The position numbers and the translations under genes were made by a program. A stretch of 64,000 nt of DNA, taken from contig SCHM01000006.1 in assembly GCA_004123355.1 (NCBI GenBank), positions 1,350,488 through 1,414,487 on the forward strand, given 5' to 3'. Source of the stretch: Amphirosellinia nigrospora. Lineage: Eukaryota; Ascomycota; Sordariomycetes; Xylariales; Xylariaceae. Shown piece by piece: positions 1 to 64,000 of this stretch (its first letter is position 1; every line of letters starts with the position of its first letter). A model generated the notes under the pieces. The model was given only the letters and a program-made list of their open reading frames with translations. It had not been told where the DNA came from and made no database searches.

Positions 1-399
1 GAACTCTGGGGCACCGACAACCCTGACCTTTCGGCCTACAGCGCGCGCGGCGGCAAGATATTGACGTGGCATGGATGGGCGGATCAACTCATCTCGCCAT
101 TGAGTACTCTGGAATACTGGCAACGGGTTGTAGACCTGGCCGGTGGAGAGGAGAAGACGGATGAGTTCTACCGCGTCTTCATGGCGCCCGGTCTGGGCCA
201 CTGCGCAGGGGGTCCTGGTCCTCAAATTCCAATTGATCTGCTGGCCCCTCTTATTGAGTGGGTCGAGGAGGGTAATGCGCCCGAAACAATGTTGTTTTCT
301 GGAAATGGACAGTCAAGAAACATATGCAAATTCCCAAAGGGACTAGAATATAGCGGGAGCGGGAACATTAGTGATGCGGCGAGCTGGAAGTGTGTATAA
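1..399 (+). CDS. Tannase/feruloyl esterase family protein, C-terminal part (5' end outside window)
   Basis: The frame is open from base 1 and ends at TAA 397-399, giving 132 visible residues; the start lies upstream of the window. The end matches the tannase/feruloyl esterase family, secreted fungal hydrolases that cleave ester bonds of gallic or hydroxycinnamic acids in plant material. The catalytic Asp sits in WHGWADQLISP (Asp at 82-84), and the catalytic His with its disulfide Cys in PGLGHCAGG (His-Cys at 199-204); with the unseen Ser/Cys upstream these form the family's CS-D-HC arrangement. An EWVEEGNAPE helix follows, then a Cys-containing tail ending WKCV, usual for the family C-terminus. 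The signal peptide and nucleophile Ser cannot be checked. A possible poly(A) signal AATAAA lies at 579-584. Which ester is the substrate cannot be told from this part. The gene looks intact here. Confidence 0.9.
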   Translation, partial: ELWGTDNPDLSAYSARGGKILTWHGWADQLISPLSTLEYWQRVVDLAGGEEKTDEFYRVFMAPGLGHCAGGPGPQIPIDLLAPLIEWVEEGNAPETMLFSGNGQSRNICKFPKGLEYSGSGNISDAASWKCV

Positions 400-1269
400 G
401 CCAAGAAGATATTGGAGGATGATATGTCTATTCTCGGACATTCCCAGTACTCCTCAACTTATTTTCGATACCTAGAGCTTATATGCAGAGTTGAAATTTT
501 AGTTAAACTACTAGAATTCTTTCAAGGAGTGCAGATTGAGCCAACCAGTAGCTTCTTTTAAGTAAGGTTATAGAAGGAAATAAAAAGGATAGTGGGAGCA
601 AGGTTGATCGTTGCAGTGGCCTAGGCAACCCTCAAGTCCGGAAAGGGATCGTCTTCACTGGAAACCTTGAGTGTGGTGAGTCGGCCCTACGGAAATGAAA
701 CCTTGCTGATGCTTTGCCATTGATATAGTTTCATAGAAGGGTTAACTACCTCGCTCCACGAACCGCCCGCGAAGCAAGGACACCTCCTGGCTAATGCCCT
801 GGGGTTCAGGAGTGGGAGTCGTAGTCGTAAAATGCCCTGCTGGCGAAGGCGATGTGCCGCTTTAAGTGAGCCCTATATCGTTTCTGGCTGCATTGTAGTA
901 TGGTCGGTAACTGATGTTGATTGGTAGAAGAGAAGCTGGTATGCTCTTGAACAGACGTCTGAAAAAGTACCTATCCAGGTATTCTACAGTCGGCAGATTC
1001 TATATGGTACTGCGGTTTGTCTGTATTTAGACTAGCGGATACTCCCACCACCCAATCATCTACTCCCTGTCATGCTCTGGCAGATTCTTAGCCAAAATAG
1101 GCAGTAAAATAGTAGGTCATGACATCATACTTCGAAACGTTTTTGGAGCGTTAGATGTTGGTAGCTATAAACATTTTGATACAAGACACACACCCAAGGC
1201 CACTCATATTTGTAGCAGCTCTAAGAGGCCAATTCGGTTCTTTGCATGTCCCCTTGCTAGCCTTGCAAG
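400..1269 (+). other. Intergenic region between the tannase-family gene and the ankyrin gene
   Basis: This stretch has normal composition. I see no open frame with protein-like content on either strand and no RNA gene. It should hold the tannase 3' UTR (AATAAA at 579-584) and the promoter of the downstream ankyrin gene. A weak TATA-like TATAAA lies at about 1164-1169, roughly 105 bases before the ATG at 1270. Confidence 0.5.
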
Positions 1270-3016
1270 ATGGTGAAGGTACTTCCTCCATTGAAGGTAG
1301 ATATACCGGAGCCTCCCGCAGGCCAGGTATGGCACATAGCTCCCGCTGGTCATTATCTGTGGCTGGAGGATCCCGAGTATTACGATGAAATGGGTCGAGA
1401 TCCGCTTCAGCAAGCGAAGATATGGACAATTATCGACTCCGATCAGCGGGCTGAGAAATTCGGAGAGATTGTCAAAAAGTACCCGAAACAAAAACATAGG
1501 CGCGACATGTTATACGAGGCAGCCAGACGAGGTGACACAGTATTGGCGCGAACTGTTGTTCAAATCGGATTGAAGATACACCCAGATATCCAAACAACTC
1601 AGGAGATGGAGGACAAGAGCAACGAAGAAGACCAGGATGAACCTGGAAGTACCCTCGATAAAGATGACCTAGCTGTCACGCCAGTTCATATAGCAGCGAG
1701 TCTCGGCCATCTAACTTGCGTGAAAATGTTTATCGAAGAGGCTAGCGTTGAAGTTGATGTTCGGGACGAGTTTGGACGCACCCCTCTGATTGCAGCTTAC
1801 AACCAACTCGAAGTCGTGCGATACCTGTTAGCGCAAGGTGCGGAGCCCAGGGCGAGAACTGTTGGCGAAGGTGACCGTGCGGACACGCATGCCACACAAT
1901 ATACGGGTCCAAATGTCCTCGAATGCGCTGTTGGCAGCAATAACGTGGATGTGTTGAAGATACTGTTGGATCATCCATCTCTCAACTCAGCAAACGACTG
2001 GCTTACATCTTTAGCTATCAAAAATGCAGCAAGAGGAGGTTTTGAGTCCTTAAAATTGGTTTTGGAGCGAGGGGATATCCAATGGGGACAGGAATGACAC
2101 TACCAAGGCTAACCTGCTGAGCGAAGAACAGAGGCAGAATATCATCGAGGCTACGCCAATAGCAGCTGAGCAGGGTGACTTGGACTCGTTGAAACTGCTT
2201 CTTAGTTATCAGTCGTTAACCAACAAGTATGGCTACGGCTACTTTCCTTCTTTTGAAGTCCCGGAGACTTGGTATAAGCCATTCATCTATGGCATGTACA
2301 ATTCCATGGTCACGAATCGACCAGACAAATTCGAGTTCCTCAATGATTTTGGGTTGAAAGAGCACGAATCGATGTCATTAGATAAGCTACCGGAAGATCA
2401 AAACGTCAACAAGCAGCACCTGCTCGAAAAGGCTGTAGAATCAGGCTCAATTGATAGTGCTAATCTCATAATCATCAAATACGGCGCAGAACCGAACCAA
2501 CATCGTATCCCTCCAGGCTTGCAGCCATTGTACATTGCTGCGCTCCGGGACAAGACTGAGATGCTTCAATATCTACTGGACAACTACGATATAGATATCC
2601 ACCTTGGGAATGGTCGCTATTTGTCAGGCCCTACGGCCCTCTGGGGTGCTATAAACCTGAAGTCGCTTGGAAGCATCGCAATACTTCTTCAGCGTGGAGG
2701 GCCCATCGACCGTATCGACGAGGAACTTCGCAATGTTGAACGGCCCACAACCGCTATTCTTAGGGGCACTTGGCCTGCACCGGGAAGTCGACCAATGGTA
2801 TTTTTGGAAACGGAAGAACACACCCGGGAGTACGTCGAATGGGCACGCCATACCTGGCAAAACTTGAATCCTCATTACGTCCGCCTAGAGCTTGGCCCGG
2901 AGGATAAGGAATGGATCAACGCATTGCAGTTGCGAAAGGGGAATGAGGAGTTAAGAGAGACCGGGGACACTGCGAGGGAGTCGAGTGAGCAAGACGAGAC
3001 TGACAACAAAGTCTAA
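1270..3016 (+). CDS. Ankyrin-repeat protein, reading frame interrupted by one frameshift near 2084-2095
   Basis: The ATG at 1270 has A at -3 and G at +4. Frame 1 runs 275 codons to TGA 2095-2097; the protein then continues in frame 2 (open through 2063-3016, TAA 3014-3016). Ankyrin repeats, scaffolds for protein binding, are seen at residues about 79-106, 136-166 (TPVHIAASLGHLTCVKMFIE), 170-196 (TPLIAAYNQLEVVRYLLAQG), 215-240 and 247-270, and in frame 2 at 2150-2215 (ATPIAAEQGDLDSLKLLL), 2414-2500, 2519-2612 and 2630-2715. An acidic linker (residues 112-132) separates repeats 1 and 2. The first 75 residues match nothing I know. Reading past one base of the GGGG run 2084-2087 restores one frame. 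That run may be a sequencing error or a real lesion; the NACHT relic just downstream makes decay plausible. A 49-nt intron (2059-2107) would also fix the frame, but its donor is poor and it would cut a repeat helix. The partner protein is unknown. Confidence 0.72.
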
Positions 3017-3036
3017 ACAATAATCTGCGAAAGCGC

Positions 3037-3495
3037 ATGCCTCCTATGCCAACGTTCTTAGACCGAGAAACTGAATTAAGGAATGATGATGACCTCATCC
3101 CAGAGTTCAAACCCTACGCAACCGCGCCGGGGTTCTCAGATAGATTAGCAGGTAACCCGGAAGTTTTTTAGCACAACAACAAAGACTTATGAGCAAGTAT
3201 TTTCGATCTTTCCCGGGACTAAAACATGTATTGCTGGTTTCTTCTTCAATAAACGCTATACCTCGCTCGAGCACTTGCCATTGGGAATGTTACACTCGTT
3301 GCTCTATCAGATTCTGGAGCTTTATCAGTTTAAACTTGCGACGCTTATGAGCCTTTGTAAAGAGGACACATCTCGGTATTGCAACTCTATAGCTTACAAG
3401 ACATATTCAAGGCGTTTTCTTTAACCAGCCTAATGACGGGAGGCCCTCAGCCTCTAATTGCTTTCCTAAGCCACACAATGAAAAAACACTGTTAA
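3037..3495 (+). pseudogene. Degenerate NACHT NTPase (fungal NLR-type) fragment in two alternating frames
   Basis: No single frame is long here, but the pieces follow the order of a fungal NACHT domain, the nucleotide-binding module of NLR-like proteins used in heterokaryon incompatibility. Frame 1 (3037-3171) ends in GFSDRLAGNPEV, resembling the Walker A approach in which GNPGxGKST is expected; here GKS is gone and frame 2 continues with STTTK. Frame 2 (3149-3424) carries GFFFNKRYTSLEHLPLGML (from 3236) and HSLLYQILE, matching the FFFxxRGxxLExSxLGLxRSLLxQLL block after the P-loop. Frame 1 resumes at 3376-3495 with LQDIFKAF and PQPLIAFL (3445-3468), the segment before Walker B; the expected DALDEC is not recognisable. 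At least two frameshifts and loss of both Walker motifs make it non-functional. It starts about 20 bases after the ankyrin frame stops, on the same strand, so both may be pieces of one former NLR. I see no repeat or effector domain attached. Confidence 0.65.
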
Positions 3496-3899
3496 CTCCA
3501 AGAGACAGTATTCTTCGCACAACCAACTTACTTTTTCATCTTAGTGTTTACAGGTTGAACTCCCTCTCATTTTCTCGCTTCACATACTATATGCTGTAAG
3601 CACGAACCCCCTCACCCCCTGACGCCCCAATGGAGCTAGCCCCGCGCACGAGAGCGAGGCCACGCACTATTAGGGGGCTGCCTTCGTTGCTTTGGTTTAT
3701 GTGATCTGCATGGCTTGCTTGGTCTGCGTGGCCTGTGTGACCTATGGCTATATAACCTAAAAACGAAGGCTTCCTTGCCCCTGGTAGGATGGGCCTCTAG
3801 TCGATAAGGTATGATTCTTACGGATATATAGGAAGAAGGACCGCACAAGGATCTTGCACAGCAGAATAAGTTAAAAAAATACAAAATAAAGTTCCGCTA
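3496..3899. other. Non-coding interval between the NACHT relic and the HET relic
   Basis: No supported gene. A 3636-3884 minus-strand open frame is low-complexity (basic, Ser/Pro/Arg rich) and matches nothing I know. At about 3696-3755 there is a degenerate short direct repeat built on TGG-CTTGC, TGG-TCTGCG and TGG-CCTGTG units. The two decayed genes converge on this interval. Confidence 0.4.
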
Positions 3900-5079
3900 T
3901 CTAAACCAGCCCATCCTCTCTAGCGCATCAGCTAACGCATTTATAATTTCATGTTTTTTGATAACGCTATACTTAAATAATCTGGAAGCGGCAGGGTGGG
4001 AAGGATGCCCTCGGACTCGACAAGTTCGCCCTCTGATAGCTGCTCGCGCCACTATTCGATGTTTCTGTGCTCTTTCTAAACTCCTGTGTTGGCTCTTTGG
4101 CTCCGAGTCCAGTACCGGTCTGAGAACAAAATAGACACATACGCTATCCAAAAGGCAGGGAGTCTCCTCGACGGACATGCGCAGTGACGATTCCCAGCAG
4201 TCTATTCTTTGTGATAAAGTACGTCTTTCCAACAATTTCTTTGAGACGGACAGCAAAAAAATCTCTGGTTTCTCTGTCAGGGTAGCTATCAGTCTCAAGA
4301 TGTAGACACAAAAACAACATCACAGTGTCCAACCCAACCATGCTGTTTGCCTGGGTCCCCTGAATTCGTTGATGGATGTGAGTTGCGAGCCGGGAGACAG
4401 TACCGAACAAATCAGGGTCGCCTTCCTTCGCGATAACACCCACCTCATCGATATCATCGACATTTATCCCGTCACAGAAAAGAGTAGTAGGAGTGGCGAA
4501 CATCTAATTCAGAGCCTTTCGTTAAGACTTCTGGACCTTGTAAGCATTATGAAATAGAAATCCGTTCAAAGTAACCACAGAATTTCCACTGCTTGCTATT
4601 CTATTGCTGTGTACATCCGAGTCGCTATAGCTGAAATCTAACACCCAGGACGGGTAGGTAGTAGCCTCGCCATCAGCCGCTAAAGTGCTTTTGTTAACCA
4701 TAGTAGCAGAGTCGATAAATAAGTCAAAGTTCACCGCTAGATTATAGTTTTGTTAAGAGTTAACAGAACGAGCGGTTATACATGTAAATATTAATTTATA
4801 ATCTTTATTGTAGTCAATACAAATAAGCTTCCCCATACAACAAGGAAGAAGAGACTCTAGGGCGTAAATCTTGTCTCCTGGATCGGTAGCTCGGCACGCC
4901 GCCGTTTTGTCCGATAGGTTGTATAAATAGCTAGCAGTAGAATCATCGCCGGGCTGCTGACGTAGGCTAAGCAGTAGCGGTTCGCGATACTTTCCAACGC
5001 CCTTTTGTCCTAAAAACTTTAACATTTTGCATATTTCCTGTGTTTTTTCATTTATAATTCCGAGTATTAGTACATATTA
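3900..5079 (-). pseudogene. HET-domain (heterokaryon incompatibility) protein relic, 3' half only
   Basis: On the minus strand one frame runs from about 5076 to 4144 and is broken only by three internal stops (TAA 4755-4753, TAA 4524-4522, TAG 4506-4504). Across them the text follows HET proteins: LLLSLRQ, then ATDPGDKIYALESL and ICIDYNKDYKLIF (family: ATDPRDKIYALLGL...IDYSKS), then YPSWVLDFS (PSWVPDWS), then GKTYFITKNRLLGI and RRGD (GRRFFVTxxGxxGL...PGD). The final motif VYFVLRPV lies in another frame (3897-4298), so a frameshift lies near 4144. All three stops are explained by C-to-T at CpA (CAA to TAA, CAG to TAG), the preferred RIP site. The N-terminal part, which in family members triggers incompatibility death, is absent; the coding trace stops at 5079, about 120 bases before the first transposon. 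The last part (3900-4100) is ambiguous among frames. Not functional as it stands. Confidence 0.72.
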
Positions 5080-5201
5080 GGCTAGTTGTTTAAACTAGAC
5101 GTACTAAACATATAGCAATGTTATACTTTTAGCGCTTAACGTTATATTATTAACAAAAGATTAAAATAATACTTAAGTTTTATAAAAAAAATATAATTAA
5201 A
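5080..5201. other. Junction between the HET relic and the first transposon
   Basis: Intermediate composition and no coding trace. It contains a small inverted repeat CTAGTT...AACTAG at about 5082-5098 and ends in TTAAA (5197-5201), the presumed target duplication of element A copy 1. Confidence 0.4.
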
Positions 5202-5488
5202 GTTACGCTTTATATACTTAAAAAACAAGGCTTTAATATATATAATATATTATATATAAAATCTATAAATAAAATAAAAAGAAAAAAAGTTTAAGTTTAC
5301 GTTATAAATAGCTATTTAAATACTTGCGGGCAGCTATATTTATTATTAATGCTTGTTTTTATTTATTACATTATATTTACTACGAATAATAGTTATATAT
5401 TTATTATAAATAATAATTACTATAATAGAAATTATAAGTGCTATAGTTAATAAAGTATAGTTATTAAAGCTTGTAAACTTATAACTAT
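5202..5488. repeat. LTR A, left LTR of copy 1
   Basis: Direct-repeat partner of 14164-14432; also matches 15878-16168, 36551-36840 and, inverted, about 44186-44456. It retains patches such as CTTGCGGGCAGC that have become AT-rich in other copies. Confidence 0.82.
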
Positions 5489-7955
5489 TTTTTTTTAAAA
5501 AAAAAATAATTTAACCGGGGTTAAAATTGTAACTATTTTTTAGCGAAAAAAAAATTGCTTTAAGTTTTTATTAATATAATTTTTCGTAAAGCTTTTATAT
5601 TATTAAGTTATTTTTTTAGTTTTTTGTACGTTGTTTAAAATTTTTTTTATTTAATAGTATTTAAGCTTTTATAATATTTATATGTTTTTTTTTCGTATTT
5701 TTTTTTTTTTGCGCTATAGCTTTATTATTATTTAAATATAGCTTATTAAAAGTATTATTTTGCGCTATATTTAGCTATATTTATAATCGTATAAAAAATC
5801 TAGCTAAATTAAAGTTTACGTTATAAAATTTTTTAATATTTTTATATTATTTTTAAAATTTTTTATAAAATATTATATTATCGAAGTTTTATTTTTTTTA
5901 GTTTATTTAATATTATAGTTTTTAATAATAAAATTAAAACGTTTATATTTTTTTATAATAAAATTTTTTTTATTTTTAGGTTTTATTTTATTTTTTTTAA
6001 ATTTTTTGCTTTTTAATTTAATAATAAATTATTTAAATATTTTATAATTAATTTATATAATACCGATTAAATATTTTTTAAATTATAAAAACGTTTAATA
6101 TAAATATATTTTTTTTTTTTTATATTTTAAACTTTTATTATATTATAAAAAATTTAGTTTATTTAATAAGCGGTTTATTTTTTAAAATTGTTTTTTTTTT
6201 AAAATTAATATATAATTTTTTATATTAAAATTAAGTTTATATTAATTTTATTAACTTAATTAATTATATATTTTTAAATATAATATAAATGTTTTTTAGT
6301 TAATTTAATAAATTATATTATTTCTTTTAATTTTTTTATATATTTATTCGAATTTTTTTTTTTTAGTAAAAAATCTTTATAGCTTTTTTTTTATAATATA
6401 ATTTTTTTAATTAAAATTAAATAATATTAAAAAGCTTATTTTTATTTATAAAATAATAGTTTTATTAAAGCATAAAAATTAAAACTTATATATAATTTAT
6501 AATAAATATATATTAAATTAATTATTTTAATAATAATTTATATATAATTTTAATTTTTAATTAATATATTTATTTATAATTTATTTATTTTATAATTTTA
6601 TAATAATTTCTAATAGCTAGTATATATTTTATGCTTATTAGTTTATATAGTTTATTTATAAAAATAAAAATAAATTAAAGTTTATAGTTTAAATTATTAT
6701 TATAAATATTTTAAAAACTTAAAAAAGTTTTTTATAATATATTTTAATAGTATTTTTTTAATTATTTTTATAATATAAAATATTATTTATATTTATTTAT
6801 TTAAATAGTTTATTATAATTAATATATTTATATTATATTTTTAAATATTTATTTAAAATTAATAATAAAATAATATTATTATATTTAAATATTAAAAAAA
6901 TATAAATTTATTAAAAGTTTTATTTTTAAATATTTTAATAAGTTTATATTTTATATAGTTTATTATATAACGGTTATAATTTTTATTTAATTTAAACTAT
7001 TAATAATATTTAATTTTAAATTTATATATTTTATTTTATTAAAATATATAATTAGTATTTTATAATATATTTTTTTAATAAAATATATTTTTAAATAAAA
7101 AATAAAAATAATTAAATATTTATAAAATATAATTAATTTATTTTTTAATTTTTATAAATTTTTTAGTTTATTATTTTTATTTATTAATAATAAATTTTTA
7201 TATTTATATTTTTATAGTTTTTTTTAAAAATTTATTCGATTAATTATAATTTTATAAAAATATTTAGTTTATTATATATTTTAATAAAACTTATTTAATA
7301 TAATTTTATTTAAATAAAAATAAATATTATATTATTTATTAGCTAAAATATTATAAAATAATATTATATTTTTTTTTTAGTTTTTTATATTATTAGGTTT
7401 TTTATTTTTATAATAAAACGCTAGCTAATATATTTTTTTTAAAATAATATAATATTAAAAATTATATTTTAAAAAAAAATTAATTTATTTAGTTTATTTT
7501 AAATAAAATATTATTTTTCGCTAAAAAACTTTAATATTTTATTATTAATAAAAACTAAAAAAGCTTATTATAATTATTAATTAATTTAAGTTTTTATTTT
7601 TTAAAATATAATATAATTATTAATAATTTTTATTATAAATATTATAATTTAATTTAATATTATAAAATATTTTCGAAACATATATTATAAAATATTAAGT
7701 TTTATTATATAGTTATAATAATATATTAAAACTAATATTATTAAAAAATCGGTTTTAATTTTTATTAATAAATTATAATTAAAATATTTTAATAAAAATA
7801 AACGTATTAAAGCTTTTTTAAATTAATAAAATAATTTTTTATATTTTTTAATTTATATAAAAAATATATTTTTTTATATTAATCGGTTTAAAACGTAATA
7901 ATATAATTTTAAGTATTAATAAAGTTAATAAAAAATTATAAAACTTTAAAAAAAA

Positions 7956-8158
7956 TAAAAAAAATATTATAAGTTATAAAATAAAGCTTAATTAAAAAAA
8001 AAAATTTATTATTAAATTTATTATATAGATTTAATAATAGATTTTTTAACTAGTAGTATACTAGCTGTTTATTTAAATATAAGTGTTATTAAGTAGCTTT
8101 TTTTTACGTTTTACGTAAAAAAACCACTAGTAATATAAACCTTTTAAAGGTTTTATTA
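7956..8158 (+). repeat. Solo LTR of family D inside element A copy 1
   Basis: A 203-bp segment starting TAAAAAAAATATTATAAG and ending TTTTATTA, absent at the matching place in A copy 2 (about 18615). AAAAA flanks both sides (7951-7955, 8159-8163), a low-information TSD. It matches the two LTRs of the D element (53471-53674, 61202-61400). Ends read TA...TA, which RIP produces from the canonical TG...CA. It includes the recognisable CCACTAGTAATATAAACC patch. It is probably left by LTR-LTR recombination of a full D element. Confidence 0.8.
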
Positions 8159-9596
8159 AAAAATTATATATTTTTAATTAATATAAAAGTTTTTTATTTT
8201 AATATAGCGTTAATTTTAGCAAAGTTTATTTAAATTTTTTTAATATTAATAATATAACTTAAAAACTTAGTTTTAATAATATAAAATTAAAACTTTTTTA
8301 AATTAATTTATAATTTAGCTTAAATTAATTATTTTAATATATAATATATAATAATATATTTTTTTATTATTTTTAAATAAATAATAATATTATTAATATA
8401 AATATTATAAAAAGTATTTAAAAAATTAAATAATATATTATTAATATATTATTAAAATATTAAAAATTATTAATAAAATTAAATAATAATATTAATAATT
8501 AATATATATTTATTTTATATAAAGCGTTATATAATTTTATTTTTAAATAATATAAATATAATTAAATATTTATTATATATTAAATTAAATAAAAACTTTT
8601 ATTTTAATAATATAAACTAAAATTTTTTTAATAAAAAAAATAAATATTAGTTTTTTTTATAATTTTATTTAGTTTATAATAATTTATATAAAAATAAACT
8701 TATTATTTATTTTTTTTATAAATAAAATAAATATATTATATAAAATATTATTAAGTTTAATAAAGTTTTTATATAAATTTTTAATTAAAATTTTTATATA
8801 ATTTTTAGTTTATTTAATAATATTTTATATAAAAACTATAGTTTAAATTAATTTTAAATTTATTTTTAATAAATTTTATATTTTTATTTATAAATAATAT
8901 AATAATAATATATTAAAATTTATTTAATTAAAAATATATATTAAATTTTAGTATTTTTTAAGTTTTTTTTATGTTTTATTTTAATTTTTTATTTTTATTT
9001 TTAAAAATTATTTTATTTTTTTTAATTTTTTAATTATTTTATTAACTTTATTAATATTAATAATATAAACGTTTTTATTTAGTTTTTTTTTTTTATTATA
9101 AAATAATTATATTTAAACTAAATATTTTAATTATTAGTTTTTTTTATATTAATTAATATTATTTTATTTTATATAATAAAAACTTTTTTTATTATATTTT
9201 TAAAAATAAGTTTTAATAAAAACTAATTAAATATTATTTATTTTATTTTATTAAAATTTTTATATTAAATTATTATATTTTAAAATAAATATTTTTAGTT
9301 TTATTTTTTTAAATATTATTTTATTTTTTTTATTATTATTAACGTTATATTTTTTCGATTTTAAAATTATAATTTTATTAATTAATATTAAATTAATAAA
9401 CTAAATATTATAATTATATTTTTTATTTTATTTATTATTAAATAATATTTTATATTATAATTAAAAAATAATTAAAATAAAAATATTAAATAGTTTTATT
9501 AATAATTTAATAAAATATTATAATATTTAAACTATAATTTATTTAAAATAATATTATAAATTAAATCGATAATAATATTTAAGTTTTATAAAAAAG

Positions 9597-11991
9597 TATA
9601 ACTAAATAAAAAAAGGTTTTTTTATCGAAAAAAAAAAATTTTTAGCTTTATTTTTTAAAAAAAAATTCGGGTATTTTAATTAAAAACTTTTTTACTTTTA
9701 GCTATTAATTTAACCTATTAATATATAACGTTATAATAATTTATATTATATTTATATTATATTTTTAGTTAATTTATATTTATTTTTAATTATTTATATT
9801 TTATTTTTATTTATAAGCTAAAAGTTTTATTTATTTAATAATTAATGTTTTTATATTTATATAATAAAAAAAAAATTCGGTTTATAATTTTATTTTAGCG
9901 TTAAAACTATTTCCGAAAATAATTATATAAAGTTTTATTATTATTAAAAAAAATATATTTTAATTTATTAGTTTATTTCGGTTATAATTTTAATAAATTT
10001 ATAGCTTTTTAAAAACTTTTAAATAAATACTAGCTTTTTTAGCGCAAAATTTTTTTGCTTAAATAAATATATATATTTAAATTTTATTATAATTATAGTT
10101 TTTATTTAATATTTAATATTTATATAATTTATAAAAATTTAACGCTATTTTTTATTTTATAAAATACTAAAATAATTAATTATTAATATTTAATTATATA
10201 ATAATAATTATTTATTTAGTTTAATATTATAAAATAAATCTTTATAATAATAGCTATTTTAAATTTTATTAAATATATTATAAATATAATTATAGTTTTA
10301 ATATATATAATAATAAAAATAAAAATAATTTTTTTTTTAAATAAAATATAATTTATATTTATTATATTTTTAGTTAGCTTTTATATAAATTTAATTTTAT
10401 ATTTATAGTTTTTTATTAAAAATTATTAAATAATAAATAATCCGTATTTTTTAAACGTAAAATATTTTAAAAAAAAAAAACCTAACTATAAAATATTAAT
10501 TAATTAATATGTTTAAAAACTTTTATTATAATTAAACAATAATTTAAATATTTATTTATTAATTTAAATTTATAAATATATAGTTTTAAAAAATTTTTTA
10601 ATTATAAATATAATAATAATATTAATTTTATTATTTTTTAACGTATATACGTTTAAAAAATATTTTATTAAATAAAAATTAATATACGTTATTAAAATAG
10701 CCGATTAAAGCTTAAAATTTTTTAATTAAGTAGAAATATTTATTTTTTTTAAATTTATTTTTAAAAAATTTTTACAAAAAATCTACTAGCTATATAATTT
10801 ATATTATAAATAAGTCCAAACTAAAAACCGCTTTATTAAATATTATAAAAAACGTTTATAATATAAATTAATAACTATATATTTATTTTAAAGCTATTAT
10901 AATATTATAATATTTTATTTTAAGTTTATATTATTTAAATTTATAATTAAAATAAAATATTAACTAGCTTTAAAAAAGCTTTTATAAATAATTTTATTTT
11001 AGAAACTATTTTTAAACTTATTATTTAACAATTTAAAAATTATTTATTTTATTAAAGTTTAGTTTAATAATATTTAATTTTTATTATATTTTAAAAGTTT
11101 AAATATTAAAATCTTTTTTTTATATAATAATAATAACTTGTTTAAATTTTTTAGTATTTATTAAACTATTTTTTAAAATAATTTTTTTTAATAAACTAAA
11201 CTATAATATTAATATTATTAATATTATATAGCTAAATTTATTAAATAATTAAAAATAAATATATAATAGTTTTAAATTAATTATAATAAACGCGGTTTTT
11301 AGGTTATAAATTTTTTTTTTAAACGTTTAAACTATTTTAAAGTTTTGTTTAAATATATTAATAAAATTAAACTTTTATTAAAAAAGGCCTAAAATATTAT
11401 AAAAATTAATATATTTTATAAAAAAACTTATAAATTTTTTTATAAAAATCTTTTATTTTTTTTTAAATAAAAATAAATAATTAATAAAAATATAATAGCG
11501 CTACTAACTAGTACTTAAAAAAACGTACTTTTACTACTAATTAATACTTAAAAAAAACGTACTTTTATTATTAACTAGTATTTAAAAAAACGTACTTTTA
11601 TGCTTTATTTATTATAGCTAATAAAAAATTATAATTTTAACTTTTAGTTTAAAATTATAGTTTAACTATAAAATAATATTATAACTTTATTTATATAACT
11701 ATTATTAATATAATAAATAAATAATATAAATATAAAATTAATTATAATAATTAAATTATAATATATAAATATATTTTATATTTTTAATTTAATTATATAA
11801 TAAAAAAAACTATTATAATTAATAATAAATTAAAATAAAATAATAAGTTTAACTATATATAAATTATTTAAAAAAACTAAGCTAGTATAACTAGCAACTA
11901 TAATTTATTTATTATATATTTATTAAAATAAACATATAAATCCTAAAAACTTAAGCATTTTTACCTTTAAATTAAAAGGCTTTTAGTTATA
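9597..11991. mobile_element. 2.4-kb insertion in element A copy 1, probable DNA transposon remnant
   Basis: A copy 1 carries about 2.4 kb here that A copy 2 lacks (continuous at about 34365-34380). The ends are inverted: TATAACTAAA at 9597-9606 and TTTAGTTATA at 11982-11991. The size and the TA-bounded ends would suit a Tc1/mariner or Fot1-like element, but no transposase motif survives RIP, the inverted repeat is only about 10 bp, and the junctions align imperfectly with copy 2. It contains a three-unit tandem repeat (11501-11600). A deletion in copy 2 is the alternative. Confidence 0.5.
11501..11600 (+). repeat. Tandem repeat, three units of 33-34 bp
   Basis: Units at 11501-11533, 11534-11567 and 11568-11600 share ACTTAAAAAAACGTACTTTTA with C/T and A/G differences of the RIP type. 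It lies inside the 2.4-kb insertion. Function unknown. Confidence 0.85.
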
Positions 11992-14163
11992 AATTTATTT
12001 TTAAAAGTTTTTTATATATTTTTAATAATAATAAAAAAGCTTAATTAATATTTTTTTTATTTTTTTATTAAATTTTATAATTTTTTAATAAAAAAGTTTA
12101 TATAATAATAAAATTAAATAATTTAATATTTTTTTTTATAAATTATTAGTTTATATTTATATATATATTATTTTTATATTTTTAAAAACATTATTTATAA
12201 TTAAAAAAATTTATTATTATATAAAATATAAATATATAATAAAAATTTTTATTTAAATATTTTTTATTAAATTTATTTTATAATTAATAATATTTTTAAA
12301 ATTATTTTTTTTATAAAAAAGCTATTTTTTTTAAAAATTATTTTTTTTTAATATTTATTATAATTTATTTTTTTATATATTAATTAGTTTAATATTTAAT
12401 ATATTATATATAACTAAAATAATAATAATTTAAGTTTTATATTTATTAAAGTTTAATTTTTTAATAAATATTTTTTTAAAATATATTTTATTAATAATAA
12501 TTAAAATATTTATTATTAAAAATTAATTATTATATTTTATTAATATTAAATTTAAATAATTAAATAAAATTATTATTATTATTATTTAATTTTAAAATAA
12601 AATAAAAAATTATTTAAATAAAAATAAAAAAATAAAAAATAAAAATTATAATAATAAATTTTTATATTTTTTTTATAATTTTTTTTTTTATAATTAATTA
12701 TTATTAAATAATAAACTATTTAAAAATAATATTTTATATAAATATTAAAATTAATATTTTTTTTTAAATATTTTAATATAGTTTAATTATTAATTAAAAA
12801 AATAATTTTTTTTTAAATTTTTTTTTTATTTAATTTTATTAAATTTAATTTTATTAAATAAATAAATAAAAATATTTTAAAATTTAAAAAATTTAATTAA
12901 TATATATTAATTAAAACTAAATAATTAAAAATTAATTTTAATTTTTTATTATAATTAATATTAATATAAATTTTTTTAAAATATTTTAAAATAGTTTTTA
13001 AATTAATAAATATATTAAAATAATTAAATAAAAAAAAAAAAAAATTGGTTAATTATATAACTTTTAATATAAATTTTAATATTAACTATTTTAGCTATAT
13101 TATAAAACTAATTAATATTAAATTTAAAATAATTTTATATAATTTAAATTTATATTTTAAATTTAAATTTATTTTTAATTATATTATTATAAAAATAAAT
13201 ATTAATATTTTAATTATATATTAGTTATTTTTTTATTATTTAATAAAATAAAAATTATTTTATAATAATTTAATAAATTAATTATTTATTAGTTTAAAAT
13301 ATTTAAATTATTTTAAATATAATTATATTATTTAGTTATTTTTTATAATTTATTTAATAATTAATTAATAGTTTATTAGTTAATTTATTTTTAATTAAAA
13401 TTATTTTTAATTATAAATTAAAAAATATTAATAATATATTAATATAATATATATTTTATTATAAAAAATAATAATTTTATTTTATTTTTTTATTTAATTA
13501 AATAAAATTTTATTTTATTTATTTAATTTTTTAATAAATATATATAAATTAATAGCTAAATAATAATAAACTATTATTAAAAAAATATATATTTTTATTT
13601 TTTAAAAAATAATAATAAAATTTTTATATATATTATTTATATTAGTTTAATTTATATTTTTATTAAAGCTAAGCTAAATTATTTTATTATAATATATTAT
13701 TAATTTAAAATAAAAATTAAGCTTAATGTTTTTTATTTATAGTTTTATATAATTATTAATTAAATATTAAACTATTTAATTAAAGCTAATAATATTTATA
13801 TTAAATTTTTATTTTTTAAATATATAATTATTAATAATATTATAAATTATTATATTAAATTAATTAAAAATAGTTAGCTTTTATAGCTTATTATTATAGT
13901 TTTTATATAATTTAAAAAGCTAAAATAAATATATTTTTTATTATTTATTAAAGTTTTATTATAAAAAGCTTTTTATTTCGAATATTTAAAACAAATAAGT
14001 TTAAAATATTTATAAAAGCTTTAATATATATAGCTATATATACTTATTATTTTAGTTTTTTTTTTAAAAAATATTTTAATATTTTTAAGTTAAATTAATT
14101 ATTTTGTTAAAAAATATTATAAAAATAATTTAATATTTATAGTATTTTAAATAATTTATAATA

Positions 14164-14432
14164 ATTACGCTTTATATATTTAAAAAAACAAAGTTTTAAT
14201 ATATAATAATATATTATATATAAAATTTATAAATAAAAAAAAAAAAAAAAAGGTTTAAGTTTATATTATAAATAGCTATTTAAATACTTATATAAAATAG
14301 CTATATTTATTATTAATGCTTGCTTTTATTTATTATAACTATATTTATTATAAGTGGCAATTATTATAAGTAAAAATTATAAATGCTATAGCTAGTAAAG
14401 CATACTATTAAAGCTTATAAATTTATAACTAT
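14164..14432. repeat. LTR A, right LTR of copy 1
   Basis: Direct-repeat partner of 5202-5488; starts ATTACGCTTTATATATTT and ends ATAACTAT, followed by TTAAA (14433-14437). Confidence 0.82.
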
Positions 14433-14553
14433 TTAAATATTTTAAAAAATTAAATAATATATTATTTTTATATTTATTATTATTATATATAAGTTAAATC
14501 GCTTTTATATTATTTTTTATTTTCTTTTATTTTATATTTTTTTTACGCGCGTA

Positions 14554-14557
<4 letters not shown>

Positions 14558-14587
<30 letters not shown>
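14558..14587. repeat. (TA)15 microsatellite
   Basis: Thirty uninterrupted bases of alternating T and A, preceded by ACGCGCGTATATT. Confidence 0.9.
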
Positions 14588-14588
<1 letters not shown>

Positions 14589-14718
14589 TTTATATATATA
14601 TTTTAACTAATTTTATAACTTATATAATATTAAGTTTAATAATTATTATATAAATAAATATAATATTAATAATAATATTAATAATAATATTAATAATATA
14701 TAATATTAATAATTATAA

Positions 14719-14720
<2 letters not shown>

Positions 14721-14748
<28 letters not shown>
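14721..14748. repeat. (TTA)n microsatellite
   Basis: About nine TTA units without interruption. Confidence 0.9.
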
Positions 14749-14753
<5 letters not shown>

Positions 14754-15877
14754 AAGTTTTTTAAGTTTTTTTAAATATTATATTAATAAATAATTAAAAT
14801 AAAATTATTATTAATATTAATAATAATTATTATTAAACTTATTAATTTTATTAAGGTTTTTATTTATATTTTATATTTTTTTATTTTTAATAATATTATA
14901 TAGTTTTAAAACTTTATATATTTAAAAAATAATAACGCTATAAAAATTTATAGTTTTTTAACTAAAATTAAGCTTATAAAGCTTTTATATTATATTTATT
15001 ATAAATATATATATATTTATATTTATTTATTTATATAAATAATTTTTTTTATATATTTTAATTAATTTGTTTTATATATAATAAAATAAAAAAGTATAAT
15101 TATTTTATATTTTTTATATAATATTATTTTTTAAGTATTTTTAACTATTATTTTTATTAATATATAAATAAAATTTATTTATTAAAAAAATATTTATAAT
15201 ACGATTTTATTTAAAATTATAGCTAAATTATCGTTTTATATTTAATAGTTTAATAATAATTATATATATTATTATTAAAATATTATTATTTATTAAAATT
15301 ATATAATATTAGGTTTTTAAAGCGGCGTTTATAACGTTTATATATAATATATATAATATTATTATTTTTATTATATATATGTTTAAGTTTAAAAAAAAAA
15401 AAAAAATTAATTATACGTATTTTTCGGAATATAAATTTTAGTTATTATTTTTGCTATAATTTTTAATTTTTTTATTATTTATATATAATATTTGCTTTTT
15501 AAATATTTATATATAATATTTTGTTTTTATATATATTTAGCTATTATTTATTATATAAATATATTTTCTATAGTTTTTTAATAAATATTTTAATTTATAT
15601 AAATAGTTTATTTATAAAAACTAAAGTTTTTAATATTTAGTTTAAAATATATTTAATAAATATATAGTTAAATTATTTTTATTATTAATTAAATAATTAT
15701 ATAACGATTTAAAATTTAATATAAAATAATAAATATTAAAAATAAATTAAATATTTTTATAATTTTTTAAAATATTATATAAAAAATAATAATATTATTA
15801 AAACTATTAATTATATTAATATTTATTAGCTAAAATATTTTATATAATTTTTTATATTATTTTAAATTTTAATATAA

Positions 15878-16168
15878 GTTATGCTTTATATATTCGAAAA
15901 AATAAAGCTTTAATATATATAGTATATTATATATAAAATCTATAAATAAAATAAAAAAGAAAAAAGGTTTAAGTTACGTTATAAATAACTGCTTAAAATT
16001 TATAGGGCGGCTTATATTTATTACTAATATTTGCTTTTATTTATTATATTATATTTACTACGAATAATAGTTATACATTTATTATAAATAGCAGTTATTA
16101 TAAATAAAGATTATAATATTATAGCTAATAAAAAGTATAGCTATTAAAGCTTATAAATTTATAACTAT
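15878..16168. repeat. LTR A, left LTR of copy 2
   Basis: 291 bp, starting GTTATGCTTTATATATTCG and ending ATAACTAT; partner at 36551-36840. Confidence 0.82.
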
Positions 16169-18668
16169 TTTTCTTTCGAAAAAAAAAAAAATAATTTAAC
16201 TAAAGTTAAAATTATAACTATTTTCTAGCAAAAAAAAAAATTGTTTTAAGTTTTTATTAATATAATTTTTTATAAAGCTTTTTACTATTAAATTATTATA
16301 TTAGTTTTTTTATATTTATTTAAAGTTTTTTTTATTTAATATAATATTTAAATATATATAATATTTATATATTTTTTTATTTATATATTTTTTTTTTTAT
16401 ATATTTTTTTTTACGCTATAGCTTTATTATTATTTAAATATAGCTTATTAAATTTATTTTTTTATATTATTTTTAATTAATATTTATAGTTTTATTAAAA
16501 GTTTAACTAAATTAAAATTTAATATTATAATCTTTTAATATTTTTATATTATTTTAAAGTTTTTTATTAAATATTATATATTATTATAGTTTTAATTTTT
16601 TAATATTTATTTAATATTATAATTTTAATAATAAAATTAAAAATATTTATTTTTTTAATAATAAATTTTTTTTTATTTTTACAGTTTTATTATTTTTTTT
16701 TAAAGTTTTTTATTTTTTAACTTAATAATAAATTATTAAAGTATTTTATATATTAATATTATATAATAATAATTTAATATTTTTTAAATTAAAAAAATAT
16801 TTAATATAAAAATATTTTTATTTTTTTTATATATTTTAAACTTTTATTATATTATAAAAAAATCTAGCTTATTTAATAAACGGTTTATTTTTTAAAATTA
16901 TTTTTTTTTTAAAATTAATATATAGTTTTTTATATTAAAATTAAATTTTAATTAATTTATTTTTATTAGTTTAATTAATTATATATTTTTAAATATATTA
17001 TAGGTTTTTTTAATTAATTTAATAAATTATATTTTTTTTTTATTTTTTATATATTTATTTAAATTATTTTTTTTTTTAAAAAGCTTTTATAGCTTTTTTT
17101 ATAGTCCGATTTTTTAATTAAAATTAAATAATATTAAAAAACTTATTTTAACTTTATAAAATAATAATTTTATTAAAATAAACAATTAATATTTAAATAT
17201 AATTATAATAAATATACGTTTAAACTAATTATTTAATAATAATTTATATATAATTATAATTTTTAATTAATATATTTATTTATAATTTTTATTTATTTTA
17301 TAGTTTTATAATATTTATAATAATTAATATATTTTTATATTTTTAGTTTATAGTTTATTTATAAAAATAAAAATAAACTAAAATTTACGGTTTAATATTA
17401 TAGTTATAAATATTTTAAAAATTCAAAAAAGTTTTTTATAATATATTTTAATAACGTTTTTTATAGTTATTTTATAATATAAATATAATTTATATTTATA
17501 TATTTAAATAATTTATTATAATTAATATATTATTATATTTATATTTTTTTAAATATTATTTAAAATTAATAATAAATAACGCTATATATATTTAAATATT
17601 AAAAAAAATATAAATTTATTAAAAATTTTATTTTTAAATATTTTAATAAATTTATATTTTATATTATTATATAATAATTATAATTTTTTTAATTTAAACT
17701 ATTAATAATATTTAATAATAAATTATATATTTTATTTTTATTAAATATATAATAAATATTTATAATATGTTTTTTAATAATATATTTTTAAATATAAAAA
17801 ATTAAAATAATTAAACGTTTATAAATATAATTAATTTGTTTTTTAGTTTTATAAGTTTTTTAGCTTATTATTTTTATTTATTAATAATAAATTTTATATT
17901 TATATTTTTATAGTTTTTTTTAAAAATTTATTTAATTAATTATAATTTTATAAAATATTTAATTTATTATATATTTTAATAAAATTTATTTAATATAATT
18001 TATTTATAAAAAATTAATTATATTATATTTACCGGTTAAAATATTATAAAATAAGTTATATTTTTTTTTAGTTTTTTATATTATTAGGTTTTTTTATTTT
18101 TATAATAAATATTAATATATTATTTTTTTAAAATAATATAATTTAAAAATTATATTTTAAAAAAAAATTAATTTATTTAGTTTATTTTAAATTAAAATAT
18201 TATTTTTTATTAAAAAATTTTAATATTTTATTAATAAATATTAAAAAAGCTTATTAACTATTAATTTAGCTTTTTTTATTTTTTAAAATATAATATATTA
18301 AATAATTTTTATTATTTATTAATTTAATTTAATATTATAAAATATTTTTAAAAAATATATTATAAATATTAAGTTTTATTATATAGTTATAATAATATTA
18401 AAGCTAATATTATTAAAAAAATCGGTTTTAATTTTTATTAATAAATTATAATTAAAATATTTTAATAAAAAAAATATATTAAAGTTTTTTTAAATTAATA
18501 AAATAATTTTTTATATTTTTAATTTATATAAAAATATATTTTTTTATATTAATTAGTTTAAAAATAATAATATAATTTTAAATATAATAAAATTATAATA
18601 AATTATAAAATTTTAAAAAAAATTATATATTTTTAATTAATATAAAAGTTTTTTATTTTAATATAACG

Positions 18669-18972
18669 TATAAAAATAATATTAATATTAAAAAGTAATA
18701 CTAGGTTAATTAGTTTAATTAGTATATTTATATTATTATTTTTTTGTTTTTTAGTTATAAATTAAATAGGCTATTTTTTTTAAATATTAAAAAATTTGCT
18801 TAAATAGCTATAATAGCTTAATATTTTTTTATTTTACGTAAAAAAGGCTTTTTTTATGCATACTATATAATATTTAGCGTATATATAAAACTACGTACTA
18901 TTATATTATATAGTTATTTAAATATTAATTATATAATTTATTATTAAACTAATCAAATATTAAATTTATACT
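18669..18972. repeat. LTR B, left LTR of copy 1 (interrupted four bases before its end)
   Basis: Starts TATAAAAATAATATTAATA, aligned with the unmutated copy at 40136. Element C was inserted into its last bases; the missing AATA follows the second TSD at 26052-26055. Confidence 0.85.
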
Positions 18973-19240
18973 TATAATAGATACAATATAGGTAAAAGGT
19001 TTAAATATTAATTTATTTTATAAAAAGCTTATTTTATTTAAAGAAAAAAAAAAAAAAGTATTAATATATTAACCTATAAGTAATAATAAGTAATTATAGG
19101 TATATGCTTTATACCGCTTAGTATTACTGCTATATATTGCTTTAGCTTAATATTATATTATTATATATTTTTATAAAGCAGCTATATATAGCTATAGCTT
19201 TAAAATAGTAAAAATAAGTTAAAAAAATAAAGCTATAATA
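18973..19240 (-). repeat. LTR C, 3' LTR of copy 1
   Basis: 268 bp, heavily RIP-mutated compared with its partner at 25778-26046; on the minus strand it begins TATTATAGC where the partner reads TGTCATAGC. Confidence 0.87.
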
Positions 19241-19330
19241 ACCTCCCTTTTTTAAAAAAAACTTAACCCGAGTTTTTTCGCGCTTACGTAAAGCTTTAAA
19301 ACCGTAAGTTAGTTCGTATTGTTTACATAA
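19241..19330 (-). pseudogene. C-terminal end of the element C polyprotein and its polypurine tract
   Basis: On the minus strand 30 codons stay open from 19330 to 19241, including TYGFKALRKREKTRVKFF and ending LKKGG over the purine tract AAAAAAGGGAGGT. Upstream the frame meets TAG and many further stops. A basic polyprotein tail overlapping the polypurine tract is common in fungal LTR elements. I cannot assign a domain; a chromodomain or integrase tail is possible but not shown. Confidence 0.5.
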
Positions 19331-22300
19331 AAAATTAAACTATAAGTTTTTTAATTAATATTCTTAAGCTAAAAAGTTTTTTTCAGTTCGTAATAGCTAT
19401 TATTTTATAAAGCTTTTTATATTTTTATTATATTATTAGCTATTTAAATAAACGATTATATAATAATTACTGTTTAATATATTTTATTAGTTATTATATA
19501 AGCTTTTTATTTTTTTTTATTTTTTATATATTTATTTTTATAAGTTATTATTATTTTTATATTTTATTATAAATTTGTTTTTTTTATAGTTTTTAGTTAT
19601 TCGTTTAGTTATAATAATAAGCTTATTATATTTAGGTTTGCTTTATAGTATTTTTTTAGTTTTTTATAAAGTTTTTAAATTTATAACTAAATATTATTTA
19701 TTATTATATTTTATTTTTTTATATAACTTTATAATATAGTTTATAATAATAAATATATAAAAATAATATTTTTTTAATTTTTTTTTTTTTTTTTAAAACT
19801 AAAGTTTATTATTTTATTTTTTAATTATTCGTACTTTTAGCAGTAAAAATTATTAAAGTATTTATATAAACAATTAATATAAAACTATTTATTTTTACGC
19901 TAATTATTAAGTAGTTATAATTAAAAAATATTAAAGTTATTTAGTTATATTTTTTTAATTTTATAATAATTTTTTGTTATAAAATAATCTAGCTTATTAT
20001 TAAAGCGGTTAGTTTGTTTATTTTTTTATAATATATAAATATAGTTTTTAATAGTAAAATTAGGATTTTTTTTATATTTATTAGCTTAAATAATTATTTT
20101 TTGCTATATTTTTTTTATGTTTTGTTTAATAATTTCGACGTATTTTTATATACGTTATATAAACGTTTAAGCTTTTTTTTGTTTAGTTTTTTTTAGTTAA
20201 ACAATCGATTAGCTTTTTAGTTTTAAACTTTTAATTAAATATTATTTTATTAATTAGTTTATAAAAACTTTTTTAACGTTAAACTACTAAATAATTTATA
20301 AAATAAAAATATTTATATTATATTTAAAATAAATAGCGCTTTTAATTAATTTTTAAAAATAGTTTATAAAAAGTTATAATTTTAGTTTATTTATTAATAT
20401 AATTTTAATTTATTTAATAGTTTGTTTATATTTAATAAAAAAAAGTTTAGCTTTATTTTATATATTTTAAAAAGTTTATTCGTAAAATTAGCTATAAATT
20501 ATAATTTTTAGTTATTTATAAACAATTTTAGCTATTTAAAAACTTAATAAAAGCTTTAATAATATATTTCGGCTATTTTTTTAATAATAATTTCGTTTTT
20601 ATATATAGTTATTTAAAAAGTTTTAATTAGTCGATCGATAATATAAAAAGTTATATTATTTTTATATTTATTTTTAAAAAAACTTTTAAAATTAATAATA
20701 ATATATTATTAAAAATATTTAGAACTTTTAGCAGTATTAGCTTTTTAAAAGTTTTATTACGTAATATTTTAAACGGCCGGTAATAATAGTTAGTAATATA
20801 GCGCTTAATATTATTATATAATTTAGCTATTAATATTTTTAAGAAATTATATAGCGCGTTTTATTTTTATTTAAGTACGCTATTATTAATTATACTAGGT
20901 TTTTTTAATAATATATTTTTAAATTATTTATTTTTAATATTATAAGTTTTTTTTATATAAAAATAAGTTATTTAATATAGATTAATTAAAGTATATATTA
21001 ATATAAGTTTAAATTTAATATTATTAAAGCTAATATTTATACGATTAATAGTTAAAATAATATTAGTTAATATTATTTTTAATAATATTAGTTTAAAGTT
21101 TTTAAAAGCGTAAATTATTGTTTTTTTAATAATTATACGTTTATAGCAAGTTTAAATAAAGCTATTATTTGTTATTTATTTTAGATTTATTTTTATATTT
21201 TTATATTTTTATAAAGTTAAAATAAAATATTAATTATAATATTTTTTAACTTTAATTAATATATAATTACAAAATTATATTAACGATTAATTTAGTTTAT
21301 TTTTTATTATAAGTTTAAGATTTTTTTATACTAAATATTTTAATATAATATAGTTAATAATTATAATAAAAAGCTTTTATTTTTAAAGTTTTATAAGTTT
21401 AGCTTTTTAATATAAAAAGCTTTTTATAATAGCGAGCATTTTTTTATTAAAAATACTATAGTTAAGTTTTTTTTTTATAATGTTTTTAAATAAAAAACAA
21501 CTAGCTTTTAAAAGTTATTAAGTTTATTATATTATAATAATATATTTACGGCTATATTATTTAATATATTAGTTTTTATACAGGTTTTTAATTTATATAA
21601 AAAGTATTAAAAAATAAAAGCTAATATTAAAGTTTTTTTAAAATATTAAAAGTTTATTAATATTGTTTAGTTTATATTAAGTTTACGCTTATTATAATTA
21701 ATTTATTTAAAAGTTTAATAATATTATATTTTTTAATAAAACGTTTATAAAGTTATAAAATTTTAAAAAAAAGCGTACTTTTTATAATATAGCTTTTTTA
21801 TTTTTAATTAGTAGTTATTAATATTAGATTTTTTTATTTTATTTTAATCGATTTTTATATTTTTTATTTTTACAATAAAGCTTAAAAACTTAGTTAATAA
21901 AAAATTTATATTTTTTTAAGTTAGTTTATAGTCCGGTTTTTAAAAGCGGGCTAATATTTTATTTATATATATTTTATATTTTAGTTTATTATTAAATAAA
22001 TTAAAATATTATTAATATATATTATATAAAAATATTTAAATATTTATTTAAAATATTATTAATAAAGCGTTAAAATATTAATAGTTTATTAATAAAACCG
22101 AATAATAATATTTTAAACTAGTAAATATTATATTATATATAAAAAGCGGTTAAACGTTTATTATTTTTATAATTCGAATATAATAAAAAGCTTAGCGGAT
22201 ATTAATTTTAGTATAATTTAGTTTTAGCTAATTAAAATAGCGTTTTTTTTATTAATAATAAAAATATTAATTTTTTAAATAATATTGTTTAGTTTTTAGT

Positions 22301-25300
22301 AGTTTTATAAAATTATAAAATTTATTATTTTTTATAGCGAATAATATTAAGCAGCTTATAATATATTTATAAGCTCGATAAAATTTTTAAGCAGGTTTTT
22401 TATATATATTTTTAATAAGCTTTAGTTTTATTTAGATATTTTATATAAAACGTTATATTTTAATAATTTTAGTTTTTTTTTAATTATAATTTTATAGTTT
22501 ATTTTAGTTATAAAAAAATAATTTATTTAAAGCTATTTTATTAAATATATTTAAATATTTATAATATTTAAATATTTTATAGTAAGCTTTTTCGCGCAAT
22601 TTTTTTTATTTTTAAATAATAGTTCGTTTTTTTTTTATTAATAATTTTTCGATTTTGTATAATAAAATAAAGCTATACGTAATTATATTATTTTAGCGTA
22701 AAGTTATAAAAAATAAATATTAATAGTTATAATTTATATAGTTTTTGTTTATATTAATAAAATGTTTTATTTTATTATATATAGTTATATTTATTTTTAA
22801 TAACTTTTTTTTAAGTTTATTTATAATTTTTATATAAAAGATTTTATATAAATAGTTTATAGTTATTTTTATTTAATTTTATTATATAATTAACTTTTTA
22901 TTATATATAGTTGTTTTTTAGGTTAAAGTTAGCTTATAAAAGTTATAAGATTATAATAAATGTTTAAATAGTAAGCTTTCGTAAAGTTTTTTTAAAGGTT
23001 TTTTAGCTTTTTTTTTAATTTTATAATTTATATATAATTATATTATTATTTTAAATAATTTTATATTTTTTTAGCTTTTTAGCTTTTAAAAGTATATTTA
23101 TAGCGGGTTTTTATTTTTTTTAAGTTTATAGTATATTTTTTTAGGTTTATTTTTAACGGTTAATAAAAGTGCAATTTTAAAGTAATATTAGTAGCTTTTT
23201 ATACGTAGCGTTTTTAATTTAACGACCGTTATAATAGCGTTTATTTTTAAGCTTTATTATTTATTTTTAACGATTTATATTTTATTAATAGCTAAGTTTT
23301 AAATTAAGTTTTTTGTTTTATTTATAAGTATATTTTTTAATAGTATTTAATTTTTAATTAAAAAAATAATAATTTTTTTCGGCGGCTATTTATTAATATT
23401 ATAATAGTTAAAAAATTTTTTTCTAATAATTATATTATATTTTATATTTATTATTAAAAACGGCTATTAAATATAATACGTTTTAAACTTAAAAATATAG
23501 CGAAAGGCTAAGTTTATAGTTTAAATTTTTTTATTATATTTAATAATTATATTAATTAAAACTTTATTATTTTTTTTAAGTTTAAATATTTTATAATTTT
23601 ATTATAAAGTTTACGCTTTTAATAAATATATTTATTTTTATATTAAGTAAAGCTAATATAAATAATATAAGTTTATTATTTATTATTATATATTTTATAA
23701 ATAAAAGGTTTTTTTTTAAAAGCTTTTTAAAAAGTTATATAGAATTTTTTTATATTTTTTATTTTTAACGCTAATACTTTAGTTATCGTAAAAAAAAAAA
23801 CTAATTATTTTAAACGTTATTTTTTAGCTACTTGTTTAAATAAATTTTTTATAATTTTATAACGATTTTGCTAATATAAATAATATTTAATTATTTTTAG
23901 TCGGCTTTTATAAATAAATTACTATAATAATTTTATTTATAATAAATAAAATATTTTTTTTATTAATAATTTTATTTGTTTAAAGTTAGTTTAACGTATA
24001 CTTTTTTTATTATTAGTAGTTTTTATTAGCGTAATATTATAATATTTAAAGTATAGTTTTAATAGCTATTTTTAAAAATAAGTTTTAAGTACTATATTAG
24101 TTATAATTTTTTTGTTTTATTTATATTTTTTTTTTTTTTTTTATTTTATTATTGCTTTAGAAAGTTTTTTTACTATTAATAATTATATATAGTAATATAA
24201 TTATAATATTTTAAAAAAAATATATTTAAATTATTAAGTTTAATAATATAAAGCTTGTTTAAACGTTAAAGCAATATATTATATATTTATTATTTATATT
24301 TAGTTTTATTAACTTGCGCTAAATTAATTTATTAAACAAATTAAATTTTAAACTTAAAAAATTTATCGGTAGTTTTTATTATAAAATATTTATATTATAA
24401 ATATATTTTTTATATTTATAAAATTATAATATTAATTATATAAATGTTTTAAAACTTTATTATAAGTTATTAATATAAGCAAGCTATTAAGGTTATAATT
24501 TTAAATAATAGTATTAAGTTTTTAAATATAGTTTTATTTATATAACGAGCATATAATTAATTTGTTTTTTTTTATTTAATTAATAGTCGGTATTTTTTTT
24601 AGCTTTTTTTTTAATAGTATAAATAATATTTAAACTTAATTTTAAGCTTATTATTAGTAGGTTTATTAGTAATAAAAATAAAAAATATTTAATTTTACGG
24701 ATTAATTTTTATTATTTATAAAAGCTGTAGTTATATAAGTTATTTCGGTACAAATAGTTATTAAAATGCTTTTTATAATCGTAGCGTATTATAATAATTA
24801 AAGTAATTATAAGTTATTTAATAATAAGTTAAATTTTTGTTTTATAAAAGCGGTTAATCGAACTATTTTTTTTAAGTATATTAATTTTTTTTTATTTTTT
24901 TATATTTTTTCGCGGAAATAGTTATATATTTTTTCGAGTATACAATTACGAACTATAGCTTTATTTGCTAAAATTAATTTATTTAAATTTTAGTTTTTTT
25001 TAAACTTATTTTAAATAGCGAGCTATTTTATTATAATAAACTTTTATATTTTTATTATATTATTTATAGTTTTTATAATATAATATAAGTTTTTAGCTAA
25101 GTTGCTATTAATAGTAAATAAAAAAATCGAAGTTTATATTTATTAAAAAAAATAATAAAATTTTTATTAAATATTTTACGAATTAAATAGTTATTATTAT
25201 AAAATCGAAAATAAACTATTATTTTTGTTTTATAAAAATACTAGTAATAAATAATATTATTGTTTTTTTATTATAATAAAATGTTCGGTAAAACGATTAA

Positions 25301-25777
25301 TTCGGGCTTTTGCGTTTTTTAACTTTAAATAAACAATATTTATAAATTTACGAAATAATAACCGAAATAATAAACTTTTCGTAAAACTTTTTAGCTTTAT
25401 AATTAAATAAAGCGTTATTATTATTAAATTATTTTTTAAGTTTTAAGTTTAGCTAGTTATTAGTTTTTTTATTATTTATTATATAGTACGCTTTTAATAA
25501 ATTTATTTATACGCTTTTTTACGGCGGATAAATAAAACTTATTTAATAAATTATTTTTAAAAAAGCTATTTTTTATAAAAAATATTTTATAAAAATACTT
25601 TTAAACAAAGTTTTTATTAATAAACTATACTAACTTTTTAATAAAAGTTATAATTTTAAAGTTAATAGTTTTTTTAAGTATTTTGTTATATAGTTAGCTA
25701 AACTTAGCTTATTTAATTCGTTTTTTTCTTTAAAAATTTATTATTTTTTAAACAATAGTTTACGTAAAGTAAAATAT

Positions 25778-26046
25778 TATAATAAATATAATATAAATAA
25801 AAAGTTTAAATATTTAATTTATTTTATATTAAAAGCTAATATTTTATTTAAAAAAAAAAAGAAAAAATACTAGTATATTAACTTATAAGTAATAATAGTA
25901 ATTATAGGTATAGCCTATATCGCTTAGTACTACGCCACACACCGCCTTAGCCTAGTATTATTACTGCTATATTTCCTTGTAAGGCAGCCATATTATAGCC
26001 ATAGCCTTAAATGGTAAAAGTGGGTCAAAAGAGTGGGGCTATGACA
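25778..26046 (-). repeat. LTR C, 5' LTR of copy 1, partly spared from RIP
   Basis: 269 bp. The first 110 bases are AT-converted, but about 25920-26046 keeps ordinary composition (for example CTACGCCACACACCGCC and GAGTGGGGCTATGACA), giving the near-ancestral sequence of this LTR half. Confidence 0.88.
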
Positions 26047-29000
26047 ATACTAATATTTTTTTCTATAAATATTATAATATTATAAATTTCGAAAAAAAAA
26101 ATAATAAAAACTTTAAATTAATTTAATATTATAATTAAATTTTTTCTTTATAACTAAAAATATATAATTAACTAATTAAACTAAATATAATATTATATAT
26201 ATATATAAGCTATATATTTTATTTTAAAACGGACTTATTTTTATTTAGCTTAAAATTATTATTTATAAATATTTTTATTATTATTATAATTTTAATATAA
26301 TTTTTATTTATTTTAAAGTTTAAAAAAAAATTTTAAAATATTTTATTTTTATAAAATATATAAAATAAAATAGTACCGTTTTTTATATTTATTTAAATAC
26401 TTATTAAATAAATAATTAAATAGCGTTATTTTTTTAAAACTTTAGATTTTTTTAAATTTAAACTTTTAAAACTTTTTTAAATCTAAAAAATAAATAAATA
26501 ATATTAGTTATTTTTAGCTAAATATTATTTTTTTTAATACTTAATAAGCTTATTAATCGTATAATAAAATAAATTAAATTAATTATATAATTTATAAGTT
26601 TTAAAATATTATAAATATTAAAATATTAAATTAATTATTTTTTAAAAAGTTAATATATTAATAATTTTTTTTTTAATAATAATAAATAAACTTAAGCTAT
26701 TAATTATTTATTATATAAAGTTTTAAAAAAGCTTAGTTTTGTTTTTTTTTTTTGCTAATTTTTTTAACTTATAAATTAAATAAAAATAAAAACTTTTAAT
26801 ATTTAGCTTTTTTTAATAGTTTAATTAATTATTAATTAAATTATTTTTAATTTTATATATATTAGTTTAATATAATTAGCTTATATTTTTTAGTTAATAT
26901 AATAATATATTTTTTTATATGCTTTTTTATTTTAATATAATAATATATTTAAACTAATTAATAATTTTATATTATTATATAAAAAATAATAAAACTATTT
27001 AATAATATTTTAAATTTATTTAAAAAGTTTTTTATTTATATTAAATTATTTATTATTTTATATATTATATATATTTATTTTTAATAAAACTTTTCGTTAT
27101 AACTAATTATAGGTTAAAATATTATAATATTAGCGTACTATTTAAAAATATAATATATTTTATTAATAATTTACTATTTTATAAATTTAATACTAAAATA
27201 ATATTAATAGTAGCAAATAAACTTATATTATTATAAATTTTATATAAATAGCTTTTTTTTAGCTTATATATTTAATTTATATATTTAAAATATTTTTTAT
27301 ATATTTAGCTAATTATTTTATTTTTAATATATTTATTAAAAAATTTATTATAAATTTTGCTTAAATAAAATAATAAAATTATATTAAGCTTTATAATTTA
27401 AATAAAAAAACTTAATTTATAAATAAAAAATATAATTAAATATTTTATTTTTAAAATAAGTTTTTTTTTACGCTTTATAATATAAGTTATTTTTTAATAT
27501 TTATAAATATAAAATATTTTTATATTAAATTTAATTAATAAAATTAAATATTTTAATTATATATTATTTTTAATTAAAGCTTATATTATTATTAATTTTA
27601 TTTTTTATAATTTATACGTTTAAAAACTAGTTAATTTAGCTTAAATTATTTGCTAAAATTATTTTATTAATTTTTATAGCAATATTTTTTAAATAATTTA
27701 AATTAAATTTTATAATTAAAAAATTATTTATAAAAATATTATAACTTTTTTATTTTATAGTTAATATATATATTATTATTAAAAATTATAAGCTTAAATT
27801 TAACTTTATTTATAATTTTTTTAGTTTTAATTTATTATTTATATTTTAATTATTTAAAATTATATAAAACTTTATTAGTTTAATAATTTTTTTAATTAAT
27901 TAATTATATTTTTTTTATTTTAATTTAAAACTTTTAAAATATTTTTTTAATATTTTAAACTATTTTATAAATATTTTTTTATAAAAAGCTTTATTAAAAT
28001 ATATAATTATAAAATTAATTTAAATAATATATTATTTTAAATAATTATTAAAGCTATTAAAATTTTTTATAATATTATTTAAACTATAAAAATAAAAATT
28101 TTATTATAATTAATATTTTTACGCTAAATAAACTTATAAATATAAATTTTAATTTTATATTTATTTAGTTTATTAATTAATAAATATTTTTTTTAAATTT
28201 TATATAAAATTAATAAAATAACTATAAATAATTTTTATATATTTTATAAATTTTAAAATATTATATTTAAATAAACTATATATTTTTTAAATATAGTTTT
28301 AAGCTATTTTTTTTTATTTTTTTATAAATATTTTTTTTAAAATAAATTTATTAAAAATAAATATTTTATTATAAATTTTTTAATAATTTTTATAAATAAT
28401 TTATATAAAAATAGTTTTTAAAAATATAAAAATAATTTAGTTTATTTAATTTAGCTTTTTATAAGCTATAAATATTATATTAATTTTTAAGTTTTAAATT
28501 TATTTATTTTAGTTTTATATTTTAAATCGTTTATAAAATTATTTATATATATATTTTGTTTTTTTTAGCTTAATATTATATTTAAAATATAAATTATATT
28601 ATAAATATTTTATTTGCTTATATAATAAATATAAATTTTTAATTAAGTTTTTTTAAAGTTTTTTTTTATTATATTTAATAATAAAAATTAGTTTTATAAT
28701 TTATTTTTACGGTCGGCTATATTTTTTTAGTTCGTTTTTATTATTTATAATATTATTTTTAATAATATTATAATCGTAGTTTTATATTTAAATAAAATTT
28801 TTAATTTTTTAATAATATTATTTAAATTTATATTATTTTAAAAAAATAAACATATAATATTTTAAAATCGTAAATATTATTTATATTTTTAATATTTTTA
28901 TAAAAAGTTATATATAATATATATAATATTTTATTATTTTAATAAACTAAACTATATAATTAAATATATTTTTATAATTTAAAAATATAATATTAGTTTT

Positions 29001-30730
29001 TTTAACTTTTAGTTTTTTAGCTAATATATATATAAATTTATTAATAAATATTATATAATATATTTTATTATTATAAATTATTAAAATTAAGTTTATTATT
29101 TTTTTTTAATTTAAATAATTAAAATATTTTTTAATTAAAATTATTTTTTTTATTATAAATTAACTTATTTTATTAAAAATATATATAATTATTAAATTTT
29201 ATATTTTAAAATATAATTAATAACTTAGTTTATAAAATAAAGCTTTAGTTTTATTTTAAATAAAATTTATCGATTTTTTAATTATATTATTTTAATATTA
29301 ATTTATAAATAATAAAATAATAATAATTATTTTTATTTTATTATAAAATATTTTTAAATTTTATATTAAACTTTTATTATTATTTATATATAAAATATAG
29401 TATTTTTTTTAATAGTTTTTATTAAATTAAAATATTTAAAATATTAATTTTTTATTTATTTATTATAAATATATTTTAATAGTAATTTTGTTTTATTTTT
29501 TATTTTATATATTTTAAAAATATAATATTTATTATTATTATTTATTATAAATAAAAAATATTTATATTTTTTGATTAAAACTAGTTTAATTTAGTTAAAG
29601 TTTATTTAAATTATTTTTTTTAAATAATTAGCTTTTTTAATAGTTTTTTTAAAATATATTTTTTTTTTAACTTAATTATAAATAAAACAAAAAAATATTT
29701 AACTTTTTTAAATTTAATATTAATATTTATAATATTTTAATTATTTATATTAACTTTTTAATATTAAAATAATATAGTTAATAATACTAAAAATTAGTTT
29801 ATTTTAAATTTTAAAAATTATTTTTATTTTTTTTTTAATAATAATTTAAATAATAATTTTTTAATGTTTTAATTTTGTTTATTATATTTAGCGCGAATTT
29901 TTATAGCTTTTTTTAAAATTAATATATTATATAAAGCTTTTTTTTTTTTATATTTATAAAAAAAATTACGCTATTAAATATTAAAATTTATAATAATTAT
30001 TTTATAGTTATTTTTTATAATATATTTATTTAAATAGTTTTTTACTTTATATAGTTATTTTTTAAAAATATATTTAATAAAAATAATAAAATATAAAATA
30101 TATTTTATATTTATATTATATTTATTTTTATTAAAAGTTTTAAAGTTTTTATAATAATATTAATTTTTTTAATTTATATAAGTTTTTTTATATAAACTAT
30201 ATATTTTTTTGTTTTTTGTTAAATTTATTATTAACTTTTTTTAAATTAGCTTTATTATTATATATTTTTATATTTAATTTTATATTAAATAAAATATAAC
30301 GCTTATAAACTAAAATATAATAATTTTTTAAAATATAAATATATTTAAAATTATTATTTTTTTATAATAATTTTAATATTTAGTTTATTATTAATAATTT
30401 TAATATTTAATACGTTTTTTTAACTTAAGTTGTTTAAAATCGCTATTAAAAGCAAAAATATAAAAATAAAATAATTAAAAGTATTATTATTATAATTTTT
30501 TATTTAATAATTAATTTAATAATCAGTTTTAAATTATTTTTAAATTTATTATTATTAAAGCTAGCTTTTATTTAATAAAAAAGTTTATTATTTTTCGATT
30601 AATAAACAAGCTTATTATAGCAAATAAATCCGCAGTTATTTTTTTTTTTATAAAAAGTTTACGGTAATTTTTTTAATAAATATCCGCTGTTGTTTTTTTT
30701 TAGCTTAGTATAATTATTAAAGCTAAAGCT

Positions 30731-30820
30731 ATTTTTTAAATTAAAATTTTTTAAGTTAAAATTTTTTAAATTAAAGTTTTTTAAATTAAAGTTTTTTAAA
30801 TTAAAGTTTTTTAAGCTATA
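30731..30820. repeat. Minisatellite, five to six units of 15 bp inside element B
   Basis: Units of the form (A/G)TTTTTTAAATTAAA repeat at exact 15-base spacing, with one AAGTTAAA variant. Because 15 is a multiple of three, the array may once have coded a pentapeptide repeat in the element's polyprotein. This part is deleted from B copy 2. Confidence 0.8.
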
Positions 30821-32621
30821 ATAACTTTTTAACCTAAAATTATTTATATAATACGGTTTTTTATAATTAATAATATTATAATTATTTAAAATAAAAAAAA
30901 ATAAACTAAATATAATAAAAAAAAATAATATTTATAATTATAAAAATTTATTAAATTTTATAAAATATTTATATTTATATAAATAAAATAATTAAAATTA
31001 TTTTTAAAGCTTATAAATAGCTTTTAATTTTTAATAAACTTATTATAAATATTATAAGTTTTTAATCGTTTAAAGTTTTAATTTTAATTATTATTACTTT
31101 TATTAAAGCAATTTTTAGCAATATAACTTTATTAGCCGTACTTAAATATTTAAGCTTTTTTTTTTATTATAATTTTTTTTTTAAAATTAGATTTAAAATT
31201 TAATTTATAATTTTTATTTTTGCTATTATTTTTATTATAACTTTTATTTTTATTAGTAATATTATTACTAAACTTTTTTTTTTATAATTTTTTAACTCGG
31301 GTTTTTTTTTATATAGTTTTTAAAATTATTATTAAATTTATCGACTAAATTTTAAATATAGCATTTTTTATTTTATAATTTTAATAATAATATTATATTA
31401 AGCTATTATTTTATTTTTTTATAGTTATAAATATTATAACTTATTAGTTTATATTTATTTTTTTTCTAGTTTTTTATATTATTTTATATTTTTAAAAAAT
31501 TTAAATATAAAAAGTACAGGATTTTTTTATTATATTTATAATTAATAATATTATTTTATATTTTTTTAGTATATTTAGTTTATTATATTATAAATTTTGC
31601 TAAAGATTTTTAATATATATGATTTTTTTTAATATTTTTAACTAGGTTTAAAAAAGCTAGTTTAATATACTAATAATTATTTATATTAATACTAGTTTTT
31701 TATACGAACTAATAAAGTTTTTAAAATTATATTTAATAGTTTTTATAGCAAAATATAAATTATATTAATATATTAACTAGTTTTAGGTTTTTTTTAAATA
31801 GTTTTTTTATTAAGCTTTAGTTTAAATTTACGTTATTTTAGCTTAGTTTTATTTATAAATAAAAGCTTTTTTAAGTTTTTTATAATAAATAATACTTATA
31901 TTTAATATAAATATTATTAGATTTTTTTAAATCTAATAATAATAATAATATAATAATAAATTTAAGTTTAAATTTAAAATAAAAATAACTTTTTTTTTTT
32001 TTTCGCTTTTAAATTTTTTTTAATAAATTACGCTTTAGTTTTTTTTTATTAAAATCGATCGATTTAAAATTTTTAAAGGATTTATTTACTTTTGCTATTT
32101 TATTCGAAAAGCTTAATATTTTTTAATTATTATAATATTTTTTATTTTAAATATTTCGAATATAGTTTTATTAGCTAAATTAACTTAATTAACTAGATTA
32201 ATTAAGTCGACTAAAACTAACTTTTTATTTAACTTGTTTAATTTTTTAAGTTATTTATAATTTTATTAAATTTATTTTTATAAGCTTTATTTTATATTTA
32301 TAATTAATAAATTATTTTTTAATTTGTTTTTTAAAGTTTTTAGTAATTTTATTATTTTTTTTTTTTCCGGTATAGCTTGCTTTTATATATTTTAAAATTA
32401 TATATTATTATTTTTAATTATTATTAAACATTAATTTATTAATTAGTTATTTTATTAAATAAATATTAATATTTTATTATTTTAATTTTTAAATTTATGA
32501 TAATTTTTTTAATTTTTTTTTAGTTAATATTTATTAATTTAAGTTAATAATTAAAAATAACTAAAATATGCTAATTAAACGTTTTAAAAGTCGATTAATT
32601 ATAAAAATTCGTTAGTTATTA

Positions 32622-32938
32622 TATAAAAATAATATCGATATTAAAAATAATATTAAATTAGTTAGCTTAATTAATATATTTATATTATTATATACTTTTT
32701 ATTTTTAATTATAAACTAAATAAGCTATTTTTTTATTAAATATTAAAAAATTTGTTTAAATAGCTATAGTAGTTTAATATTTTTTTTATTTTATATAAAA
32801 AAAGCTTTTTTTACGCGTACTACGCAATATTTAGCGTATATATAAAGCTACGTGCTACTATGCCATATAGCTACCTAAGCACTAGTGATTACGTAATTTA
32901 TTACTAGGTTAATTAAGTACTAGATCTATATGTTAATA
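32622..32938. repeat. LTR B, right LTR of copy 1, partly spared from RIP
   Basis: 317 bp. About 32810-32938 retains near-original sequence (ACGCGTACTACGCAATATT, CACTAGTGATTACGTAAT), while the first half is AT-converted. TSD TAACG follows. Confidence 0.87.
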
Positions 32939-35900
32939 TAACGTTAATTTTAATAAAGTTTATTTAAATTTTTTTAATATTAATAATATAATTTAAAATT
33001 TAGTTTTAATAATATAAAATTTAGATTTTTTTAAATTAATTTATAATTTAGTTTAAATTAATCGTTTTAATATATAATATATATAAATAATATATTTTTT
33101 ATTATTTTTAAATAAATAATAATATTATTAATATATATTTATAAAAATTATTTAAAAAATTAAATAATATATTATTAATATATTATTAAAATATTAAAAG
33201 TTTATTAATAAAACTAAATAATAAATTAATAATTAATATATATTATATTTTATATAAATATTATATAATTTTATTTTAAATAATATATAAATATAATTAA
33301 ATATTTATTATATATTAAATTAAATAAAAATTTTTATTTTAATAATATAAACTAAAGTTTTTTTAATAAAAAAAAGTAAATATTAGTTTTTTTTCGTAAT
33401 TTTATTTAGTTTATAATAATTTATATAAAAGCGAAGTTTATTATTTATTTTTTTATAAATAAAATAAATATATTATATAAAATTATTTAGTTTAATAAAG
33501 CTTTTATATAAGTTTTCGATTAAAAATTTTTATATAGTTTTTAATTTATTTAATAATATTTTATATAAAAAACTATAATTTAAATTAGCTTTAAATTTAT
33601 TTTTACAAAATTTTATTTTATAGTTTATTTATAAATAATATAATAATAATATATTAAAGTTTATTTAATTAAAAATATATATTAAGTTTTAGTTTTTTTA
33701 AGTATTTTTTTTTACGTTTTTTGTTTTAATTTTTATTTTTTTTTAAAAAAATTATTTTTGTTTTTTTTAATTTTTAATTATTTTATTAACTTTATTAATA
33801 TTAATAATATAAATATTTTTTATTTAGTTTTTTTTTATTATTATATTAAAAATAATTATATTTAAGCTAAATATTTTAATTATTAATTTTTTTTTTATTA
33901 GTTAATATTATTTTATTTTATATAGTAAAAACTTTTTTTATTAAATTTTTAAATAAAAATTAAAATTATATTTTTTATAAAAAAATAGTTTATATTTTTA
34001 AAAATAAATTTTAATAAAAATTAATTTATTATTTATTTTATTTTAAAGTTTTTTTATACTAAATTATTATATTTTAAAATAAATATTTTTAGTTTTATAT
34101 TATTTAAATATTATTTTATTTTTATTATTATTATTAACGTTATATTTTTTCGATTTTAAAATTATAGTTTTATTAATTAATATTAAATTAATAAGCTAAA
34201 TATTATAACTAAATATTATTTTATTTATTATTAAATAATATTTATATTATAATTAAAAATAATTAAAATAAAAATATTAAATAATTTTATTAATAATTTA
34301 ATAAAATATTATAATATTTAAACTATAATTTATTTAAAATTATATTATAAATTAAATTAATAATAATTATAATTTTATTTTTAAAAGTTTTTTATATATT
34401 TTTAATAATAATAAAAAAGTTTAATTAATATTTTTTTGTTTTTATTATTATATTTTATAATTTTTTTAATAAAAAAGTTTATAATAATAATAAAATTAAA
34501 TAATTTAATAATTTTTTTAATAAATTATTAGTTTATATTTATATATATATTTATTTTATATTTTTAAAAAAATTATTTATAATTAAAAAAAATCTATTAT
34601 TATAAAATATAAATATATAATAAAGGTTTTTTATTTAAATATTTTTTTATTAGATTTATTTTATAATTAATAATATTTTTTAAAAATATTTTTTTTAAAA
34701 AAAAAGCTATTTTTTTTAAAATTATTTTTTTTTTATGCTTATTATAAGTTTATTTTTTTATATTAGCCGGCTTAATATTTAATATATTATATATAACTAA
34801 AATAATAATAACTTAAGTTTTTTTATTTATTAAAGTTTAATTTTTTAAAAAGTATTTTTTTAAAATATATTTTTATTAATAATAATTAAAATATTTATTA
34901 TTAAAAATTAATTATTATATTTTATTAATATTAAATTTAAATAGTTAAATAAAATTATTATTATTATTATTTAGTTTTAAAATAAAACAAAAAATTATTT
35001 AAATAAAAATAAAAAAATAAAAAAAAATTATAATAATAAATTTTTATATTTTTTTTTATAAGTTTTATTTTATTTTAATTAATTATTATTAAATAATAAA
35101 CTATTTAAAATAATATTTTATATAAATATTAAAGTTAATATTTTTTTTAAATATTTTAATATAATTTTAATTATTAATTAAAAAAATAGTTTTTTTTTAA
35201 ATTTTTTTTTTTATTTAATTTTATTAAATTTAATTTTATTAGTTAAATAAATAAAAATAGTTTAAAACTTAAAAAATTTAGCTAATATATATTAATTAAA
35301 ACTAAATAATTAAAAATTAGCTTTAATTCTTTTATTATAATTAATATTAATATAAATTTTTTTAAAATATTTTAATATAATTTTTAAATTAATAAATATA
35401 TTAAAATAATTAAATAAAAAAAAAAAAAATTATTAATTATATAGCTTTTAATATAAATTTTAATATTAGCTATTTTAGCTTTATTATTATAAAATTAATT
35501 AATATTAAATTTAAAACGATTTTATATAGTTTAAATTTATATTTTAAATTTAAGTTTATTTTTAATTATATTATTATAAAAAATAAATATTAATATTTTA
35601 GCTATATATTAGTTATTTTTTTTATTATTTAATAAAATAAAAATTATTTTATAATAATTTAATAAATTAATTATTTATTAGTTTAAAATATTTAAGTTAT
35701 TTTAAGCGTAATTATATTATTTAATTATTTTTTATAATTTATTTAATAATTAATTAATAGTTTATTAATCGGTTTATTATTAACCGGAATTATTTTTAAT
35801 TATAAATTAAAAAATATTAATAATTTATATTAATATAATATATATTTTATTATAAAAATAATAATTTTATTTTATTTTTTGCTTAATTAAATAAAATTTT

Positions 35901-36550
35901 ATTTTATTTATTTAATTTTTTAGCAATATATAAATTAATAATAAAATAATAATAAATTATTATTAAAAAACTATATATTTTTATTTTTTAAAAAATAATA
36001 AAGTTTTTATATATATTATTTTACTAGTTTAGTTTATATTTTTATTAAAATTAAACTAAATTATTTTATTATAATATATTATTAGTTTAAATAAAAGCTA
36101 AACTTAATATTTTTTATTTATAATTTTATATAATTATTAATTAAATATTAAACTATTCGATTAAAACTAATAATATTTATATCGAATTTTTATTTTTTAA
36201 ATATATAATTATTAATAATATTATAAAACTATTATATTAAATTAATTAAAAATAGTTAGTTTTTATAGCTTATTATTATAATTTTTATATAGTTTAAAAA
36301 GTTAAAATAAATATATTTTTTATTATTTATTAAAGTTTTATTATAAAAAGCTTATTATTTTAAATATTCGAAACAAATAAATTTAAAATATTAATAAAAG
36401 CTTTAGTACGTATAGCTATATATATTTATTATTTTAGTTTTTTTAAAAAAAATATATTAATATTTTTAGGTTAAATTAATTATTTAGTTTAATTAAAAAA
36501 TATTATAAAAATAGTTTTTATTTTATAATATTTTAAGCGATTTATAAATA

Positions 36551-36840
36551 ATTACGTTTTATATATTCGAAAAAATAACGCTTTAATATATATAATATAT
36601 TATATATAAAATTTATAAATAAATAAAAAAAAAAAAGTTTAAATTTATATTATAAATAACTGCTTAAATATTTATAAAGCAACTATATTTATTACTAATG
36701 TTTGCTTTTATTTACTATATTATATTTACTATAAATAGCAATTACGCATTTATTATAAATAGCAATTATTGCAAATAAAATTATAAATATTATAGCTAAT
36801 AATAAAGCATAACTATTAAAGCTTATAAATCTATAACTAT
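36551..36840. repeat. LTR A, right LTR of copy 2
   Basis: 290 bp, starting ATTACGTTTTATATATTCG and ending ATAACTAT, partner of 15878-16168. Confidence 0.82.
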
Positions 36841-37447
36841 ATATAAGCTTTAATTATAAATATAATAATAAATTTAAACTATAAAGTTATATTTATATTA
36901 TTTACGAATAATTTGTTTATAAAAATAAAAAGCTTTATATAATAAATTAAAAAAAAAATATAAGCTTTTTTAATTAGTTATTTTTTATTTATTTAATTTA
37001 TTTATTTAATATTTTAATATTATATAATTATAGCTTAATAATTTAAGCTATAATAATAAATTATATATAGTTTTAAATTAATATATATTATTAATATATA
37101 TTTTTTTAGTTTATTAAAAAATATAAGTTTAAGCGAATTTTTTTATATAAAAATTAATTTAGTTAAGTTTTTAGTTTAGTTTTTTAAGTTATTATAATAT
37201 TTTATTTATATAAAAATTTTTTTATTATTAAATTTAAATAAATATTTAAAAAATAAAATTTTTTTAATTTTATATAAAGTTTTATTTATTTAAGTTTTTT
37301 TTTTTATATAATAAAAAATTTAACGTAATAAAATTTAACATATTATTTATTTATATTTTAATTATTTTAAAAAGTTTTAAACTATTATATATAACTAATA
37401 AATATAAATTATATATAATATTATATTTTAAGTTTTTTTAATAATAT
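36841..37447. other. AT-rich remains between A copy 2 and B copy 2
   Basis: No match to families A-D and no readable frame. It ends in the target site AATAT (37443-37447) of the next B element and should be continuous with sequence resuming at 42283, so both parts belong to one older host element. Confidence 0.45.
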
Positions 37448-37759
37448 TATAAAATAATATTAATATTAAAAAATAATATTAAGTTAATTAGTTTAATTAA
37501 TATATTTATATTATATACTTTTAGTTTTTTAGTTCTAAACTAAATAAGCTATTTTTTATTAAATATTAAAAAACTTGCTTAAATAGTTATAATAGCTTAA
37601 TATTTTTTTTATTTTACGTAAAAAAAAGTTTTTTTATATATATTACGTAATATTTAATATATATATAAAACTATATATTATTATATTATATAGCTATTTA
37701 AACATTAATATATATAATTTATTATTAGGTTAATTAAATATTAAGTTTATATATTAATA
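37448..37759. repeat. LTR B, left LTR of copy 2
   Basis: 312 bp; differences from the unmutated copy at 40136-40453 are almost all C-to-T or G-to-A, including the change of CTAGGGGGCAATACTAGG to an all-A/T/G version. Confidence 0.87.
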
Positions 37760-40135
37760 TTTTTTTTAGTTATAAATATTATAATATTATACATTTTAAA
37801 AAAAATAATAATAAAAAACTTTAAATTAATTTAATATTATAATTAAACTTTTTTTTATAACTAAAATATTAATTAACTAATTAAACTAAATATATTTATA
37901 TATATATATAAGCTATATATTTTATTTTAAAACGGATTTATTTTTTATTTAGTTTAAAATTATTGTTTATAAACGTTTTTATTATTATTATAATTTTAAT
38001 TTAATTTTTATTTATTTTAAAGTTTAAAAAAAAAACTTTTAAAATATTTTATTTTTTACGGGGTATATAAATAAAATAATATTATTTTTTTATATTTATT
38101 TAAATATTTATTAAATAAATAATTAAATAGCGCTATTTTTTTAAAACTTTAAACTTTTTTTAAATTTAAGCTTTTAAAACTTTTTTAAATTTAAAAAATA
38201 GCTAAATAACGTTAATTATTTTTAGCTAAATATTGTTTTTTATTATTTAATAAGTTTATTAATTATATAATAAAATAAATTAAATCAGTTATATTAAAAT
38301 TTATAAATTTTAAAATATTATAAATATTAAAATATTAATTAATTATTTTAAACAATTAATATATTAATAATTTTTTTTTTAATAATAATAAACGGGCTTA
38401 AACTATTAATTATTTATTATATAAAATCTTAAAAAAACTTAGCTTTATTTTTTTTTTTTGCTAATTTTTTTAATTTATAAATTAAATAAAAATAAAAACT
38501 TTTAATATTTAGTTTTTTTAATAATTTAATTAATTTATTAGCTAAATTATTTTTTAATTTTATATATATTAGTTTAATATAATTAGCTTATATTTTTAAT
38601 TAATATAATAATATATTATTTTTATATATTTTTTTTATTTTAATATAACTATATATTTAAATAAATTTTATAGTTTTTATTATTATATAAAAAAATAATA
38701 AAACTATTTAATAATATTTAAGTTTATTTAAAAAGTTTTTTATTTATATTAAATTATTATTATTTTATTTAGTATAATATATTTATTTTTAATAAAGTTT
38801 TTATTTAATTAATTATAGTTTAAAATATTATAATATTAACGCGTTATTTAAAAATATAATATATTTTATTAATAATTTATTATTTTATAAATTTAATATT
38901 AAAATAATATTAATAATAATAAATAAACTTATATTATTATAAATTTTAATAAATAGTTTTTTTAGTTTATTATATTTAATTTATATATTTAAAATATTTT
39001 TATATATTTAATTAATTATTTTATATTTTAATATATTTATTAAAAAATTTACTATAAACTTTATTTAAATAAAAATAATAAAGTTTATATTAAGTTTTAT
39101 AATTTTATTAAAAAAACTTAATTTATTAAATAAAAAGTATAATTAAATATTTTATTTTTAAAAGTAAGCTTTTTTTTACGTTTTATAATATAAGTTATTT
39201 TTTTAATATTTATATATTAAATTTAAACTAATAAATTAAATATTTTAATTATATATTATTTTTAATTAAAGTTTATATTATTATTAATTTTATTTTTTAT
39301 AATTTATATATTTAAAAATTAATTAGTTTAGTTTAAATTATTTATTAAAATTATTTTATTAGTTTTATAATAATATTTTTTAAATAATTTAAATTAAGTT
39401 TTATAATTAAAAATTATTTATATAAAAAATTATAATTTTTTATTTTATAATTAATATATATAATATTATTAAAAATTATAAATTTAAATTTAATTTTATT
39501 TATAATTTTTTAATTTTAATTTATTATTATTATTTTAATTATTTAAAATTATATAAAAACTTTATTAGTTTAATAATTTTTTAATTAACTAGTTATATTT
39601 TTTTTTTTTTTAAAAAGTTTTAAAATATTTTTTTAATATTTTAAACTATTTTATAAATATTTTTTTATAAAAGTTCTATTAAAATATATTATTATAAAAT
39701 CGATTTAAATAATATATTATTTTAAATAACTATTAAATTATTAAAATTTTTTATAATATTATTTAAACTATAAAAATAAAAATTTTTATAATTAAATTTT
39801 TATTAAATAAATTTATAAATATAAATTTTAGTTTTATATTTATTTAGTTTATTAATTAATATAAATTTTTTTTTTAAATATTTATATAAAATAATAAAAA
39901 TAGCTATAAATAGTTTTTATATTTTATAAATTTTAAAATATTATATTTAAATAAACTATATATTTTTTAAATATAGTTTTAAGTTATTTTTTTTAATTTT
40001 TTTTTTAAATATTTTTTTTAAATAAATTTATTAAAAGTAAATATTTTTATTATAAACTTTTTTAATAATTTTATAAATAATTTATATAAAAATAGTTTAG
40101 TTTATTTAATTTAGTTTTTTATAAATTATAAATAT

Positions 40136-40453
40136 TATAGAAATAGTGTTAATACTAGGGGGCAATACTAGGTTGGTTAGCTCAATTGGTGTATTCGTGC
40201 TATCATATACTCTCTGTCTTCTAGTCATAAACTGAGTGGGCTATTCCCTTACTAAATACTAGAGAATCTGCCCAGGCAGCTACGGCAGCCTAACACTCCT
40301 TCATCCCGCGTAGAAAAGGCTCTTTCCACGCGTGCCGCGCAGTATCCAGCGCACACACAAAGCCACGTGCCACACAGCCACACAGCCACCCAGGCACCAG
40401 TGATTACGTAATCTATCACTGGGCCAATCAAGTACTAGATCTATATGCTAATA
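40136..40453. repeat. Nearly unmutated solo LTR of family B, inserted in B copy 2
   Basis: A 318-bp island of normal composition, bounded by TSD AATAT (40131-40135, 40454-40458) and absent from B copy 1 at the matching site (about 28470). It aligns end to end with the four other B LTRs and shows their likely original sequence. The ends TATAG...CTAATA carry RIP-type TG-to-TA and CA-to-TA changes only. At about 318 bp it is shorter than the repeat length known to trigger RIP efficiently in Neurospora (roughly 400 bp or more). It must postdate at least most RIP of the surrounding element. Confidence 0.88.
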
Positions 40454-41125
40454 AATATATATTAATTTTTAAATTTTAAATTTATTATTTTAGTTTTATA
40501 TTTTAAATTGTTTATAAAATTATTTATATATATTTTATTTTTTTTAGTTTATTATATTTAAAATATAAATTATATTAAAATAATTTTTATTTATTTTATA
40601 TAAACATAAATTTTTAACTAAGTTTTTTAAAGTTTTTTTTATTATATTTAATAATAAAAATTAATTTAATAGTTTATTTTTACGGTTAATTATATTTTTT
40701 TAGTTTATTTTATTATTTATAATATTATTTTTAATAATATTATAATTATAGTTTTATATTTAAATAAAACTTTTAATTTTTTAATAATATTATTTAAATT
40801 TATATTATATTTTAAAAATAATAAATATATAATATTTTTAAAATTATAAATATTATTTATATTTTAATTTTTATAAAAATATATAATATATATAATATTT
40901 TATATATTTTAATAAATTAAACTATATAATTAAATATATTTTTATAATTTAAAAATATATTATTTTTTAAACTTTTAGTTTTTTAACTAATATATATATA
41001 AATTTATTAATAAACGTTATATAATATATTTTTTATTGATAAATTATTAAAGTTAAATTTATTATTTTTTTTTAATTTAAATAATTAAAATATTTTTTAG
41101 CTAAAATCATTTTTTTATTATAAAT

Positions 41126-41341
41126 GATACGCGCGGGCAAAGGGTGTGCGCGTACGCGCACACAAGCGCCCTGGCGCCGCACCAGCCACGCAGTGGCTGG
41201 TGCCTAGTCTATGCGTGTGGCTTTGCCACACACATACCCACGCACACACATATATTATCTAGATCTATAGAATTCCCATAGGTCATGGGGACTTCGTCTC
41301 CATCTCTTTTTAATATACAAATTTTACCCACATTTCACTAT
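41126..41341. mobile_element. 216-bp GC-rich palindromic insert of unknown family (MITE-like)
   Basis: This segment interrupts B copy 2; copy 1 runs through without it (29160). ATTATAAAT precedes (41117-41125) and ATTAATAAAT follows (41342-41351), an approximate 8-10 bp duplication. Near the two ends lie CGCGGGCAAA (41132-41141) and, inverted, TGTGGGTAAA (41332-41323), differing only by three C/T changes, so they may be terminal inverted repeats. Inside are a perfect 20-bp palindrome (41144-41163), an 11-bp stem with GCA loop (41179-41203, GCACCAGCCAC) and a 7-bp stem with TTT loop (41215-41231, GTGTGGC). It has no coding capacity. It is not RIP-mutated apart from possible changes in its right third. 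I do not recognise it. Confidence 0.6.
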
Positions 41342-41965
41342 ATTAATAAATTAATTAATTTTATTAAAATATATAATTATTAAAACTTTATATATTTAAA
41401 ATATAATTAATAATTTAGTTTATAAAATAAAGCTTTAGTTTATTTTAAATAAAATTTATCGATTTTTAAATTATATTTTTAATATTAGTTTATAAATAAT
41501 AAATAATAATAGTTATTTTATTTTATTATAAAATATTTTAAATTTTTTATATTAAACTTTTGCTATTATTTATATATAAAATATAGTATTTTTTCTAGTA
41601 GTTTTATTAAATTAAAATATTTAAAATATTAACTTTTATTTATTTATTATAAATATATTTTAATAATATTTTTTTTATTTTTATTTATATATTTTAAAAA
41701 TATAATATTTATTATTATTATTTATTATAAATAAAAATATTTATATTTTTCGATCGAAATTAGTTTAATTTAATTAAAGTTTATTTAATTTTTTTTTTAA
41801 ATAATTAGATTTTTTAATAGTTTTTTTTAAAATATATTTTTTAGTTTTAGTTTAATTATAACAAAATAAAAAAAAATTTTATTTTTTTAAGTTTAATATT
41901 AATATTTATAATATATTAATTATTATATTAACTTTTTAATATTAAAATAATATAGCTAATAATTA

Positions 41966-42277
41966 TATAAAAAATATTAATATTAAAAAATAATACTAGT
42001 TAATTAGCTTAATTAATATATTTATATTATTATATACTTTTAGTTTTTTAGTTATAAATTAAATAAGCTATTTTTTATTAAATATTAAAAAACCTGCTTA
42101 AATAACTATAGCAATATAATATTCTTTTTATTTTACGTAAAAAAGGTTTTTTTACGCGTGCTATATAATATTTAGCATATATATAAGCTATTACTATTAT
42201 ATTATATAGCTATTTAAACATTAGTAATCATATAATTTATTACTAGGCTAATTAAATACTAGGTTTATATACGAACA
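41966..42277. repeat. LTR B, right LTR of copy 2
   Basis: 312 bp, starting TATAAAAAATATTAATA and ending ACGAACA, followed by TSD AATAT. Confidence 0.87.
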
Positions 42278-43632
42278 AATATAATAATATATTTTAAACT
42301 AATATAGTTTAAATTTAACTAAGCTATATAAAAGTTAATAATATATAAATAGTTTTTAATAAATATTTTTTTTTTAGCTTTAAATAAATAATATAAATAT
42401 ATAATAGTTTATTTTTAATTAAATATAAATTCAAATAATTTTTAAGCTTATATAAGTTTTAAATTTATATAAAATAAAACTAAATATTAAAATTATTAGT
42501 TATTTATTTAAATTATTAATAATTAAATTAAAATAATGCTTTTTTATATTTTATATATTTATATAATAAATTTAAATTTTTTATATAATTGTATAGTTTT
42601 TTCTTTAATTTTCTATATAAAATAAATTTAAAAATATTTTTTATAAATATTTAAATTATTAATAATTTAAAAACGTTTCGTATAATAAGTTTATAATTTT
42701 ATTATATTTAACTTTTTTAAATAGTTATTAAAAATTATAATATTTTATATATAGTTAATTATTAGTTTAAAAGCTTGTTTTTTTTTATTAAAAAGTTTAT
42801 AATATTTAAATATTATATAATAATAACTAAGTTTTTTATTTTTAGCTAGCTATATTTTTTTATAATTATTAGCTATATAAATTATATATTTTTAGTTTAA
42901 ATTATCCGCTTAAATATTTTTATATAATAATATAATTTAATTTATATATATTAAAATATATTAGTTTATTAATTAAAGTTATAATTATATTTAATTTTTA
43001 ATTATTTTAATTTTATATAGTTTTTTTTTTTTTTTTTATATTAAAACTTTATTTTTAAAAAAATATAAATTATTATATAAAAATAGTTATTTATTATAAT
43101 TATATAATTAATTTTAACTTTTATATAGTTTTTATATAATTTTTATTATTTTTAAATAGTTATTATTTTATATAATAAAAAAAAATAAAAAAGATTTTTT
43201 ATTAATATAAAAATAAGCTTTAAAATAAAAAAAATTAATCTAAAATTATTAAATTTAATAATATTATTTATATTTTTATTATTATTTATAAAATTAATTT
43301 ATTTTTATATATATTAATTTTTTTAAAAAAATTATATATACGTTTAAATAGCTTATATATATATTTTATTTTATTTATTATTTAATATGTTTTAATAAAT
43401 ATTTTATAATATTATATATTAATTATTTTAATATATTTTTTAAATTATTTAATAAAAAAATTTATTTTAAAATTATATATAATATTATTTAAAAGTTTTT
43501 AATAAATATTAATTTAATATTTATATAATATTTTTTATATATTTTATATAAATATTAATTTTAAAAAAATTATCGTTTAAATAATATAATTATATTAATA
43601 ATATATAATACGTTTTAATTAATTATAATAAT

Positions 43633-44191
43633 AATTTAACTATAATTAAATAAGTTAAGTTTTTATTTAATAATTATTATATTATATTAGCTAAATATAT
43701 AAACTATTATAAAAGTTTAAGCTTTTACTTTAATTAACAATATTATTTTTTTTATAAAAAAAAGCTTTAATATAATAAATAATAGTTAATATAGTTAAAT
43801 ATAACTTTAATTAAAATATAAGTTATAAGTTTAAGTTTATAACTAATAAAAGCGAAATCGTTTTTTTAAATGCTTTATATTATTAATTATTATTATTATA
43901 ATATAGTTTAAAGTTTATATTTAAAAGCTTTTAAGTAAAACTTTTACAATAAAGCTAAAAAAAAAATATTAAACTTTTAATAAGTTTTTATTATAATAAA
44001 AAAAATAGTTATAATAATAGTTTACCGTAATTAAATAAGTTAAATTTTTATTTAATAACTATTATATATTGCGTTAACTAAAATATATAAACTATTATAA
44101 AAGTTTAAACTTTTATTTTAATTAACTTTATATTTTTTTTAAAAAAAAGCTTAGTGCAATAAAGTAATAGTTAATATAGTTAAATATAACT
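43633..44191. repeat. Direct repeat pair of about 175 bp, 210 bp apart (possible miniature LTR element)
   Basis: Segments 43633-43805 and 44014-44191 align over their length: TATAATTAAATAAGTTAAG at one end, AAACTATTATAAAAGTTTAA in the middle, TAGTTAATATAGTTAAATAT at the other. Two same-direction repeats with a short non-coding interval resemble a terminal-repeat retrotransposon in miniature (TRIM), but no TSD, primer site or purine tract is clear. A local duplication is equally possible. Confidence 0.5.
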
Positions 44192-44456
44192 AGTATATAA
44201 ATTTATAAGCTTTAATAATTATATTTACTAACTATAATACTTATAATTTTATTTATAATAATTATTATTTATAATAAATATAGTTATAATAAATAAAAAT
44301 AAGCATTAATAATAAATATAGCTATTTTACGCGAGTATTTAAACAATTATTTATAATATAAACTTAAACCTTTTTTTTTTTTTTTATTTATAAATTTTAT
44401 ATAATATATTATATATATTAAAGCTTTATTTTTTAAATATATAAAGCGTAATTTAA
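44186..44456 (-). repeat. Solo LTR of family A in inverted orientation
   Basis: The reverse complement matches LTR A from ATTACGCTTTATATATTT (44456 leftwards) to AAAGCTTATAAATTTATA. No partner LTR is near, so it is solo or a fragment. No clear TSD. Confidence 0.7.
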
Positions 44457-47400
44457 TTGTTTATTTATATAACGTTTATTATTATTTTATAATTAAATTA
44501 ATAATTATTTTTAATTATAAATTTAAATCGTTATAAAACTTTATTATATGTTTAATAATAATAATAAAATTTTTAAATTTTTTTTAAAATAAATTATTCG
44601 ATTTTATATTTTATATAAAATAATATTTTATATAATTTTTTTATATAAAAATATTTAAATTATTTATATAAATAATATAATTTAATTATTATAAAATAAT
44701 TAGTTATTTTATATAAAGTAATATTAAAAAATAAATAGTTTTATTTATATATAATAAAAATATTATGTTTATTTTTTATATAATAATATTTTTATATTAT
44801 TAAAATATATTTTTAAACAGTTTATATTTTTTAAAAAAATAAAAATAAAATAAAAATATTTAAAATATATAATATTATATAGTTAATTTAATTATTAATT
44901 TTATTATATTAATTAAAATTATTATATAGTTTTTATTAAAACTTATTTTAATTATTTTAAAAGTTTAAATAATTTTAGTTTTTAAGTTTTTATTTATAGT
45001 TTTTTATAATAAAAAATTTTAAAGCTTTTATGTTTTAAATAATATTTTAATGTTTTATATAATATTAATTATTAAATATAAATAAATTAAATAATTAATT
45101 TATAATTATTAATTAAATATTTTTTTATTATATAATATATAAATATATTATTTATAATATATTATATTATGTTTTTATTTTATATATTTAAATTTTTTAT
45201 TTTTTTATTATATATATTTAAATAGTTTTTATATTTAATTAAATAAGTTAAAAAATTTTTAAAAGTTAGTTTATTTTTAAATCTTATTTTTTACGTATTA
45301 AAATATTAATTTTTTATACGAAACTTTTTTTAAAAAATATAATTAATTAATTAATATTTTTTTTTTAATAAATAAAATATTTTTTATTTATATATAAGTT
45401 TTTTAAAAAATAATTATTTATATAATTTTAATTAATATATTATTTTTAAAAATTTTTAAAATATTATATAATATTTTTATATTATATAAAATAATAATTA
45501 ATTTAATTATATTATTAATTTATATAATAAAACTTTTTATTTTTTATATAAATATTAAATTAATAAATTTTTTTTAATTTAAAAATATAAATAAAAGTTT
45601 AAAAAAAATCTTTTATATATAAGTTTTTAAAAAATAAATACTATTTTAAATTTTAAAATATTTTTATATATATATATAATAATTATATTTAAATAAATTT
45701 TTTTAAATATTTTATTTTAAATATTTTTTAAGCTTTAAATAATTTATTAATTATAATTTTTAATATTTTATATAAAAATAAGTTTTTTTTTTTTATATAT
45801 TTATATAAAAATAATATTAATTTAATTAGTTTAATATTAATTATAGTTTATAATTATATTAAAATATATATTTATTATATATAAGTTTTTTTTTATATAT
45901 AATTAAAACTAATATAATATATAATAATTTTTTATATAATTAATTAATATTATAAAAAATATAATATAAAATTAATTTTTTATAATTTTAAGCTTATAAT
46001 AATAATTAATAAATTATTATATTTTATTATAAAATAAATTATATAGCTTTTTAAAATAAAACTTTTTTTTTTGCTAAATTTTTAAAAAAATTTAATATTT
46101 TATAAATAAAATAATTTTATTTTAAAAATTATATATAAAAAAAATCTAAATTTTAAATAAAAATTTTTTATATTTAATATTATATAATAAATAAATTATT
46201 TTAAAGTTTAAAATTTTTTTTAAAAAACTAAATATTTTATTATATATTAAAAATAAAATATATTTTTATTTATATAAAAAATAAATTATTAATTAAAATA
46301 AATAATAAATAATATTTAATAATTATAAATAGTTTTTAAAACTTTATTTTTAATATTTTATTTTTATATAATATTTTATTATTTAAAATTAAAAAGCTAG
46401 TTTTTAATTATATACGTAAGTTATTTTACGGCTATTTTTTTATTTGTTTTTTTATTTTTTTTATTTGTTTTTTATTTAAAAAAAAAATTATAAAATTATT
46501 TTATTATATAAAAAAACTTTATTAATTTTAAAATTATTAATTTAATATAAAAAATATAAATATTATCCGAAATAATTATATAAAAATTTAAAATTTATAT
46601 ATTAAAATATATTTATTTTTTATAAATTATATAATATAGTTTTTTTTAATTATTTTATAAGTTTTTAATTTAAAATATTTATTATATAAAAAACGCCGTA
46701 AATTTTCTTAATAATTTAAATATTAATTTTATTAAATATTTTAAGTTTTATTAATTTAAAATTTTTTATTAATATTTTTTAAAAAATTTTTAAATTATAT
46801 AATAATTAATTATATTTTATATATAAATATATTATTTATATATTAATTTTTTTTATAATAATTATTTAAAGTTTTATAAAATATTTTATATATATAAAAA
46901 TTAATAATTTTTTATATAAAGTTTAAAAATATATTAATTTTTTAAGCGATTTTTTAAATATAATTTTATATAAAATATTAGCCGAAAAAATAAAAAGGTA
47001 TTTTAACTACTTTAATTATTTTTTAAAAAATATAATATTTTTATATATTTATTTATATTAGCTATTATATAATTAATTATTATTATTTATTATATTTATA
47101 AATATTATAAATAAAAAAAATTATTAAATTATATTATAAACTTTTATATAATTTATATAATAATAATTAAAAAATAATAAAATTACGCGCTATTAATTAA
47201 ACTTTTATATAAAAATATAATATTAAAATATATTAAAATAATTCATTTTTTTTATTAATATAATATTAAAAAAATTAAAATATAATATAAAAAACATAGT
47301 TTATATAACTAAATTAAAATTCCGTTTTTATTTTTATTAATTTATATTTTTAGCTAAAAATATTAATTAATATTAAATAATTAAAAAATATAATATTATA

Positions 47401-47644
47401 TATAATAATAAATATAATAAATATTATATATATTAATTTATTTTTTTTAATTATTTATATAAAAATTAAACTTTTATATAAAAAATTTTTTAACATAAAA
47501 AAATTTGCTATATATATATAAAAATTAAACGGAAATATTAGCTTAATTTTATTATATAAACAATTAATATTATAATTAATAATTAGCTATTATATATATA
47601 ATTATATTAATATATTAATTTTATATATAATAATATTATAATTA

Positions 47645-50600
47645 TAATAATTTTTATATTTATTTTTAAAAAAACTTTTAAAATTAATAATAATATATTA
47701 TTAAAAATACTTTAAAATTTTTAATAATATTAGTTTTTTAGGGGTTTTATTATATAAAACTTTAAACGGCTAATAATAGTTTATATATAATGTTTAATAT
47801 TATTATATAGCTTTAGCTATTAATACTTTTAAAAAACTATATAACGCGTTTTATTTTATTTAAATATATTATTATTAATTATATATAAGCTTTTTTAATT
47901 ATATATATTTAAGTTATTTATTTTAATATTATAAGTTTTTTTTATATAAAAATAAATTATTTAATATAAACTAATTAAAATATATATTAATATAAACTTA
48001 AGTTTAATATTTATTAAACTAATATTTTTATAGTTAATTATTAAATAATATCGATTAATATTATTTTTAATAATAATAACGGTTTAAAGTTTTTAAAATA
48101 TAAACTATTAATTTTTTAATAATTAAACGTTTATAATAAACTTAAATAAAACTATTATTTATATTTATTTTAAATTTATTTTTTATTTTTATATTTTTAT
48201 AAAATTAAAATAAAATATTAGCTATAATATTTTTTAATTTTAATTAATATATAATTACGAAATTATATTAAATAATTAATTTAGTTTATTTATTTATTAA
48301 ATTTAAAACTTTTTTTATATTAAATATTTTAATAATAATATAATTAATAATTTAATAAAAAACTTTTTTTTTAAAGTTTTATAAGTTTAACTTTTAAATA
48401 TAAAAGCTTTTATAATAATAAGTATTTTTTATTAAAAATATTATAATTAAGCTTTTTTTTATAATATTTTTAAATAAAAAATAACTAGCTTTTAAAATTA
48501 TTAAAACTATTATATTATAATAATATATTTATAGCTATTTTATTTAATATATTAGTTTTTATATAAGTTTTAATTTATATAAAAAGTATTAAAAATAAAA
48601 GCTAATATTAAACTTTTTTAAATATTAAAGTTTATTAATATTATTTAATTTATATTAAGTGTATATTTATTATAATTAATTTATTTAAAAGTTTAATAAT
48701 ATATTATATTTTTTTAATAAAACGTTTATAAAATTATAAAATTTTAAAAAAAACATACTTTTATAATATAACTTTTTATTTTAATTAATAATTATTAATA
48801 TTAAATAATTTTTATTTTATTTTAGTTAATTTTTATATTTTTATTTTTATAATAAAGCTTAAAACTTAGTTTAAATAATAAAAAATTTATATTTTTTTAA
48901 ATCGGTTTATAGTTTAGCTTTTTAAAAATAAGCTAATATTTTATTTATATATTTTATATTTTAGTTTATTATTAAATAAATTAAAATATTATCGATATAT
49001 ATTATATAAAAATATTTAAATATTTATTTAAATATTATTAATAAAATATTAAAACATTAATAATTTATTAATAAAATTAATAATAATATTTTAAACTAAT
49101 AAATATTATATTATATATAAAAAATAATTAAACGTTTATTATTTTTTATAATATAAATATAATAAAAACTTAATAAATATTAATTTTAATATAAATTTTA
49201 GTTTTAATTAATTAAAAAAACGTTTTTATTATTAATAATAAAAAATATTAATTTTTTTAAATAATATTATTTAGTTTATAATAATTATATAAATTATAAT
49301 AATTTATTATTTTTTATAATAAATAATATTAAAGCGGTTTATAATATATTTATAAGTTCGATAAAATTTTAAATAAGTTTTTTTATATATATTTTAATAA
49401 GCTTTAGTTTTATTTAATAATATTTTATATAAAACATTATATTTTAGCGATTTTAGTTCTTTTTTAATTATAATTTTATATTATTTTTAATTATTAAAAA
49501 AAATTTATTTAAAGTTATTTTATTAAATATATTAAATATTTATAATATTATTTAAATATTATATAATAAGCTTTTTTATATAATTTTGCTTTATTTTTTA
49601 ATAATAATTTTTTTTTATTAATAATTTTTTCGATTTTAATATAATATAATATATATTATTATATTATTTTAGCGTAAATTTATTATAAAAATAAACGCAT
49701 TAAATAATAATTTATATTAGTTTTTATTTATATTAATTAATAATATTTTTTATAATATATAGTTTATATTTATTTTTACTAATTTTTTTAATTAGTTTAT
49801 TTATAACTTTTATATAAAATAAGCTTTATATAAATAAATTATAATTATTTTTATTTAAAACTTTTATTATACGATTAATTTTTTATTATATACGGTTATT
49901 TTTTAAATTAAAATTAGTTTATAAAAGTTATAAAATTATAATAAATATTTTAAAATAATAAGCTTTTAATAAAAGCTTTTTTAAAAAATTTTAGCTTTTT
50001 ATTTTAATTTTATAATTTTATTATATAATTATATTATTATTTTAAATATAAATTTATAATTTTTTTAGTTTTTTAGTTTTTAAAAATATATTTATAATAA
50101 GCTTTTATTTTATTTTATTAATTTATAAAATATTTTTTTTAAATTTATTTTAATAGTTAATAATAATAATTGTAGTTTTAAAATAATATTAGTAGCTTTT
50201 TATATATAATGTTTTTAATTTAAATAATTATTATAATAACGTTTATTTTTAAGCTTTATTATTTATTTTTAATAATTTATATTTATTAATAGTTAAAGTT
50301 TTAAATTAAGTTTTTGTTTTATTTATTAATATATTTTTTAAATAATATTTAAGCTTTTAATTAAAAAAAAATAGCAATTTTTTCAATAACTATTTATTAA
50401 TATATTATAATAATCGAAAAACTTTTTTCTAATAATTATATTATATTTTATATTTATTATTAAAAATAATATATTAAATATATTATATTTTTAAATTTAA
50501 AAATATAATTAAAAAGCTAAATTTATAATTTAAATTATTTTTTTATTATATTTAATAATTATATTAAGCTAAAACTTTATTATTTTTTTTAGCTTTAAAT

Positions 50601-53054
50601 ATTTTATAATTTATATTATAAAGTTTATATTTATTAATAAATATATATTTATTTTTAGATTAAATAAAACTAATATAAATAATATAAATTTATTATTTAT
50701 TATTATATATTTTATAAATAAAAAGTTTTTTTTTAAAAGTTTTTTTAAAAATTATATAGAATTTTTTTATATTTTTTTATTTTTAACGCTAATATTTTAA
50801 TTATTTTTAAAAAAAACTTAATTTTTTAAGCATTATTTTTTAATTATTTATTTAAATAAATATTTTATATAACTTTTATAATAATTTCGTTAATATAAAT
50901 AATATTTAATCGTTTTTAATTAGTTTTTATAAAATAAATATTATTATTATAATTTTATTTATAATAAATAAAATATTAGCTTTTTATTATTAATAATTTT
51001 ATTTATTTAAAATTAAATTTAATATATATTTTTATTTATTATTAATAGTTTTTATTTAAATAATATTATAATGTTTAAAATATAGTTTTTAATAGCTATT
51101 ATTTTAAAAATAACTTTTAAATGCTATATTAGTTATAGCGTTTTTTTTATTTTATTAATAATTTTATTTTTATTTTATTTTATTATTATTTTAAAAAGTT
51201 TTTTATTAATAATTATATATATAATATAATTATAATATTTTAAAAAAAATATATTTAAATTATTAATTTAATAATATAAAGCTTATTTAAATATTAAAAT
51301 AATATAATATATATATTATATTTATATTTTATTTTATTAATTTATATTAAGCTAGTTTATTAAATAAATTAAATTTTAAATTTAAAAAATTTATTAAAAG
51401 CTTTTATTATAAAATATTTATATTATAAACGTGTTTTTGTATTTATTAAAGTTATAATATTAATTATATAAATATTTTAAAACTTTATTATATATTATTA
51501 ATATAAATAAGCTATTAAAATTATAGTTTTAAAATAATATTAAATTTTTAAATATAGTTTTTTTATATAATTAATAATATAATTAATTCGTTTTTTTTTA
51601 TTTAATTAATAATTAATATTTTTTAAGCTTTTTTTTTAAAAATATAAACTAATATTTAAATCTAATTTTAAACTTATTATTTATAAGTTTATTAAAAATA
51701 AAAATAAAAAAATACTTAATTTTAATAGATTAATTTTTATTAGTTATAAATATTTTTATTATATTAATTATTTTAATATAATAATTATTAAAATATTTTT
51801 ATAATTATAAATATTATAATAAAAATAATTATAAATTATTTAATAATAAGTTTAACGTTTATAAATTTTATAAAAATAGCTAATTAAACTATTTTATTTT
51901 TAAATATTTTAATTATATTTTTATTTTTTTTATTTTTATATAAAAAACTTTAGTTATTTTTTAAATATAATATTATATATTATAGTTTTATCCGCTAAAA
52001 TTTAAGCTTGTTTAAATTTTAGCTTTTTTTAATATAAATAAAATAATAACTATTTTATTAAAATAATATTTTATATTTTATATAATATTATTTATAATTT
52101 TTATAATATTATAAGAATTTTAATAATATTATTATTTATAACCGATAAAAAAAATTAAATTTTATATTTATTAAAAAAAACGTTAAAGTTTTTTTTAAAT
52201 ATTTAATAAATTAAATAACTAGTATAACCGAATTAAAAATAAATTATGCTTTTTATTTTAATATAATAATAATAAAAAAAATTATATTTTTATTTATTAT
52301 AAAATATTTAATAAATATTTTAATTTATTTTTATATTTTTTTTTTATTTCGGATAGTTTATATATATAAATTTATTTTTTATAATTAAAACAATAAATCG
52401 TTTATAATATTTTATAGCTTTATTATTTAATAAAATATTATATTTATTATATTAATATATAAGTTTTAGGTTTAATTAATTATTGTTTTTTTTTTACGGC
52501 TTTTAATTATAGTATATTTTAAAATAATTATTTTATTTGCTTTTTAACAAGTAAATTAACGGAATTTATTTAATAAATCGCGTTTAAACGCGTTATTATT
52601 AATAAAGCTTATTTTATATAAGTATTTTTAGCTATATAATTTATATTAAACTATATTAATTATTAAGCTATAACGATTATTTTTTTATTAAAGGTTTTTT
52701 TAAGCATTTTATTATATAATTAGCTAAATTTAACCAGTTTAGTTTTTTTTCGTTTTATAAAATTTATTATTTTTTAAATAATAATATAATTAAAATAAAA
52801 ATATAATAAATATAATATAAATAAAAAGTTTAAATATTTAATTTATTTTATATTAAAAGCTAATATTTTATTTAAAAAAAAAATATTAATATATTAATTT
52901 ATAAATAATAATAAATATTTATAAATATATGCTTTATACCGTTTAATATTATTATTATATATTGCTTAGCTTAATATTATTATATATTTTTATAAAGTAG
53001 CTATAATATAGTTATAACTATAAATAAATAGGTTAAAAAAGTAAAGCTATAATA
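47645..53054 (-). mobile_element. LTR retrotransposon family C, copy 2, truncated (3' part missing)
   Basis: It aligns with C copy 1 from about 20660 to 26046, ending in an LTR at 52802-53054 that closes GCTATAATA where copy 1 has GCTATGACA. The part corresponding to 18973-20660, the 3' LTR and the end of the polyprotein in minus orientation, is missing. The left edge near 47645 is gradual and may be off by tens of bases. It is more strongly mutated than copy 1 (fewer surviving C and G), which suggests greater age or more RIP rounds. Confidence 0.78.
52802..53054 (-). repeat. LTR C, 5' LTR of copy 2
   Basis: 253 bp, starting TATAATAAATATAATATAAA like 25778 and ending GCTATAATA. Confidence 0.82.
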
Positions 53055-53470
53055 ATAAGCTATAAATAAATATTAAATTTTAGTTTAATTATATTATATA
53101 TAAAAAGTTATTTTTAAAATAATAAAATAAAATAAATTTATATCGAAAAAATTAATAAAAATTTTAAAAAACGTTATATATTATTAGTAATATTACTAAT
53201 AAATATAAAGTTATAGCTAGCAAACTTAAAAATAAATTACGCGCTATAAAATATAAATAAATTTTTGCTAACTTAATAATATATATTATTTTAAGCTGCT
53301 AAAAAAACTTATATTTATTAATATAATATAATATATAAAAAGTTTAGCTAATAATATATATATTATAAAACTATTACTTATTTTAATATTATTAATTATA
53401 GTTATAATATTATTATATTTTATAAAAATATTAATTATTTAATAAAAATTACTAGATTTTTTTAACTTAT
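53055..53470. other. AT-rich host sequence left of element D
   Basis: No family match seen. It ends in CTTAT (53466-53470), the target site of element D, and should continue at 61406. Confidence 0.45.
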
Positions 53471-53674
53471 TAAAAAAAATATTATAGGTTATAAAATAAA
53501 GCTTAATTAAAGGAAAAAAATCTATTATTAAATCCACGCAATAGATTTAATAATAAATTCTTTAACTAGTAATATGCTAGTTATTTATTTAGATATAAGT
53601 ATTATTAAATAGTTTTTTTTTACGTTTTATATAAAAAAACCACTAATAATATAAACTTTTTAAAAGCTTTATTA
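53471..53674. repeat. LTR D, left LTR
   Basis: 204 bp, with relatively spared patches (AATCCACGCAATAGATTTAA and AAAAAACCACTAATAATAT). Matches 7956-8158 and 61202-61400. Confidence 0.84.
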
Positions 53675-56600
53675 AAATGCTAAAGCATAAAAAAATTTTT
53701 ACTAACTTTAGCAAATCGATTTAGCTAAGCTATATTATAATTATAAATCTTTTTATATAATATTAAATAATATTTTTATTTGTTTTATTTTTTTTACTAC
53801 TTTATTTATAGGTAGTTATAACTTAAAGCTTTAGCGAAAAGTAAAAAACTTATTTATAAGTACGTTAAATATAATAGCGTTAATAATAAAAGGGTTAGTA
53901 AAAGTTAATACTAGAATTAATATTAGTACTAAAGCTAAAACATTAATTACCTTGTATAGTTTATTATAAAAACGCTTGCTTTTTATTTTTATTGTTTTAA
54001 ATATAAGTTTAAATATAAATAGTTTTATAAAAAACTTTTTTTTTTTTAGTAATATAAAGCAAAAGTTATATTTAAACTAGTATTTATTAATAAATTTTTA
54101 TAAATAATAAAATAATACGTAAAATATTAATAATTATATTTATAACTTTATTTTTTTTATTTAATTAAATAATTAAAATTATTTTTTTTAATTAAAATAA
54201 TATTTAAATATAACTTTAATTTTATAAATATTATTTTTATTATTATTATTAAATATTAATCAGCTTTAATAAACTTTAATAATAATATTATTTGTTTAAA
54301 AAAGTTTTTATTATTTTTATATAGTTATAACTATATAATAAAATAATATAAATATATATAATAATATTTAAAAAAGTTTAATTTATAAGCTAAATCGCCG
54401 ATTTTACGCTTAATAATTTAAAGTTTAACCTATTATTATAAATATTTTTAAAAAGCTTACTAAGCAAATAATAACTATTAATAAATAAAAAAAAACTTTA
54501 TTATTTAGTTTAAATTTTAATATTTAATATTTATTATTAAAATATTTTTATTATAATAGTAGCAAAATTTATAGCTAATTTAATATTTTATTATAAATAA
54601 TTATATAAAACTTTATATTTTTAAAATTATATATATATTTAGTTTATAAATATATTAAAAAAGCTAAAAAGCTTAAACTTAAATAATTATTTATATAAAA
54701 TAAATTATATAGTTTATAAAAACGTAAAATTAAAATTTTATATAAAATAAAAACTATATTAAACTAGTTTAATTTAAAATATATATAGTTATAAAAGTAT
54801 ATTATAATTTTAATCGTTTAGTTTTTTTTTTTAAATAAATTATTTTTTATAAATAATACGTAATAATTATTAATAATTTAGTACTTAATATTTTTTATAT
54901 ATTTTTTTAAAAGTTAAAAATAAATTTATAATTACGATTAAAAATAATCTTTTTAAAAATATTTTAATTATTTAAAAATAGTATTTAATTAAAACTATTG
55001 CTTAGTTTTTAATAATATATTTTATATTACTAAAAATTATAAGCGTCCGTTTAAATATATAATAAAAAACCGTTATTATATAATTATATATATTAAAACT
55101 ATTTAATTATTATAAAATACTTTATAATTTAATAAAAATAATAATAAAATAAATTAATTATAATTATTTATATTAATAGTATATTTTTAAATTTAATTAA
55201 ACATAAGCTATTTATTAGTTTTTGCTTATTATTACGATTAATATTATATTTTAAATAATATTTGTAGTATTTTTTAACGTATTATAATTTTTTATAAATT
55301 AAATATAGTTTTAAAGCTTTTATTATATAATTAAGTTTAAAATAATATTTTTTATATATAATATATAATATTTATTTATTATTATATATAAAACGTAAAA
55401 TTGTTTAATTTTTTTATATTTATTATAAATTAAACTATTTATAATAAAAAATAAATACTTAGCTTTAAAAAAAATAATAACGTTTTTATTATTATATAGT
55501 TTGTAAAATTAATTTTAATAAAGTTTGTTTAAAATTTTTTTATAACAAAAGTTTGTTTTATATTTTAGCTTAAAATTACGCTTAAATATATTATTTATTA
55601 TTATTTTTATAATATATTTATATATTTTATATAAAATTTAATATAAGTTTTTATAATTGTTTTAATTTTTTTAAGTTTATAATATTTTATATTATAATTA
55701 ATTTAATATATTTAAAATATAATTAAAATATTTTAATAAATAAAATATTTAAAAATTATATTATAATAAATAAACGGATAAATTAATAAGCTAATTATTT
55801 ATTTTATTAATAATAAAATATTTAATAAAGTTTAATTAATAATGTTTTTTATAATTAAATAATTTATTAAATATTATATAATATTTATTTAAATAAATTA
55901 TAATATAAAGCTTTTTATAGCTTATAAAATATATTTTTTTTATTTAAAAAAGCTATATTTAGTTTTAACTTATAATAAATATTAATTTAAATATATAATT
56001 AATTATATTTTATAAAAAATATAAATTCGCTTAGTTTTTATTTAAAACTTAGCTTAATATAAAAAATTATAATATTAAAACTTTGTTTAAAATATTTATT
56101 AATTTATAAATATAAAATATAATCTAATTATAATAATAAAGCGTAGTTTTAAAATAAATAGTATTTTAAATAACATTAAAAAAATTATTTTAACTAATAA
56201 AAATTATAATATATAGTTTATATATAATATTTATAATAACTTAGGTTATTTATTATTTTTTTTTTAATAACTTTTAGCGAATAAAACTATTTTATATTTT
56301 TATAAAAGCTTAGCTAATTATATAATAAAAAAAAAAATTATAGAAAATTTATTTGTATTAAAATAATTTAAAAGCTTAAAAGTTCTTAAAAAATATAAAC
56401 TATTTAAATATTTATATACGTTTAATAATAATAAATATTTTTAAAATATTAATATAAAATTTAAAAAGTTTAATAAAAAATAACTAATAAAAGATTTTTT
56501 AATAATATATAATATTTTTTAACTAAAATAAACTAAAAATAATATTTAAATATTATATATATTTTTTAAATATATTAAAAAATAATAATATTATTAATAA

Positions 56601-59600
56601 ATAATAATAAAAATAAAATAAAATAAAAAAACTTATTTATATATTTTTAAACATAACTAAAAAATTTATATATTTTATTAATATTATATTAAATTATTTT
56701 ATACTATAAAAACTAATAATAATAAACTTATTTTTATAATTAAAATAAACTAAAAATTAATAAAAAAACTAGTTATATTAATATAAATAATATAAGCTTT
56801 TTATAAAAACTTCTAATTATTTTATTTTATAAAAAAAAAAAATAACTATTAAAAATAATAACTTTATTAAACTATTATAAATTAATAACTATTCGGCTTT
56901 TATTTACGCTATAAATTTTTTTTAAATAATAAATATAAATATAAAAAATATAGCTTTATTTATTTAAATTATATAATTATTTTTAAAATTTATTATAAAT
57001 TTTATTAAAAACTTTTATATTTTTTTAACTAAAAAATAAACTTTTATATTTATTTTATTTTTATTAATTATTAATAAAAAAAATTTTAGCTATTTTATTT
57101 TAAAAATATTAACTTTATTTTATTTATTTAAATATTATAAACTTTAATAATTTTAATAAATTTAATTATTTTAAAAGCTTTTTTAATATAAATATAAATA
57201 TTATTATTAATTATATTTTTAAAAAAATTTATAAGCTTTTTAATATTTAAAATAAAATATATTTTAATAGCTTAAGCTTAAAAACTTTTTTAATATTAAT
57301 ATATATAGTTTTTTTAATAATAGCGCAATTTTAATATTTATAATAAATTATATATTATATTATAAAAAAAATACTTAAAAACTAAATATTAAAAATATTA
57401 ATAACTAAAAACGGAAATATTATTTTTATATAAAACTAATAGCGCAGTTATTAGTTTTACGGGCGCTACTATAAAAACAACTATAAAATTAGCTAATTTA
57501 TTTATAAATATTAGTTTTATTAGCACTATATTAATTATAATAGCTATAATAATTAACGTTATATTAAATTTAGCATTTATAATAATAAATAAATTTAAAA
57601 TAGCTAAAAATTTTAAGCTAATTATTTTAGCTAATAATATTACTAAAATAACCGCTATAATAGCTAAAATTTTTATAGTTAATTTTTATAAGCTAATATA
57701 TACGCTATTATTATAATTTTTATAAATTTATCTTAGTTTAATACTTTTTTATTTTAATTAAAATATTTATAATATTAATAACTAGGATAACTTTAAAAGT
57801 TTTCGCGTTTATTATAATATTTATTATATTTTATATATTACTATAAAATAAAATTATAGTTAATAAATAATAGCTTATATTTAATTTATAAATATACGCT
57901 TTTATTAGCTATAATAATTATAATATATATTAATAACTTTTTTATATATTTATAACTACAGATTAAAACTTCGAAATTAATAATAAAATTATTAAAATTA
58001 TAAAAAATAATAATACTTTTAAAATAATTAATAATAACTTTATAAAAATAAAAAAAATCGTTATTAATTAATATATTTAGTTATAGTTTTTTATTTATAA
58101 TTTAATTTTTTTTTTATACTTTATAATTTTAAACTGTTATTATTATTCGATTTTTTAAATAAAAAACTTAAATTTAGCTTAATATATTATTTTTACGCGT
58201 TTATTTTTAATAATTATTTAGCTTTATATTTTTTTATTATATACTTTAACGTATTAAAATATTTATTATTAATTATATTTTATTTATATTTAAATTAATA
58301 TATACTTTTATATTTTAATTAATTAATAAAGCGCATATATAAAAACGAAAATATATATAGCTTAAATATAAAGTTTTATTATATATATTTACGTTTAACG
58401 CTTTAAATATAAATATTTTTAACTTAAAGATTTTATTTAATTTTTTTATATAAATAATAAATTATTATTAAAAATATTTTACTTTTTAACTATATTTTTT
58501 TTAATTAATTCGTACTAGCTTAAATATTAAAAAATTTATTTTATAAAAATAATATTTAAATATAATATCTATATATATATTATTTAAAAATAATAATAAA
58601 AAAATATTATACGCGCTATATATTTAATAAAATATATAGTTTATATTTTTATATATATAAAAAAAATATTAAATAATTTATACTTTTTATAATATTTATA
58701 ATAAATAAAAGCTAAATTAAATATATAATAAAAAATACTACATTATAATATTTTTATTAATATTATATTTAGATTTTCTTTTATTTAAATATATATTATT
58801 AGCTTAATATATATTATAATAACTATTACTTTTTATTATAATAACGTTTATAATCGCTATTATAATTATAGTTATAGTTATAGCTATATATATTATAGCT
58901 ACGGTTTTAGTTATTATTATAATTATTATTATGTTTTTTATTTTATTATTATATTTTTTATTTTTATAAATATTTTCTTTATTATTTTTTATAATAGCTA
59001 TAATTTTTATTATAATTATTATTTATTATTTATTACGCTTATTATTAAAATAATAATAACGTTTATAATAAAATTAGTATTTATTTTTTAATTAATAACG
59101 ATTAAAATATTTATAATTATTATATTTAAAATATAAATTTTAAAAGTTTTTATTATTATTTTTTAAATAATTATAAAAAAGTTTAACGTTTAAAAACTTA
59201 TACTTTATTTTTATTTTAATTTATAATATATTTTATTAATTTTTTCTATATATTTATTTAATATAATTTTTTTTTTAATAAATAAATATAATTAACAATT
59301 ATTTTAGTTTATTAATTATAATATTTTTTATAATATTTTATTAATTAAAATTATTTTACGCTAAAGTTTTATTTTTACGGATATATTATAGTTTATATTA
59401 AATAAATTAAATAAATATATTTTATTTTATATTATATTAAATAAAAAAAAGTTGTTTTCGAAAAACTTTTTTATAGCATATTTAAAGCGTATTTTAAAAC
59501 GTTTTTTTAGCTTTTTAAATATTAAGCTTAAGCTTATTTTTATTAAATATAATAATTAATAAGTTTAATTTTATTATTTTATTATAAAAAAGCAAAACTT

Positions 59601-61201
59601 ATAAAAAAATAATTAAATAGTTTTAAAATTTAGCTATTATTTAATAATTTTATATTATTAAGCTTATATATAGTTTAAATATATTAAAAAAATATATATA
59701 TATTATATAAATAATAATTTTTTTATTTATAATAATTTTTTTATTTTTTAAGTTATTTTAGTTAAAGTTTAAAACTTTAATATTTTTATATTTAATTTTA
59801 TAAATACTTTTTATTATAAATATAATTAAAAACGGGGTTTTATAACGATAATATTTATTATTATAGCTATAGCTATTAAGGCCGGCTTTGCTACCTAATA
59901 AATCTAGATTATTATTAAGGTTGCTTGCTTTTTTATTGCTGTTTTTACTATTGTTATTATTTATCTTAATTAAAAGATATATTTTAGCGTTTTTTATATA
60001 CTTTTAGGGCGATAAAAAAAAAGCGGGAATAAAAATATTATTATTACGCTTATTATATTTAAAAATAAAAGCGGAAATATTATTATTATTTTTTTTTATT
60101 TATAGCTATATTATTAAAATTAATTATTAATTATAAAAAGCTTACTAGTTTAATATAGTTAAAAATAAAATTATAAAAATATAATATCGATTTTTTTAAA
60201 ACTTTATAAAAACGCTAAAATTTTAATTTATTTATACGATTAAATTAAGTTTATTATTAATTTGTTCGATATTTTTTTATAGTTTTTTATATTTAGTTTA
60301 ATTTAATTTTATTTAAAATTATTGCTTTATTATTATTTTAAAAATATATTTATATTTATATTAAATTTTAAATGCTAGTTTAGTTTTTTAAACAAAAACT
60401 TTATAAGTTTTTAATTTATTATTATTAATTAAGCTTTATTAATATTAGTTTTAGCTTCGGTTATTTTTGCGCTAATTTTATTTTTTTTATTTTGTTTTAA
60501 TTTTTTAAATTATATTATCGGACGATTTATAAATATTTTTAACGGAGCTTATATTAATAATAATATTTATTTTAATAATTATTACGTTAAAAATTAAAAA
60601 AAAAAAACTTTAAATAAAAGTTTTTAATAATAAATTTAACGTTTAATTTAATAAATAACTAAATATATAAAAAAAACTATTATTATATTAGTTTTACGAT
60701 TTATTATTTTTATATATATTATAAATAATAACTTAAAAATAAAATAAACTATAATATAAAAATAAAATAAATATATATAATTCGTAATTATATTTTAATA
60801 ATAAAACTAATATATAAACTTTAATAATAAATTAAAACGTTTAAAAACTTTATAAAACTAAAATATTTAAAATAATTAATTAATAAAATCTATAACGTTT
60901 ATAACTTTATAATAATTTTAGCTTATATAAAATTAATATATTAAAATATAAAATATTTTATTAAGCTTTTTTTAAAGCTAAATAACTAGCTTATTTAAAA
61001 GCTTTATAAAAAATATAAAAGTAAAAATATAAAATAAATCGACGCTAAAGCGTAATATTTGTTTTAATTAATAGATATATATAAATTATACGCTAATTAT
61101 TACTAGGAAAATTTATATTTTTTAACTTCGAAAAATTTAAAAATAAATAGTTTTTAATATAGTTTAATATTTATAATAAAACTATATAATAAAATATTTT
61201 T

Positions 61202-61400
61202 TAAAAAAATATTATAAGTTATAAAATAAAGCTTAATTAAAAGAAGAAAATTTATTATTAAATCTATATAATGGATTTAATAAAAATTTTTTAACTAATA
61301 ATATATAGCTGTTTATTTAAATATAAATATTGTTAAATAGCTTTTTTTATACTCCGTATAAAGAAGCTATTAATAATATAACCTTTTAAAGGCTTTATTA
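61202..61400. repeat. LTR D, right LTR
   Basis: 199 bp, ending CCTTTTAAAGGCTTTATTA, then TSD CTTAT. It keeps ACTCCGTATAAAGAAGC where the left LTR reads ACGTTTTATATAAAAAAACC. Confidence 0.84.
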
Positions 61401-61405
61401 CTTAT

Positions 61406-64000
61406 TTAATATTTAGTTAATAAAAAAGCTAATTTATATAAATTTTATATAATATTATAATATTTAATATAAATAATTTAAAAAATATATTATTTAAACT
61501 AACTTTAATATAATTAATAATAAACTAATTAATTATATATATAAAAATATTATTATTATAAATATAATATTTATAAAAAAACTATTATTTATAAAACTAA
61601 ATAAATTAATAGCTTATAACTTATTATTAATAAATATTATATTATTTGTTAAAATAAACTAAATAGTAATTAATATGTTAATTTAAATATATATATAATA
61701 TTTAAAAAGATATTTATATTATTATTAATAAAAATTAACTAATTATATTTTATTAAGCCGGTTAATTTATTAACCGCTATAAATTAAAATATATATAAAT
61801 ATTTATATATTTAATAATATTTAATAAATATATATTAAAACAAGTAAACATAACTATATTTATAGCATTTTATAATATAACGGATAATAAATTAATTAAA
61901 GCTAAAATTTACGAAATTTTATAAAATATAATAAAATATATTAGTTTATAAAATAAATATTATTAATAAAAACGGTTAAAAAATTATAAACAAATATATT
62001 TTTTAATATAAAACATATTTAAATTATAAATATAAAACTAAATAAAATTATCCGATAATAAATATAACTATATAAATATTAATAAAAAGTTATTTAAGCT
62101 TTAAATAATTAAATAGTTTTATTTATAGCGAAATTAAATAATATTAAATAATATATATTTTTTATAGCAAATATAGCTAATATTTAATTATTATTAAAAC
62201 AAATTATTAATATTAATTATATTTATTAAATAAATAATAACTATTTAATTAATTATAGCTAATATATTAATAAATAATTTATTAATAAATAATTTATAAA
62301 AGCAATAAAATATATAATTAAAATAAATATTTATATATTAATAAACTATTTAAATATATTTAATTATTAACTGTTTATTTATTAAAAATTTATTAGCTAT
62401 AAATATAAAAAATATTATTTAATTAACTAGAATTTATTAATTAAAGCTATTTATTTTAAATAATAAAATAAATAAAATTATTAGCTAATAAAAATTTAAA
62501 ATTAAAAATATTTAAAATTATTAAATATATATATAATAATATTTAATTATTAGTTAATAAAACTTTAAAGCTAAAAATATTTAAAATTTATTAAATATAT
62601 ATATAATTATATAAAAACTTTTTTTATTTAATAAAAATATTTTTTAAAACTATTATTTTTTAGGACTATTGTTTTTTTTATATTAATTAAATATATAGGA
62701 TAAAAAATAAAGACGTTTTTTAATTTTTTTAAAAGTATAAAAAGTTATAGCTTTAAAGCTAAAAATACTGTTTATTAATTATAATAAAGAAAAAAGAAAT
62801 CTATACGTATTAATATATATAAAAAAGCTGCTATATAATAGCTTTAGCTTAAAACCGGAGCTATAACTTAAATTATAAAGTTATTAGCTTAGTTAGCTTA
62901 TAATATTACTTTTTTTTTTTTAGCTTATAAGTATAAATATAGCTATTAAAGTATAAAAATAATTTTTTGCCGTTAAGCTTTATTTAATAATATATTGCTA
63001 TTTTATATTATTTGTATATTAATATTATTATTTTATATTGCTTTTGTTTAATTATATAAAAAAAAAGGTTTTTTTTTAGCTTTTTTTTTTTTTTTTTTTT
63101 AATTTATTATTTTTATAAGTTTATTATTTTTAAACGCTTAGTTTAATATTAAAGTACGAGCTATTTTTATTTATATTAAAATAATAAAAAGCTGTTTATT
63201 TTTAATATATTTTAAAAAATATATATATTTTAAACTAGTATTATTATTAATTAGCTATTTATTAGCTATTTTTATTTTATTTTTATTTTATTTCTGCTTT
63301 TATTAAAAAAAAAACTAATTATTATAAGCTTAAATAGTTTTTTTTTAGTTTATAAACTATTTATTTATTTATTTAATAAAGCTCGGGATTTTTTATATTA
63401 TAAAATAGCTATTTAGCCGCTTTTTATTTATTTAGTATTTATTTATAATAATATATAATATATTTTTTATTTAGCTAAAAATTTATAGGTTTTTTATATT
63501 AACGTTAAAAATATATAGCGGTTTATTTAATATTTTTTAACTATTTTTAAGCTTTATTTTTTTAAAAACTATTTTTTTTTATTAATATATTATTAAATAC
63601 TAATAAACGTTATAACGTTTATGCTAGCTTAAATAAAAAATTAAAATATATATATATTTTTATAAATATTTTATATTTATTTTTATTTTTTTACTACTAA
63701 TAAATAGCTTTATAGCTATTTTATACTATTAATATAATTAAAACCTTTAATAAATTATATAATATTATATATAATTATAATAATAAAAATATAAATAAAT
63801 ATTAATATATTATATTAATTTAATATTTATTAATTTTTTATTTAAATATTATTACGGCCTAAAAAACTATTAATATATTTATTATATAAATTATAAGTTT
63901 TTATAGCTTTAAAACTATTTTTTTTTTATTAATAAACTATTTAAGCGCTAAAAAAAAACTTTTAGTTTTATATTTATTATTTTTTATAAAAATAATAGCT
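61406..64000. other. AT-rich host sequence right of element D, to the window end
   Basis: No family match and no frame. About 62640-64000 keeps slightly more C and G (for example AAAACCGGAGCTATAAC near 62851) than the stretch before it, suggesting another repeat whose partner lies outside the window. Includes a long T run at about 63082-63100. Confidence 0.45.
62478..62615 (+). repeat. Tandem duplication, two units of about 69 bp
   Basis: Two adjacent units begin TTATTAGCTAATAAAA and TTATTAGTTAATAAAA and share AAAATATTTAAAAT...AAATATATATATAAT; they differ mainly by C/T and G/A changes. Confidence 0.75.

Follow-up and report, generated by a model that had tools for sequence, protein, structure and literature searches.

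LTR retrotransposons integrate with a short target-site duplication (TSD), and recombination between the two LTRs of an element leaves a solo LTR behind. In fungi, solo LTRs of Gypsy and Copia elements have been ascribed to LTR–LTR or ectopic recombination, as stated in the relevant sections of reports on Cochliobolus heterostrophus (PMC4112212) and Verticillium (PMC3441728). A system of direct relevance here is crapaud, from the Podospora anserina complex, published in 2024. The corresponding part of that paper indicates that its solo and fragmentary LTRs mostly have a high GC content and that many of the LTRs belonging to full copies carry RIP mutations (PMC10787394). In fungi, palindromes or hairpins in the LTR region are documented for the GalEa elements of the Copia type, which have a Conserved Hairpin Site; according to the passages on this site, the hairpin starts at the junction between 5' LTR and interior, with CTGATCAGT or CTAATTAGT in 85% of families (PMC5445492).

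The window, i.e., the whole 64,000-nucleotide stretch of Amphirosellinia nigrospora DNA that was analyzed, corresponds to C8:1350488-1414487 in a 48.1-Mb genome of 11 contigs. A GC-rich insert lies on its plus strand at 41125-41345 (221 bp, TGATAC...ATATTA), and it is almost certainly the solo LTR of an LTR retrotransposon of about 8 kb, the label of putative retrotransposon being drawn solely from LTR anatomy. This assignment follows from its ends, its 5-bp TSD and the fact that it is the same kind of unit as the LTRs found on full-length elements. The insert has a GC content of 0.498, against 5% GC in each of its two 230-bp flanks, as expected from the preliminary description of a GC-rich insert inside a highly AT-rich element. 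The limits then proposed, 41126 and 41341, fall short of the true ends by one and four bases, respectively. The inverted pair CGCGGGCAAA/TGTGGGTAAA (41132-41141, complement of 41323-41332), previously noted near the ends, is internal to the LTR and does not constitute its terminal repeat; the family ends are TGATA/TATCA and those of the window copy TGATA...TATTA. That a piece of a mobile element had landed in an already AT-rich element is supported. An unfamiliar family, a MITE or a structured mobile RNA had been suggested as its nature; the copies aligned with their flanks point elsewhere, giving TG...CA termini, a 5-bp TSD and LTR identity. The insert belongs to a known kind of element, and a solo LTR largely keeping its GC amid almost pure A+T is ordinary, already described behavior. 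A TRIM at the window locus was also considered and rejected, a BLAST search of the LTR against the window matching only itself and its own palindrome. The end of the window (63700-64000) is the contig end and is AT-rich, with no telomere repeats in its last 301 bases.

As far as the available account of crapaud goes (PMC10787394), the resemblance is that both are LTR retrotransposons of fungi in which RIP operates, with GC-rich solos and several LTR subfamilies, the two being likened by description. The same account mentions full crapaud copies with high GC, some of them potentially active, whereas the 15 LTRs found on full or deleted elements of the insert family are all somewhat RIP-mutated. 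TG...CA ends are likewise found in C. heterostrophus, where the Copia insertion sites given in the text consulted are 5 bp long, with one of 6 bp (PMC4112212). The Gypsy LTRs of the cited sections are 433–516 bp long (PMC4112212, PMC3441728), in contrast to the 221 bp of the insert LTR and its unusually strong palindromes. The insert family shares palindromic and hairpin features at the LTR region with GalEa, as the latter is presented in the sections concerned. However, its interior begins with AATAGTGCTTCTAC, its palindromes are located inside the LTR, and the interior does not start with the FunCo1 primer site ATTAAGAGTCT (PMC5445492).

A search of the genome with the insert, an approach already proposed with the initial observation, returned at least 40 matches. 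The alignment comprises 36 copies with 70-bp flanks, a BLAST match of at least about 140 query bases being required, and shows consistent TG...CA termini. Five partial pieces were left out: two from L037 and one each from L045 and L046, all four among the 40 matches, and an additional 122-bp piece in L030. The ends shared by the aligned copies are TGATACG...TATCA, with a common left end in all 36 and a common right end in all except L036 and L041, the latter being cut off. The left end reads TGATA in 20 copies and TAATA in 16; the right end reads TATCA in 15 and TATTA in 20 (L041 included), and is misaligned in L036. TGATA and TATCA occur together in 13 of the 36, and the others show a G-to-A or C-to-T change at one or both ends, L036 again apart because of its misaligned right end. 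The truncated L041 has its own peculiarity: at about 299-560 (C7:584820 onward), its diverged LTR breaks off, and directly after it come interstitial telomere-like TTAGGG repeats and DNA of about 46% GC.

The insert is bordered by ATAAA on the left (41120-41124) and by an exact copy of it on the right (41346-41350), both read on the plus strand. A target duplication is thus present as had been reported, with a length of exactly 5 bp instead of an approximate 8–10 bp. An exact 5-bp TSD is found in 16 of the 36 copies, including that of the window; in 10,000 shuffles of left against right flanks, the number averaged 0.96 and never exceeded 6. None of the 36 copies matches across its flanks at 6–10 bp, and the TSD length is fixed at 5 bp. 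The 20 copies lacking an exact TSD were sorted by eye: nine are followed by a shared internal edge resembling AATAGTGCTTCTAC, six are preceded by another shared internal edge resembling GCCGGCACC, and five have neither. Among these five, the flanks differ by one mismatch in L025 and L031 and have CGTT in common, displaced by one base, in L011, and a TSD is absent from L029 and L041. The empty site is also available within the window, since the matching copy of the host element (host copy 1) lacks the insert, as previously noticed, and carries ATAAA once. Around the site, host copy 1 and host copy 2, in which the insert lies, are identical at 542 of 572 aligned bases; when the insert and one ATAAA are left out, 211 of 221 flanking bases agree.

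The same LTR unit is found at both ends, in the same orientation, of longer elements ruined by RIP. In 15 of the 36 copies, the unit adjoins internal sequence and forms the 5' or the 3' end of such an element, and the edge-bearing copies form same-strand pairs. The best full-length element lies at C10:146144-154221, between ATAAA and ATAAA. Its interior of about 7.6 kb (taken as 7635 bases, including one base of the 3' LTR) has about 13% GC, with 7–22% in 19 of 20 bins and 37% in the last bin, a 35-base remnant. Further pairs have matches on C4 at 9216134 and 9223703 (TSD TAAAT/TAAAT), on C5 at 2700660 and 2702694 (an internally deleted element, TSD AATAA/AATAA), and on C1 at 7613301 and 7621069, with TATAA flanking either side when the misaligned right end is judged by eye. 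Two pairs are found on C6, at 58581 and 66590, with flanks differing by one mismatch (GATAA/AATAA), and at 5282472 and 5290118, the 3' LTR of the latter being a 49-bp match only. When 251 bp of the 3' internal edge were used as a query, 17 matches were obtained, namely the query itself and 16 others at 68–94% identity.

The interior of the C10 element gave no Pfam match for 10 of its 11 listed stop-free pieces (all but the shortest). Genome scans with RVT_1, RVT_2, rve and Integrase_H2C2 placed none of the best candidates listed inside C10:146144-154221, and found matches elsewhere. A primer-binding site at the shared 5' edge was considered as well. The complement of the AATAGTGCTTCTAC edge matches 34 places in the genome, versus 56 for a control pattern; 12 of the 34 loci were examined, one being the element itself, and no tRNA was found at the 11 others. 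The idea was dropped. As a separate observation from the scans, five places share an identical RVT_1 score (C1:5499608, C1:12638343, C4:2326918, C4:7647740 and C4:7655988), in open frames of 757–1075 codons. They apparently are recent, unmutated retroelements in a genome with drastically AT-rich repeats.

Solo and paired LTRs differ markedly in their RIP state. The GC content ranges from 0.40 to 0.55 in solos (n = 16) versus 0.26 to 0.48 in paired LTRs (n = 15), with a Mann–Whitney p of 6e-6. The paired set consists of L012, L016, L028, L032-L036, L038-L040, L042-L044 and L013 at 2935. CpA sites are changed at 63 of 633 positions in solos versus 320 of 581 in paired LTRs, as counted against a majority LTR. 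Because 13 of the 16 solos went into this reference, these counts are biased in favor of the solos; the GC comparison is independent of it. In the window copy, 7 of 41 reference CpA sites are changed, so that its supposed escape from RIP mainly holds and is not complete. Some copies devoid of internal edges are more heavily mutated, with 20 of 40 CpA sites changed in L030, 10 of 38 in L027 and 16 of 38 in L031; the first two are solos with an exact TSD and the third has a near-TSD.

The history that we propose involves a full element, which would have integrated into an already AT-rich, RIP-ruined element and duplicated ATAAA. Its two LTRs, identical and about 221 bp long, would then have undergone homologous recombination, with deletion of the interior and one LTR, and this recombination would have preceded the action of RIP. 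The subfamilies discernible by eye among the solos lean towards such an early recombination, short of proof. The remnant of about 220 bp would have been largely spared because it lies under the usual RIP-trigger length. The elements that stayed full-length are mutated in their interior (about 13% GC in the one read whole), and the damage extends to their LTRs. In the portions of the literature that bear on this point, the usual requirement for RIP is a repeat longer than about 400 bp with more than about 80% identity, the figure of about 400 bp being that of Neurospora, with exceptions (PMC2621366). Strong CpA-type RIP is described for a 275-bp repeat of Stagonospora nodorum (PMC2621366), and targets down to 150 bp are reported in Neurospora (PMC10787394). 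The length threshold is consequently not absolute, as these 150-bp and 275-bp repeats are affected. It is nevertheless the probable cause of the sparing of the solo LTRs.

Two other explanations compete with this last step only, and leave the identification as a solo LTR untouched. According to the first one, the GC content of the solos would reflect their youth, through insertion after RIP had stopped or slackened in the lineage. Other retrotransposons of the genome do look recent and intact, as judged from the five identical RVT_1 scores and the frames of 757 to 1075 codons. In contrast, no paired LTR exceeds 0.48 GC, the 230 bp just inside the pair have at most 0.34 GC in all 15 paired LTRs, and 14 of the 16 solos are hit at no more than seven CpA sites. 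The transversions also argue against youth. The nearest-neighbor transversion distance is 0.0060 for solos and 0.0061 for paired LTRs when partners are included (p = 0.84). The nearest neighbor of a paired LTR can be its own partner, and the distance was therefore also computed with this partner left out, giving 0.0060 and 0.0073 (p = 0.57). The contrast between solo and paired LTRs is therefore not one of age, as far as such a coarse clock of about 220 bases shows, and youth appears unlikely. Within LTR pairs, two of five differ by about 3% in transversions and three by none. The value of about 3% exceeds what is expected of young pairs and is perhaps partly due to misalignment.

The second competing explanation keeps the GC content of solos through gene conversion among them after RIP. 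This option has been proposed for crapaud, in the part of the paper devoted to the matter (PMC10787394). Distinct subfamilies, as seen by eye, persist among the solos of the present family, which speaks against homogenization of this sort and makes it a rather remote explanation, less probable again than youth. Sparing through the length threshold remains the preferred reading.

The damage is also unevenly distributed within the LTR, in a comparison of halves that concerns one family and an inferred reference. In paired 5' LTRs, 62 of 190 CpA sites are changed in the first 110 bases versus 121 of 155 in the rest; the corresponding figures in paired 3' LTRs are 63 of 129 versus 74 of 107. When sites are split according to the upstream base, the deficit of the first half persists in all six classes present in both halves. 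In solos, the first half is likewise less hit at CpA, CpC and CpT, with no difference at CpG. The first half faces the interior in 3' LTRs, yet it is less hit there too, by a smaller difference, which argues against a pure edge effect. One could imagine that the GC-rich palindromic first half is intrinsically RIP-resistant and that it may be selected so that a putative promoter (U3) survives the sexual cycle. We regard this as an improbable proposal. As to the dependence of RIP on local sequence, the milder mutation of the GC-rich half offers a small lead.

The palindrome and the two hairpins recognized at the outset were confirmed. The perfect 20-bp palindrome GTGTGCGCGTACGCGCACAC lies within the LTR at 41144-41163, its stem parts being 100% and 97.9% paired in 16 copies. 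The hairpin with an 11-bp stem (41179-41203) has 92.0% of its cells paired in these 16 copies, and that with a 7-bp stem (41215-41231) has all cells with letters paired. A further small hairpin, GGRGAC-TTC-GTCTCC, is found at 41287-41301, with 95.8% of cells paired. Both strands fold stably when examined as suggested earlier: the plus strand of the insert folds as RNA at -84.3 kcal/mol (z = -7.0, none of 200 shuffles being as stable), and the minus strand of the full LTR reaches z = -5.7. All 36 copies fold below their shuffled mean, with z from -1.4 to -9.4 (60 shuffles each), and strong folding is a property of the insert's LTR family. Covariation does not accompany this stability in the 16 copies of GC about 0.5 submitted to RNAalifold, where changes on both sides occur in none of 55 pairs. 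With five named hairpins (38 pairs) in 16 copies, one pair shows a both-sided change, versus 1.3 in shuffles. No covariation measure of this five-hairpin structure exceeds the shuffles in the 16 copies (score 0.037, with 243 of 500 shuffles as high). The structure is 94.3% paired, versus 20.5–59.5% when partners are slid. Rfam gave no match in the whole window, nor in a permissive search of 40100-41400. The hairpin structure may perhaps matter for the LTR.

Could the 221-bp unit have been retrotransposed alone as a structured RNA, SINE-like or otherwise non-coding and mobile? Strong folding of both strands (z = -7.0 and -5.7), with all 36 copies below the shuffled mean, is what such a unit could display. 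However, the unit and its ends are the same as the LTRs of full-length elements, the TSD is fixed at 5 bp and not variable, Rfam has no match and covariation does not go beyond shuffles, so that this origin is extremely improbable. A MITE or other small DNA transposon, mobilized by a transposase and arriving after RIP, is equally hard to credit, although a short, non-coding, palindrome-rich, TSD-flanked insert with many copies could be mistaken for one. The terminal inversion is just TGATA/TATCA, below a 10-bp TIR, the ends are those of LTR pairs, and 15 of 36 copies are ends of longer elements, the TSDs lying outside the pair wherever the two ends could be set side by side. The solo LTR is the reading retained.

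A second family, LTR B, is represented in the same host element by a nested, little-mutated solo LTR located 0.7 kb from the insert (40136-40453, plus strand, 318 bp, GC 0.47), which is flanked by AATAT/AATAT and is not part of the insert. The host element itself seems to carry RIP-mutated LTR B at both ends, in the repeats 37445-37634 and 41964-42277. Its two copies, 26048-29745 and 37755-41924, are about 94–95% identical where aligned, and both are almost pure A+T; this likeness could come either from saturated RIP convergence or from duplication of one copy after RIP. The alignment of LTR B includes 43 sequences, four from the window and 39 fetched, these being from the best 40 of 75 candidates. 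Three complete solos, namely that of the window, L047 (TAAAA) and L048 (ATATT), have a GC content of 0.48–0.52 over the aligned part, as opposed to 0.09–0.41 for 37 copies of full elements, of which 36 were assigned by their internal edges (by eye); L082 was placed with them on the basis of its distance to L061. The remaining three, all truncated, have 0.28, 0.47 and 0.47. LTR B shows the same contrast between solo and full copies with respect to RIP as the insert's LTR family. The insert also has in common with LTR B the 11-mer CTAGATCTATA, which had been attributed, with some caution, to chance. Three matches are observed, versus a shuffle mean of 0.87, and 11 of 100 shuffles reach three. 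Two of these three matches fall within LTR B copies, which belong to a single family, and the exact 11-mer occurs in none of the 15 other little-mutated aligned copies of the insert's LTR. Chance is the best reading of the shared 11-mer.

A candidate "unknown mobile element" is removed from the list by these results. What replaces it is a further example of solo LTRs outliving RIP, in two LTR families, with a coarse transversion control of age in one of them. The repeats that neighbor these solo LTRs have come down to 5–13% GC. In such genomes, solo LTRs may be the best-preserved record of past retrotransposons.
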